From assembly GCA_021234155.1 (NCBI GenBank), contig JAJEKV010000072.1:3726407-3790406 (forward strand): 64,000 nucleotides of DNA, given 5' to 3'. This DNA comes from Isoetes taiwanensis (Eukaryota > Streptophyta > Lycopodiopsida > Isoetales > Isoetaceae). Made by a program: the position numbers and the translations under genes. Positions 1 to 64,000 of this stretch are shown piece by piece; position 1 is the first letter of the stretch; the number at the start of each line of letters is the position of its first letter. The notes beneath the pieces were generated by a model that made no database searches, was not told the origin of the DNA, and saw nothing but the letters and a program-made list of their open reading frames with translations.

Positions 1-882
1 TGCTACATGCAAGCGGAGGAATCTGCCCGCTATCGACGACCCACAATTTGCCCTTCCCCTGATTTAATGTGCTCACACTTTTTGAATTCCACTTATTAAG
101 GTTTTAAATCACCTTAGCTAAAGTTCTTATGTAATTTTAAATGTCGCCCCCCAACGCACCCATAGAACATAACAACAATGATTTGCACAATCCGATATTG
201 ACTAGAACATGTGATTATAAGCTAGTCTAAGCCGCTGGGTTCGTTACAGAGTTGCATTGCATAATTTTATGCCTTTGAGAACCTATATCCTCCCTCTAAA
301 CTTGTGTATGTAATAAGTAAAGCAACCTTGTACCATTTAGAAAATGTTAAATGGAGAATGGACTTGCTTTTAAACATCCCATATGGGCTCTTGATTTGCT
401 CATATGCGGTTCGTATAGCTTTGTGCTTGCTTGAGCAGTGTGTCAAACAAAACAGCTTTGTTGCACATCTTAAAAAGTGGTTTAAAAAGTGGTTTAAAAT
501 CGTTCTGCAGGTCTGGCTTTAGGTAATAGAACATGCTTTGGTGTTTCTCTGCAATCCTCTGTTATTTCCAAAGCTTATTTGATCTTCTATGTATAATACT
601 TCCGGATGCTCTGTTTGCATGAATTGCTTACAGATTTTAATTTGAGTTAAATCGTTGAAGAAATGCCTATGCTGATCACGCTTTCGAAACAAAAAGCTCA
701 GAAGTAGCTATTCAAACTGGCAGATCTTTGATCATTTAGCTTTTATGGCTGCCTTTTTTGCTACAGATCTGCTTCTTGGCAACGTTGCACTTCAATGCTG
801 CGGAAAAAGCATCACAGATTGTTCCTGAGGCAGAGAAGCAGCTAACTGTATGGGTTCGAAAAAGCTGCCTTCATACTTCCAT
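1..882. other. No gene recognised
   Basis: AT-rich sequence with only short open frames and no protein family that I recognise on either strand. It runs into the minisatellite that starts near 883. Confidence 0.5.
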
Positions 883-1122
883 TCATGATTCACCAAATCT
901 CGAAGGCAAACAGAGCTCCATTCTTGCTCAAGCAAATCCCCACAGCGATTGTGTTGAGCAGGATCTCGAAGGAAAACAAAGCATTTGTGCTCAAGCAAAT
1001 CGCCACAGCGATTGTATTGAGCAGGATTTCGTAGGCAAACAGAGCATTCTTGCTCAAGCAAATCAGGCAAACAGAGCATTCTTGCTCAAGCAAATCGCCA
1101 CAGCGATTGTGTTGAGCAGAAA
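883..1122 (+). repeat. Minisatellite, about 63-66 bp unit, 3 to 4 copies
   Basis: Three full units begin near 897, 966 and 1029. Each runs from a CTCGAAGGCAAACAGAGC-like start through TTGCTCAAGCAAAT and CACAGCGATTGTGTTGAGCAG. The third unit carries an internal duplication of AGGCAAACAGAGCATTCTTG. The array stays open in a plus-strand frame of 137 codons and in two minus-strand frames, as expected of a repeat with no stop codons, so I do not call a protein. A T-rich run follows at about 1126. Confidence 0.8.
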
Positions 1123-2828
1123 ATATGTTTTTTTTTTTTTAAGATTGTATTTGTTTTATTACGTAGAATAAGCTTTAAAATTTTAAAATAAAAATGTTAT
1201 TGTGTCAATGGAAGTAGCTACGCAGCTCTAAATGTTCGCGGTGGCGATCCTTCTGAACATTTTTACACTTTCTAATGGGCAGCTCTTACTCAAAAAAGAG
1301 CTCGGCTTAGCCTTACAAATGTCAATTTCGGATACACTGCTATTTTATAGGTGAAAATCATAAAAATAAACGGCAACTTCTACTCAATTGCAACCAATTA
1401 CGGCGTTTTATAGAGAACCAACAACCTATTTCATACTAAATGAGAATTCCGAAATTCTCTAATTAATTAATTCTTGCATTATAGTATTGGTGTCCGGCAT
1501 TGCCGGACATAAGTACAAAGAAAAAGTGTTGGAGATTTGTCGTCTATAGGTAGGTCAAGGCATGAAGATGTGAGGGTAGTTTCTGCAATTGACATGGAAG
1601 TGGAAGGGAGAATGGATAAGAGATTAGATCTTGTGGTTGAGTAGAGATTAGAAATGAATTAAACGGATTTTGATCTAGGGGGTTCTACAAAACAGACTCA
1701 ATTAGAAGCTCATGTCAGTTTTAGAAGTTGTGAGAATGTGGATAGTGACTCTCGTAAACCTCGCCAAGCAAAAGATGTTTTTCATAGCAATGCATAAGTC
1801 AATATGAACTGTGGCCCCATGGAACTCTAAACATGCATATCCACGTCCAAAGGTCCAATGACACTATCATACAATTGGATGTACAATGTAACTACGAAAT
1901 CCCTAATGTTCTATCTAAATGCTTCATATTCGTATCTATAAATGCCCTCACCAAATTTTCCAAAGTCTTGCTTGTGTTCTTAGGCCACCACTAAACCACC
2001 ACAAATTCATGAGCTATGATGAAAACATGGGCCAAACAATGCCAAACCTTATACCCACGTCTGTTATTGTATATGTGAAATGAAGCAAGTGACAATTTGG
2101 TGGTTTGTGCATGTTCCTTCTCCTTCATAGCATCCAAACATATTCTACAAACAATTTATTTTGCCAAGTTGCAACAAGTTTCAATCTCAAATTTTCTTTT
2201 TCCAACTTGTGAACTCGGACATGATAAAAAGGAAGTGCAATGATTATTAATTTGAGTGTGTTCTGTGTAACTGGAATCTACTACAGAAATCTTGGAAGAC
2301 AATAGAAACCCTCATCAAAATATCCACTTTTAGAAAACAAAATCTAACATTTGTTCCTCCATCTGCAAAGATGCATTTAAACTACAAAATTATAATAGAT
2401 CTTGAAAAGGCAAACAAATGGCTACGATGAATGACAATGAAACAGTTGAATTGACAGTGGAAGCAATAATGAAATGAGAATTACCAGTAAGCTCCAGCTC
2501 GTTAGTTGCACACAACTTGCCATGGCATAAATCTTTAATTTGTATAAAAATGAAGTATCTCTTCAAAATTAAACTCTGTATGCTAGCAAAATGCAGCATT
2601 GGTTCAATAAAATCCTACCTAATACATGCATAAAAAAGATGACGCAAATCCATTGGAAAAAATATATATCACCTTAAACAACATGCAGATAAGCTCTTGA
2701 GGATAAGCTATTGACGAAGGAGATCTGGAAAAGCACAAACATGATGAGACAATGACATAAGTACCATCCTTGGGGTGCCTTAAACCAAATTGGTGGATCA
2801 TGATAATATAAATAATGCAAATATTAAT
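1123..2828. other. No gene recognised; hairpin near 1489
   Basis: No coding region is supported. A short perfect hairpin (GTCCGGC-ATT-GCCGGAC) followed by ATAAG lies at about 1491-1512. A hairpin of the same design (GCCCAGC-GTT-GCTGGGC, then ATAAG) occurs at 32580. The two probably mark copies of one dispersed element. Confidence 0.45.
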
Positions 2829-3285
2829 GAAAGAAAAAGAATGCACATGACATACCATAGAAAAGGATGATGAAACTTGCAAGTTTGCACGACCTACATT
2901 TCAAAACAAATGCAAAACACAGAAAGCTCTACCCGATAGAAATAATGCAAATATTCTGGGAAGGGACTCGCAAGAGACACAAAACTGGCCAATAGGATCA
3001 AGCAAGATAAGCAACGGGAAGCAAAAGGGCATGGAAGAGGAAAGCAACGAGAATAGAAGAAGAGTTGCTGTGAGAAAACGCCGATAACCGGTCGGAAAGA
3101 GGAAATGGCCTGATATAGTAGCTCGTCCCTTCCCAGAATGGCGATCCGATGGCTCGGATCGATGCTATTAATGAAAGGAAAAGAACGCACATGGCATACC
3201 ATAAAAAGGTCTGATGAAACTTGCAAGCTTGCACGACCTGCATTTCAAAACGAATGCAAAACACAGAAAGCTCTATTCGAACCTA
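2829..3285. repeat. Direct duplication, about 105 bp, spaced about 340 bp
   Basis: The segment at about 2829-2932, with the words GCACATGACATACCATA, GATGAAACTTGCAAG and GCAAAACACAGAAAGCTCTA, recurs at about 3171-3280 with scattered substitutions. Both copies read the same way. The DNA between them is not obviously repeated. No coding sequence is supported, although both copies keep short open frames. Confidence 0.75.
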
Positions 3286-5049
3286 GTAGCATGCAAAATA
3301 AACTCACACCAGGATTAGATTGCTGTTCATTCTCCTACATGTTGGAGCTTCAGAGAAAGGCCCGAACGAACATCATTTTAAGCCTCAACATAGGCTTTGG
3401 AAAAGAAACTGATATCTCAACTAAAATAGCAAAGCATTTATATAGTTGAACAGACAAACTAAAAAATAATCAACAATAGATCTACATTTCAAAATGAAAG
3501 AAAATATAAAGAAATTTGACCCCATGGAAGAGAACTGGTCAGTAATAGATGTGCAATCAATTGACTAGACTCCAGATAAATCACATTAAAAGCATCAAAA
3601 ACAAAAATGACTCATATGACTTACATAAGAATGCTCCAGACCCTCCACAATTCCTGCAAATTAGTCTTTGGGAATCTAGGTTGTGAACTGGCAAAGTTTG
3701 ATATCCTAACTTCCATTCTTCTTTGAACTTGCACTATTTATTGCTGCAATGCCGAGTCCTGCATATATTGAGCAAAAAAGTTGTCTTAGAAAAAAACTTG
3801 CATTTCCTTGCAGTAAAGCATTGATGCAGGTAAAGAAAATAGAAGATAAAGAATTTTACGCAAAACATTAAGGAATGAGAGACAGATCCACATAAGCAAT
3901 GGGCAATCAAATAGCACTTATGAAATTGGCTGAGCAAATGGCCTTAAGAAAGCGTGCTAGCAACTCTGCATCTTCTTCTATCCAAATCTAAAAACGATTA
4001 GACCAGTAAGATGCCAAGGTTTCAGTACGTAGATTTCCACATCAGAGTTGTTAATGCAGATATAGAAGCTTGAAGCTTCCTTAAAATATGAAAGTCTGCA
4101 TGGATCATGGCATGTGCTAGCTCAGCATGTGCTAGCTCGAATGACGGGCACAAAAGACACAAATGTAACGAAGTACTTTCTAAATAAAAACCTTAAGCTA
4201 AAACATAGTGGATCGTCATTGCCTCCTAAAACCCTAAGTACAAAATCGTGGCATTGCTCCTATTTGCAAACGAATGTTGTTGCTCTTGCATCCTGCAAAA
4301 TCAACTAGAACGAAGATGGATGAAAAGAATGAGAACACATCCTTGCCCAAAAAGGCCCTCCAAATTCGCTAGCAAGGTTTGAAGGAACCTGGATATTATA
4401 TCCAAAGCACGAGCTCCAAAGCAGGAGGATAGGAATCATGCCTCCGTTCATGAGTAGTTTCATCCTTGCCAAACCCAAATTCCATGGCTGGAACAGAACT
4501 GAGTATTTGCAATGCGCATTAAATGCCGAAAAGGGAAAGAAAGAATACAATGGTCAACCATTATGCTGCATAATTGTTTAAGTAAACAATCAATTTATAA
4601 AGATTATGTGCCAGCCAGTCATCTCTTATTCACTACACAAAAAGCTATTTCATAATCATACACACCAAATGCACGTAATTTTGACTGAAAACATCATTCA
4701 GACCAGTGTTACCATTAATAACTTATGAAAACCATGGATCATAACATATTTCATGAAAATACCTCTACCTTATAAGTGACGTTATGTTGAATGTTACAAA
4801 CACATTTTGTAGAACAACAATCCCATTTGATTTGGAATCCAACAACTCATAACACCTGTACATTTATAATTCATAATATAAGATACAAAGTGATTACGAA
4901 ATAACCAAAAAATTTCTGCAGCCGTGGATATGGAAGATTCGAGATCGAACGGAGAAGCCTAAGTCCACATCATTTTTTGCTGATGTGGAAATTACACGTG
5001 GATAGGCTAGAATTTGAGGAAAGGCTGTAGGCCCGGTAGGGCTGGTGTG
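3286..5049. other. No gene recognised
   Basis: AT-rich DNA with only ORFs below about 110 codons and no recognisable motif. It could be intronic or decayed repeat. I see no splice-bounded exon with family similarity. Confidence 0.45.
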
Positions 5050-5790
5050 CTAAAAAGGCTGCAATAAAGTACTATGAGATCTTCCTGCAGCCAATCCATG
5101 GATTTGCAAAAATATGTATGCTTGTAATTGCATCTACAATGATCAATGTCTGAAGGTAAGTTACCTATGAAAGTTTGGATTTGAACTTCGAAAGTGTGCA
5201 GTTCCAGTCCTAACATCCTGGTCCACCATAGCTAAAAGTTCTTATCAATCTAAAACTAAGAGAACCACAGATAAAAACACTTTATAGGTTCACATAAGAA
5301 ATGAAAATCGATTACTTTAATTGTTGCATGAATACATATGCGGAATCCAACAAATTGGAAAATCTTGCACACCATATAAATAAGTCTGATACAAAATGAT
5401 TACGGAATAAGCACAAGGGAATAATATTGGATAAAAGGCTGCAATACAGTACTACGAGATTTTCTTGCAGCTTGCCATGGATTTGAAAAAATATGCATGC
5501 TTATAGATGCCATTTATAATGATCAAAGTCTGAAGATAATCTGCCTATGGAAATTTGGATTTGAGCTCCGAAAAATGTGAACCTCCAGCCCTAACAAAGA
5601 TCCGATCCTGGTCCGCCATAGCCAAATGTTCTCAGCAATCGAAAACTAAGAGACAACAATGAAAATTGATTACCTTCATTGGTGCATAAACACTTCATAT
5701 GCAAAATCCGTCGGCTAGAAAATCTCATACACCATCTGAATATAAAACAAATCATAAAAACTATAGAGCACTCATGGCATAACATATTTG
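5050..5790. repeat. Tandem duplication, about 382 bp unit, two diverged copies
   Basis: Copy 1 starts at about 5051 (AAAGGCTGCAATAAAGTACT) and copy 2 at about 5433 (AAAGGCTGCAATACAGTACT). Similarity continues through CCATGGATTTG, GTTTGGATTTGA, CCTGGTCC-CCATAGC and AAACTAAGAGA, and more weakly into the second half. The divergence suggests an old local duplication. No gene is supported inside it. Confidence 0.7.
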
Positions 5791-6471
5791 GAGGGTCTGG
5801 CAAACACAGAAAACAAAATCGTTTAATGTCAGAAGTAATCAGCTGCTCCAAGAGGATTTTGATCTGGCCATGGTGGGCGCCAGTGCTGCAGCGTTGCAAG
5901 AAAAGGAAGTAGGGCCAGCTGACCTAGCAAGAGGTGCTGCTGCTATGGCCGAGCTCTATGTCCTGGAGCTCTGAGATAAAAATCAGAGGTCTAGGTAAAA
6001 TTATTTCCGCGGATGAACCCTAAGGTGGAATTCTCTGCGATTTTTGGGCAATAGGAGTTCTTTCTCGGCATCGAAACTCCCAAGAATCTAACAACAAAGT
6101 TAGGTAGCACATGCATGGACAAAATCAAAGTTCAACTAATATGACGTCAGCATTGGCATTTGACAAAACTTGTAGAGCTTGGAGCATTCGTAGCTTGGAG
6201 GTAAATGTAAGGTAGAGGGTAGGCTACATGAATAATCTACTCGACATAAAAATAAGGTTAAGGGTAGGGTAAATTGTGCTTAGACTCGGTGTAAAAGTAT
6301 GGAATCGGGTATTCTGTTTCGACAACACAAGACTGTATACATAGGGGTTTCTATGGAGGGCGAGCTGTATACATAGGTGTTTCTTCCGACCTGATGCACG
6401 CACATGCCATATGCCCCTAACATAGAGGTGAACCCCCGGGATGTGGATATATGATGTTGGTTCATGTTTGC
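5791..6471. other. No gene recognised
   Basis: Mixed-composition DNA between the 382-bp duplication and the truncated LTR. It may include the degraded 5' part of that LTR, but no TGTGACG start could be matched. Confidence 0.4.
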
Positions 6472-7410
6472 ACCTCTTGTGTTGGGAAGGGGGGTAGGGA
6501 CCTAGTTGTTTAGATGATGATTCTAGTTTAGACCCTTTAGTTCCTATATGTGCATAGAGCCCACCAGGGTATGGAGGCTATGGAGTGACTTAGCACCACA
6601 TATAACGGGGTCAGTAGTAAGATAGAGGAAGTTCCTACTGAGCGCAGCTGCTGGGGACTTGGCACGAGCTAGGCCTATAGCCGGTCACTTCGTGTGGGCC
6701 GAGTATGGGTTCGACACTTCCTGGGCCGATGTTGTCGCCCGCCCTGACCCACAATAGTTGTAGTTTTTGGCCTGGCTCTTGTTTTGGGGAGTTCAGTCGG
6801 ATAAGGACGTGTGTCGCCATGATCCTCTAACCGCCTATCGAACCATTGTCTTCCGAGAAGCAGAGATGCGACCCTTCCTACCTCATCGGGCCGTGAAGAT
6901 GCAACCCAGAGTAGTCTCATTGAGTGATACTAAGAGGTTACGTCTCCGACAAGTTACCATCACGACAGAGCCTGTTTTAGCCCATCTGCAAAGTATGCAC
7001 AGGAGGGGCGGATGGAGTGGTCAACCCTAGCCATTTAGCCAGCCCTGCCATATCGCGGTCTGCTCTAGCTTGACTCAACCGTCAATCTACTTTTCTAGGA
7101 GTCTGAGCCTAGGTAGGAGCTTATATGTTTTACGATATGTTGGTATCTATGATGGATCTTTGAGTGGATGGATGTACTACCTATCGTGGTTGTTGATTAT
7201 ATTGTGTTGTTTCGCCAGTGCTGATGTTATAGTATGCTTCCGCTGTTATAGGAGCCCATAGGGGACGGTCGCGCAAGACACCTCCGTTTCTCCTTACCCG
7301 CATCTTCGCCATCCCAGAAAAGGGGCTGACGGAGGGCTCATGTAGCAGACGATGCTGGATTTCCAGTAGAGTATATGGCAGAGTGTCGTATATGAGTGGG
7401 GAGCGTCACA
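6472..7410 (+). mobile_element. Truncated LTR of the giant-element superfamily
   Basis: This stretch shares many blocks with the LTRs at 30173-31756 and, in opposite orientation, at 58228-59791. Examples are TTGGGAAGGGGGGTAG and CAGGAGGGGCGGATGGAGTG. It ends in GCGTCACA, one base before a plant primer-binding site, so it is the right-hand part of a 5' LTR on the plus strand. The left end (expected TGTGACG) is missing or too diverged. Only about 150 bp of internal element follows before a foldback MITE, so the element is a stub. Confidence 0.75.
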
Positions 7411-7411
7411 A

Positions 7412-7423
7412 TGGTATCAGAGC
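7412..7423 (+). promoter_or_regulatory. Primer-binding site, initiator-Met tRNA
   Basis: TGGTATCAGAGC lies one base after the LTR terminus CGTCACA. It is complementary to the 3' end of plant initiator methionine tRNA, the usual primer of Ty1/copia and many Ty3/gypsy elements. Confidence 0.85.
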
Positions 7424-7570
7424 AATGTTCTTGGTTGATTAAGAGCTAGCACTGGCCATAACCCCGACCAAGTTGAATTAACTGGCCTAGTAGAGTATAG
7501 AATGAGAATTTCAATATCGAACCTCGAAAGTGGGAGGAACATTTTTTCCCCAAGTAGTAGGGTCATAGAA

Positions 7571-8043
7571 CACACAACAACACACAACTACCATTAACAT
7601 TATTAACACAAACCATTGCATTTAACATATTTAAATTAAAATCCCCCTTAAACCCCCTTTGGTTTGGGTGCATATTCACACGGGGGGTTACTTCGGGCAA
7701 CGAGAGCTGTCGGATGGGCATATTATCCCTTTATTCCAAGATCTGGACCGTACATAGCGATCCTCGTTTGTGGGGTATGCATGTATAAGTTTTTGTATAT
7801 TGTATATTAAGGTTTGCAAAATACTATAAGGTTTAAGAGAATGTACTTAATGGTGTTAATTTTGTACATGTATTATAAATATTTTTCTCGCTGCCCTACA
7901 TAACCCCCCGTGTGAATATGCACCCAAACCAAAGGGGGTTTAAGGGGGATTTTAATTTAAATATGTTAAATGCAATGGTTTGTGTTAATAATGTTAATGG
8001 TAGTTGATGTGTTGATTGTACTTATTAAAAATTTTGGGCCCTT
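7571..8043. mobile_element. Foldback MITE, copy 1 of 3
   Basis: Inverted arms of more than 100 bp: the left arm (ACTACCATTAACATTATTAA ... GGTTTGGGTGCATATTCACA) is the reverse complement of the right arm ending near 8010. Similarity to copy 2 extends right to TTTTGGGCCCTTA. The loop (about 7690-7905) carries a segment with GATCTGGACCGTACATAGCG that occurs in opposite orientation in copy 3. No ORF. The superfamily is not assigned because no target duplication is clear. Confidence 0.85.
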
Positions 8044-8330
8044 AGGATTTTTAAGATCAAAAAAACATTTAAGATTAGGTATAAGCCCTAGAAGGTTTTT
8101 ATGTGTTAGGAACAATATCTAGCATTATCTTGAGGGGGTTTTTTGTGATTTTATAAGCTTTTGGCATGGTTTTCATATGATTTCATGGTATTGCATGGGC
8201 ATACTAATCGGTATATCTAGAAGTGCACTCCACATTTTATTGTCTAAATTCCATATCACCAATGGTTTACCCATACCCTCCACAAATAAATAAATAAAAA
8301 AAAAAACCAATGGCATGCGAGGGCTCGAGA
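8044..8330 (-). repeat. Dispersed repeat, copy 1 of 3 (minus orientation)
   Basis: The reverse complement matches the DNA flanking the solo LTR at 30060-30172 and 31757-31840, and also 19300-19470. Shared words include CACTCTAGATATAC, GATTAGTATGCC, ATGAAATCATATGAAAAC and ATAATGCTAGATATT. This copy is uninterrupted where the 30-kb copy carries the solo LTR, so it shows the unoccupied site. No coding capacity. Confidence 0.7.
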
Positions 8331-9874
8331 ACACAGTACTTTAGGGTTGTGAGGCAAATCCTTTTTACTTCTCTGAATCTTCAAAGAGGAAGGAACAAGT
8401 ATGTCCTTTGATTTAAGCGTGAGAAGCTCAGGCCGAATCCGGCTTCTACTACTCCTCGATTCTTCAATATTTAAGCCAAAAAGGTTAGCTTTAAGGGCTT
8501 TTTTTTTCCACAGTGTTTCTCCTTAGTAGATGAATGGACATAGGAGTTACGCGAAGCCGCGCCCCACATGGTTACATCCTTTCGGTTTTGAAACAAGAAG
8601 TTGAATAACGACTCTCCACCATCACAATCTGGAAAATTTGCAGAAACCTCGGCGTAGGGCTGGTCGATAGAAAGCTTCTTTTTTTCCACAATGTTTCTCC
8701 TCAAGTAGACGAATCGTGAGCTTGGGCCGAAATATGGATGCAAATCGGGTTGAAGTCGTGGCTACTCCTCCCCGGATCTATACCATTTGTTTGTCCATCT
8801 TCCTAAACTAAACCCATTTGTTTGTTCTTGTATTCCTTTTACATATCATGGTGTTTATCTTCTCTTGCGATTAGGTGGAGCTTGCTCCTTTGCATGGCGG
8901 CTTAGCTAGCGAACAAAGCGGCTTGTAAGCATTGGCGGAATGGGGAATAATTAAAATATTACCGGGTTCTTGTATTTGTTTTACATATCCATTTTTTATC
9001 TTTTCGGCGGCGTCGTGGAGCTTGCTCACCCAAGGCAGGTCGTGGAATTGAACATTTGTTTTCTTATGCTACAATATTAGGCGCCTCAACACAATGCATC
9101 CTTGTTAGTTGAAGTCAGCTTGGAAGTGGATATGAAAGGATTTTGCATACGATAATAAGAGATCGCAATTGCCACATGTTGCGGGTTCTTTGTGGCAATA
9201 CCTTTTTGGCGATCTTATTTCATGAGTATTTATCATTAGCGAAGTCATACGCAAGACAAGGTGCATATCACCATTGTAGGCAATGACATAAAATGTGAAT
9301 GGTGAGGATGAAAGCTATGAGATTGATACCACTTTGGAGAATATGTGAGGAAATGGCTGCGAGCTATAGAAGCCGCCTACCGAGGGCTATGCGAGGATGC
9401 TATAGTCATTAATTTACCATGGCATCACATAATTTCTACGAACCTTACTAGTCGGGCTTTAAGGTTCTTGAAGTTGCACTTCAGGCCCTGAAAGTAGATA
9501 AGATGGAATGCGAAAATGTTGAATATCGTGCTTACAAGGGTTTTTGTGCGGTCACTAGAATTTTGGCGGTTATGAAATAAGAACTTGATAAGGCTATCAT
9601 TAGGTTGCGGTTTTATTTCTTGTAATTTTGGTGAATGATTGAATTTGATTACATAATATAATTCCTTACTCGATGATATTAATAGATTTCATAATTATGA
9701 TAAGGTTTGCAATTGAAGGTTGGTGAAACTTCATAACATATGATAAATATCTATACGAAAATATATATTTTAAGCATTTCTAATTCTACTTTTAAATTGT
9801 TTTTAATTACGCTCTTGCATTCTTTTGTGCATATATGCCTTGCTTAGTGCTCAAAGCCCTTTATTAGGGCTAGA
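8331..9874. other. No gene recognised; one coding-like scrap
   Basis: Contains a short duplication around TTTTTTCCACA-TGTTTCTCCT (8510 and 8683). A plus-strand stretch at about 9458-9575 reads like protein (KVLEVALQALKVDKMEC...) but is bounded by stops, and I do not recognise it. It may be a remnant of a transposon gene. Confidence 0.4.
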
Positions 9875-10395
9875 AGGGCCAAAAAACCCCAACATAACAA
9901 CACATAATATTAATACATAATATTAAATGCAAACATAAACCATTGCATTCCAACACATTTTAAACCATTGAAACCAACACATTTAAATTAAAATCCCCTT
10001 AAACCCCTTTTGGTTTGGGTGCATATTCACGGGGGTGGCGTAGGGGCGGAGAGCCCCGTAATTGTATTTTTTGCATACAAAAATCAACACCATATAGTAT
10101 TTAAGCGAAATCTTATAGCATTTTGTGAATCTTGTTATCACAATTATAGGCAAATCTTGTACTTGCATACCCCACAAGCGAGGAACTTTACATATGGTGT
10201 AGATTAAGGAATAAGGGGTGAATATGCCTATCCAACGACTCGTTGCGGAGTCACCCAGGTGTGAATATGCACCCAAACCAAAGGGGGGTTTAGGGGGATT
10301 TTAATTTAAATGTGTGAAATGCAATGGTTTGTGTTAATTAATATTAATGGTAGTTGTGTGTTGATTGTTATATTAAAAATTTTTGGGCCCTTGGA
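9875..10395. mobile_element. Foldback MITE, copy 2 of 3
   Basis: Same inverted arms as the copies at 7571 and 11639. The arms converge on CCAAACCAAAGGGG and its complement. Outer termini read AAGGGCCAAAA on the left and TTTTGGGCCCTT on the right, which suggests imperfect terminal inverted repeats beginning GGGCC. The loop includes CATACCCCACAAGCGAGGA, matching the loop orientation of copy 3. No transposase. Confidence 0.85.
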
Positions 10396-11638
10396 CCCTA
10401 ACTAAAACAAACATAGGAAAACTTACGGGCCTAAATATTAATTACTAAAAAGCACAATAACATCAAGACAAACAAATTATTTCCATAAAAGCATTCATAA
10501 GCATATGTAAAACAAACTTAATTACAAGAAAGAGGAGCATCAATACAAAGAAATGGCAATCATAACCAGGACATTGGCATCCAATATGTAGCATTAAAAC
10601 AAGATATGATTTAAAATCATCCCCGAAGCTGCCAAGATTGCAAATTCTTCTCTGCAACACAAAAGAAAATATATCTAGCAAAAATATATAATGGGTGAAG
10701 TCCCCCTAGGAGGCCGAACCCTAGGTCACTCAAAAGAGCCATTAAAACAATATCAATGTGTGCTTGAGTTAATATCGACCTTCAAGATAGAACACCTAAA
10801 AATCGAAGCACACCCAAACAACAAAGCATAACAACCTCGATACCATATATGTTACATTGATGTAACGGTAGCATTCTAAAAGCCAATATAGATGCTACAT
10901 TTGCTAAGGCCAATATAAGCTACAATTTGCAAGCAAATGAATGATACTTCATAGACATTGTATGACACATCGACAATAGAAAACAAAATGCACATTCCTT
11001 GCATTTGCTTTCAACAACAAAGCAATAAATCCTACACAAGAGGGCTACAACAACAACCTATAAAAGCCCCAATATAGTGAATCGCTATTGCAAAAAGAGT
11101 TTTCTTCATGCCAAATTTTGTTGGGTCTCATTTACAAAATGAATATGTGCTCTAGTTGATTGCTAAAATCACCAACCGCAATCAATGCTTATATCGCATT
11201 ATGAAGCAATTGACAATGAGCAAAAAGCTAGTAGCATATGCCTCTCGCCATCGTTGGCATGCTTGCTTCTAAGCGAGCCATTTCGAGAAAGCCCACAGCG
11301 TTAGTTGTTGCGGTCGCTAGAAATACCATCAATTATCTACTAGAAAGCGAGGCCGCCATTTCTCATTGTAAGGACTAACTCAACCATCTCTATAAACTGC
11401 CATTTCGTTGTAAGGACGGACTAAGCCATTTCGTAAGCCCGCCATTTCTCTTATATGGCAACGAAATGCCTCAATTCTAAAAGGAAGAAACAAGATGTGC
11501 GGACATCATTGCGAGTATGGAGAAGCATGTCCGACTTTCAAATTTTAATACAAATCGATGCTCCAAACCAAGCTCCATGCTATTTCATTTTCTTCCACAA
11601 ATGGCCTGTCGAAGAAATCCTATGGCAAGGAAACGTGG
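10396..11638. other. No gene recognised
   Basis: AT-rich DNA. Around 11270-11455 the phrase GCCATTTC recurs about five times at irregular spacing. No coding region is supported. Confidence 0.4.
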
Positions 11639-12040
11639 ACCACACAACTACCATTAACATTATTAACATAAACCATTGCATTTCACACATTTAAATTAAA
11701 ATCCCTTAAACCCCCTTTGGTTTGGGTGCATATTCACGGGGGTTCATTGGGGCGACGAGCCCCAAAAATATATTTACAATACATGTACAAAATTAACACT
11801 ATTGAGTACATTCTCTCAAATCTTATAGTATTTTGCAAACTTTAATATACAGTATACTTAAACTTGTACATGCATACCCCACAAATGAGGATCGCTATGT
11901 ACGGTCCAGATCTTAAACCAAAGGGGGTTTAAGGGGGATTTTAATTTAAATGTGTTGGTTTCAATGGTTTAAATGTGTTGGAATGCAATGGTTTATGTTT
12001 GCATTAATATTATGTATTAATATTATGTGTTGTTATGAGA
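11639..12040. mobile_element. Foldback MITE, copy 3 of 3, right arm shortened
   Basis: The left arm (ACTACCATTAACATTATTAA ... GGGTGCATATTCACGGGGG) is intact. The right arm starts directly at AAACCAAAGGGGGTTTAAGG after GGTCCAGATCTT and lacks the inner GTGAATATGCACCC block, so the hairpin is asymmetric. The loop is inverted relative to copy 1. Confidence 0.8.
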
Positions 12041-12708
12041 GAAATTACACTAGGAAGAGACAAAGCACTATGCCCAATATTGATAAGTACATCATTGCAT
12101 GTGATTTAGTTGTGAAGAGAATATGCAATGTGTATAAGAAAATATCGATGTACAATTTAAGATTGAGCTATCAATAGCAGATCTTATAGGATTTGAACCC
12201 ATATTATCCTAATAGCCATCTCGCAACTTATGTTGTGGAAAATAATTAAACCTTTGCACAAATGAAGCAAAACAAGAAAACAAGAACAAGATGTACCTTC
12301 AAGAAAAGCAATTTTACGCATTCTGGAGTTGCACACCAACAAATCCATGTGCCATAAACATAAGATGCCCACTAATGTGGCTATGCATCACTGGAAATCT
12401 GAATGCCGCAATCAGATTCTAAAATGCCATTTACTTTGGTGGATATTCGAGAATCGACCAAACATAAAAACATATTATTATGATGATCTCCAGGTACATT
12501 TTCCACCTCACAAATATAATAGAGTTTCTATGCAGAACTGAAAAATATATCATGCCATTTCTAAAAGCAAAAATGCCAATTTTTTTTGTTTGATATACCC
12601 ACTGCGTGTCTTTGACTCTTGGAAGATGAAACTTGAAAAACATGTTCTGATGTCCCTATATTTGTGTCAATTTTCGCATAATGCGATGTTAGATTTCTTT
12701 GAAATTGA
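12041..12708. other. No gene recognised
   Basis: AT-rich sequence between the third MITE and the exon-like segment next to the copia element. Nothing is supported. Confidence 0.4.
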
Positions 12709-12726
12709 CTAATGCAAAAATAACGT

Positions 12727-12948
12727 TACCTTATCAATAATATTCTCAATGACTTCATCAGAAGGATTCGTACCACATTCAGCAAGGGTTGCTACTATCG
12801 TTTGCTTAGCCGGAGATTCCTTCATATTTACATTCAGCACAATATTTACATTCAGCATTTGTGGAGTAGGTCTAGGCTTGATCTGATGCTTGAGAGGGAT
12901 ACTACTACCGCCAGACTTGTTAGAATCATGAGGAACACTGCTGCCATT
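12727..12948 (-). pseudogene. Exon-like fragment of unknown gene, next to copia insertion
   Basis: The minus strand is open for about 75 codons and ends in a plausible splice donor (AAG|GTAACG, near 12730). Toward that end it encodes SPAKQTIVATLAECGTNPSD followed by EVIENIIDK, which looks like a real helical protein segment. I do not recognise the family. The upstream side is cut by the copia element. If the element is removed and one copy of TGCAG kept, this frame is not in phase with the hexokinase fragment across the gap, so the two may be separate exons or unrelated. Confidence 0.35.
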
Positions 12949-12953
12949 TGCAG

Positions 12954-13532
12954 TGAAAGGTTTCAGCATATAAGTCGTGTAGGTTTCAGCATATAAGTCG
13001 TGTAAATCATAGAACTCTACCTATGAAGCGTTGGCGATGGGTTATGAGTTGTACATGCATTCATGAGAAGCGTGGCGATGAATGTAAGTGAAGACTATCA
13101 AAATGAAAAGGGCCTGCCTTACTTTGAGGTGCGTGTAGAATTGAATTTTAAAGCGATTAAAGTCTATCAGCCCCATCACGATTTCCGCCAGTATAAAATA
13201 CGCGTGAAAAGAATACGTATGAAACCGGTTAGGTTTCAACAATTCAAAGACAATGATTGACACCGTATGATATTTTTGGAAAGTATATCAATACCCGAAC
13301 CGCGGATTTTGGTGACATTGGATATATATAGATGATTGTGGGCCGGTGAAGGGTGCTGGCCAGGCGTGTTGAGCATAGCAACTATGTTCTGATTGACTGA
13401 ACTATGATTAATCAGTTTTAAGGGATTAGTGACCATATTTTGGCTCCTTTATTACTTACTAAGTCAAGTTGTTAATGATAAATCTTGCTAGACATTTGAA
13501 TTAAGAATATATATTTTGATCAATTTCTATCG
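12954..13532 (+). repeat. Copia 5' LTR
   Basis: Begins TGAAAGGTTTCAGCATATAA, which is immediately repeated as an internal 29-bp duplication (GGTTTCAGCATATAAGTCGTGT twice). Ends ...TTCTATCG, where the 3' LTR has ...TTCTATCA, so the terminal CA has mutated to CG. It has many small deletions relative to the 3' copy. Confidence 0.9.
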
Positions 13533-13534
13533 GG

Positions 13535-13545
13535 TGGTATCGAGC
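13535..13545 (+). promoter_or_regulatory. Copia primer-binding site, one base short
   Basis: TGGTATCGAGC, two bases after the 5' LTR, equals the initiator-Met site TGGTATCAGAGC with one base deleted. Confidence 0.75.
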
Positions 13546-13923
13546 TACAACATGTCTAGTAGATTTGTAGCAAGTTTATTGAACACAATAGATGTGTATA
13601 AAGGTGGCCCAGGTGATTCAGGTTTGGAAGGATGCCATCAAATATGTGTTGGAGGTGGAAGACCTCACGGGATTTGGTAGATCCAAATGGGCTGTAAGTG
13701 CAAAGCGGAGTCTTGAGCAGGGAGTTTAGTGTGGTCTGCGGCCCGAAAACAAAATGAGCGATGCGCAAAGTCCCTGCTGCGGTAATCTGACAGAGGAGGA
13801 GTTAGCAGGTTCAAGGGGTGGGAAGTCTCTACAAGTCAAGGCTAAAGAGGCACAAGGGATCATTTCATGCAAGGTAAGTCCTTCCATTTATTTTAAGCTT
13901 AGATCTCTTGGACCTAGAGACAT

Positions 13924-14508
13924 GTGGAAGTTTTGTTGAAACATTATGAGGAAAAAAAAACTTCCTCTCGGATAGATCTTCTTGAAAATGAATTAAGAGG
14001 CTTAAAATTAAGAGAAGATGAAGAGGTGGGAGAGTTTTTTAATAAATTTGACAACTTAATAGTTGATCTATGTGGTCTTTGGAGTTGTAATATCCAAAGG
14101 AGTCAGTGTTGCAAATATCAAAGAGCCATAGGTGACAATGAGACATTGGCTTTGTTCATTAGGAATTCATGCAAGACTAGGGGAAGAAGGTTGAAACTAC
14201 CTTAAGAACCGAATGGGAGCGGAAGAAAATCTTAAGGCAAAGTCAAAATGAAGACACTCCACGAAGTCTTGTTTGTTAAAAAGAAAGAAAAAATTGTGTG
14301 CTATAAGCGCCATGAGTCGGGACACTATAAGAATGAATGTCCTAAGCTTAAGAAACAATTTAATTGTTATACTTGTGGAGGGAGAGGCCACGTTAGCTCA
14401 AAGTGTCCAACACCAAAGGGTTATGGAAAATCTAAGGGAAGAGGAGAATCTAGCAAGGATCGATCAGGGGGAAGGGGTCGAGGCTATGAGAAAGCATATG
14501 TAACATAA
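13924..14508 (+). pseudogene. Copia gag with zinc knuckles, broken
   Basis: Frames at 13924-14205 and 14248-14508 encode a copia-type Gag. The capsid-like part has LRGLKLREDEEVGEFFNKFD. A nucleocapsid part has two zinc-knuckle boxes: CYKRHESGHYKNEC, where the second cysteine is arginine, and CYTCGGRGHVSSKC, which is intact. A Gly/Arg-rich tail (about GKSKGRGESS) follows. Frame changes split capsid from nucleocapsid. The product would bind and package element RNA; this copy cannot make it. Confidence 0.85.
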
Positions 14509-14592
14509 AGAAGAGGAGGCTAATGTAAAAGGGGTTACCGAGAAGTAGACGAAGATGAGGTAAATGTTGAATTTGTGCATGAAAGCATAGGC

Positions 14593-15600
14593 ACTAATAA
14601 ATCGATCACTTGATAGTTGATAGTGGAGCTGAAAGAAAGAGTCCACCCATCGAGGCTGTTAAAGAATATATCAACTACAAGCTCGGTGAAAATCAAGTTG
14701 GAAATGGAGCACTTCAAAGAAGTAAAAGGAAGGGGCTTGTTGTGGCTAGAAGATCTTGAAGGCAATATTGTGAACATAGAAGATGTTTTGTATTACCGAC
14801 TATAATCGAAATTTAATTTGTCGGTCGGCTTTTGTGATTTGGGATACAGAGTTGTTTTTGAAGGAGATAAATGTAATGTGTTCTTGAATAATGAATTGAA
14901 GTTTTTTGCTAAAAGAGTTGGCAATTTGTTTGAGATGGATAATGTTATGCATCATAGCATAAATTCAATTCAAGAAGAGAGTGTAGATCTATGGCACAAA
15001 AGATTGGCACACACAAATCGTAAGAATCTGAAATGGTTATTAAAGCAAGGCTACATAAATTATCATGACAGTGAGGCAAATGAATTTATTTGTGAAGGAT
15101 GTGCATTGGGCAAGTTAAACAGGTTGCCATTTTCTAAAAGTAAAACAAGGGCTCAGCAAACCCTTGAGTTGGTACATTCTGATCTATGTGGCCCATTAAA
15201 TGTGCAAAGCAGAACCAACAAAAGATACTTTATAACATTTACAGATGACTATAGCAGAAAATGTAAGACATATTGTTTGACAAGAAAATCTCAAGCTTTG
15301 AGTGCATTTAAACAATATGTAGCTGAGATGGAGAGAGAAACCAATCTCAAACTCAAATGCATTAGGTCTGATAGAGGAGGTGAATACCTTGCAAAACAAT
15401 TCAAACAGGTTTTGTGTTGCTCATGGAATTAAAAGGCGCCTAACCCGGGCAGATACTCTCCTCGGCAAAATGGGGTCTCAGAGAGAAAGAACAGACCTTA
15501 ATGGATGCAAAATGAGCCATGATAAAGGAAGTGGTCTGCCCAACACGCTTTGGGAAGAGGCGTTATAAAGCTTTGTGTTAATACAAAACATCTTCGCCTA
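14593..15600 (+). pseudogene. Copia protease-to-integrase remnant
   Basis: The longest open segment (14818-15432, 204 codons) carries the GAG-pre-integrase motif (LWHKRLAHTNRKNL, with C-x2-C at CEGCALGK) and the start of the integrase core: HSDLCGPL, TFTDDYSRK and SDRGGEY supply catalytic Asp/Asp positions. The third catalytic residue falls past the frame break at 15432, where the sequence continues in another frame (PRQNGVSER-like, degraded). Integrase inserts element cDNA into chromosomes. Confidence 0.85.
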
Positions 15601-16185
15601 CAAAGAAGTTTAAAGGGAAACATCCCGATGCTATATGGAATCCGATAAAAATATAAACTATGAGAAGCTAAAAGCTTTTGGATGTTTAGTTTATGCACAT
15701 GTTCCTACTGAATTGAGAAAGAAATTAGACAACAAGGCTGAAGTTGGATTTCTTTGTAGGCTATGATGAGCATTCTAAAGGATATAGAATATATGTCCCG
15801 TAATCAAAGACCGTATTGGTTGGTGCAGAGATGTCTTATTTAATGAGCACATACTTTATAAAGATAGATACAAAAGGGGAACAAAATTGTCACAACAAGA
15901 CCAGAGATGCCTATGTTTGATTTAGATGATGCGGATGATTATGAAGAAGAAAAGGGACTTGAGTACAACAAAAATGGAGAGTTCAACAATGCAACCTGAA
16001 ATGGAGACTCCGTATGCATTGCAGAAGGTCGAGAGTCGATTGGTCATCATATGGAAAAAAGGAAAAGGAAAAAACTCAAAGTGAGAAAAAATTAGTAGAG
16101 GAAGCTAAACTAGAGGAGGGAAAATTATATGGTAGAGATGAGTCGGGAAAAGTAGAAGACATGTTTAGTTTGAGCCAGGCAGATT

Positions 16186-17113
16186 ATGGCTATTTTAGAA
16201 GATGAAACCATTCCTCAAAATTTTGAAGATGCTCTACAAAGGAACAAAGATAAGTGGATAGCCGCCATGAATGATGAACTCAAATCTTTTGAAGAAACTA
16301 AAACTTATGACCTTGTCAAGGCTGATAGCAAACATAATGTAATTGGAAGCAAGTGGTTGTACAAAGTAAAAAAGTAAATCGATGGCAGCAAGAAATTTAA
16401 GGCAAAATTTGGTTGCTCAAGGTTTACACACGTAAAAGGGAAGAGATTATGATGAAACCTATTCTCCTATAGTCAAGCTCACGAGCATTAGAGTTTTGCT
16501 TGCTATGGCAAATGCATTAAATTTAGAGCCGCATCACATGGATGTGAAGACAAAGATTCTTAAATGCCACACTTGAGGAGGGAGGCTTATATGAAACAAG
16601 CTCCGTGACATTCACATGGCAAGGATATGGTCCTGGAAACTCAATAGGGCAAATCTATGGGCTAAAAACAATACCAAGAGAATGGTACTTATGTATAAAT
16701 GGTTTCTTACAAGAACAGGGCTTTGAAAAGTTACATAATGATGGAAATCTCTATAGATTTGAAGAAAGATGGAGAATATTGCATTATAGCTTTATATGTG
16801 GATGATTGTATCATGATTGCAAATTCTTTGAAAATCCTCAACAGTCCAAAAGCATTTTGAAGTCAAGGTTTCAAATGTCGATGGGGTGAACCGAGAAAGT
16901 TTCTTGGAATTGAGGTTATCGAGAGATAGGAAGCGTAAATGGATAAAATTGCATCAAAGAACACATATAGAGAATATGCTTAAAAGGTTCAAGCTGGTTG
17001 AGGCAAAGCCATCCAAAATTCCAATGACAACGGGGCATAGATTAACCGATGTTACAGAACGCCTCAAAAAGATGAAGAAAATAAAATGGAAAATGTACCA
17101 TATAGAGCATTGA
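16186..17113 (+). pseudogene. Copia reverse transcriptase remnant
   Basis: The start is marked by EDALQRNKDKWIAAMNDELK and VIGSKWLYKVKK. YDETYSPIVKLTSIRVLLA and HHMDVKT follow in other frames. The catalytic LYVDDCIMI lies at about 16795-16821, downstream of a frame break. The C-terminal part (16886-17113) includes FLELRLSRDRKRKWIKLHQR. At least four frame shifts or stops separate these blocks. Confidence 0.88.
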
Positions 17114-17418
17114 TAGGGTGCTTACTTTTTTCGGCAAACAAAGACACGACGACGACATTGCCTATCTGTGTCAAAATATCTTGAGAGAAGGAATCATGAT
17201 GCTACTAAAGAACATTGGGAGGCAGCCAAGCGAAGTTCTCAAATATCTAAAGGGAACACAAACTCATGGTATATGTTTTGATTGAAAAAAACCTAACTAT
17301 GACTTGTTATAGTGATGCGATTGGGGAGGAGATATGCATACAAGGAAATCTACTTACTGCTATGCTATATATTTAGGAGGAGGTGTCATAACACGGAGGT
17401 GCAAGAAACAAGCAAGAT

Positions 17419-17766
17419 GTGGTAATGAGTTCACCTGAAGCAGAATATGCTACATCATCCTTAGCTGCCAGAGAATTAGTTTGGTTAAGAAGATTGTTGG
17501 ATGAGTTAGGATGTATGCAAAAAGATCCTACAGAAATATGGACTGACAGTCAGAGTTGCATAGCAATTGTAAAAATCCAAAGATTCCATGATGTAACCAA
17601 ACACATTGAACTAAGTATGCACTTCATACGAGATTTAGCAGAGAAGAACCTCATACAAATGAGATATGTGGAAACCAATAGTCAAGTAGCAGATGTGTTT
17701 ACAAAAGCATTGTCAGAGGTAAAATTTGTAAAATTCAGAGAGCAATTGAATGTAGCAGACTTATAA
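17419..17766 (+). pseudogene. Copia RNase H and polyprotein C-terminus
   Basis: Intact 115-codon stretch with the copia RNase H signature SSPEAEYATSSLAARELVWL, the catalytic-region WTDSQSCIAIV and the terminal VADVFTKALS. The stop at 17766 is the natural end of the polyprotein, 13 bp before the 3' LTR. Confidence 0.9.
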
Positions 17767-17770
17767 GCTG

Positions 17771-17779
17771 AAGGAGGAG
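17771..17779 (+). promoter_or_regulatory. Copia polypurine tract
   Basis: AAGGAGGAG directly abuts the 3' LTR (TGAAAGG at 17780). It is the expected primer for plus-strand cDNA synthesis. Confidence 0.85.
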
Positions 17780-19299
<1,520 letters not shown>

Positions 19300-19470
19300 C
19301 AAAAAAATCAAGGGCCAGAAAGGGCGCACTCTAGAAATACTATTTAGTACACCTCATCAAATACAGCACCGAAATCATAGTAAAACCTTAGTAAAAATCG
19401 TACAAAAACATAAAAAGAACCCCCTGTTATTATGCTACATATTTAGGCTAAGTTATAAGCTCAGGGAAAA
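19300..19470 (+). repeat. Dispersed repeat, copy 2 of 3
   Basis: Diverged match to the DNA flanking the solo LTR near 30060-30172 and 31757-31840: GCACTCTAGAAATACT, ATTTAGTACACCTC, GAAATCATA and TATTATGCTACATATTTAG in the same order. Confidence 0.55.
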
Positions 19471-19848
19471 AGAATGAGCCAAATGAGCAGTCTAGTAAAT
19501 TTGGAATGGAAATTATGCATTAACACCAAATGTCATGAAAAATGGGCCGAAGAATCGTCCAAATCCGAGATCCGGGTGAAAAATAATGTAATTTCATAAT
19601 TAAAACCCCAAGAACCATTAGAAATTTAAAAATATAAAGAAAAGTTGACTATATAAGGGAACCATTAGTAAGGGTGGCTAATTAATAGGAGTAATAATGG
19701 CAACGGAATATTCCCTACCATGTGAGAGCATGTTCCCTTTTTAAACACCATTTTAGCCATTTTTCCCCTGATTTCGCCATAAACTCTCTCTCTGCAGGCC
19801 TAAGGTGATCTCCAGCTTAAGTTAATCAGTTTTCCTGACTGTAAGAAC

Positions 19849-20549
19849 ATGGCACGCACCAAATGCACTACGAGAACAATTAAGAACCCAAGGAAGAGGC
19901 CCATCATGGTGGAGCTAGCCGCGGGTAGCGGCAAGAAAATTACCGAGCACTTGAGGCCGAAGCTGGGCGAGGGTGGAGAGCCTAGCACCTCTAACTCCAC
20001 AGATGAGACTTACCACACTATGAAGAGCGTGTCTCCAGTACGTCATCCGAAGGGACTCGGCACACCGATTTTCATCCAGGGTTCGCTCTCCGAGAGTGAA
20101 GGGAGGCCCCAGCAGTAGCAGCAAGAAGAAGACCAGCAGCACCAACAGATGTAGGGGCCTTCAAGGAAGAGGAAGGGGAAGGGGAAAGTGGGAGAACGGG
20201 AGGAAGAAAGGGAGGAGAGAGAAAGAAGGGAGAGGCAATGGGAAAGAAGGTCAAAGCATAGGAAGGACAGGTCGCAAGGAACCGTCCGTATCGAAGAGCC
20301 TTGCCCAATATCACCCGACCTAGAGGAGGAGGACGAGGGGCAAGATGAAGAGGTGGTCGAGGAAGGAGCCGGAGAAGAAGAGCGGGAAGGAGAGATGGGG
20401 GAGACCTCAGACCCCAACGCCAGACTGCCTTAACCGAAGTGGCCCAAGCCACTGAAAGTGACAAAGAAGCAAAAGGTGTGGGGGAAAGACCTTGCAACCT
20501 CAAGCAAATCTGACAAATCTAGAAACCTAGACAAATCTGATCTATAAAA
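19849..20549 (+). pseudogene. MARTK-leading ORF, histone-H3-tail-like start, broken
   Basis: The first frame (19849-20118) starts MARTKCTTRTIKNPRKRP; canonical H3 starts MARTKQTAR. It then reads Ser/Gly/Lys-rich sequence. After a stop near 20118 another frame gives an Arg/Glu-rich and then strongly acidic stretch (EEEDEGQDEEVVEEGAGEEE). A final Lys-rich part (WPKPLKVTKKQKVWGKDL, past an in-frame stop) ends near 20546. No histone fold follows, unlike the related gene at 52419-53318, which begins MARAKDK and is also followed by a TATA-led second ORF. I infer a decayed relative that lost the fold. The tail similarity alone is short. Confidence 0.45.
20543..20549 (+). promoter_or_regulatory. TATA box before ORF2-like gene
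   Basis: TCTATAAAAGGGG lies 113 bp upstream of the ATG at 20656. The related gene in the giant element has a TATA box 112 bp upstream of its ATG. The equal spacing supports function in the ancestral element. Confidence 0.65.
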
Positions 20550-20655
20550 GGGGACTTCATTTGACTGTTTTTCTTCATCGAGTTTGCTCTTACCTTGCTT
20601 AGACGATTTTTCAATCTTTCTACCATCTTCCAAAACTATTTTTTTGTCCCAGTCC

Positions 20656-20838
20656 ATGTTGGCAATGACTCCCACTGACTACATCGAATGGTACAACTGC
20701 ACCAACCACATCAGTGAGGTGCTGATCGAGGAGACATTCCAAGTGTTCGATCACCTTTTCGACCTTCATGCAACTCTGACGAGGACCCCCTACTACAGCG
20801 ACATCATATATCAATATGACCAGTTGATCCTACCTTGA
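20656..20838 (+). pseudogene. ORF2-like accessory protein, N-terminal fragment
   Basis: About 60 codons (start at 20656 or 20665). The segment from TDYIEWY to the C-terminus aligns without gaps to the N-terminus of the giant element's second accessory ORF (minus strand from 51695). Shared positions are I-x-WY, HI-x-EV, FQVF, FDL-x-ATL and P-aromatic-Y. About 20 of 58 residues are identical by eye. Homology ends where a stop follows LILP; the giant-element protein continues for some 440 residues. The family is unknown to me. It lies downstream of the MARTK ORF, the same gene order as in the giant element. Confidence 0.7.
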
Positions 20839-20989
20839 GAAATTAGCCTTCCGTCAAGGGAAGGGAAATGGGTTTCCTTAAAATCACTTGGCCAAGTCTT
20901 GGGTGGAGGTGCAAGAATCAAGAACTAGATCTGGGATCGGACAAGGAACATGCCAGGCTATCCCCGGGCGCTCGCTTGACTTGTTTATG

Positions 20990-21193
20990 TATTATAGAAT
21001 ATGTATATTTGTACAGTTTGACATCACTCTTTTTACTGCCATAGTCTTTCCCTCGGAAATCTTTGGGGGGGGGTTAAAACCCAGGGTAGTAGTAAGTCTG
21101 ATGCGCTGTCTTATTGGGCCCCATGGGCCGATTGGTCTCTGTGGACGATAAAAATCCTATTCTATTCTATTCTATTCTATTCTATTCTATTCT
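20990..21193 (+). mobile_element. Retroelement 3' end with (TTCTA)n tail, copy 1
   Basis: Matches, in opposite orientation, 27001-27190. Shared parts: TGTACAG near the left, TACTGC, TTTCCCTCG, a G-run and a GGGTT hairpin, then GATTGGTCTC-GTGGACG and a pentanucleotide tail of about nine TTCTA units (21154-21193). A 3' end carrying a simple-repeat tail is typical of LINEs and the SINEs that use them. The accessory ORFs at 19849-20838 lie just upstream and may belong to the same insertion. Confidence 0.7.
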
Positions 21194-21269
21194 TAATTTA
21201 AATCTTTTGAAATCATTTCAACATTGTCATAAGAGAAGTATTTTACACTCTACTATAAAACATTATAAG

Positions 21270-21470
21270 TACGTCATATGGTGGCTCAAAATGAATGACT
21301 ATGCACTTCCATGCATGATCCAGTGGTAGAACATTAACCCACCATATCTGAGGTCATGGATTAGATATTCATCATATGTAATTGACTATCAAGTGGAGCT
21401 ACTCTAGGTTGACTTTCTGTGACTCATGTATTGTACATGATGTTGCATAATTAAAAAAAAAAGGTCCTTC
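21270..21470 (+). repeat. Possible tRNA-derived SINE with A-rich end
   Basis: TGATCCAGTGGTAGAAC resembles a Pol III A box and GAGGTCATGGATTAGAT a degenerate B box, about 35 bp apart. Roughly 100 bp later comes an A-run (21451-21462). No target duplication was found. The call rests on weak promoter boxes. Confidence 0.35.
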
Positions 21471-21690
21471 CCAGGAAAAAAAAAAACGGCAGGAATATTC
21501 TGTCTTCAAGCATAGAATGTGTTATGCACAAATGCCCCAAAAAGGTTTTATGAATGTCCTTCCCAGAAAAAATCTTTATGAACATCCTTCCCAGGAAGAA
21601 AAAACAAAAAAGCAGGACACTCTGTCTTCAAGCATGGAATGTGTTCGGACATGCACGAATGCCCCAAACAGGTTTTATAAATATTGCGTT
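21463..21690 (+). repeat. Local duplication, about 120-130 bp
   Basis: GTCCTTCCCAGGAA, TCTGTCTTCAAGCAT-GAATGTGTT and AATGCCCCAAA-AGGTTTTAT each occur twice (21464-21552 and 21590-21679), with a third partial CCTTCCCAG between. Related words recur at about 23675-23700. Confidence 0.7.
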
Positions 21691-22358
21691 TATATATGTA
21701 CGAGAGATCTACCATGTCTATATTGAGCTTCATAGCGATCTTTTACTTCTTTTTATAGGTATGAAAATCTACTATGCCGATATTGAGTAAAAGATCTTTC
21801 ACTTCTTTTTATGGTCACAAACATTTTATTTTGTCGATATATTTACATCCATATCTTATATTTTGTCTAGAGCCAATGAGGGATAACCTTGCTACCAAGG
21901 GAGTAGTAGTTACAATTTCTCTACGATCAATTTTCTGAACATCACCAATATTGGGTCCACGTTCTAGTCCTATAAGCCATTCAATCAAGTTCTTTATATT
22001 TCAATGCAACATAACCCCAAAATTTCATGTATTTGAACTCAACTAAGAGGTGCGCAATACGGTTGAAATCATTGATTCAGGCTCTTGAAATAAGTTGATA
22101 GCTCCTAACCGATCCTTTAACGATGGTGCAATACATAACTATCAAGAAATAGGCAATAATGGACTAACATGTATTTTTATTAAGCCTTGAATGCATAAGC
22201 TCTCAAGGCAAATGATGTTCAAAATTATGCCATGAAATATGAATATTTATTATGATGATCACATGATTTGATCTAAATATCAAAGGTTAGAGGTACCAGC
22301 TTAGATTAGTTCAGTCCATGTTTTGGTGGATAAGACTGCTGATGGAGTAGCCAATATA
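21691..22358. other. No gene recognised
   Basis: AT-rich sequence partly repeated in degraded form at about 23700-24110 (CTTTTTATGG, GAGCCAATGA, TATAAGCCATTCAA, TTCTTTA-ATTTCAATGCAAC), so both stretches derive from one older repeat. Confidence 0.45.
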
Positions 22359-23230
22359 TAGCAAAATAACAGGGGGTTCCAAGGGGATTTGATATGGATG
22401 TAAAAATAACAATTTCTGAAACCATAGACCATATATCCCTAAAACAATTGAATGGGTTGTTATAAAAAAAAAATAGATTCAAGATAAAAAATAATCACAT
22501 TAGCTCACTGGGTACATTGGTTAAAGTAGTCTTGTTAAGACATTGAGTTATTTTGGTAGAGGTTTAAGCCCCTATATTTCATATTCTAAAATATTAGCCA
22601 AAGCCGTATAGACGTTTGATATTCCCTCAAAACCTTCGGCGAAATCGTATTTCATATTTCAAAACCATAGGTGCCTCCAATCATAAATGACTATAAGCGA
22701 AACGAGAGGTGCCCAGAGACCCCAATATACGATCTGGGTCATAGGATCAACGAATCCGACGATTGTGGTAGTCTATGGTGCACCTCGTTTAGAATATGTA
22801 GCAAAATAACAGGGGGTTCCAGGGGGATTTGATATGGATGTAAAATAACAATTCCTGAAACCATAGACCATATATCCCTAAAACAATTGAATGGGTTGTT
22901 ATAAAAAAAACATAGATTCAAGATAAAAAATAATCACATTAGCTCACTGGGTACATTGGTTAAAGTAGTCTTGTTAAGACATTGAGTTATTTTGGTAGAG
23001 GTTCAAGCCCCTGTATTTCATATTCTAAAATATTAGCCAAACCCGTATAACCCTCAAAACCTTCGGCAAAATCGTATTTCATATTTCAAAACAATAGGCG
23101 CCTCCAATCATAAATGACTATAAGCGAAACGAGAGGTGCCCAGAGGCCCCAATATACGATTTGGGTCGTAGGATCAACGAATCCGACGATTGTGGTAGTC
23201 TAGGGTGCATCTCGTTTAGAATATGTACAT
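22359..23230 (+). repeat. 440-bp tandem duplication carrying a tRNA-like SINE
   Basis: Unit 1 starts at GCAAAATAACAGGGGGTTCC (22361) and unit 2 at the same sequence (22801), an exact 440-bp period with about 95% similarity by eye. Both units contain TAGCTCACTGGGTA (A-box-like, 22501 and 22940) and about 60 bp later GGTTTAAGCCCC or GGTTCAAGCCCC (B-box-like, 22561 and 23000). That is the internal Pol III promoter layout of tRNA-derived SINEs. The body does not fold as an obvious tRNA, so I do not call a tRNA gene. Confidence 0.8.
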
Positions 23231-24500
23231 GCGTGGTCCAGCATGAGCTAGTTCAGGCTAGATTTTGTTTTTGAATGAAGGTTGCCTCTTGCTTGAGGAA
23301 ATTCTATGTACTTTGTTTCCCATTATATAAAATTACTTGGCTCAATCGTGCATGTTCTTCTATTGTCTGTTTTATTTTGTGCTTAATGCTGCATCATCCC
23401 ATAGTTCTTTTGGGGGCTTAGTGGATGGTAAAATAAATAAATTCATTCATTCATTCATTCATTCATTCTGCCTGCCTGCCTGCCTGTCTGTCTGTCTGTC
23501 TCGCAACTAGGAGGGGAACCATATCAATGTCAGATAATATGAGAAGTTGCACTACCAACTTGAACTTTTGCAATTATTTGGACATGGCCATAAGAGAAGT
23601 ATTCTACACTCTTGTTATAAGACATTATAAGTAGGATGATTTGTCATATAGTGAGTCAAAATGCATGACTATTGTGTCTTCAAGCATAAAATGTGCTCGG
23701 ACTAGGTACGAAAAATCTACGATGTCTATATAGAGAGATCTTTCGCTTCTTTTTATGGAAAGACAATTTTAATTCATCGGCATATTTATGTTCATATTTT
23801 CTATTATCCGAGAGCTAATGAAGGCATCAAGAGTAATATTTACAATCCCTCCATCATTCTTTTGAATTTGATTCTAGCATCACCAATATTGCCCGATCCG
23901 AAGGTTTAAGTTCTAGGACCTATAAGCCATTCAAACAGGTTCTTTACATTTCAATGCAACTTTAATTACAATCTACTGATTCGGTGGTATGAAGAACCTG
24001 AAAAATACGTTCTTGAACTCAGCTAAGAGGTTAGCAAGGTGAGCAATATTGTTGGCAATCATTGGTTCAGGTTCTTGCAAGAAGTTGGCTGTTGTTGATG
24101 GGTCCTTTGACAATGTTGTCATTCATAAACGCGTCGACATCACATTAATGGGGATGGTCATACGTCTCGTCGATAATTGAGTGAGCCATGGCAGTCAAGA
24201 TCCATTGAATGCCCCTCGACCACCACGGAAACAAGTTTGGTCAATTGTATATATCATGTGCATGCATGCATGAAGAGCAATGCAATTGTGGGCATATGAA
24301 GAATTTTAACATGAGGATCAAATAAAATGAGGATTGGGGAGCATTCGAAACAGGACTTTGAATGTTTCAAACTTGATTGCCGCCAAGCATTATTTTTTAT
24401 TTGGTTAACGCTCAACTTCGAACGGTCAAGATGGGCTCCTTTTCTTACTACACAACGTCCAAGCCGTTGGATGCCTGTAACGTACATGACCAATTAATTG
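23231..24500. other. No gene; compound microsatellite and old repeats
   Basis: Holds the microsatellite at 23433-23502 and a degraded copy of the 21.2-22.0 kb sequence (for example CATAAGAGAAGTATTCTACACTC at 23589). No coding region is supported. Confidence 0.5.
23433..23502 (+). repeat. Compound microsatellite (AAAT)n (ATTC)n (TGCC)n (TGTC)n
   Basis: AAATAAATAAATT passes into seven ATTC units, then four TGCC units, then four TGTC units without interruption. The stepwise single-base change between motifs suggests one tetranucleotide tract whose units mutated and re-expanded. Confidence 0.9.
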
Positions 24501-24590
24501 CCATATTCCTACTAGAATGAATATAAACACATTAATCCGTTTATAAACGAACGCATTCCTTTCTCAATTTCCGGTCGGAGATCATCTGAA

Positions 24591-25844
24591 ATGGGAGAAT
24601 TGCTTCATGTTCAAGAAATTAAACCTCAATGGGAGTACCAGATCCAAGAATCAGATTCAAATATTACCGGTCCAAATGGATATGGCAACCATTTATGCAA
24701 ATACCCGAATCAAGAAAACAGGGTTTATGTTTCTGATAGGGGTTCTTGTCTGGATTACAGGGGTTTAGGGTTTGGATTTTGTAGCTATGTTGATCTGCCA
24801 TGGCCAGGTCGTCGGAATCTGGAATTTGTTTCAAGTGCAAAGCAGAGATTATTAAACCCTAACAGGGTGCAAATTAGGGAAGATCTTGAATCAGGGCATG
24901 GCGGTGAAAGGGATGGCCGATCCAAGGCCCCACCGTGTCCCCAAATCTACTGCCATGGCAACGGCGATGGCTCTGGTAAATTTATTCATAATATACATGT
25001 CCTGCTTAACAGCGCCATATCAGTACCTTCTTTTCTGGCTATGGCAGCGTCAGCCAATATGCAGCGTACAAAATCAAGGTCTGTTTCTGATCAAATTATC
25101 CACACCCTTGTCTCCCAGCTTGCTGATTCCAAAGAAAAGATCAATTCTCTTGCAATCTTTGTCTTCCCTAAATCAAAGCTTTCAGTTAAAATTTGTAGCA
25201 GAATCAAAGCACATGATATTGTCCACAGGATTCTGCTTCTTGAGTTACATGCTCTGAATTCAGAATTTATCAGCCTGGCACCTGTGTTCTCTGATATGGT
25301 AGTGTTAAAGCAGAAATTTGTTGAAGATGGGTTGAGAATTTTTGACATCTTATGCAGAGCCAGAGATTTGTCTTTTGAAGGGTGTATACATAGATCTGAA
25401 AGTAGGGTTTTAAAGATTGCATGTATTGGGAGTATGGCTGCTGCTGAAGCTGTGGCAGCAAAGCTTTTTATGGTTAAAACTCTTCCAGAGATTGAGGTTC
25501 AAGTAGATGTACTAAATTTGGAAAAAAACTGGTATAGGCTGATTGATGGGTTAGCTTTGAAAGGGATTTTTGCCGTGGAAGAAGATTTTTCAGCAATGAT
25601 AGAAGGATCAACAGCAACAGCTTGGAAAGAATACAGTATGCTGATCTGCTTGGCAGGATTCAGGGGCAGCAAAAATTCCAAAGAGTGGGATGAGTTCTGG
25701 CAAATTATGTACCAGAGGACAAATTCTTGTGTGATGCTCCTGGTTGAGAATTGGGAGCAAGTCAAGCCAAAGAAAAATTCTCCCTGGTGGTCATCTCCAG
25801 TTCCTGGTGAATCAAATATGAATATTGTAAGAAAGAGATATTAG
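24591..25844 (+). CDS. Hypothetical plant protein, 417 codons
   Basis: The longest clean ORF in the window outside transposons. I do not recognise the family. The N-terminal 150 residues are polar and of low order. From about residue 165 it reads like a folded, mostly helical protein: SVSDQIIHTLVSQLADSKEK, VHRILLLELHALNSEF, ALKGIFAVEEDFSAMIEG and WDEFWQIMYQRTNS. The C-terminus is basic. A TATA-like TTATAAAC lies about 45 bp before the ATG. GT at 24976 and AG at 25047 delimit a possible 72-bp, phase-preserving intron (CTCTG|GTAAAT to ATGGCAG|CG); if used, the protein loses 24 residues. No transposon signature is seen and composition is like the thaumatin gene. Expression is unproven. Confidence 0.6.
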   Translation: MGELLHVQEIKPQWEYQIQESDSNITGPNGYGNHLCKYPNQENRVYVSDRGSCLDYRGLGFGFCSYVDLPWPGRRNLEFVSSAKQRLLNPNRVQIREDLESGHGGERDGRSKAPPCPQIYCHGNGDGSGKFIHNIHVLLNSAISVPSFLAMAASANMQRTKSRSVSDQIIHTLVSQLADSKEKINSLAIFVFPKSKLSVKICSRIKAHDIVHRILLLELHALNSEFISLAPVFSDMVVLKQKFVEDGLRIFDILCRARDLSFEGCIHRSESRVLKIACIGSMAAAEAVAAKLFMVKTLPEIEVQVDVLNLEKNWYRLIDGLALKGIFAVEEDFSAMIEGSTATAWKEYSMLICLAGFRGSKNSKEWDEFWQIMYQRTNSCVMLLVENWEQVKPKKNSPWWSSPVPGESNMNIVRKRY

Positions 25845-26997
25845 TTAAAATCCAATACTTTATTTGTCCTCTTGTTGTGCTTGTTCCCCTTGAAATTGCC
25901 ACTTGAGGATGAGCCTAGAAACCTGGAGCATTCCTTGGACAATTGTATATTAATTATATGATTGATTACACGTTTTCTTCCATTAGATTTGTTTGTCATC
26001 ATTTCTTTCAACATCTTATGGGGCCATGCATACAAAAAATATCCACATATATTCACATGTTTGCCATATTCACATGTTTTATATTCCATATCAGTTTTGC
26101 TTTCTATATCAACATCAAAGAGCAATACATTGCCACTACCAACTTTAACAAAGCAATTGGTGAGCATTTCATAACACGTCTCATATTTGTTAGTCCACCT
26201 GTCACATGCCATCATTACAAATTATGACAGAACTGCATTATTCCCGCTATTGCCATATGTCTTTGTCCAATTTGAAAACATAAATATTGTCTCAAATGTA
26301 TGATTACGAAAACTAAGAAACTTTGTCCAATTTCAGATAATCTATTGATTACCAATACTAAGAAATCACTTTCACATGTTATAATTGTTGTGTAGATGAA
26401 GTGAATTATTTTCCCTGGAAGATTTTTTACTCCAATTTGCCACAAATCATCTTGTAGCCTCTTCCTATCTATCTACCTACCTACCTACCTTCCTACCTAC
26501 CTACGTATTAGATGGGAGGAGACCTTCCTTTTCTTTCAAGGCTAAAGCATCCTTAGCCAACTCTCATAGAGTATCCTCAGTCAATTCTCATAGAGTGTGT
26601 GTATTTGAGCCTAGACATGTTATCAAGCCTTCTTCAAGGCTAGTGTACCATATCTCTTTGCATCCAAATATGAAGAAGGCTTATCTATCCATTTATTGTG
26701 CTTCTATTCCGTGGCAAATGGTCATTGGAAAGACCCCACATTAATAACGTGAGGCTTTCCTAAACAGCAATAAGAAAAACAAAAATCTACTATCACAATA
26801 TGTAGGTTGAGAAAACCAAGTTTTTGTGTTGTGGTTCCCACGTGATGTAGGGCGATGTAATCTAAGTTCGAATTTATATATATCATAATCTTGGGACTCT
26901 TAATAGACTCGAAGGTATGAACATACATACATACAAGAGGTATGGACATACATATACAAAAAATATCTATTAAGAATTAAAAAAATGATATAAACAA
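25845..26997. other. No gene recognised; microsatellite at 26463
   Basis: Short ORFs only. A (TACC)n/(TATC)n tract lies at about 26463-26507. No family similarity is seen. Confidence 0.45.
26463..26507 (+). repeat. Microsatellite (CTAC)n with CTAT start
   Basis: CTATCTATCTAC, then about eight CTAC or CTTC units ending ACGTATT. Confidence 0.9.
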
Positions 26998-26998
26998 G

Positions 26999-27195
26999 AT
27001 AGAATAGAATAGAATAGAATAGAATAGAATAGGTTTTTTAGCGTCCACGGAGACCGATTGGCCTATGGGACCCAAACAAAAAGAGAGCAGCAAGCGTATT
27101 ACTGACAGGATTAAAAAACCCCCGCCCCGAAGGGTTTTCGAGGGAAAAACCTTAGCAGTAATAAGTATGCTGGCACGCTGTACAATAGGAAAGTA
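26999..27195 (-). mobile_element. Retroelement 3' end with (TTCTA)n tail, copy 2 (minus)
   Basis: Reverse complement of the 20990-21193 type. On the minus strand it runs TGTACAGCGTGCCAGCATAC, TTATTACTGCTAAGG, TTTTTCCCTCGAAAACCC, a G-rich hairpin, GGTCTCCGTGGACGC, then at least seven pentanucleotide units down to 26999. The left side is 5'-truncated, as LINE and SINE copies often are. Confidence 0.75.
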
Positions 27196-27197
27196 AG

Positions 27198-27410
27198 AAT
27201 TTATTAAAAAATAAGTGGCCGTCAAATACAGAGCTAAGGGTGGAGGGTAAAATATGTCAAAAAATTTATTAAAAAATAAGTGGCCGTCAAATACAGAGCT
27301 AAGGGTGGAGGGTAAAATATGTCAAAAATGGAGGAGGTGAATGAAAGAATACAGAGCTAAGGGTGGAGGGTAAAATATGTCAAAAATGGAGGAGGTGAAT
27401 GAAAGAAATT
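27198..27410 (+). repeat. Tandem duplication 3' of the thaumatin-like gene
   Basis: A 62-63 bp unit (TTTATTAAAAAATAAGTGGC ... GGGTAAAATATGTC) is present twice in tandem, followed by a second, overlapping duplication of ATACAGAGCTAAGGGTGGAG through GGTGAATGAAAGAA. The array lies within 180 bp of the stop codon of the minus-strand thaumatin gene, probably in its 3' flank. Confidence 0.85.
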
Positions 27411-27586
27411 CAAGGAAAAGTAGTGTCACCAAGCAAAGTCCAATAAAGATCACCACGGTAAAATTCAAGCAGGTAGTTGGAGTCCATTTTGTAAGTGTGG
27501 GATTAATGGAGTCATTCACATGTAAGTGTGAGATTACTAGAGGCATTTCACATGTGATATTGGAATGATTGGAATAAACTATATGG

Positions 27587-28601
27587 TTAAAACCAATCGA
27601 AGTCCTCCTCAAGTGATGGAGATGGAATGGGAGAGGTGAATGCCTCCTCAAGTGAAGGAGATGGAATCTGAGAGTTAAATGCAGATAAAGATAGGGATGG
27701 GCTAGGAGGATCTGAAAAAGATGGAGCTGGGGATGCCAAGATAGAAGGCAAGACAGTATCACTAGGGCAAAACTCAAGCATGTAGTCAGAGCCAGTTTTG
27801 CAAGTGAAGGTACTAGAAGCATCATCATAAGCATAACTATAAGCTTGAGGGCAATGTTGCTTGAACATGACTGAATAGAGAGTTGGGGGGCAAGTCTGAA
27901 CACGATCATGGGCACCGGTACAACAATAAACATCAGTGTTAAAGGCAGCGCAGGCACTCTTACACCCAACAACTGCTTGGCTCTGGGGATCGAGTTCCTG
28001 GAGTTGAAGTGGGCAATCACGGTTGATGTCATAGGGACAACCTGAGGCAGAGCAATTGGGAGACAATGGGGAGAGATTCATGGGTAAGTTGTAGCCATCG
28101 ACTAAGGAGACATCAAAGAAGTCATTACCACCATAGCCATCTAGTTGGAGCTCAGCCAAGGTGACGGGAGTTTGGCCACCGCGGCCATTACAGAACAAAG
28201 AACCGCCGCAGTCGCCGGTCATGCAAGTGCCGGATCCGGTGGCGGGGTCGAAGGCGCAACCGGTTCTAGCCCATAGTCTACCACCCCAAGCTTGGGGCAT
28301 GAGAAGATCCGACGTTTCTCCGGGCTGCAACGTGGCACCGCCTAAGCCCACAGGATCGTGGCCTCCATTTGAGACCCAGCCTGGCCATACTGTGAAGGGG
28401 CACGAGTTTTTGAGCGTGATGGATATCGCCATAGTATCTGCGCCAAACATTGGAAGATTCAAGGACCCGTTAACACCAGAATCAGGGACCCGTTAACACC
28501 AGAATTGGAGACAGAAATTTGGAAACCGAGCTTAAAATCGACTTACCGGATACTCCCGTCAGAAGCAGAAGCAGAAGCACGCCAAGCATTGTGATCGCCA
28601 T
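27587..28601 (-). CDS. Thaumatin-like protein (PR-5 family), two exons
   Basis: Exon 1 (28547-28601) encodes a signal peptide, MAITMLGVLLLLLLTGVS. The donor is GTAAGT at 28546 and the acceptor CAG ends at 28438. Exon 2 (27587-28437) joins in phase, giving about 301 residues. The mature part has the thaumatin fold landmarks: ITLKNSCPFTVWPGW, GGRLWARTGC, GDCGGSLFCNGRGG, LAELQL, DFFDVSLVDGYNLPM, GCKSACAAF, YCCTGAH and ACPP-like TCPPTLYS. The REDDD acidic-cleft residues are recognisable and about 16 cysteines are present. A 50-residue Pro/Ser tail with repeated PSPSLEE follows, as in long plant thaumatin-like proteins with cell-wall or GPI-linked forms; I see no clear GPI signal. Family role: secreted, glucan-binding, defence or stress-related. 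Confidence 0.93.
28438..28546 (-). other. Intron of the thaumatin-like gene, 109 bp
   Basis: GT at 28546-28545 and AG at 28439-28438 on the minus strand. It contains a duplicated GGGTCC-TGATTCTGGTGTTAAC phrase. Position after the signal-peptide exon is the classic thaumatin-like gene intron site. Confidence 0.8.
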
Positions 28602-29017
28602 ACTTTTTGAGGAAAGTATAAAACAAATTCAAGCCCAGACTTTTTGTGTTTATGCTTGGTTTCAGATAAATATCTCTCTTATTAAAGTAAACGTCTATCT
28701 TTGTAATCTATTTTTGTCATAAACCATTCTGAGCAAAATTTCCGGCAACCCAGCCACAGTCATTTCCCCTTAACCTTACTTTTCCCATTGTTCGATTCCT
28801 TCCCGTTTGGGCGGAGTGAGGAGTGAACTGCAGTGATTGCAATCGATGCTAGAAGATTGAAGAAATCGATTTATCTCTATTATTCTGCAATCAAATATTT
28901 CAAGTGTTTGTTGCAAGCAATTAGTTCAAATGTTTGTTGATAGGAAAAAATAATCGAAATTTCAATGGAAGTAGCATTAACACTTTTCGCGTATCTTCAG
29001 AAGTTTGAAAGTGGATG
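28602..29017. other. Promoter-side DNA of the thaumatin-like gene
   Basis: The 5' flank of the minus-strand gene. No canonical TATA box was found in the expected window, and no other gene is seen. Confidence 0.4.
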
Positions 29018-29785
29018 CTTTAGGACTTCCTAGATAGCAGGCCTGCCAGATGAGAGACAGGAAAATGCTTTTGTGTTCAAGAAGCAGGAATTTTTCAGTT
29101 CATCTTCATCACATAGTATCTTGGTCAATTTATCACATAGCTCACCACTTTTTTGTCCGCTTAGAATTTCCAAAACCACCATACATCCGTTTTGTAAGTA
29201 ATTCCTCCTTCTACTAGCAAATCTGGAGCTACATATCCCAGAGTACCCCTGAATGTTTTTGTCATCATAATGCTCTAATCTCTGTTGATGAATTTAGACA
29301 ATCCAAAATCAGCTACCTTGGGAAGGAAGTTTGAGTCTAGAAGGATGTTCTTTGGCCTCAAATCCAAATGCCATATTCTATCCCTGCACCCTTCATTCAA
29401 ATATGCCATGCCTTGTGCAACTCCTAATGAAATGTTAAATCTCAAGTCCTAGCTTAATAGACTAGAGAAATGTCCAAAAATCCATTTGTATAACGAGCCA
29501 TTAGGCAAGTATTCATAGATTAAAACTCTATGTGACTGCTGTGAACAATATCCAATAAGCTTCACAAGATTCACATGATGGAGTATCCCTAGTGTAGAAA
29601 TCTTGGCGAAGAAGTCCTTTTCTTGGGACCAAGTGTCATCTAAAACCTTCGCTGCAACTTCACCATAATTTGGAAGAACCCCCTTGTACTTTTGCTGACC
29701 TTGCTCTTGCATGACTGACTCCAAATCCCTTGCTTGATTTTTTGGTTGCATGACTGATTCCAAATCCCTTGCTTGATTTCGGCCC
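29018..29785 (-). pseudogene. Receptor-like kinase domain, degenerate
   Basis: Minus strand, N-lobe to C-lobe. KYKGVLPNYGEVAAKVLDD holds the catalytic lysine (AAK). LHHVNLVKLIGYC and VLIYEYLPNGSLYKWIF follow. After a stop at about 29447 comes GVAQGMAYLNEGCRDRIWHL with DLRPKNILLD (catalytic loop, HxDxxxxN), then VADFGLSKF (DFG). In a shifted frame GTLGYVAPDLLVEGGITYKT replaces the APE motif, and a further shift gives VVLEILSGQKSG. The motif set resembles lectin-type and LRK10-like receptor kinases. No glycine loop, ectodomain or membrane segment is visible upstream, where a 35-bp duplication (ESVM...ARDLESVM) sits. Dead by at least one stop and two shifts. Confidence 0.88.
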
Positions 29786-29861
29786 CTTTACTTTTTTGCT
29801 TCATGCTTGTGCAATCTCTTCACAACCCTAAAATAAAAACACAGAACCCGCAACACTTGCA

Positions 29862-30001
29862 TACCTCACACAGAGAATGCTTCAGCTAACCCTAAAATAA
29901 CCCTAAAGTGACCCTAAAATAACCCTAAAGTACCTCACACAGAGAATGCTTCAGCTAACCCTAAAATAACCCTAAAGTGACCCTAAAATAACCCTAAAGT
30001 G
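29862..30001 (+). repeat. Telomere-like CCCTAAA repeats in a 69-bp tandem unit
   Basis: Two 69-bp units (from 29862 and 29931) each begin ACCTCACACAGAGAATGCTT and contain four CCCTAAA words in the phrase AACCCTAAAATAACCCTAAA, then GTGACCCTAAAAT. Eight telomere-type heptamers are therefore present, spaced 10-12 bp apart rather than 7. Confidence 0.85.
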
Positions 30002-30059
30002 AAACATCTCGATGCTTGCATGTATGGCTTATTAAAAAGAAATAGAGGAATAAAAATAA

Positions 30060-30172
30060 AAGGGGGTAAACCATTGGGGATATGGAATTTAGACAATAAA
30101 AATGCGGAGTGCACTCTAGATATACTGATTAGTATGCCTCGTGCAATACGCCCATGAAATCATATGAAAACT
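30060..30172 (+). repeat. Dispersed repeat, copy 3 of 3, split by solo LTR
   Basis: Left half of the repeat family also found at 8044-8330 and 19300-19470. It resumes at 31757 (ATGCCAAAAAGCGTATAAAA) after the solo LTR. The copy at about 8165-8200 shows the joined sequence without the LTR. Confidence 0.75.
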
Positions 30173-31756
30173 TGTGACGTTCCAAAGCCACGAGATCACG
30201 GTCCCGGGACATATAATCAGATCGCCTCATCACGCGCACGCCACCGCGACCGACGCGGTAATGCGCGCAGGCGTTAACCGGTAGCCCTAGGGGCAACTTG
30301 CAAGGTATGTGCATTTATTAATGTGCACATTTACCAATGTGCACATTTATCAAGGCGCACATTTTCCCATGTGGATACCTTTATGCCACCTAGCCATTAA
30401 AGGCAAGTGGGCCATACCCAATTATCCCACATGCTTAAAGGGATAATTGGAAACCCTAGCCCTAACCCCTTGTCTATTTAGGTAGGAGAAACCCTAACTT
30501 GCCATTTTCGTCCATAGGGTTTTAGAGCTATGTTTTGCTTGCTCCAGGAGTCAAAATTGTCTCCCAGACTCTGTCTGAGCGATTTGACTCATTAGTTTCC
30601 CATTTTAGCTCCATCTCCTAGCAGCCCAGCAGGATGGTCGAGTTCAGAGCAGGAGGAGCGAGCCAAGGATCAGGTATTTAGCCAATTTAATAGCATAAAC
30701 CGTCCTCCAGTCTTTGTATCAGTAGGTTTAGCCTATTAAATTGCCCATAGCAGCCATTTAGATTCCCAGTTACCAGACTCTAACCAAAGAACCTAACTCT
30801 ATGGTATAGATTAGATCTAGTTCTTTAGTTCTTCTCTGATGTATATGGATGATGTATCTCTGTGAACTCATTGTATTGGGAAGGGGGGTAGAGACCCTAA
30901 AGCTTAGTAGTTGATACTCCTAGAGTAGCCTCTCTAGCACACTGTAGATTCGGCCTGTGTACAAGAATCACACCTGGTTGTGGGTGAAGGGGCCAGACTG
31001 GCTTAGAAGGAGGTTCGTGTTCTGACTCTTGAACGATCCCTCTGGTGTGTAAGGCCTACCGGGGATCATTGTAGACTAGGTCTAATGGCTTACCACTGAG
31101 TGCGGGTAAGGCATGGGCTCGACACCCGTGGAGTGGGGTTCACTTTCCAGTGGGTTAAGTCGAACAAGGGCAGTGGCCCTCTAGTCACCTTGAGTCAGCA
31201 CGGAGACCTCTGGTGGGAGTGATCCCTACCTACCCCATCGGAACTGGGGAGATGCAACCCAGGAGTAGCCCCTTTGGCTATGCATCCGACGGGCTACAGT
31301 CAGGTCCCAACACTCTTCAACCTACTCTGCAAAGTGTGAGCAGGAGGGGCGGATGGAGTGGACAACCCTATGCCATGTTCTCATGCCAGCCAAATCCATT
31401 GTCATGATTCTGTCTGCAATGAACTCTGGAGACCCAAGCCGTCAGTCATCCCTGGAGTCTGAGCCTTGGGTAGGAATCCATATGTATTGTGCTGATCTTT
31501 GTCTATGCAGATGTTGATGTACCACCCTTTGAGGTGGATATGTGATGATGTTATGTACTGACATGTATGTTTACGGTTCCGCAGCTAGGTAGGCCCTGAG
31601 GGAGACGGGGTAAAATGACCCCTTCACTCTTCCCACTGGGACTCGTTACGGGTGCAATGATATGTGGAGGGCCCTGTATCAGCATGGAGCTGGTATGGGG
31701 GATGAACTCCTGTTTGTATACGGTGAGTGCACCGTATGCGAGTAGGGGACGTCACA
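30173..31756 (+). mobile_element. Solo LTR of the giant-element superfamily
   Basis: TGTGACGTTCC at the left and GGGGACGTCACA at the right, 1584 bp. It is flanked by the 5-bp target duplication AAACT (30168-30172 and 31757-31761). Its sequence parallels the 1564-bp LTR at 58228-59791 read on the minus strand. Shared blocks: GGGAAGGGGGGTAGAGA, GTGGGTG with GGCCAGACTGGCT, and CAGGAGGGGCGGATGGAGTG. No primer-binding site or internal region follows, so it arose by LTR-LTR recombination. Confidence 0.9.
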
Positions 31757-32570
31757 AAACTATGCCAAAAAGCGTATAAAATCACAAAAAAACCCTGTTA
31801 TAATGCTAGATATTTAGCATTGTTTTAAGCAAATATTTTGGCGACTATAGCCAAATGCAACTGCAAGTTTTTGGCACTGAACAGATCATTTCAAGCTATT
31901 TGAGTCTGCAAATCTATTACAGAGCCGATTCCCATATTCTAAGGTTAGTATTTCGCAATTTCGTGGACTAATTTTGTCTTATCTATTGTAGCATTTTTAT
32001 AAAGTAATTCTTGCCACCTTTTTGTGTTTCGTAGTGCAAGCCGTTCTTCTGATTCTCTGTTTAGCATGTAAGGAAATATTTTTGTCTTTGAGTTGTTTTT
32101 CTGGATGCAGATATAATAGTTTTTACTATTATACAGCCTCTTGTGGGATCTTGCTTACAATTTTAGAGGTTCCTAGTGGAAAGAAAGCTTTGATAAACGA
32201 GATACAAGGTAGACATTATAAGGTTTCTTAAAAATGAAATGGTGCATTCTATTTTACTATGTTTATTGGGCAGTGAGTCTTTGCTAGGTGCTTAATTTGT
32301 TTCAAGATTGAAGCCGTTGGTCAGAACTCTGGTGAGGGAAGCTCCGGCATGAAATTGGTTCAGAAATTAGATATATGCATGGAGCAAGCTGATATATTTA
32401 TGGAAGCTGGATGCAGCTCCAGAATGAATGCCATGGAGAAATCTTTCTATTTAAGGTTTGAGGCATTGTTTTTCAATTTTGAATTTAGATACCCATAGTT
32501 CTGACTATAGAAGATGGTTTATGAGTTCTATGTAAATTTGCTTGAAAATTATTTGCTATTATTACATACT
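31757..32570. other. No gene recognised
   Basis: First about 85 bp belong to the dispersed repeat split by the solo LTR. The remainder is AT-rich with short frames only. Confidence 0.45.
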
Positions 32571-32602
32571 AGTAATGGTGCCCAGCGTTGCTGGGCATAA
32601 GT
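32571..32602 (+). repeat. Short hairpin motif shared with 1489
   Basis: ACTAGTAATGGTGCCCAGCG, then TTGCTGGGCATAAG: a perfect 7-bp stem with a GTT loop. At 1485-1512 the same frame of bases (TGGTG-x-C-x-GGC-ATT-GCC) forms another perfect stem with compensating base pairs. Confidence 0.5.
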
Positions 32603-32639
32603 TGAGAGCATGTAAATGCTTTGGGATGCAGTGAGAAAA

Positions 32640-34230
32640 GCCCTATCCCTTTCCCTTTTGCTCTATCCCACATTTCATTTTTTCTTATTTTCTCTACTTT
32701 TTTTTTTTCTTTTCCTTTTTTTTCTCGTCTTTCTCACATGTTTCCTTGTTTTCCCATCCCTTTCCTTCCCCCTTCCCTGTTCCGGATAACCTTTTTCCCT
32801 TCCCTTTTGCTCCTTTCTCCACCTTTTCCCTCTTCTCTTTTTTCTTTGCCCTTTTCCCTTCCCCTTTCTCTTTTTTTATGCCTTCTCTTTTTTTCTCAAC
32901 CTTTTACTCTTTCGCCCTTTTCCATGCCTATTTTCCCTTCTCTTTTCCTCCTTTTCCCACTCTTTTCCTCCTTTTTTTGTGTGCCCTTTTCCCTTCCATT
33001 TTTCTTTTCTCCCTCCCGTTTTCCATGCCCTTTTTACCTTCCCTTTTTACAACTCCTCACCCTTTCCCTCTTTCCCTTTTCCATGTTCCCTTTTTCTCTA
33101 TTTTCCTTTTCCCATGCCCTTTTTCCCACCCTTTTCTTCCCGTGCAATTTTCCCTTCTTTCAACCCTTCCTTTTTCTTTTCTCTTTTCCTTTTCTCATGT
33201 CCTTTTTCCCTTTCCCTCCCCTCCATCACTCCCCTGATTCCCTTTCCCTTTCCCTTTTTTCCCGTTTCCTTTTCTTGATGGATTTTTTTCTTTCCGTTTT
33301 CCTCCTTTGCCGATCCTTTTCCTGTGCACTTTTTCCCTTCCTTTCCTTTTTCTTTTCCCTTTTTCCATGCCTTTTGCACATTTGTTTTATTCTCTTATTT
33401 CCTATACCCATTTTCCGCTTTTCCCCACCCTTTCTCTCTTGCTCCTTTTCTTTTCCCTTTTTTCTTTTTTTTTCCTTTCTTCACCATTTTCCTCTTCCCT
33501 TTCTCTCATGCCCTTCCCCCCTTCCCTTTTCTCGTTTCCCTCTTTCTTTTTCCTCGTGACCTTTACCTAGGTTCCCTTTCCCCCTTTTCCCTTTCCTTTT
33601 TCTTTCTTCTCACTTTCCCTTTTTCTATGTACTAGCTCATTGTATGGGTCCCATGACCTATTGGTCTCCGTGGACGTTAAAAAAACTATTCTATTCTATT
33701 CTATTCGCTCTCCCCATCCTTTTCTTGTTCCCCCTTGTCCCTTCCCTTTTCCTCATTTTTCCAACCTTTCACTCTTCCCCTTTTCTTGATGTGTTTTTTT
33801 CCTTCCCTTTCCCTCTTTTTTTTTTCCCTTTTCCTATGCCATTTGTCCCTTCCTTTTTCCTCTTTCCTCAACGCTTCTCTTTTACCCCCTTTTCCCATGC
33901 TCCTTCCATTTCCCATGCTTTTTTTCTCCTCCCCTTTTCCATGTTTTTTTTTCTCCTTCATTTTCTCCCTTTTTTAACCTTTTCCTCTTTCCTTTTTTTT
34001 TCCATGCCCTTTCCATTTACCTTTTCCACTTTTTCTCTTCCTCCTTCCCTCGTGCCCTTTTCCCAGGTTCCCTTTCCCTTTTTCGTTTTCCATGTCTTTT
34101 TCTCTTCTCTTATCCCCACCCTTTTTCCTTTTCCTTTTACCCTTTTCCCTTTTTCCCATGCCTTTTTGCCCTTCACATTCTCTCTTTCCACTTCCCTTTT
34201 CCTTTTCCCCCTTTTCATTTACCCTTTCCC
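32640..34230 (+). repeat. Pyrimidine-only tract, about 1.6 kb
   Basis: Nearly pure C/T built from degenerate CCCTTTTCC, CTTTTTCCC and CCATGCCCTTT words with no fixed period. It leaves long plus-strand Phe/Ser/Pro/Leu frames (up to 312 codons) and minus-strand Lys/Glu/Gly frames that are composition artefacts. Interrupted once, at 33630-33710, by a retroelement tail. Confidence 0.9.
33630..33708 (+). mobile_element. Retroelement 3' end with (TTCTA)n tail, copy 3
   Basis: TGTATGGGTCCCATGACCTA, then TTGGTCTCCGTGGACGTTAA and four CTATT units. It is the last 75 bp or so of the element type seen at 20990 and 26999, sitting inside the pyrimidine tract. Confidence 0.8.
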
Positions 34231-35735
34231 CTTAAGAGATCGAAGCATGACCAATCATAGTGTTGGTAAGTCGTGCAATAAATCTAGGCCTTCGGATGCA
34301 TCCAGATGATCTCAGCCATTCAAATTAGGGCTCGATGCACTACACACTTACGGTATAACATTATAATATAAGATAAGTGGACAAGCTTGCAAAGACTCAG
34401 TATAGACTGATTTATGCATTGGGCTAGTGAAATTAGAGACTTATTTATTTATACTGGACTAGATAAATGTAGACCTGCATAGAGCAGGTGTAGATCTGCT
34501 CATATACTACAGAATTTATCAAATGACATAAATGGTTTGGACAGTGAAAGCTCGCTTTTAACAAGTCTGGCTATCATGTGTCTGGCTAGGGTCCTAGTCT
34601 AGTTCTCACCAACTATTTGAGCCCTCGGAGTTTCTGAAAATGTACTTCCAAATCCATTAGATAACACTCTAGTGATAAAGGCCCATGGACAGTGGTTGTG
34701 AGGGCAAAATAGTTGCATAATTGTTACTGCAAAGAGCAAGGACTTGGTGTAATTCAGAATGCAATATCTAGATCTAGATGCTAGACTCATTATTTAAATT
34801 CTGTTGGCAGAGGCATGTAAAGTAGACTAGCTGGTTAATAACCTTAAGAAATGTTGGGCATGTTGCACTAATCCAATCTATGGGATCGTACTTGCTATTG
34901 AGTGCTTGACTATTCACTAGTCTTGAACCTAGCCTTGTTACTTAGATCCCCTGGCAGATAGCTTATAAAGAAGGCTTGCATTTCATGCCAGCTTTGCAGT
35001 GGTTCACTAAAGGAGTACAGGCCATTTACCTGGAGAAGCATATCAATCATGTGTTTAACGTAACATAGATAATTTGAATTATAACTTAGATCTTTTTGTT
35101 GTATTGTTGTACTTTGAGGCATGTACTTTTTAACGTTCAACATGCATAACTTAAACATACATATATAGAAAAGGCTCAGAGCCCAAATAGAAAGTAGCGG
35201 AATGTAATCTAAACCAAAACCAAAAGCCATTTCCGGCAAGCTGATCTGTCCTCTCTGCAGTGAAGACCTCAACTTCAAAGCCAAATACCACTTGCCGGGG
35301 CAAAATTCGGGGGGGGTGGATTGAATCGGAAGGGAAGACAAATTTAATAGGGAAGCCGGGATTGCAGGTAGATCAGGGAAGGAGTGGGTGGCAGTGAGAG
35401 GCATGAGGGGGGCAATCCAATTGATCTCAGATATTTTTATTTTTTCAGGGATATGGAGTGGCGTGTCCCAATGCCATGATAGCAGGGATGGAGATAATGG
35501 CACCTATATTGCATGATAAACATCGTATACATGTACTTTATATACCATGCATGTACTTTGTATTTTCTTTAATATATATATTGATTCTTATTTCTCTCTT
35601 CATCTCTTCATGTGCCAATTATTAACCAATTGGGGACAAACACACTTGGACGAATGTTCGAATTATTTTTGTTATAAACACAATTTCTCACGTGTCAAAA
35701 TTATAAATAATTTATTAGTAATAAATATGTAAATA
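34231..35735. other. No gene recognised; one ORF of uncertain meaning
   Basis: A 197-codon minus-strand frame (34910-35503) is the only long one. It has no recognisable motif, and its first half is proline/leucine-rich, as from a GC-skewed non-coding strand. I leave it uncalled. Confidence 0.35.
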
Positions 35736-35759
35736 TTAAAAAGAAAAAAAAAAAGAATT

Positions 35760-35935
35760 TCTTTAAGTGTGCCACACGTGGCAAGCTTAAGTTTTTCATG
35801 CGTGACAAATAAAGAATTTGTCATGCGTGACAAATGTAAGTTTGTCACATGTGGCAAAATTAATTATTTATTACGCGTGACAAATGGTTTGACATTTGTC
35901 ACGAGTGATAGAAGCTAGTTATCACGAAAAAAGAA
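35760..35935 (+). repeat. Irregular array of CGTGACAAAT or TTTGTCACG words
   Basis: Words of the form CACGTGGCAA, GCGTGACAAAT and TTTGTCACATG recur about nine times in both orientations within 175 bp, just left of the foldback arm at 35939. A few similar words (GCGTGACAAC, ACGTGACAAAC) lie right of the other arm near 60110. Confidence 0.55.
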
Positions 35936-35938
35936 AAA

Positions 35939-36105
35939 GGGAAAAACTCTGACATACCCTTATGTTTTGTTAAAATTAACAAAACGCCCCTAGTTTTGGG
36001 GGTATTTTTATGGAAATGATCATAACTTTTTTGTGATGATCCAAATGAGAATGATCTTTCAGATATATTGTAGAAGAGGTTGAGATCTTTCCATGAAATT
36101 TAACA
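35939..36105 (+). mobile_element. Foldback element, left arm (split by the giant element)
   Basis: The 155 bp at 35939-36093, beginning GGGAAAAACTCTGACATACC, is an inverted repeat of 59929-60084. Together with 59797-60084 it would form an approximately 455-bp foldback element. The giant retrotransposon inserted at TAACA just inside this arm. No target duplication of the foldback element itself could be fixed because of flanking A-runs. Confidence 0.85.
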
Positions 36106-38129
36106 TGTGACGGCCCCAGCTCATATACGATGCCCCGATCGTATACAAACTGGAGATCATTCCTCAAACCAGCATCTGCTCGCTGACGTGAGGCCGTCCA
36201 CCTAACATGGCGTAGGATAGTCTTACCCTTGATTGGGGGATCCCGGAGGTGTGATCCCGGAGGTGTGATCCCGGAGGACGTGTGATCCCGGAGGACGGGA
36301 TCCCACTGTTAACTGCGCAGTTAAAAGGTGACTGCGCAGTTTAGGGCCATTTTTTGGCGGATTTTTGCGTGCTGATAGCAGCGGCGCTGCCCTCTCTTCC
36401 TCCTTGGCATCAAACTAGACTCTTCTCAAGCCCATTCCGACCAACCTCGCACAAACCCCAGCCGATTCCGTGGAGGATCGGCGAAGAAAAATGCATATGA
36501 AAACTTGGCTGATTTTCACTACAAGGGGCTTTTTTTTTTTCCGCAGTTACTGCGCAGTAAGGGGATCCCGCCCTCCGGGATCACACGCCCTCTGGGGATC
36601 CCGTCCTCCGGGATCACACCTCCGGGATCCCCCAATCAAGGGTAAGACTATCCTGAGCCACCTAACATCGGGCTCTTGATGGTGGTCAAGAACTCGACGG
36701 GGAAGAATGGACGTGTCATTCATCCCGTCTCCCTCGGGATCGATCTAGCTGCGGAAGCGTAAGCACACATGAGCACATGACATCAATCAATAATAATATA
36801 CCCACCTCGAAGGGTGGTCCACCATATCACAGTAGCTGCAACAACCATCAGTACATCAACATAACATGGAGAAATCCTACCCAGGCTCAGACTCATGGGG
36901 AAAGACTGACGGCTTGGGTCTCCAGATAGCAATGCAGACAGAATTCATGGCAATTGGATTTGGCTGGCATAGGAACATGGTCGTTGGGTAGTCCTCTCCA
37001 TCCGCCCCTCCTGTGCATGCTTTGCAGATAGGCTGAAAAGTATTGGAGCTTTAACCGTACCTCGCCGGGTTCATAGCCAAGGGGCCACTACCGGGTTGCA
37101 TCTCCCCAGCCCCCCGATGAGGCGGGAGGAGATCCCTCTCCTCCAGTTCATGCTAATCACAAAGCGAGCTAGAGAGCCACCTTTCAGATAATCGACTTGA
37201 ACCCCTAGAAGATGACGATCACCCAAGAGGTGTCGAGCCCATACCCCGCCCCACACACAGTGCGAGGGTATTAGGCCTAGCCCACAATGTTCCCGCCGCC
37301 TGTCGCTACACTGGAGGGATCAATCAGGATCGAGACAAGCCCTCCCTTGTCAGCCGGTCTAGCTCCGCCACCCACAGCCAGGCGGGTTCTTATGCACAGG
37401 CCGCATTAATTGGGAATTAATGGGCTAAAACTAGGATCATACAACTACTTGGGCTCTGGATCTCTACCCCCCTTCCCAATACACAAGAGTGGCGCATAGA
37501 ATGACAAAACATCATCACAACAGAACTGAAAATAATAGAATACATCTATTCTAATCTACCTAATCTTACATGGTTAGGTTCCTTTGTTAGTGTCTATCAT
37601 TCTTAGGCTGTAGGGGTCGCCTATAGCTAAGAATGAATACGAATCCTATCGAATGAGAGCTGAAAACTCGGATCTAGCTATTGGATCAACCACTAACCCG
37701 CTTCTTGGCTGGCTCCCACTCCTCTGAAAGCATCCATGCTGCTGGATCTCGAGATTGATGGGCTTGGATCGAGCTGCAACCTAGGAATTCCGGTTCCTCT
37801 GCTACTGTTCAGGCGAAAGGGCGTCCACTGCTGCTCCAATCCGACCTATAGGGGCTGGAAACCGAAAGGGTTTCCCTTTTAGGGTTTATGTCCCTTTATC
37901 CCCACGAATTTAGGGCTGGTCCCTTTTGGTCAATGGGCCATTGCCACATGGCAAAAAGAATTATATTCACATGTGGCCTTAACATGTGCAATATAATGGT
38001 TCACAGGGTCGTACTCTAGGGTACTACCCCTTTATGGTCGCTGTGTACATGTCGTCTGAGTCGACATGTACTAGTGACGTGTCAATATAATATACGTATT
38101 CATACCGTATATTATTCTGGAACGTCACA
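36106..38129 (-). repeat. Giant element 3' LTR (contains a MITE)
   Basis: 2024 bp, of which 460 bp are a MITE plus one copy of its 9-bp target duplication, leaving 1564 bp, the same as the 5' LTR. The first 95 bases differ from the other LTR at about two positions. Confidence 0.95.
36209..36659. mobile_element. Mutator-type MITE with 9-bp TSD
   Basis: 451 bp with long terminal inverted repeats. The left end is GGCGTAGGATAGTC and the right end, reversed, GGCTCAGGATAGTC; both continue TTACCCTTGATTGGGGGATC and repeated CCGGAGG-TGTGATC units. The 9-bp duplication ACCTAACAT lies at 36200-36208 and 36660-36668. The 5' LTR shows the single-copy site at about 58321-58330. A 9-bp duplication with long inverted ends is the Mutator pattern. 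The interior has TGCGCAGT words near each arm and no ORF. Confidence 0.92.
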
Positions 38130-38142
38130 TTCTTTCCACCTT
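38130..38142 (-). promoter_or_regulatory. Polypurine tract of the giant element
   Basis: On the minus strand AAGGTGGAAAGAA runs directly into TGTGACG of the 3' LTR. Confidence 0.8.
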
Positions 38143-38252
38143 GGGTTGATGCTGTCCGCAGCATCACGAGTCTCCCCACCTTGGAAACGAATCTGTACAA
38201 AGGTTATCGAACTTTTCGATACATGTACTTAACACAATTATTATAAGATAAT

Positions 38253-41200
38253 GCCACGGTTCTATTGCGACAGCAATAGAACCGACATTCCTTGGATGGG
38301 GACGTCCCTTTGTCACTCCTCCTATTTATTCAGCCTCTCTTCATTGTTCTATCATCGGCGTTCTCTTGAGCTAGTTTCTCCTTCGTCTCTATCCTATCAG
38401 TTTTTCAAACTATCCTGCTAGTTTGTTCTACCATATCTAGAGCTACTCTTCACCCCTTAGCTTTCTGCTAGTTTGTTCTACCGTATCTTATCCTACTTCT
38501 TCATCCCTTACACTTCTGCTAGTTTCTTCGTGTGATGCCCTACCGAATCTTAGCCTTGTTCTTCATCCCTTACCCTGTGGGGTTTGTCTCTGGGCGTTCC
38601 GTTTCCTTCAGGCTCCTTGTATCCTGACGCCGTCAGAACTCTGGCCGGACTGATTGAGTTGAATCACTGGAACGGGAAATTATTTGGGATAGTTTGAGCG
38701 TGACCCCTTCTGGTGTCGATGGTGCTCGCCAGCCATTACGAGGCTTGTTTCCAAGAGTCTCGGCATGGCTTTCGGTCGGAGCAATTTTTCCGGATAAGTA
38801 CTATGAACCGAAGTTTTTCTATATTTTTCATATTTGGGGCCCGGGTTTTTCATTGTTCAGGGATGCCCGATTCGTTAGGCTAGTGCATTTTTCCACGATT
38901 TGCGTTCTGGGGTTAGATTGGTAAAGCATTCACCGTGTAGGCTTCTTGATTATTCTTGCTAAAGTTTCACTATTTGCCTGTGCCCAACCGATATATGATC
39001 CTTTTTAATATTAGACTTGAGTCTATAAGATCATATAACTTACATGATTCGCACACGGACTACAAATTTTCCTCCCAGTTCGCCCTCTAGCGTTGGCGTA
39101 TTTCGATTCGGCCCTTTTTCTTCGATCGCGATCTACTCTACATGAAAGGGTTTGTTGGATTGTATTGATTGCTTCAAATTTTTACTACGCTTGTTGTTTA
39201 GTTTTTCATTTTCGGGTTGTCGTTCGTATTGTTTTTATCTAGATAGCTTTGACCTTGTTTGCTTTTTTTTCTTTCGCCCTGCTTGCTCGAAGTTTCTCGA
39301 TGGGCTTAAGCCACGAGCCGCGAACGACCTCATCCCCGCTGGATCTCTGGCGGCGTGGTAGCTCCTCCTCCGTTCGATTCTTGCCATGATGGGCCTTCTT
39401 TACTCTGCCTCGAGAGACCGGGTTTGTGATCTTTGGGTTCAATTCATATTATTTTTTCTCAGGTCTTAGCATGGATGTTCTTGATGTTGGACAAACTCTT
39501 GTTGATGCGTATTGAACCTGTGGATATAGAACCTTTGCATCCCCACCGCCCGATTTTGAACTGGCCAGTCTTCTTCTGATTTTCTCTAGATCTACTTTTG
39601 GCATGCTGTATCCTCCTCCTATTTGTTGCCATATGGCTGCCATCCGATCAGAGCCTGTTGCACTTGGTATATATGCATACTCACAGGTTTGATTGCTGGG
39701 TTTTAGATCTATAATAGGCTCAGACATAGTTTCAAAGTGGCTGGGTTCCGGCCTCATACAACCTTCCTTGTGTAAACCACCTTGTTGTCGCAGGCTCTCC
39801 TCTCTAGTGGCTTCGATTGCGATAGATGCAGATCCTCTTCAGCTATATGCTGCGGCTTTATTTCTGATTCTCAGAGACTAACTATTGTCTGAGTTCCAGG
39901 TTCTTAGCTTCTATACTATTCTGGGATAATTATTACAGAAATTTTTTTGTCTTAAGGCTTTTTGGCTTGTTGGTGGAGATGTCAAAGTTTGGGTTTCCGC
40001 CGCTTATGATTGCAGGTTCGAAGCCCTCCATATCATTGTTGTGCTTTATGTATATTTTGTCCTCTCGTTTTATTCTTCTATTCTTGCACATTGTTGCACT
40101 AGTCATTGCTCAAATTGCACGTTGTTGCATTAGTCATTGCTCACGGTCTAGGCGTGATATCACCCTTCATATTTTTCTCTAAATACTAATTCATAGTTTG
40201 TCAGTCTCATATGTGTGCTTTTTGTCCTCTCGTTTTATTCTTCTATTACATGCACGTTGTTGCACTAGTCATGGCTCAAATTGCACGTTGTTGCACTAGT
40301 CTTTGCTCACGGTCTAGGCGTGATATATCACCCTTCATATATTTCTCTAAATGCTAAGTCATAGTTTGTCAGTCTCATATGTGTGCTTCCATTTTCATTT
40401 GGCCCTCTTCTTTCAAGGTTACTTTCATTTTGTTGGCCACCCCTTTTTCTTTTTTTCCATATTTTTGGACAATTGGAGGTTACTGTGCCTTTGTGTGTTG
40501 ATTTTAGTTCTTACTGTTGGTGTTATAATTGGCATTATCTTGTGTGAACACGACGCATCGCATTTTCTAACGTGACCTTGAGTTAGTTTCCCATTATCCA
40601 CGTTTTTCGTCTAATCTTTTTCTCGCTACACATCTTACTGTTGGTTATGCTCTGATTTGTGTGGATAATTGCACGTCTAGCATGTTCTATGGATTTCAAG
40701 GGATTATCACCCCTTAGGTTGGAAAATGCTTATACGTCATTTTAGGTTGTATTCACATATTTATTTGTGGTTGGGTTCTCTGTGCCGTCATTTTTGCTCT
40801 ATTTTTGTATATGAGATTCTACGTGTATTTGTGAGAAAGTTTTTAGGCTAAATGTTGTTATGCCCTTTCTGGCTTGGATGATTGCCCATCTCGCATGTTC
40901 TATGAATTCAGAAGGATCGGGTTCCTGTAGAAAATTGTCCTTCGTCTTCTCTTGTATTTGCAAAGTTGTGCATTTAGTTGGAGCCGTGAACCAAAAACGC
41001 GCTCGGGAAGTGCTTGTTGTATTAGGTTTAACTAGGGTTTGAATTTCTATGCATTCATTTTTGTTGAAGTCTTGGTTTGTAATGTTCTACATATATTTGG
41101 TGGGCGATATTCATGTTAGTTAATTTCATATCCTCGATTCTGAGTCATTTGGATACTTCTTTTGGCTTTCAACGTTTGCACAGTATGTTTGAGGCTTATT

Positions 41201-43446
41201 TTGATCATATGCATTGGGTAGATAATGCTGGTGCCTTGGGCATTTCTTATGGTTTCATCTGATGCATTCTTCTTCTCTAGAAATGTATGGGCATTGATTC
41301 GTTCTTAGCATTGGTTTTTATTTGGTTTCTTTTGAAGACTGGTGCCGTGTTTGGAGTATTCTCTGTATTGTTCGTGGGCTTTGTTGTCCCAATCATCCTA
41401 CATCTTCATGGTCTTTTGAGGATACCTCCAGCAGGTCTTGGGGAACTTTCATGGTTTATGGTATTGTATCCCGTGGTGCTTCTTTGTTTTTGATACTCCC
41501 TTATCGTCGTTCCTTTCTTAGCATGCTCGTCTCTATGTCAACTGTGAATTTAGTCTGGTTGGTCATATAGATTTCATTTCAGTCTTTTTGCTTGGTGAGT
41601 TCCTTTTCACTCCAGCACCTTCGATGAACCATTGTCCCATTGGATTTGCTTATATTTGCTCCAGGTTTCATAACTTCCTTTGACCCCTTCATACATGGAG
41701 ACCATAGTCATTTATTCAGTCATATGCTTCAGGTGGACTTTGCTTCACATGAGCGATGATTCCTTTGTGCCAATTGCCTTAGGTTGGTCCTCTACCTCCA
41801 TTTGTACCCTTGTTCTAGTTGTTTCACTCGACATCTTTTGCATTTCATTACTATGTTTTTGTCTTGTATGACAGTTGTCTGTTGCTCTAAGTTACTCCAA
41901 CTTGTTGCTTGCTTTCGTTATTTCCATTACTATGTTCTCGATTACTATGTTGTTTTTCATTGCTATGTTTTCGATTACTATGTCGGTTCTATTACTATGT
42001 TTTGTTCTTGTATGACAGTTGTGTGTTGCTCTAGGTTACTCCGCTTTGTTGCTTGAGGTCGTTATTCCCATCATTTCATACTCGATGAACTTGTTTCGAT
42101 GTTGATCTATCCGTTCGCCATCGCTTCTTCTGTCTCATTTGTTGTTTAGCCTCGTTTGATCATTTATTTCCATTATTTTTTGTTTTCGAAGTACATTAAC
42201 TTCGACTTCATTTAGACAGCTGATCTCTTGGTGCTATTTGCCTCCTGTTGGTCCCTTTAGCTCCTTTTGTGCCATTGTTCTAATTGTTCCACTTGATGTT
42301 TTTTGCGAATCTTTCTCATGCTTAGTCCGTTTTATCACTGTTGTCTTTTTGCTCTATGTTACTCTGCTTCATTTGCTTGATATCTTCCAGTTATTCCTTT
42401 AAACTTGTTTTTTGCAATTTGGTCCACCCTCTCACCGTTGCTTCCTCATCTCATTTTGTTCTTTAGCCTAGTTTGCTCAATTTTTTCCATGATTTCCAGT
42501 TTTTCAAGTACTTTATGCCTTTATCTTCGTTTATTCAAGTTTGTTAGTAGGCTTATTTGTTCCTAGGCATTTTTTCTTTTGTCTTTTTGGCCCTTTTTAG
42601 TCCAATTTTTATTTTTCTGTGCTTTTCGCATTGAGCCTTTATTATCTCCATTTGTTCCGCTTGCTCCATATGTCCCATTAGCCTCATCTGTGCATTCTGT
42701 TTCATTTTGTTCCAGTGATCCTTGTGGACTTGTTTCTCCTTTTCTTTAGTCCACATTTTTCAATCTATTTTTAGATTCGACTTGCTGTATTCTAGGTTTG
42801 TTGCACTCCTTTTTGCTATATGCTCCTCATTATTTCTGGTCTCTAGCTCATTTTTGTTCACTCTCGATTTTGGCATTTTGTTGACTTCTTTTTGCTCTTC
42901 TTTTTATTCCATATATTCATTTGTTTCATGTGTGTTTTTCATTGTCGATGTGGATCATTAATTCTTTTTGTCGATCATTTGTTCTGTCGAGTTTTGTCCC
43001 CCGTCCACCTTCTCCACTTTTTCTTTTCCTCTCTCTTTTTATTAGACTTTTTTTTTTTCTTTGCACTTACTTTGTTTTCTTCGTCGCCTTGTTTCCCATG
43101 CCTATCCATTCGGCTCCCACTTATCCATTTGGCTCCCACTTACACCGCCATATTATGTTCTTTCTTTCTTTGTGTTCTTCTTCACTCGTCCGGTCCTTCC
43201 ATCGGCTCTCTTCGATGTCTGTATACGTTCTTGTGCCTTGGTTGTTGCCATTTTGTCCATTTTGTTTTCGCTATTCCATTAGCCTTATCCGGGCATTCTT
43301 TTTCCGTGACCCTTGTCATTTCGTTTCTCCTCTTCTTTTCTCTTTAGCTTCTCTTCGGCCCATGATCTCCCATCTTTGAGTTGTTTTTGAGTTTGTTCCT
43401 CTTCTATCGGCCAGTATATGCCTATCATAGGACCCATCCTAGGAAT
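38253..43446 (-). mobile_element. Helitron-like (HLE) unit A, 5.2 kb
   Basis: Read on the minus strand it begins ATTCCTAGGATGGGTCC (43446) and ends with an internal inverted repeat CCCCATCCAAGGAAT, a perfect 11-bp-stem hairpin (arms GGTTCTATTGC, near 38258-38283) and GTGGC (38253). Asymmetric inverted repeats with a hairpin between the inner one and the 3' terminus match the Helentron/HLE2 layout. Unit B abuts it head to tail. No Rep/helicase was recognised; the interior is T-rich, contains a repeated approximately 180-bp block at 40040-40385 and exon-like segments, so a non-autonomous element that picked up host DNA is likely. Confidence 0.55.
40040..40390 (+). repeat. Tandem duplication inside HLE unit A, about 180 bp
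   Basis: GTCCTCTCGTTTTATTCTTC, TTGCACTAGTCATTGCTCAA, CACGGTCTAGGCGTGATAT and TCATAGTTTGTCAGTCTCAT each appear twice (from 40057 and 40231) in the same order. Confidence 0.85.
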
Positions 43447-44690
43447 GCCACGGTTCTATTGCGACAGCAATAGAACCGACATTCCTTGGATGGGGACGTC
43501 CCTTTGTCACTCCTCCTATTTATTCAGCCTCTCTTCATTGTTCTATCATCGGCGTTCTCTTGAGCTAGTTTCTCCTTCGTCTCTATCCTATTAGTTTCCC
43601 TCACCCTCCCTCCCGTGATGGTTATTTGCATTTGATTATGTTCGTTATTTCTTTTTCTTTTCTCTGTCCTTGAAATGTGCATTCTTTATGTCCTCAGCGT
43701 GGCTTTGTAGCCTCTGAGGCGTACTTATTAGTTTACTCCGTGTGCGTGTCAATACATGTCAAATGACAATTTTCTGCCTGCCTCTTCCTTCTTCAGCTTG
43801 TTGTCATTTCGAAGGTTTTCATATAATTTTTGTGGGTTCGTGTTTAGTCAATGGTGTGGCTTAGTGGCCTTCTGTTCTTGTGACATCTCTCTTTTTCAAT
43901 ACCGCATTGTAGCCTTCAAACAGTCGCATTGTAGCCTTCAAGACAGTATTTTATTTATTCATTCATGTTTTCTCTCGGTGTGGCATTGTAGCCTCGGAGT
44001 CAATCTTTATTATTCATGTTTTCTCTCAGCGTGGCGCTGTTGCCTCCGAGATTATATTTATCATTTTTTCTCGGCGTGGCGCTGTAGCCTCCGAGGCAGC
44101 ACTAATCGGTTTTTTTTCCCGCGATGGTCATTCCGTGGACGGTTCCCGATTGGTCGGCTGTTGTTTCTTTCTTCCTCGGCGTGGCCCTGGAGCCTCCGAG
44201 TGCTGTTATATTCTTGATTTTTGCACTTTGGCACAGGCTTATGCCTGAAGCTTCTAACTTTCTAACGGGTTATTCTCGTTTTTTCAAATTCCATTGTAGG
44301 TCATTTTCTTACAGTTCTTTCGGTTGTCAGTGTCATCATCTCGGCGAACACATGCTAGCGGCATTCTTCAAGAGTGTTGACGATTGTTTCTCATTAGGGT
44401 TTTCCTCGAAAACCCGAAAGGGCGGGGTTTTTCATCCCGATGAGAAGCAGTTGTCACATTTCCCACATTTTGTATGGACAATGCGGTGGATATATCATTT
44501 TTTATCTTATATCCCTAGTTTCCCAGGCTCTTGATGATTGTCTAGTTTCGGAGCTTGTAAATTTTCAAGTATTTTTCAAAATTATACCCCATTGGGGAAT
44601 CAATTTGTACTCAACGATATTTACAAAGCTCAATGAGAACACCACTTCACTTCTCCAGTATATGCCTATCATAGGACCCATCCTAGGAAT
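43447..44690 (-). mobile_element. Helitron-like (HLE) unit B, 1.24 kb
   Basis: Shares with unit A the first approximately 150 bp on the plus strand (43447-43597 versus 38253-38403) and the last 36 bp (44655-44690 versus 43411-43446), but nothing between. The units touch at CCTAGGAAT|GCCACGG (43446/43447), a head-to-tail tandem as rolling-circle transposition produces. The interior carries six hairpin repeats at 43695-44205. Confidence 0.55.
43695..44205 (+). repeat. Six CTCGGCGTGGC...GCCTCCGAG hairpin repeats
   Basis: Copies at about 43697, 43905 (partial), 43973, 44025, 44068 and 44177 have the form TCTCGGCGTGGCGCTGTAGC followed by CTCCGAGG. CTCGG pairs with CCGAG around a GTGGCGCTGTAGC core, so each can form a short stem. 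Spacing is irregular (about 45-110 bp). Confidence 0.75.
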
Positions 44691-45236
44691 ACTTAAAAGT
44701 TATAATTGAAATGTTTATAATCACCACGTGGTAAGGCATTTAATTTATGCCTTACTTCAATCATCAATTATAATATCAAGATTAATCATGACAAAATTGT
44801 TCTTAAGGTTCTCGTCTCCTTGTAGCTATATATGCCACGAGTTCCTGTAGTGTAACCTCCCGCCGGTTCGTCATTCTATTGGCCTGCAGGTTCAACACTA
44901 CATTAGTACATGATTACTTATTATAAGGGTTGGTTGTTAGGGAACCACCCATTAACACAATTGCATGAATGCAAGGCATATCTCCCGGCGTAGGAAGATT
45001 ATGCTTCTCCCATCATGGCCGTGGAGACAGCGCCCTATCATGCCTAGGATGACACTCATGCCTACACCTTTAGTTGCTTTTTGCGTGAAGGTTGGTGTCC
45101 TCCCCGTAATTGTGTGTGAAGGATCCTTCCCGTGGTAAGCATTGACTAGAGGTGCTTCCCTATCATGCATCTGAATGACATCTTTTCTCTCAAGCTGACT
45201 ACTTCCGTGGCATCGGAAGTAGACTCCTATGTTACC
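44691..45236 (-). other. 3' untranslated region between pol and HLE units
   Basis: No ORF of note. It includes GTGGAGACAG and repeated GATCCTTCCC-type words. This is the original 3' region of the chromovirus. Confidence 0.5.
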
Positions 45237-45421
45237 TCACTCACCCATCGGTTCGGAGTCGACCACTTCGGTGACGAGCTGACCCTTGCATTGCTCCATG
45301 AATTGTGGGTACTGCTTCTCAAGATCTGATTGTAGTACCCACATAGCGTCTTCCACTGGTAAATGCGTCCATTTCACAAGGTACTGGAGAAATTGAGATC
45401 TTCTCGTCTTCTTATAGAATC
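45237..45421 (-). pseudogene. Chromodomain at the integrase C-terminus
   Basis: After an in-frame TGA (ELLLD-stop) the same frame continues FYKKTRRSQFLQYLVKWTHL, then PVEDAMWVLQSDLEKQYPQF and ends at 45237. YLVKW-x3-P-x-EDA-x-W is the plant chromovirus chromodomain signature. Chromodomains guide integrase to particular chromatin. The stop separates it from integrase in this copy. Confidence 0.88.
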
Positions 45422-46877
45422 AGTCGAGAAGAAGCTCAGGGACAATCTCAAGCTGATCGTCCGTTAATTCCAGTAAACTCGGTGTCTCCAATACTTCCTC
45501 TGGATTAGGAGTGTGTTTCTTTAGGAGACTTACGTGAAAGACTCTATGGATCTTCAGGTGTGCTGGTAAGTCCAATTTGTAGGCTTGGTTGCCCACTCTT
45601 TCGACAATTTTGAATGGACCAGCCCACCTTGGAGCAAGCTTCTTGCAATTGCCGATGCGGAGCTTTGCTTGTTTGACTTTTATCTTCAGCCAAACATCGT
45701 CCCCTACTGGGAACTCCCTTACTGTTCGGTGCCGATCAGCTATGCTCTTTTGCCGGCTTCTTGCTGCTAAGAGGTATCCTCGCACCTCTTCAAGCAATTG
45801 TTGCATCTTGGCTAACATCTGATGGGATACTTCTACCTTGGACACAGGGTTGTGCCAAGTGTCTGGTGTCAAGCACTGATAGCCGTAGTTGATCATAAAC
45901 GGCGACATTTGGAATGACTCTTGCTTGGTGCTATTGTATGCAAACTCAACCAAGTAGATGAAGTCATCCCACTTTGATTATAATTCCGCAACATATCTTC
46001 AAGTATCCGATTGGTGCGCTCCATCTGCCCATCTGTCTGAGGGTGATAAGACGAGCTCATTGATAATTTCGTTCCGATGGTGCTGAAGAGATCCTGCCAG
46101 GATGCACTCATGAACTTCGAATCCCTATCAGAGATTATTTCTCTTGGCATCCCATGGAGTCTAAAAATCTCCTTTGTGAATAACACGGCCGTGTCCAAAG
46201 CCGGTGCTCCTACAAGGCACAAAGTGCGCCATTTTCGACAATTTGTCGACTACGACCATTAAGGCGTCTTTGCCCCTTATGGTTCTAGGGAGCCCTGTAA
46301 TGAAGTCCATGCTGATTATCTCCCACTTGGAGTTTGGTACTGGCAATGGCTCTAATGCCCCTGGAATTCGTAGTTGCTCTGCTTTGGTCTGCTGACATAG
46401 CTGACACTCGCGTATATACCTTGCTATCTGCTTCTTCATGCCTGGCCAATAGTGACTACTCCTTATCTTGAAGTAGGTTTTCGTAAAACCTGCGTGGCCG
46501 ACTATTGGGCTGTTGTGGGTGTCGTGGAGAATCAACCTTCTGACTCCAGATGATTCTGGCACACACAACTTATTCTTATGGTACAAGACATTTCTCTCCT
46601 TCTTAAAATGTTTGAAGTTTTCTCTCTCCTTGTCTGTTCTTGCCTTCTTAGAAAGGCTTGCCCATACTTCCTGAAAGTCCTTGTCCGTTGGTAACGTTTC
46701 TTGTATTTTCTTGCCAAACTCACTGGTGAGTGTTGATATGGCATTGCAATGCACTCTTGTTGTTAAGGGATGTCTTGACAGAGCATCTGCAACCACATTG
46801 AGTTTCCCCGACTTGTACACAATCTCGAAGTCGTATTCTTCCATGAACTCCATCCATCTCCTTTGTCTCAAATTCAA
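45422..46877 (-). pseudogene. Ty3/gypsy integrase, frameshifted
   Basis: The first part (46161-46877) holds the zinc-binding H-H-C-C motif (HDTHNSPIVGHAGFTKTYFK ... CQLCQQ) and the start of the core, MDFITGLPRTIRGKDALMVV. A shift near 46200 moves to the next part (45893-46222) with REIISDRDSKF and SSSYHPQTDGQMERTNR, supplying the second Asp and the Glu. The last part (45420-45953) has the C-terminal GPFKIVERVGNQAYKLDLP and HRVFHVSLLKK (GPY/F module). Confidence 0.93.
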
Positions 46878-46892
46878 TAATGGTTGCGTGAA

Positions 46893-47258
46893 AAATTACT
46901 GTAGACTCTGATGGTCGGTATCTAATTGGAACTTCCTTCCCAATAGATAGTGTCTCCAGATCTTTAAAGCTCTTACCACTGCCAATAGCTCCTGATCATG
47001 TGTCGGGTAGCGAGTCTCTGCGTCGTTCATCTTCCGTGAATCGTATGCTACGACTCTTTCTTCTTGCATTAGGACTGCTCCCGTCGCAATCTTGCTAGCA
47101 TCAGTTGCGACTAGCTTGTCCTTCTCTGGATCTGGCAATGTTAAGACGGGGGCGGTTGTTAAGGCTTCCTTCAACTTCTCAAATCCTGCTTGAGCCTTCT
47201 TTTGCCAATGTGCCACCCAGTCTTTTATCTTTTCTGCCTTGGTGAGGTCCGTCAAAGG
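46893..47258 (-). pseudogene. Ty3/gypsy RNase H
   Basis: TLPDPEKDKLVATDASKIAT, GAVLMQEERVVAYDSRKM and YPTHDQELLAVVRALKIWRHYL are the gypsy RNase H motifs with catalytic Asp and Glu. The frame is shifted from RT at about 47255 and is followed after DHQSLQ by an in-frame stop (expected tyrosine in DHQSLQYFFTQ). Confidence 0.92.
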
Positions 47259-48262
47259 TGCGCTATCTTAGCAAAGTTCTTGACAAACTTTCTATAATAT
47301 CCTGCTAAGCCCAAAAAGCTTCTCACCTCGTGTATGTTCCTTGGTGCTGGCCATTCAATCACTGCTTGGATCTTTGCGGGATCGGTGGAGATGCCGTCTG
47401 CTGATATAATATGCCCCAAGTATTCCACTTTTTCGGTGGCGAAGTGACATTTCGACAACTTCACATAAAGCTGGTGTCTTCTCAGCTTCTCAAGTACCCT
47501 TCTCAAATGCTGAATATGCTCCTCTAGGGACTTGCTATACACCAAAATGTCATCGAAGAACACGATAACAAATGTGTCAAGGAATTCCCGAAAGATATCA
47601 TTCATGAGTCTCATGAACGTTGCTGGGGCATTAGATAGGCCAAATGGCATCACTGTGAATTCATAGTGGCCATATCTTGTTTGGAACGCCGTTTTGTGGA
47701 TATCTTCCTCCTTGATTCTGATTTGATGATATCCAGACCTTAAGTCTATTTTGGAGAAGACTCTGGCACCTTGTAACTGATCCATCAGGTCATCTGCTCT
47801 TGGTAAGGCATACTTGTTCTTGATGGTGTGTTTGTTTAATTGACGGTAGTCAATACACATCCTCAAGCTTCCATCCTTCTTCTTGACAAATAAGATGGGG
47901 GCTCCGAACGGAGAGACACTAGGCCTTATGAATCCTAGGTCTAATAGCTCTTGCAATTGCTTCTTCAACTCTGATAGTTCGTGAGCCGTCATTCTATACG
48001 GTGCCTTACTTGTGGGCTTGGTACCTGGTTCGAGTGCAATCTCGCACTCCACTCCTCTAAATGGTGGGAGTTCTTTGATTTCATCGGGAAACAAGTCATG
48101 GAACTCCTTTATTAGCTTAGCTATCTGCTTGGGTAGCTTGCTCACTGATTTATCTTCTTTATCCTCTGGTGCCTCTTCTTCGGCAAGTTCTAATTTGAAG
48201 ATGTATGCAACTTGCTCCCTTTTGATGCATCTATGTAACTTCTTACTCGACATGCATTGCAT
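47252..48262 (-). pseudogene. Ty3/gypsy reverse transcriptase, largely open
   Basis: 336 open codons. Domains in order: the protease/RT linker [19 protein letters not shown], then [88 protein letters not shown], the catalytic [11 protein letters not shown], and [13 protein letters not shown]. The FFDD form replaces the commoner YxDD or FIDD; both catalytic aspartates are kept. Shifted out of frame just before RNase H. Confidence 0.95.
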
Positions 48263-48411
48263 TATAGGTGTTACTTGCTTACCTGTGATCTCTATAATTT
48301 TCCGTTGGTAGTTAGCTTCACCTTTCGGCTCCCCACAATCTATTTGGCGCTTTTTTGCGGGTGGAGGTATTCCATACCTATGATGAGGTCATATTTTCCG
48401 ATGTTCATGAT

Positions 48412-48765
48412 CTACGCCCCCATTTCAATATTGATGCGGGTAAGTCTATATTGAAATTCACCCTCTTGCTTAAGACGCGTTCGATGGCTCCGCTTAGCTA
48501 ACACTCTTTGGCCGGGCTTAGACTTCAATGTTTTCAACTTTAACATTTCAGCCATCCTTGGTGACGTAAAGTTGTGGGAACTGCCACAGTCTATGAGGAC
48601 TATGAAAGATTTGGCGGCTATCTTACCAATTGTGGATATTACTTGGTACTGGCTCTCTGCGCTTTCTGTATCTATGGCGGCAAAGATATGGCACTCACCA
48701 TGGATAAAGTCGCTGTCCTTCGCCCCCTCCTCTTCCCTCGGGGTCTCCCAACCTCCCATCTCCAT
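48412..48765 (-). pseudogene. Aspartic protease of the giant element
   Basis: SFIVLIDCGSSHNFTSPRMA contains the protease active site: plant gypsy elements normally have LIDSGSTHNF. The Asp and Gly are intact, with Cys in place of the first Ser. It is split from RT by stops near 48410. Confidence 0.8.
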
Positions 48766-48779
48766 AGTGTCTTTGCATT

Positions 48780-50031
48780 CATCTTTAGGCGGTTATTGTG
48801 TTCTATGCCCTACCGGAAGCACCGGAAACACAACTGCTTTTCTATGCATTCTTGCCGCTTTTCCTTCGGAATGGAGTTGAGGAACTGCTTGACTGTCTTT
48901 GAGTAGTTTGAGCCTCCCCCTTGTCCTTTATTTTTAAAGCTGACGTGCTTTTTCTCTGGCTGCTTCCATTGGTTTTCAAGTATGGCGTCTTGGCGGTGTG
49001 GACTTTTGGTTGCTCTCGGCTCGGCCTCCATACCCTTTTCCTTTGTCATACCACTGCTTGGGTTCACTATTCTGGGTTCCCGATCCCTGTAAGCTTATGG
49101 CTTTTGCTTCGGCCTCCAATACTGAGCGCGGGTTCAGGGCCCTGACTAATTTCCGTAGTTCTTCATTCAGGCCCTCCACATAGCCTTCCACCGCTCTTCT
49201 CTCACTGAGTTTTGGCACATAAAGCCTCAACCTAATGAACTCCTCCGTATATTTGCATGGATTTGTTTTCGTTGCAAACCGTGGAAGGCTTACATCGATG
49301 GCACTTGTGCTCTCTCGGGCACATAGTGTTGTTTGAAAGCCTTCGCGAACTTTGTGAACCTGCACTTGTCTCTGCTCATCCCGTGGGCTTTGGCATAGCC
49401 CCTCCACCAAATATGGGCTGCCCCTTTCAAGTTAGCGGTGGCTACTCTGCCCTTATCCTTATCCTTCATACCGTAAGCATTTCCATATTCGCTCATCTCG
49501 TCTAGCCATGCTTCCCGGCTTCAGATCTGACTGTTTTTGGGAAAAGCGTTTCCGGCTCGCGGGCTTTCCAAACATTACTCACGCCGAAGTCGACCTTTTA
49601 CGGTAGTCGGATTGGTTTTATTGTCTTGCCCTTATTCTTTCTTCCCTTTGGCGGTCCTATCATTTCTTTTCTCGGACTTCGAGCTTGAGTGGTACCCCTC
49701 AAGAGCTGGATTTGGAAGATCTGCGTCGGCTCCTCTTTCTTTCTTTTCCCTTGTGTTGAGAACGGGCCTCTGGGGGTTGCACGTTCTGGTCCTGCCTGTT
49801 ATTCCCTCTGCCGGCCAACATGGCTTTTATTTCTTGCAGATCTGACCTCATTTGCGAGATTTCCTCTTCCAGTGTCGGTGCATAGTACTCTTCGAAGAGA
49901 TTCCGAGGCTGGAATTGTCCCGATGGTGTGTGCTCGCCTTGGGCTTGGAATTCAATTTCGACATTCCTGGCTGTTCTAGCTGCACATATTGCATTGGCAC
50001 CATTTATCATGAGTTCTTTTGTTGGTTGCAT
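48780..50031 (-). pseudogene. Gag of the giant element, frameshifted
   Basis: A probable start at 50031 (MQPTKELMINGANAICAART) leads to a polar N-terminus with a short coiled coil (LEEEISQMRSDLQEIKAML). A shifted frame at 49290-49496 carries the capsid (retrotrans_gag) signature GAAHIWWRGYAKAHG. A third frame (48976-49410) has FIRLRLYVPKLSERRAVEGY and ELRKLVRALNPRS. The zinc knuckle is ruined: CFRCFR is followed by a stop and the downstream His/Cys are not recognisable. Confidence 0.85.
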
Positions 50032-50099
50032 TATGAGTTTGAATGATATGATTGTTAAGGCAAAGATATCAAAAAGACATTTTAAAATGCAATTCAAAA

Positions 50100-50174
50100 G
50101 ATCTTATATTTTTATCAATATATAGCCGATATATATTAAGTTAATACAATAGTCATGATTTCCGTTACATTGAT
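50100..50174 (-). other. Short spacer between ORF2 and gag
   Basis: Contains AATATATATCGGCTATATAT on the minus strand, a possible third TATA-like element ahead of gag. Purely positional inference. Confidence 0.3.
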
Positions 50175-51695
50175 TTACTGATGGGATGGGTGATCCTCAA
50201 GGAATTTCTTCACTTGGGCTGTACCCACTGTACGTCCCAAGTTCCGGAGTATATCCCTCGATGATCCCCCTCGGATAGCTAAGGCTAGCTCTTCGACCCG
50301 TCTATCGGAGGTATGAGCTGCTGTTACTGCCAATCTACCTTGTCGAAGGTGGGGTACCGCGAAGTCGAAAATGCTCAAGGCTGTCCTCTGCTTCACCAAA
50401 ATTACATAGTCGACTTTTTCTGATAGCCGTGCGTGCATGCCAAAACCTGATAGTGCTATCAGCATCTGCACTGCTTCTTCTCCACGTGGGCTGAAAAGCT
50501 TATGGAATACTATTATCCTACCGTCTGTTAGGAGCGGAAGATAGTATTTAAGTGCTGCTCCGGGTACTCCTCCCCGTGCTCCTGAGGTAGACCTGTGCCT
50601 TGATGCATACTGATCGACCCGTACTTGAACTAATTCTTCGTAATCATGGAAGAGCGTTCGTACACTTGTTAAGTTCGTGGCTCTCCCTAGGAACGTTGGT
50701 AATGGTTCTTGTGAAGAAGATTCTGGTTGAAGTGCTCTTGTTGTCTTCCCCCTTATTCCCATCTGCTCTTGGAGTGCCACAAACTCCTCCTCTGTAGGGA
50801 GTTGTTCTTCCGTCATCATGCCTCTGATAGTGCTATAGGCTTCGATGTCTGACACGCTGTGTCCTGTGTATGTGGCTGCTTCCCTTACTTGAACTGGAAA
50901 GTCATCTGTTTCTTGGTCGATGAAATCCTCTAAGTCCGGCTGCTGCCGTATAAGGTGAAGGAGTTCGTCGACGCGATAGCCTCTGTCTCTGCATTCGGGG
51001 AGGTTTTTAATATCGTTTAGGAACAAATATTCCTGCCCTTTTCGACTATGATCGGTGCTAGACTTGTTATTCCCAGCCCGATTGATTGTGCTATCCTCGG
51101 TGTGCTCCTGTCAGCTTCGAAACGGCTGACGTCTTGTTCTGCTTCTCGGCGTTCTTCCTCTGGGTCCACTTCCATTTCCTCTTCACTTTCCTCTTCTGAG
51201 TCCTCACCTTCTTCGGATGATTCCACTATGGACTGCTCGTACTCAAGCAGTAGTTGTTCGTCTGCTGCTGAGTCCAAGGGTGTGACCTCTAGTGGCTGGA
51301 TTGATGGTTCACCTACCACGGTTTGGGCCCTATAGAATAAATATAGTGCTAAGGCTGTGTTGTAAGAGAAAAATCTCTTTCTATTACTGCTCAGGGTCAT
51401 GTAGTTGGGTAGGCGCTCGGTTCTATTCTGCAGCAGTTTCGCAATGTTGGGTATATGACTAAGGGTTGTTTGCAATGCAGTTTGGTACAAAGTACCCTAT
51501 GCATGGGGGTACTTCTTGCAAGCTAGGAGCTACTTTCTCTTGGAATTCGTGCAGAACTTGTTGGTAGAACGGGTTTGAGTTCAGGGTTGCCGACAAGTCA
51601 AATTCTTTCTGGAAAACTTGGAATACTAGGTTAACATCTACCTCAGCAATGTGGGGAGAGGCACTGTACCATCTGATGAAGGATGAGGTAGCCAT
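50175..51695 (-). pseudogene. ORF2: unknown accessory protein upstream of gag
   Basis: Three overlapping frames (51695-51459, 51490-51017, 51026-50175) make about 500 residues separated by two single-base-type shifts. The N-terminus MATSSFIRWYSASPHIAEVD with FQVFQKEFDLSATL matches the 20656-20838 fragment. A middle acidic run (VESSEEGEDSEEESEEEMEVD) follows, then a globular-looking half: DELLHLIRQQPDLEDFIDQE, PGAALKYYLPLLTDGRIIVF, LSEKVDYVILVKQRTALSIF, ELALAIRGGSSRDILRNLGR. I recognise no family. A TATA box lies 112 bp upstream of the ATG, and a hairpin-repeat cluster before that, so it probably has its own transcript. Confidence 0.7.
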
Positions 51696-51806
51696 GAGGA
51701 GGAGCGTGCGGCCGATATCAAACGGAACTGGAAGCGCTTAAAGAGGCTGGAAGATTGCCTTGGGCGCAGGAGCAACTTTTTAGGTGTGGTTTAGGGGTTA
51801 TGAGGG

Positions 51807-51814
51807 TATTTATA
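51807..51814 (-). promoter_or_regulatory. TATA box of ORF2
   Basis: Minus strand CCCTATAAATACCC, 112 bp upstream of the ATG at 51695. The core CCCTATAAAT is identical to that at 57358-57367. Confidence 0.75.
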
Positions 51815-51828
51815 GGGAACTTGTACCC

Positions 51829-51850
51829 TAAAATTTTTAGGGTTTCTAAA
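51829..51850 (-). promoter_or_regulatory. Telo-box upstream of ORF2 TATA
   Basis: Minus strand AAACCCTAAAAATTTTAGGG about 20-30 bp upstream of the TATA box. AAACCCTAA is the telo-box known from promoters of plant growth-associated genes. The same AAACCCTAAAAATT occurs before the TATA box at 57.36 kb. Confidence 0.65.
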
Positions 51851-51995
51851 ACTTTTGGCATTTTGAGATGAAGTTTGATGTTTCTAGGTTAATTTGGAGC
51901 TAGAAATGGATTGTATACAGTTTTTGGGTTCTGATGCAACAAATTTTGGCCGATTTGGGTATGTCTAACACAAGTTATGGACCTTGAAAGGTCGG

Positions 51996-52069
51996 ACCCC
52001 TCTAAGCGTGCGCGAGGAGGGTGTTAGGTTGGGACCTAAGTGGCCTCTGGCACACCCTTAGAGGTGTTG
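51996..52069 (-). repeat. Cruciform repeat core, copy d
   Basis: 74-bp core reading ACCCCTCTAAGCGTGCGCGA ... CACACCCTTAGAGGTGTTG on the plus strand. The outer stem CCTCTAAG/CTTAGAGG is intact; the inner arm (GTTAGGTTGGGACCTAAG) is imperfect. Confidence 0.85.
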
Positions 52070-52208
52070 GTTTATCTATATCTAATGGATGCTAAGAACA
52101 AGCCCAAAGACGTGAATTCCTACTTATTCTCTTCTGAACTGCAAATTTCTTTGATTATTTACTTCATTTGGAGCAGGTAAGGAGCTGATCAAGGGCCCAG
52201 TTGGCCGG

Positions 52209-52282
52209 ACCCCTCTAAGCGTGCGCGAGGAGGGTGTTAGGTCCAGACCTAACTATGCTCTGGCGCACCCTTAGAGGTGTTG
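52209..52282 (-). repeat. Cruciform repeat core, copy e
   Basis: 74 bp, starting exactly 213 bp from copy d. Outer stem CCTCTAAG/CTTAGAGG and GTGCGC/GCGCAC; inner stem GTTAGGTC/GACCTAAC. Confidence 0.88.
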
Positions 52283-52418
52283 GTCAAAATTTCACATTTG
52301 CTCCTTAACTACTACTATATTTAATCCAATGCACGTTTTACACAACTATATATCCTTTTTGTTCAAAATTTTCATTCATTACATATAAGCCTGTTAGTTA
52401 CAAAAAGTAGCTTCTGTT

Positions 52419-53003
52419 CTATTTATCTGTCCTCTTGATGTATTTGGCCAGTCTCATGTCCTTTGGTTGAAGCGTGACTCTTTTTGCATGGAGCGTGCAT
52501 GCCAGTGAATCTTCAAAGTGTTGCACGACTTCCATCTCTGCTGCTTCTTGTAAAGCGAGTAACATATCGTTAGTTACTCGCTTGTTGGGGTCGAAGTCCC
52601 ACAGAATCTCCCTGACGAATCTCTGGAATGCTGCTCTGGGAATCAGAAATCCGTAACTCCGTTGGAAGTGCCGGATTTCTCGCAGGGCTCTCGCAAATGG
52701 GGAGTCTTGGGATCTTTTCATGGGTTTCTTTGGGGGGTCCGGAAGCTCTGGTGGAGGTTTCAGCTGGAATATCTCTGGTGTTGGCCGCCCTCCTTCGATA
52801 TATTTTACCCTGTGTGCCTCGTAATAGGCACTGTACTCGGTGTGCATCTTCTTGTATACTGTATAGTCTGCTAACTCTTTCTTGTATCTCCTCTCGGGCC
52901 CTAAGGTGTACGAGTCCCTGGCCGTTTTGTTCGCCTTCTTTGCGGATGCTTTCTCTGCATCCAGCTTCTTTGCCTCTTGCCATTCTGAAAACGGTGGAGG
53001 CAT
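52419..53003 (-). CDS. Histone H3-fold protein encoded by the giant element
   Basis: 194 open codons. Residues 1-70 are Lys/Glu-rich and probably helical; 71-100 are Pro-rich. Residues 101-194 align without a gap to the H3 core, about 45 of 94 identical by eye: ALREIRHFQRS, FQRFVREI, ALQEAAE, FED, HAKRVT and PKDMRLAKYI, ending four residues after the alpha-3 helix as in H3. Positions for H3-H3' and H3-H4 contact (Cys110, His113, Arg116, Asp123 equivalents) are kept. LREIRHFQ and LIPRAAF resemble plant CENH3, but loop 1 has the canonical H3 length. No H3 tail precedes the fold in this frame; upstream frames may supply an N-terminus from 53318. It lies in the sense direction of the element, between leader and ORF2. 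Function is inferred only. Confidence 0.85.
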   Translation of the reverse strand: MPPPFSEWQEAKKLDAEKASAKKANKTARDSYTLGPERRYKKELADYTVYKKMHTEYSAYYEAHRVKYIEGGRPTPEIFQLKPPPELPDPPKKPMKRSQDSPFARALREIRHFQRSYGFLIPRAAFQRFVREILWDFDPNKRVTNDMLLALQEAAEMEVVQHFEDSLACTLHAKRVTLQPKDMRLAKYIKRTDK

Positions 53004-53318
53004 TGGCGGGGGTAGCTCAACGCGTGTTTCTGCCGGTCCTAGGCTGGGGTTTGGTCCTCCTCTTGGGGTTCATCTGTCTCAGGATGAGGGTTCTGCTGCT
53101 TCTGCGAGGATTCCCCAGTTCCTAGAAGTACTCCCTCCAAGAAGTTCTGCAAATCACCGGTATCTTCAGACGAGGATGGAGGTAGGTCGCCTTCGGATCG
53201 TTCGTCGATGACGACGCCGACTGAGGTCCTCCTCTTCTTAGGCGGGGGCTCGTCTGTCATTACCTTTTTGCCTTTCCTATCGGGTTCTTCCCTGCTCTTT
53301 GTCCTTTGCTCGCGCCAT
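53004..53318 (-). pseudogene. Probable N-terminal part of the histone-fold gene
   Basis: ATG at 53318 gives MARAKDKEQGRTR in the same frame as the histone fold, then a stop. A shifted frame (53260-53039) continues with a basic cluster PPPKKRRTS, like a nuclear localisation signal, then Ser/Asp/Glu-rich sequence, then stops. The fold frame resumes as NPSLGPAETRVELPPPMPPP directly into the 53003 start. Two compensating single-base shifts, or an unrecognised splice pattern, would give a protein of about 300 residues. MARAK echoes the MARTK start at 19849. Confidence 0.5.
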
Positions 53319-56300
53319 TGGTCTTCGCAGTGGCTTATGAGACAGAGAGAATAAAGAAATCCAGATACGATATATCATATTACTCAAATCAGCTGCACTT
53401 TATTTGTTTTTTTAGACAAGAGCATCCTACTGCTAAAATTACATGCAAAAAGATGATACATAACACTCTCTTGAACATCACGCTGCATTCATCAACCTTA
53501 CTGGACTTGCCTATCGCTTGTCGGCATCAGATCGATTTCTTTGTCCTCGCAAATGGTAGCATCAAGTTTGAATTTGGAAACAAGGGAACCTAGGCCACAA
53601 ACCAAGCTGCAGTTATGGAAAGCAAGTGCCTGGAGGAGATGACAAAGCAAAACTGGATAAATGGAACAGGATAGAATAGGAATAGAATGAGGACAATGGA
53701 ATACAGTAAAAAATACAAGCTTAACAGAAGAAAGAGGAGATCCTGGAATATACAGAGAAGAAAAGAAGAGAAGCAAAGCGCTGCAGCCTAGGTCCCCCTG
53801 TTACCAAATTCAAACGTGAAACCAGAGAAAGAAAAAACGCCGGATTTGATGCTGGAGGAAAGAAGCCGATCCATACACTTGCCAGCAAACTAGAGAAATT
53901 TATACTGTGTAAGGATGTGGTTGGGTCTACTGTTCGAAACAAGTTCAAAAACGACGACACAAAACGAACCCACCAACAGCAAGGATGAAAATGACCACAG
54001 GCAAGTGGTGTGGTTTGCGCCTCTGCAACCTCTGCACACCCTCTTGCTTGCCGCCCTCCTCTGCCTTTAGCTTTGCGTGCATGGCCCTTTTTGTTCGTGC
54101 AGCATTACTCCATCGCCATAACTTGCCTCGAATTTGAAGCTCACTTACTTACCTGCAAGATTTTTTCTTTTGCAACAAATCTTCTGCCAAAATCCAAACC
54201 CTAAAACACAAAACTGAGGCCTTGACTCTTCCGATGCAAGCAGTCCCTTTCTATCAATCAATGCTCTGCGATTCTACTCAAAACATGCTAGAAATCTGGG
54301 CTTGGAAGTATGACAGCGGCAAAAATGCCAGCTCTGATGCACGCGGAGCCACAGGTAATCATGTACACCGGACCGGGCCGGAAGGCCGGACGTATATGCA
54401 GTCCGATACAGAGAAAAAGGAAAGAACAACGAACTAAAGAGAAAAGGAAAAGAAAAAACAACCTGTGTCTGTGTCGTCGCCTCCCTCCGTCCTCCGTCAG
54501 CTTATCGCCATAGCCGACACCTTGTACCTTTCTTCTTCCATACCTGTACTCTAAACCTCGGCAACATCTGGAGCGTCCTCAACACGTGCCTGTGCCCGCG
54601 TGATGCTTACGCGGTGGTTTGTACGCCGTCCATTGCATACCCTGACAAAAGAATATGCGTTTAGTATATTTTTATTTGCCACGTCATTTTTCCACGTCAG
54701 ACGAAAAAGTTGTGGGGTTTTATTTTGAACAATGCATTCTGGATTCTGGTAAGAGCATAATGTGGTACAACATGTCACACAATGTTGTACCGCATGTTGG
54801 TCCCCACTTTGTGTATTGCATATCATATGCAATAAAATGGACTTCTCTCGAAAACCCATTCTAGAAGCCCGTAAAGGACAGGCAGGCTGTATTCAGCCTT
54901 GTCCGCCAATGAGACCTCGACATGTGGCAAAGATTCTTTTTGAGGAACTCCCCTGATGTCGTTGTTGGTCTACATTCTTTGTTTTATTCCGTCGCTGCTC
55001 TCGATTTTGCCACAAATCAATCTAGACCATCCAACGGGCAACGATCAATGGGCTGAATACAGCCTGCTAGTCCTTCACGTTAAGAGAATAGCCCGGAGGG
55101 TTGTTTTCTAGGCCTATCAAACAGCCCTCCGCCTAACAACATCGGGTCGTTTTCCAGGCCCAGAAAACAGCCCTCCGGGCCATTCCCCTATACAAGAATG
55201 CCTTGTTATTTTTGTCCCTACTTACAAACATTGTCGGACTACAACTATGAAGGAATTGGCATTTAGCATATAAATCATCTACTGAATCCTCAAAAGTGGT
55301 CATATGAGCCCCTGAGAGCTTTAAGGAATCAAGCTAATGGACAAATTGCCTTGGGGTAAGTACACACCCACCATTATCAATCTTGTTAATTTGGGATTTT
55401 TTGGCCTGGTGGAAAATACTTTTTTTTTTTTTTTTTTTTTCTTGTGATTTCCTAAGATTCTTGATGGTTTGGTTGCCGGAAAATATTTCCGTGTTTTAAA
55501 AAATCGGGACCATTTTCTTCGTATGATTTCGAACAATGTTTTTTATTTGTATGGAGTTTTTCCAATTTTTCATTTTTTGGCGGATTGCAAGTGTCGAGTA
55601 GATGATGCATGCCAGCTTATGCATTTCTAGCAGATTTGGCAGACGTTAGATGGGCGTGGAAAAGCAAACCCTGAAACTGGAATCTTACAAATTGTTTTGC
55701 CCGGGTTGCTATTGCCGGATTTGGTGTAGCCAGAACTGGCGTGGATATTTGGCCGAAATAATTTCCTCGAATACTATATGCACAGTTGTTTTTTGGAGTT
55801 CCCATAACAGGTTAGTCTGTGCTTTGTTAGAAAACAAAAGGCAGAAGAGTGCAGGAGGTTTTTCCAAAAGGTAGAGGAGTGTAGGAGGTATAGATTTGGT
55901 CTAATCTTTTCGGTTAATCCTAGGCTCTGTTATTAACAACGTTTTGCAGCTCTGTTGAGTGATTTCCTTTTTGATGTGATCAAAACCCCTCTCTAAGAAG
56001 TGATTTGCCGTAGCGGTTTTGCAAGGAATGATTCGATTGCAAGATGTAGATTGGATCATGTATTTATTAATTCCCTACAGTTTTGCATCATTGTTTGTGT
56101 GATTTGACACTTTTTCTGTTCTTTGCTCAAGCAGGCAGACTTGACACTACTTGAAGATGCACCACATCCTACTGGGACTTCAAAGATTGCATGCCAAAGA
56201 CCTCATCTAGATTACATTCTAAAGATCATCTAAGGTATAAGAGCTGCTTTAAAATTCTGTTTGATGGTTCAAGGACCTCATCCAGATTGACCATGCAAGA

Positions 56301-57240
56301 TATGCCAATTTCCTTTAAAATTCATTTGATGGGTTGATATTGAATGGACTATCTATGTTTCTACCGTTACTCCATTGTTATGTTATTGCACATAAGGGAT
56401 TTGAAGGGCATGGTGAAGCAGATCTGAAAAGCTCTTATGCCTTATTCTTAAATGGTAAGAGAGGGAAAAACTTTGATTTATTTGGAGATGTATGAGGTAG
56501 CAGAAGCAGAAAAGATATGTGGATATGGAAGCACAAAAATTAGAGTTTATTTCATTGAGAAGTATGCTCACATTCACTTCATATGTCCATTTTTTTGTTG
56601 ATATTCATCTTGTTTTTCAGATGTCCCAAATGCTTAACATGTCGTAGCGAGTTGCCACTGTCTAAGATGTTAACCCATCTTTGCGATTCCATTGTTTTGT
56701 ATACATGGATAAATCTTCCTAGCCTTATCCTTCTAGCTTTTGCAAAACACATAGATCTACATCTTGCAGAGAATTGTTCTATGCATACAAATATCATGTC
56801 ATATATAAAGTAACTGACTAGAAGACAAGAAATATTGACTATTTGCCTACATGTTTTCAGTTGAGGCACAAATTGCAGAATAGAGAAGGCAAGAAAAGAT
56901 GGCAACATGCCCCGAGCAATACTCATCATTCTTAAATATATCTGAGCAAATATAGCTTTTTTTGAGCAAGCAAGACTGCCTAATGGTTATTTTTTTACTA
57001 TTTAATCTGTTAGTAAAAATTGTCTCTATTGGAAGCACTTTGTTGTACAATTTTTTGGACGATGAAAGGCACTTGGGAGGACAGAATGTAAGCTATAGTT
57101 CTTTGCGATCATAACATCTGAAAAGCTTTAGTACAGGGGTATATTAAGCAGTAATTCCATGTGATTTGCATGCAGTGAGTGATAAATGCCAGGTCTTAGG
57201 TTTTCTTATTGCGTGTGTTTCCATCTTGCAGGTGTCTCTG
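53319..57240 (-). other. Non-coding interval between promoter module and histone-fold gene
   Basis: About 3.9 kb with only short frames. It could be a long leader intron or a later insertion. It contains a foldback MITE (54869-55079), a hairpin at about 54762-54792 (GGTACAACAT/ATGTTGTACC), paired CCCGGAGGG words near 55095 and 55180, and a T22 run at 55420. I found neither convincing splice donors after the 57.36-kb TATA box nor insertion duplications. Confidence 0.45.
54869..55079. mobile_element. Small foldback MITE, about 210 bp
   Basis: CGTAAAGGACAGGCAGGCTG, then TATTCAGCC (54871-54900), is inverted at 55042-55071 as GGCTGAATACAGCCTGCTAG, then TCCTTCACG. No ORF. No target duplication was fixed. 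Confidence 0.7.
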
Positions 57241-57357
57241 CAGCATGTGGCTGATATCACAACAATCTTCATTTTCTTCCAGATGGTTGCGTTTGCCTAT
57301 CGGGACGAGCTCGAAGAACAACGTGGGAAACCCTAAAAATGAGGCCTAAGTCCACTA

Positions 57358-57364
57358 ATTTATA
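57358..57364 (-). promoter_or_regulatory. TATA box with telo-box and site II-like motif
   Basis: Minus strand: TTGGGCCAAACCCTAAAAAT (57374-57393), then TAAACCCTATAAATTAG. TGGGCC (site II) beside AAACCCTAA (telo-box) is a known pairing in promoters of plant proliferation genes. Confidence 0.65.
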
Positions 57365-57471
57365 GGGTTTAATTTTTAGGGTTTGGCCCAATTGGTTATT
57401 TTGTTGGTTTGCTGACGAAATTCTCCCCACCTTGAATCAAAGTGGAGTCTTCTTCAACCATTTTCCTTCGA

Positions 57472-57545
57472 ACCCCTCCAAGAGTGCGCGAGAAGGGTGT
57501 TAGGTCCGGACCTAACTATGCCCTGACGCACCCTTAGAGGTGTTG
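57472..57545 (-). repeat. Cruciform repeat core, copy a
   Basis: 74 bp. The inner arm is an 18-bp perfect palindrome, GTTAGGTCCGGACCTAAC. The outer stem is weakened (CCTCCAAGAG against CTTAGAGG). Confidence 0.85.
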
Positions 57546-57684
57546 CCCCGTTCTGTTCTAAACATTTCCAATTTACATATATGAACATGCGTTTCCCGCT
57601 AATTTAAGCATTCTAAGTAAGATTCTACCATTTCTTTTAGATTTTGAGTAAGTTTTGAGCAAATTCCGAAGTCACTTTTAGGGG

Positions 57685-57758
57685 ACCCCTCTAAGCGTGC
57701 GCGAGGAGGGTGTTAGGTCATGACCTAACTATGCCCTGGCGCACCCTTAGAGGTGTTG
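57685..57758 (-). repeat. Cruciform repeat core, copy b
   Basis: 74 bp, 213 bp from copy a. Inner perfect palindrome GTTAGGTCATGACCTAAC; outer stem CCTCTAAG/CTTAGAGG plus GTGCGC/GCGCAC, all perfect. Confidence 0.9.
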
Positions 57759-57898
57759 CTCCAAAAATAATTTTTACTTACTAGTTTTCTATGTTTTAGC
57801 ATACAAATCTAGCTAATTCGAGCTTTTTAAATGGGATTTCATCTTTTCTTTTACAATTTAGGGCTCCTAAGGCCGAGTTCTAGGGTTCATATGGGGTG

Positions 57899-57972
57899 AC
57901 CCCTCTAAACGTGCGTGGGAGACCAATTAGGTATAGATCTAACATGCTTCTGGCGCATCCTTAGAGGTGTCG
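57899..57972 (-). repeat. Cruciform repeat core, copy c
   Basis: 74 bp, 214 bp from copy b. The most diverged copy (ACCCCTCTAAACGTGCGTGG; inner arm ATTAGGTATAGATCTAAC). Confidence 0.8.
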
Positions 57973-58214
57973 GCCAAAAAGTGACTAAAATTTACTAGTC
58001 TTTCTTAGGAGGCTTTTCTTCTATCTATTCCATCTTAATTATGTTCTCTAATTATACTAATTCCAGATACTTACTAACTCTATTCCTGGGAAAAAAAAAA
58101 ATTTCCACTACTCGAGGTTCGTGCTTGGGCTTTTATCTCCAAGACTGAATGTCTAGATTAGTTAGTTCCTATAGGATTACGGTCAGTGCTCGATCCTGGT
58201 CTGCCAAGATCAAA

Positions 58215-58226
58215 GCTCTGATACCA
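58215..58226 (-). promoter_or_regulatory. Primer-binding site of the giant element
   Basis: Minus strand TGGTATCAGAGC, one base after the 5' LTR terminus GTCACA. Matches initiator-Met tRNA and fixes the element's orientation. Confidence 0.92.
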
Positions 58227-58227
58227 T

Positions 58228-59791
58228 TGTGACGGCCCCAGCTCATATACGATGCCCCGATCGTATACAAACTGGAGATCATCCCTCAAACCAGCATCTG
58301 CTCGCTGACGTGAGACCGTCCACCTAACATCGGGCTCTTGATGGTGGTCAAGAACTCGACGGGGAAGAATGGACGTGTCATTCATCCCGTCTCCCTCGGG
58401 ATCGATCTAGCTGCGGAAGCGTAAGCACACATGAGCACATGACATCAATCAATAATAACATACCCACCTCGAAGGGTGGTCCACCATATCACAGTAGCTG
58501 CAACAACCATCAGTACATCAACATAACATGGGGAAATCCTACCCAGGCTCAGACTCATGGGGAAAGTCTGACGGCTTGGGTCTCCAGATAGCAATGCAGA
58601 CAGAATTCATGGCAATTGGATTTGGCTGGCATAGGAACATGGTCGTTGGGTAGTCCTCTCCATCCGCCCCTCCTGTGCATACTTTGCAGATAGGCTGAAA
58701 AGTATTGGAGCCTGACCGTAGCCTGCCGGGTTCATAGCCAAAGGGGCCACTACTAGATTGCATCTCCCCAGCTCCCGATGAGGCAGGAGGAGATCCCTCT
58801 CCTCCAGAAGTTCATGCTAATCACAGGCGAGCTAGAGAGCCATTGCTCGTATACGACTTGAACCCCTAGAAGATGACGCATCACCCAAGAGGTGTCGAGC
58901 CCATACCCTGCCCTCACGCAGTGCTAGGGTATTAGGCCTAGCCCACAATGTTCCCCGGCCGTCGCTACGCACCAGAGGGATCAACTGTGATCAGACAAAC
59001 CCTCCCTTGTCAGCCGGTCTAGCTCCGCCACCCAGAGCCAAGCGGGTTCTTATGCACAGGCCGTATTAATTGGGAATTAATGGGCTAAAACTAGGATCAT
59101 ACAACTACTTGGGCTCTGGGTCTCTACTCCCCTTCCCAATACACAAGAGTGGCGCATAGAATGACAAAACATCATCACAACAGAACTGAAAATAATAGAA
59201 TACATCTATTCTAATCTACCTAATCATACATGGTTAGGTTCCTTTGTTAGTGTCTATCATTCTTAGGCTGTAGGGGTCGCCTATAGCTAAGAATGAATAC
59301 GAATCCTATCGAATGAGAACTGAAAACTCGGATCTAACTATTGGATCAACCACTAACCCGCTTCTTGGCTGGCTCCCACTCCTCTGAAAGCGTCCATGCT
59401 GCTGGATCTCGAGATTGCTGGGCTTGGATCGAGCTGCAACCTAGGAATTCCAGTTCCTCTGCTACTGTTCAGGCAAAAGGGCGTCCACTGCTGCTCCAAT
59501 CCGACCTATAGGGGCTGGAAACCGAAAGGGTTTCCCTTTTAGGGTTTATGTCCCTTTATCCCCACGAATTTAGGGCTGGTCCCTTTTGGTCAATGGGCCA
59601 TTGCCACATGGCAAAAAGATATTATATTCACATGTGGCCTTAACATGTGCAATATAATGGTTCACAGGGTCGTACCCTAGGGTACTACCCCTTTATGGTC
59701 GCTGTGTACATGTCGTCTGAGTCGACATGTACTAGTGACGTGTCAGTATAATATACGCATTCATATTGGTATATTATTCTGGAACGTCACA
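58228..59791 (-). repeat. Giant element 5' LTR
   Basis: 1564 bp, TGTGACGTTCC...GGGGCCGTCACA on the minus strand. Shows the unoccupied site of the MITE found in the 3' LTR (CCACCTAACATCGGGC at about 58320). Confidence 0.95.
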
Positions 59792-59796
59792 TAACA

Positions 59797-60084
59797 TCTC
59801 CTGAATCGGATTCCGAAATCTCAAGTTATGGTCTCGTAAATCCCTCTGAAATTTCTACAATTTTCTTGTGTATTAAAAATAGCATAACTTGTGATTTAAG
59901 ACTCCGATTTATATGATTTTACCTTTAATGGAAAGATCTCAATCTCTTCTACAATAGCTCTGAAAGGCTCATTCTCATTTGGATTATCACAAAAAAGTTA
60001 TGATGATTTCCATAAAAATACCCCCAAAACTAGGGGCGTTTTGTTAATTTTAGCAAAACATAAGGGTATTTCAGAGTTTTTCCC
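59797..60084 (+). mobile_element. Foldback element, right part
   Basis: About 130 bp of loop followed by the right arm 59929-60084, the inverted counterpart of 35939-36093. The arm ends CAGAGTTTTTCCC. Confidence 0.85.
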
Positions 60085-60548
60085 AAAAGAATATAATAAT
60101 ATAGTGTGATTTGCGTGACAACAAACGTGACAAACAAGGCTTATCTCTATTAGTGCATGTTTGTTTGGAACTTATCCATGCTTCTCCAATGTAACTATGA
60201 ACTAAGATTTGCCACAAAGCCTTAATTGGCTATCTTGGCCTTATGCAATAGAGGCCTTAAAAGCACCATCAATGTAACATACTTACTAAGTAAAATCTAA
60301 ATCGAGGGCTTTAATTTTAAGGAGAAGATACCAAACAAAAGGGGTAATATATAAGACTCAAATTATGGTTGAGGAAATCAATGCAATGGCCCCATTAATT
60401 TAGAGAGCTGCTTCAGTTCTTTTGAACTAGAGAGCCAAGTTGGGACATTCCTACTGGCTTTTCTCTGGAAATAGAGTAACACGAACCCATTTAGACTATG
60501 TTGGCCTGGGTCTTCTCTGAGAAAACAGAGTAACACGAACCCATAATC
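60085..60548. other. No gene; short direct repeats
   Basis: AGAGTAACACGAACCCAT occurs twice (60473 and 60530) with TGTTGGCCTGGGTCTTCTCT between. A related TGTTGGCCTAG ... AATAACACGATCCCAT lies after the kinase fragment at 61192, so the fragment sits between similar short sequences. Confidence 0.5.
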
Positions 60549-61275
60549 CGTTTGGCCACTCCCCCTCCCGCAACAATGGGATATTTAGATCCAGGTTATG
60601 TTACTCCTAGTCATTTGAGCACAAAAACAAATGTATTTAGTTTTGGAATTCTTCTGCTTGAGATTATGAGTGGAAAAAATGCTATTGATGTACAGTATCA
60701 TCCTCCAAATGTTGTAGATTGGGCTATTCCGTTGGTAAAACAAGATAAAGCTATGGCGGTCTGTGACCCAAAAGTAAAAAAGCCTGTTGAATATGGATGC
60801 TTTAAATGATATGGCAGTAATTGCTGCAAGATGTATAAGGCTTTCAAGTTCAAGGAGACCAACTATGGCAGAGGTGGTAAAAGGATTGAGAGAAATTAGA
60901 AAACGAATTCAACAGCCCATTTGGAATAGTTTGGGTAGATCTCTGAGACTGACCAAAATTGAAGATCTAAGAAGAAAAGAGAGAGTATGCGATGAAGAAA
61001 TTGCTGTGATGAGAAGCAGGAGTGTGGCTTTCGAAAAATGTAGAGCAAGAGCTAAATCCCCTGTTCCATGGAGCAACAAAGTTAATAAATCCCCGCTAGA
61101 AGTTCAGCAAATGGATTACAAGGATCGATCGAATAAAAATTCCGATCAATCCCCCTTTAAGCATAGAGGTTACAAAGATCAAACGAGGCTGTGTTGGCCT
61201 AGTTTTTCCTCTAAAAACAAAATAACACGATCCCATTTTTCCTCAAAAAATAGAATTTTTCAAACAATAATATAA
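60549..61275 (+). pseudogene. Receptor-like kinase C-lobe, one frameshift
   Basis: Begins in the activation segment, TMGYLDPGYVTPSHLSTKTN, then VFSFGILLLEIMSGKNAIDV and VVDWAIPLVKQDKAMAVCDP. A one-base loss near 60790 shifts the frame, after which MDALNDMAVIAARCIRLSSS and RRPTMAEVVKGLREIRKRI complete subdomain XI. It is followed by a basic tail (VWNSLGRSLRLTK-like). The set closely resembles plant CCR4/At3g51990-type Ser/Thr kinase-like proteins. Subdomains I-VII are absent: upstream DNA is repeat, so this is a truncated copy. Confidence 0.88.
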
Positions 61276-61284
61276 TGGACTAAC

Positions 61285-61514
61285 CTCTTTAGCATAGAGG
61301 ATATCTTTTATTGGGCACTCCATGGATGATCCCACTGCTTCAGATACCGTCTCAACTCCAAGAGTTGGTTTGGGCAACATCATTTTGACTCCCAATGATG
61401 ATCGCACCTCTACCTTGCACCATCCAACTTCAATGCTCTTGCAATGAATTGTCCCGAAGGATTCCATGACAATGCTTTTACCAACAATGTTACCATCGAT
61501 AAGAAGCTGGCATT
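61285..61514 (-). pseudogene. Exon of CACTA-associated (En/Spm-like, DUF8039-type) domain
   Basis: Bounded by acceptor ATGCAG (61515-61520) and donor GAG|GTTAGT (61284). Encodes CQLLIDGNIVGKSIVMESFG, WCKVEVRSS, LPKPTLGVETVSEAVGSS and PIKDI. The spacing of G-x-V-x-G-x-I, WC-x-V-x-V, L-x-P, V-x-AVGS and P matches the small domain found with plant En/Spm (CACTA) transposon genes. The upstream exon joins in phase. Family assignment is from memory of the motif spacing. Confidence 0.6.
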
Positions 61515-61582
61515 CTGCATGAGCCATAAGACTTTAGACAAAATTTAAGACTGAATAGAACTTGTGGAGAGAAGTAAATTAC

Positions 61583-61673
61583 CTTGAGTTTTCTCTTCAA
61601 CAGCATCTTGTGATGCCATATTCAGCAGCTTATGATGTTTTTGATGCCTCACATAATTGTAAAATGTGCCAAT
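61583..61673 (-). pseudogene. Upstream exon of the CACTA-associated gene
   Basis: 91 bp between acceptor CGTTGCAG (61674) and donor CAAG|GTAATT (61582). Encodes IGTFYNYVRHQKHHKLLNMA and SQDAVEEKTQ, joining in phase to the next exon (Q-E-C-Q-L-L). No ATG is required; further exons would lie to the right but I could not identify them. Confidence 0.55.
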
Positions 61674-63508
61674 CTGCAACGAGACTGAAAATGGAGAAAT
61701 TAAGATGGGATTAATCATGATTTTAATATGTCTACTCGAAATTCAAGAAGTAAAGTGGAAATTTGCAGTTTGACCGTATATTAATATTTTTTCTCCTTGA
61801 GAACGGCTAAACCTGTCATATGGTACATGGCATTTAATGGCTTATACTACAAGAAATTTATCGCAGCGGCCTTATCGTCAACTGACTCTTGCAGGGGAGA
61901 TTTGTGTAACTTTGGGTAGTGCAAAAGATGTTCTTAAAATGTGAGACTTGATGTTTCTATAATATGAGGTCCTAGTGATGTGTGCTAGCATTGCATGAGT
62001 AGATTATGGGGTATCCAACCTAAAAGCATGCATATGGATCTAGCAAAAATAACGAAAAAAATTCTAGCGAGACTCATGTTATATATTTTGCATATACTCC
62101 ATGTTGTAGTAAAAAATATTGTCCAATTAATGGACCTCCAAATATCTACGACTGATCTAGCTCTAGATTCAACACAAATTGCTAGAGAAGTTACAATTAT
62201 CAACTAAGCATAATACAGAAAGGATTGTGTTCTAGAACATAACTTGGCCACAAGGGGTCAACTCTTGCAAATATATAAGAAAATCTTAGTAGTTATAAAT
62301 GGAATGTAAAGAACCTGAGCTTTGATTGTTTATCCTTCAATCATATTTTGGTGGTTTCTTGGCAACTAATTACCAACATCAAAAGCAGTATGGTTGTATC
62401 CATGGCAAAACATTTGTGAGAGCGTAATAATGTTGAGCATAAAATTGTTGTCCATGATACTCCATCATGCTCAAATGGCTGTCAGACTATCTGATGGTTT
62501 ATACCTCTGGCTAGGTATCATGGTGAACCATGAAATCATGGTCTTTGAAATACTTAACCAAAAAACTTAGGTTTTCTTTTATGGTTTGAGCTCTGGCCAG
62601 AATTAGATTATCTATATTCGGATTTCTTCAAAATACACTATATGCATATGCCGCTTATACTGTGAATGACCTTGTCATGATTCAAAAACGGCATGGTGCT
62701 GATACAAATTTTAACGTTTTGATTAAATGGTCATGCAAATCTGCAAATATGGCCTGTGTAAAAATTGGTATGCCTAAATTGTAAGGCCCAAATCGTGCTA
62801 TTATCTGTTGCCTTAAACTGCTTCTGAATGACCTAGCAGCACCCATCTAGTAATACAATGCTATTATATAAATGATCGATGCCTAAAAGGATTTTTGAGG
62901 CACAATGATATGGTTATATAGCTCAAAAGTGGATGCAAAAATAAATCTTGAGACCCGAGACCATCCAAAAACAAATAAATATTATAAGGGTTCGGATAGT
63001 CCTGTGACGCCGCTGTACATGGTCAGCTTCCATGGATATCGATTCTTGTATAGCAGGCCTACTGCAGCCAGTTCATACACCAGGAGTCCAGGACATCCAC
63101 GGTAAAGCCTTAATGGATCACTCCCTTCCATGGAGTGGCCCTTTTGCATGGGCTGTTACGGCATTTGGGCCCAACGGCCCAACCTAAACTAAAACCCCTC
63201 CCACCCAGTCATGGAATAATTTAAAGGCTAAGGTTAGCCAAATTGCTAAATTTTGGGTTTTTTTTCCCAAAAAACGACTAAACTAAAAATGGGGAAAAAA
63301 AAATTTAGCCTAATTTTTTCCCACCAATAGTCCAACCTAGGGCAGAATCGCCAAGAGCCCACAGCCGGAGTAGCTCCAACGAGTCTCGAATCGCTTAGCC
63401 TAAGAAGCTAAGGAGCTTGAGAATTTGGTGGATTAGCTAAGTGGCATCTACCATAGAAAGTAAGAATCTTGAAAAATCGCCATGTAGGCTACTGATTTTT
63501 TTTTCCAT
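61674..63508. other. No gene recognised
   Basis: AT-rich intergenic or intronic DNA with frames under 75 codons and no family match. Confidence 0.45.
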
Positions 63509-63985
63509 AATCCCGTGTATTTGCAATTCCATGATCATTTTTCAAGCATTCAAGAAGGATTCGGCCACAAAACTTCAAGAACGTTTCTCTGCAAATAGGA
63601 GTTTCGTTGATTTCTCATTTCCAGAAAGATCTGACTGATTCTCTTGCTAGTATTAGGTATCTATTTTATCTTCTACAATTATTTTTAGCTTAAATCGTGT
63701 CTGTAGCTTCATATCTATTATTTTGTAGGTTGATTATCTGCTTGCATCTGGAGGCACTCATAGATCCGTCTATTTTCTTAATCCCGTGTATTTGCAATTC
63801 CAGGCTCATTTTTTAAGCATCCAAGGAGGATTCGGCCACAAAACTTCAACGCCCTTTCTCTGCAAATACGATTTCTGTTGATTTCTCATTTCCAGAAAGA
63901 TTTGATTCTGTCTCTCTAGTATCAGGTATCTATTTTAACTTATACAATTATTTTTATCTCAAATCTTGTTTGTAACCTTAATATC
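63509..63985 (+). repeat. 271-bp tandem duplication
   Basis: AATCCCGTGTATTTGCAATT at 63509 recurs at 63780. GATTCGGCCACAAAACTTCA, GTTGATTTCTCATTTCCAGA and TAGTAT-AGGTATCTATTTTA follow in both, with about 85% similarity. The second copy may continue past the window edge. Confidence 0.85.
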
Positions 63986-64000
63986 TGGCATCTGGAAGGA

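Follow-up and report, generated by a model that had tools for sequence, protein, structure and literature searches.

ORF-A, a gene carried by a Ty3/gypsy retrotransposon of Isoetes taiwanensis, is a retrotransposon-encoded histone H3 variant that is kept by selection. It was found in a stretch of 64,000 nucleotides (here called the window, in which all positions without a contig name are counted), where one damaged copy of the element lies. In the family to which this copy belongs, the gene order is LTR, primer-binding site, ORF-A, ORF-B, gag, pol with chromodomain, and LTR, ORF-A being the 5'-most gene. It is almost certain that the family carries the H3 gene in this fixed order and that selection has kept both its tail and its core.

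The Element in the Window

The window element has the parts that define a Ty3/gypsy retrotransposon, namely an LTR pair, a target duplication, a primer-binding site, reverse transcriptase (RT) and integrase (Table 1). The LTRs end in TG...CA and lie at a distance of 0.042 from each other. The first-pass annotation had placed the gene in sense orientation inside a fully bounded LTR element, and this was borne out by the 96% identity of the LTRs, by the 5-bp target duplication TAACA on both sides (59792-59796 and 36101-36105) and by the common minus orientation of ORF and element. The primer-binding site motif TGGTATCAGAGC, which we take to be of the tRNA-iMet type, adjoins the LTR end in nine further loci. 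Assignment to the chromoviruses is based on a chromodomain at the C-terminus of the integrase: Chromo PF00385 matches the end of the integrase piece of a sister (L033 / C1039 copy) with E=1.3e-6 and 28.6 bits (cut-off 25.1), and the window counterpart of this stretch is in a broken frame. The gag of another sister (L032) matches PF03732 and PF19259, and its CCHC-knuckle matches are weak. As had been noticed for the gag-pol frames at first sight, ORF-B, gag and pol of the window copy are spread over several frames.

The flanks of the insertion (35939-36106 and 59916-60084) are inverted repeats of each other (92%), so that the insertion site was apparently the centre of a palindromic repeat. The insert of about 450 bp in the 3' LTR (36208-36660) has inverted ends and is MITE-like. 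A Ty1/copia-type integrase fragment and a thaumatin-like gene were noticed, by eye only, at 14818-15432 and 27587-28462.

Table 1. Features of the H3-bearing chromovirus in the window.
Feature	Position	Strand	Evidence or remarks
Whole chromovirus (Ty3/gypsy)	36106-59791	minus	LTR pair, target duplication, RT and integrase
5' LTR	58228..59791	minus	96% identical to left LTR; TGTGACG...CGTCACA ends
Primer-binding site TGGTATCAGAGC	58215..58226	minus	just inside right LTR
Three leader hairpins	57471..57972 (57899-57972, 57685-57758, 57471-57545)	minus	after primer site, ~213 nt apart
Nested insert, 3,968 bp	53327..57294		replaced 317 bp including ORF-A start codon and H3 tail
ORF-A remnant	52419..53326	minus	first ~92 codons gone; frame break near 53.05 kb; open frame 52419-53069
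H3 histone fold (core) of ORF-A	52422..52712	minus	PF00125, PDB H3.3, AlphaFold2, Foldseek
Two hairpins between ORF-A and ORF-B	51995..52281 (52208-52281, 51995-52067)	minus	~213 nt apart
ORF-B remnants	50175..51737	minus	~540-aa accessory protein, acidic stretch, broken across frames
gag and protease region	48415..50103	minus	broken frames in window
Reverse transcriptase	47255..48388	minus	PF00078 E=6.6e-43
RNase H, integrase, C-terminal chromodomain (FLQYLVKWTHLPVEDA)	45240..47267	minus	PF17921, PF24626; several frames
3' LTR	36106..38129	minus	carries ~450-bp insert at about 36209-36657

The Histone H3 Fold of ORF-A

The ORF-A frame of the window (52419-53003, minus strand) encodes 194 aa and sits between gag and the 5' LTR. 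The uninterrupted match to the H3 core that had been read from the letters alone, with the suggestion of an HMM search, was recovered by Pfam Histone PF00125 over residues 92-189 (E=5.7e-23) and by a PDB search, in which H3.3 was the closest solved structure and aligned without gaps over residues 98-190. The same reading had put the changed residues at about half, and the core of the intact sister L006 is 45% identical to host H3. An AlphaFold2 model, built with H3 relatives supplied as the alignment, contains four helices (residues 102-115, 123-137, 145-172 and 180-193) placed as alphaN, alpha1, alpha2 and alpha3; ten-residue means of pLDDT are 87-96 over residues 121-190 and 71-78 over alphaN. 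All 50 Foldseek matches listed are chains of nucleosome or histone-octamer entries. Of the two marks by which an H3 was recognized, the histone fold with an alphaN helix is present in the window ORF-A; the ARTKQTARK tail is present in its sisters and missing from the window copy, where it was deleted, and from five proteins of a second element group described below (group II).

The whole ORF retrieved 730 entries from the protein database, with a query coverage of at most 66% among the 120 listed, and 20 sequences inspected were H3-domain proteins without the N-terminal half of ORF-A. Residues 1-100 gave six candidates, none with E<=1. For residues 1-330 of a sister protein, a weak query, probably dominated by charged low-complexity words, none of the 8,000 candidates scored reached E<=0.001. 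A tblastn search of phage records gave no match to ORF-A, and of six pattern matches in viral contigs none was confirmed.

Damage and Native Structure of the Gene

The alignment of the window with sister L006 around ORF-A covers 51901-53326 and 57295-57970. The window copy has no canonical H3 tail because the insert at 53327-57294 replaced the gene start; the true N-terminus of ORF-A in intact sisters is a canonical H3 tail, which is invisible from the window alone. The ATG at 53318, taken in the first-pass annotation as the upper end of the ORF, is thus not the start of the gene, and in the sisters it is internal and in another frame. Hairpin repeats on both sides had also suggested that the entire H3 gene lies inside an insert of ~5 kb. 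This idea was ruled out, since the native order in sisters is hairpins, ORF-A, hairpins, ORF-B, and only 53327-57294 is foreign.

The ORF-A Family in the Genome

The genome searched comprises 1,658,258,908 bp in 1,110 contigs. Among 9,578 candidates, 150 scored matches to ORF-A were obtained, which are 60-100% identical, contain open frames of up to 482 aa and are spread over many contigs. Sixty-two loci were examined: the 30 top-ranked ones, a further 20 of high rank, and 12 of lower rank that were selected mainly because their frames are long. Of the 62, 34 (25 of clade 1, 9 of clade 2) have the tail motif together with an open frame of more than 330 aa. These intact proteins are 387-406 aa long in 33 cases and 360 aa in one. 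They begin with MARTKQTARK, including lysines 4 and 9, continue with ~285 charged linker residues, in which a nuclear-signal-like PPKKRR was seen by eye, and end with a complete H3 core; they are basic, with a pI of 9.5 in L006 and 9.4 in L045. When 53 loci were aligned by their flanking DNA, without requiring the motif, MARTKQTARK was exact in 41, different in 9 and affected by indels in 3. With a clade 2 query, the tail was exact in 16 of 19 loci, a set that overlaps the 53. The two clades share 42% identity over the whole protein (L045 versus L006), about 62% over the 194-aa region and 0.68-0.70 in the core, and despite the low overall identity their tail is the same. Clade 1 is loosely delimited, L073 being 66% identical to L006.

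Three clade 1 copies were inspected in pieces. The copy at C974:15242263-15257059 has both LTRs, with distances of 0.044 and 0.065 for their two parts, and a target duplication, AATAT. Its order is three hairpins, ORF-A, two hairpins, ORF-B, gag, RT, RNase H/integrase, integrase and LTR, and it also contains broken frames and foreign LTR-like pieces between gag and RT. The C1035 copy has a 5' LTR and the same gene order, and on its 3' side an LTR piece lies inverted; a search of 9.3 kb upstream of the C1039 copy revealed no 5' LTR. The early reservation that no other copy might carry the fold is thereby removed, as the 150 scored matches include an LTR-bounded copy with a target duplication. 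According to the Isoetes taiwanensis genome paper, repeats with BLASTx similarity to plant proteins were taken out of the repeat library (PMC8566536), and this filtering may be the reason why H3-bearing repeats went unnoticed.

ORF-B and the Hairpins

ORF-B gave 137 scored matches among 10,788 candidates. Its sister frames are 520-550 aa long without stops, and L083:182-1579 encodes 466 aa. One of the 107 listed ORF-A places lies within 5 kb upstream of 32 of the first 50 ORF-B places, mostly at ~1.4 kb, and the other 18 are without one. Because the order and the spacing to ORF-B are fixed, ORF-A is not a one-off host H3 pseudogene, which had been the other reservation. In both groups of elements, ORF-B is the neighbour of the H3 gene. 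It has no Pfam domain above the cut-off, its PDB profile search gave only E>5, and its single-sequence AlphaFold2 model has a pLDDT of 36.

The five hairpins of the window, ~66 nt each, are found at the same places in three sister copies. Their fold z ranges from -2.0 to -6.6, with little covariation (2 of 20 pairs), and blastn of clade 2 pieces gave no match to them.

Selection on ORF-A

Across 21 copies of ORF-A (210 pairs), the median dN is 0.045, the median dS 0.51 and the median omega 0.094. These dN/dS values are well below 1, as expected of a functional gene and far from the near-neutral ratio that would have spoken against the first proposal. In the same 21 copies, pN/pS is 0.054 in the core versus 0.195 in the preceding half. 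By region, omega is 0.016 in the tail, 0.160 in the linker and 0.086 in the core of clade 1 (25 copies), and 0.081, 0.182 and 0.073, respectively, in clade 2 (9 copies), both sets having been chosen by tail motif and open frame. Within clade 1, the omega of ORF-A (0.06-0.13, six pairs) is like that of RT (0.067, one pair) and RNase H/integrase (0.08-0.18), and that of ORF-B is higher (0.18-0.26); one integrase pair gave 0.54 at a very low dS of 0.036. Between clades 1 and 2, the dS of ORF-A is saturated and no ratio is obtainable. The copies used for dN/dS were ranked by protein similarity, those of clade 2 being mostly long-frame picks; such sampling favours low dN and may lower omega, but it cannot explain a dS of ~0.5 with an omega of ~0.1.

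A Second H3-Bearing Group

Group II was met by searching the genome with the plant CENH3 P0083. Among 7,900 candidates there were 150 scored matches, and the one with the highest score is an ordinary host H3 gene. In five examples chosen for long frames, ~290 residues of another domain, without an ARTKQTARK start, are followed by an H3 core that is near-canonical (85% identical to host H3 in the one measured). Elements of this group, with a near-canonical core fused to a ~290-aa domain (L074-L078, L083 and L084), are very numerous. One group II H3 has, downstream of it, a homolog of ORF-B (20-25% identity, E 1e-8 to 1e-9), a piece of protease and an RT that is 88% identical to the window RT over 133 residues, with 76% and 48% in adjoining pieces. 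The N-terminal domain alone gave 135 scored matches of 4,845 candidates, and 20 of its first 40 places have one of 101 H3-core places within 400 bp downstream; its best PDB match has E=0.25. Omega in the five copies is 0.133 for the N-terminal domain, 0.282 for the joint and 0.035 for the core. Since a different N-terminal domain recurs on an H3 core in group II, the fold is the constant part.

Group II adjoins host H3 in both trees (96/55 in one, 85/55 in the other). A single origin of the H3 of group II and of clades 1 and 2 was mildly rejected (AU p=0.041), in core trees that are short and weakly supported. Histone H4, the only histone used as an amplification control, gave 69 candidates and 43 matches, of which 16 are full-length (99-100%, frames of 107-146 aa); all others are fragmentary or diverged, and their frames do not exceed 176 aa. 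H4 is without such amplification, and the amplification therefore concerns H3 and not H4.

Core Residues and the CENH3 Question

Host H3 and all cores compared (seven of clade 1, five of clade 2 and five of group II) agree at 33 core positions, including R69, R72, R83, C110, H113, A114, K115, R116, V117, T118, K122 and L126. With the exception of K122, these named residues are presumably DNA-contact and H3-H3 interface residues. Clades 1 and 2 differ from H3 at R63, K64, F84, K56, K79 and R129, so that not all nucleosome contacts are kept.

Loop 1 of CENH3 is longer than that of canonical H3, and the ORF-A core is without the extra loop-1 residue of two aligned plant CENH3 proteins (P0041 and P0083). 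Clades 1 and 2 group with the two CENH3 in one tree, unsupported at 76/45, and the grouping is absent from the other. The original suggestion that the family recruited an H3 or CENH3-like gene thus stands as to recruitment, given the copies, the low dN/dS and the fixed order; the source may have been either an H3 or a CENH3-like gene, the extra loop-1 residue being absent and the CENH3 grouping appearing in one tree only. A few H3-like places, such as G000:C1050:7232507-7232926, match plant CENH3 through its last residue and are possibly the host CENH3 gene or copies of it.

Possible Function of the Element-Encoded H3

That selection has kept the gene intact suggests that the elements use H3 to act on host chromatin. 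The best explanation overall is probably a chromovirus family whose first gene is an H3 variant acting in nucleosomes or tetramers with host H4, and nucleosome entry with host H4 would be the likeliest role as judged from sequence. Translated as the first ORF, the protein would enter the nucleus, pair with host H4 to form nucleosomes or H3-H4 tetramers, and be incorporated on the element's own DNA or at insertion sites. Its modifiable H3 tail would be presented on an oversized N-terminal arm. On balance, we think that ORF-A may work in this way and that the tail-bearing arm may mark or shield the element chromatin or help the integration complex to dock; the acidic ORF-B could, speculatively, be a partner or chaperone of ORF-A.

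A soluble mimic of the H3 tail could also occupy the host enzymes or readers of H3 lysines 4 and 9 and weaken silencing without entering nucleosomes. The tail is the most constrained part of the clade 1 protein and is identical in both clades, whose whole proteins are only 42% identical, as such a decoy would lead one to expect. But the core is strongly constrained too, with H3-H3 and several DNA-contact residues kept, and group II retains the core without this tail; a pure tail decoy is thus unlikely, and formation of nucleosomes or tetramers is favoured because the core is common to both groups. It is quite unlikely that the histone fold is a nucleocapsid-like accessory that condenses the cDNA or RNA of the element within the particle or the pre-integration complex. 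The 5'-most position of ORF-A, upstream of ORF-B and gag, would suit such packaging, as would its basic character next to the acidic ORF-B, whereas a full H3 tail is unnecessary for it and the gag of sister L032 already has weak CCHC-knuckle matches.

A CENH3-derived factor that steers the element to centromeres is very unlikely. The LIPRAAF and HFQ positions resemble plant CENH3 (P0083 and P0041), and one tree groups clades 1 and 2 with them, but that grouping is unsupported and absent from the other tree, the extra loop-1 residue is absent, the canonical tail is kept, and the 150 matches are scattered over many contigs. LTR elements are well known to capture host genes (PMC7264820), and group II is close to host H3, so that a trapped H3 retrocopy hitchhiking as a passive passenger was also considered. 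This is highly improbable, and the selection results refute it as the sole explanation: omega is low, the tail is mostly exact and the gene order is fixed in many copies, and there are two diverged clades besides group II.

Beyond the favoured role in nucleosomes or tetramers with host H4, a wider reading is put forward tentatively, as somewhat doubtful: a retrotransposon lineage with its own H3s, probably captured twice, might build element-specific nucleosomes whose tails are read and written by the host, the element thereby controlling its own chromatin code rather than merely reading it by way of a chromodomain. Plant-type (group II) chromodomains reportedly do not bind H3K9me, and their partner is reported as unknown (PMC2832683, PMC3350952). 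A candidate for the partner of the element's chromodomain is the H3 tail that the element itself encodes. If the chromodomain is of this plant type, the partner question becomes directly testable in an element that encodes a chromodomain as well as an H3 with lysines 4 and 9 in its tail. Mobile elements are, as a rule, what histone-based silencing acts upon; those described here encode its central histone, under selection and in very many copies. The family amounts to a natural experiment on the divergence that H3 can undergo while it is retained, and wrongly annotated histone genes in lycophyte genomes are likely to derive from it.

Comparison with Known Systems

To our knowledge, a histone-type gene is known from no retroelement, and searches of the open-access (PMC) literature found no retrotransposon-encoded histone. 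The word "histone" is absent from the review of additional ORFs (PMC7264820), and the word "retrotransposon" from the review of viral histones (PMC9145170).

With plant chromoviruses of the Tekay, Galadriel, Reina and Tcn1 clades, the Isoetes element shares LTRs, a tRNA-iMet-type primer site, gag, protease, RT, RNase H and an integrase with chromodomain; it differs from them in two extra genes upstream of gag, one of which is histone H3. Compared with plant CENH3 and other H3 variants, ORF-A likewise has an H3 fold with a diverged core, but it lies on a mobile element, has ~285 residues between tail and core, and is without the CENH3 loop-1 residue. Single viral histones, namely H4 in bracoviruses and H3 in a phycodnavirus and a xenomavirus, are described in PMC9145170; like them, ORF-A is a lone core histone that was captured and would probably enter host nucleosomes, but they belong to DNA viruses and ORF-A to a retroelement. 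LTR retrotransposons with additional ORFs likewise have a family-wide accessory ORF that may act on host regulation; according to the review of additional ORFs (PMC7264820), these lie most often between pol and the 3' LTR, whereas the Isoetes H3 gene lies upstream of gag. Orchid elements carrying an AlkB demethylase are mentioned in PMC12786077. Chromoviruses with additional ORFs are an already known kind of element, and the novelty is histone H3 as the cargo.
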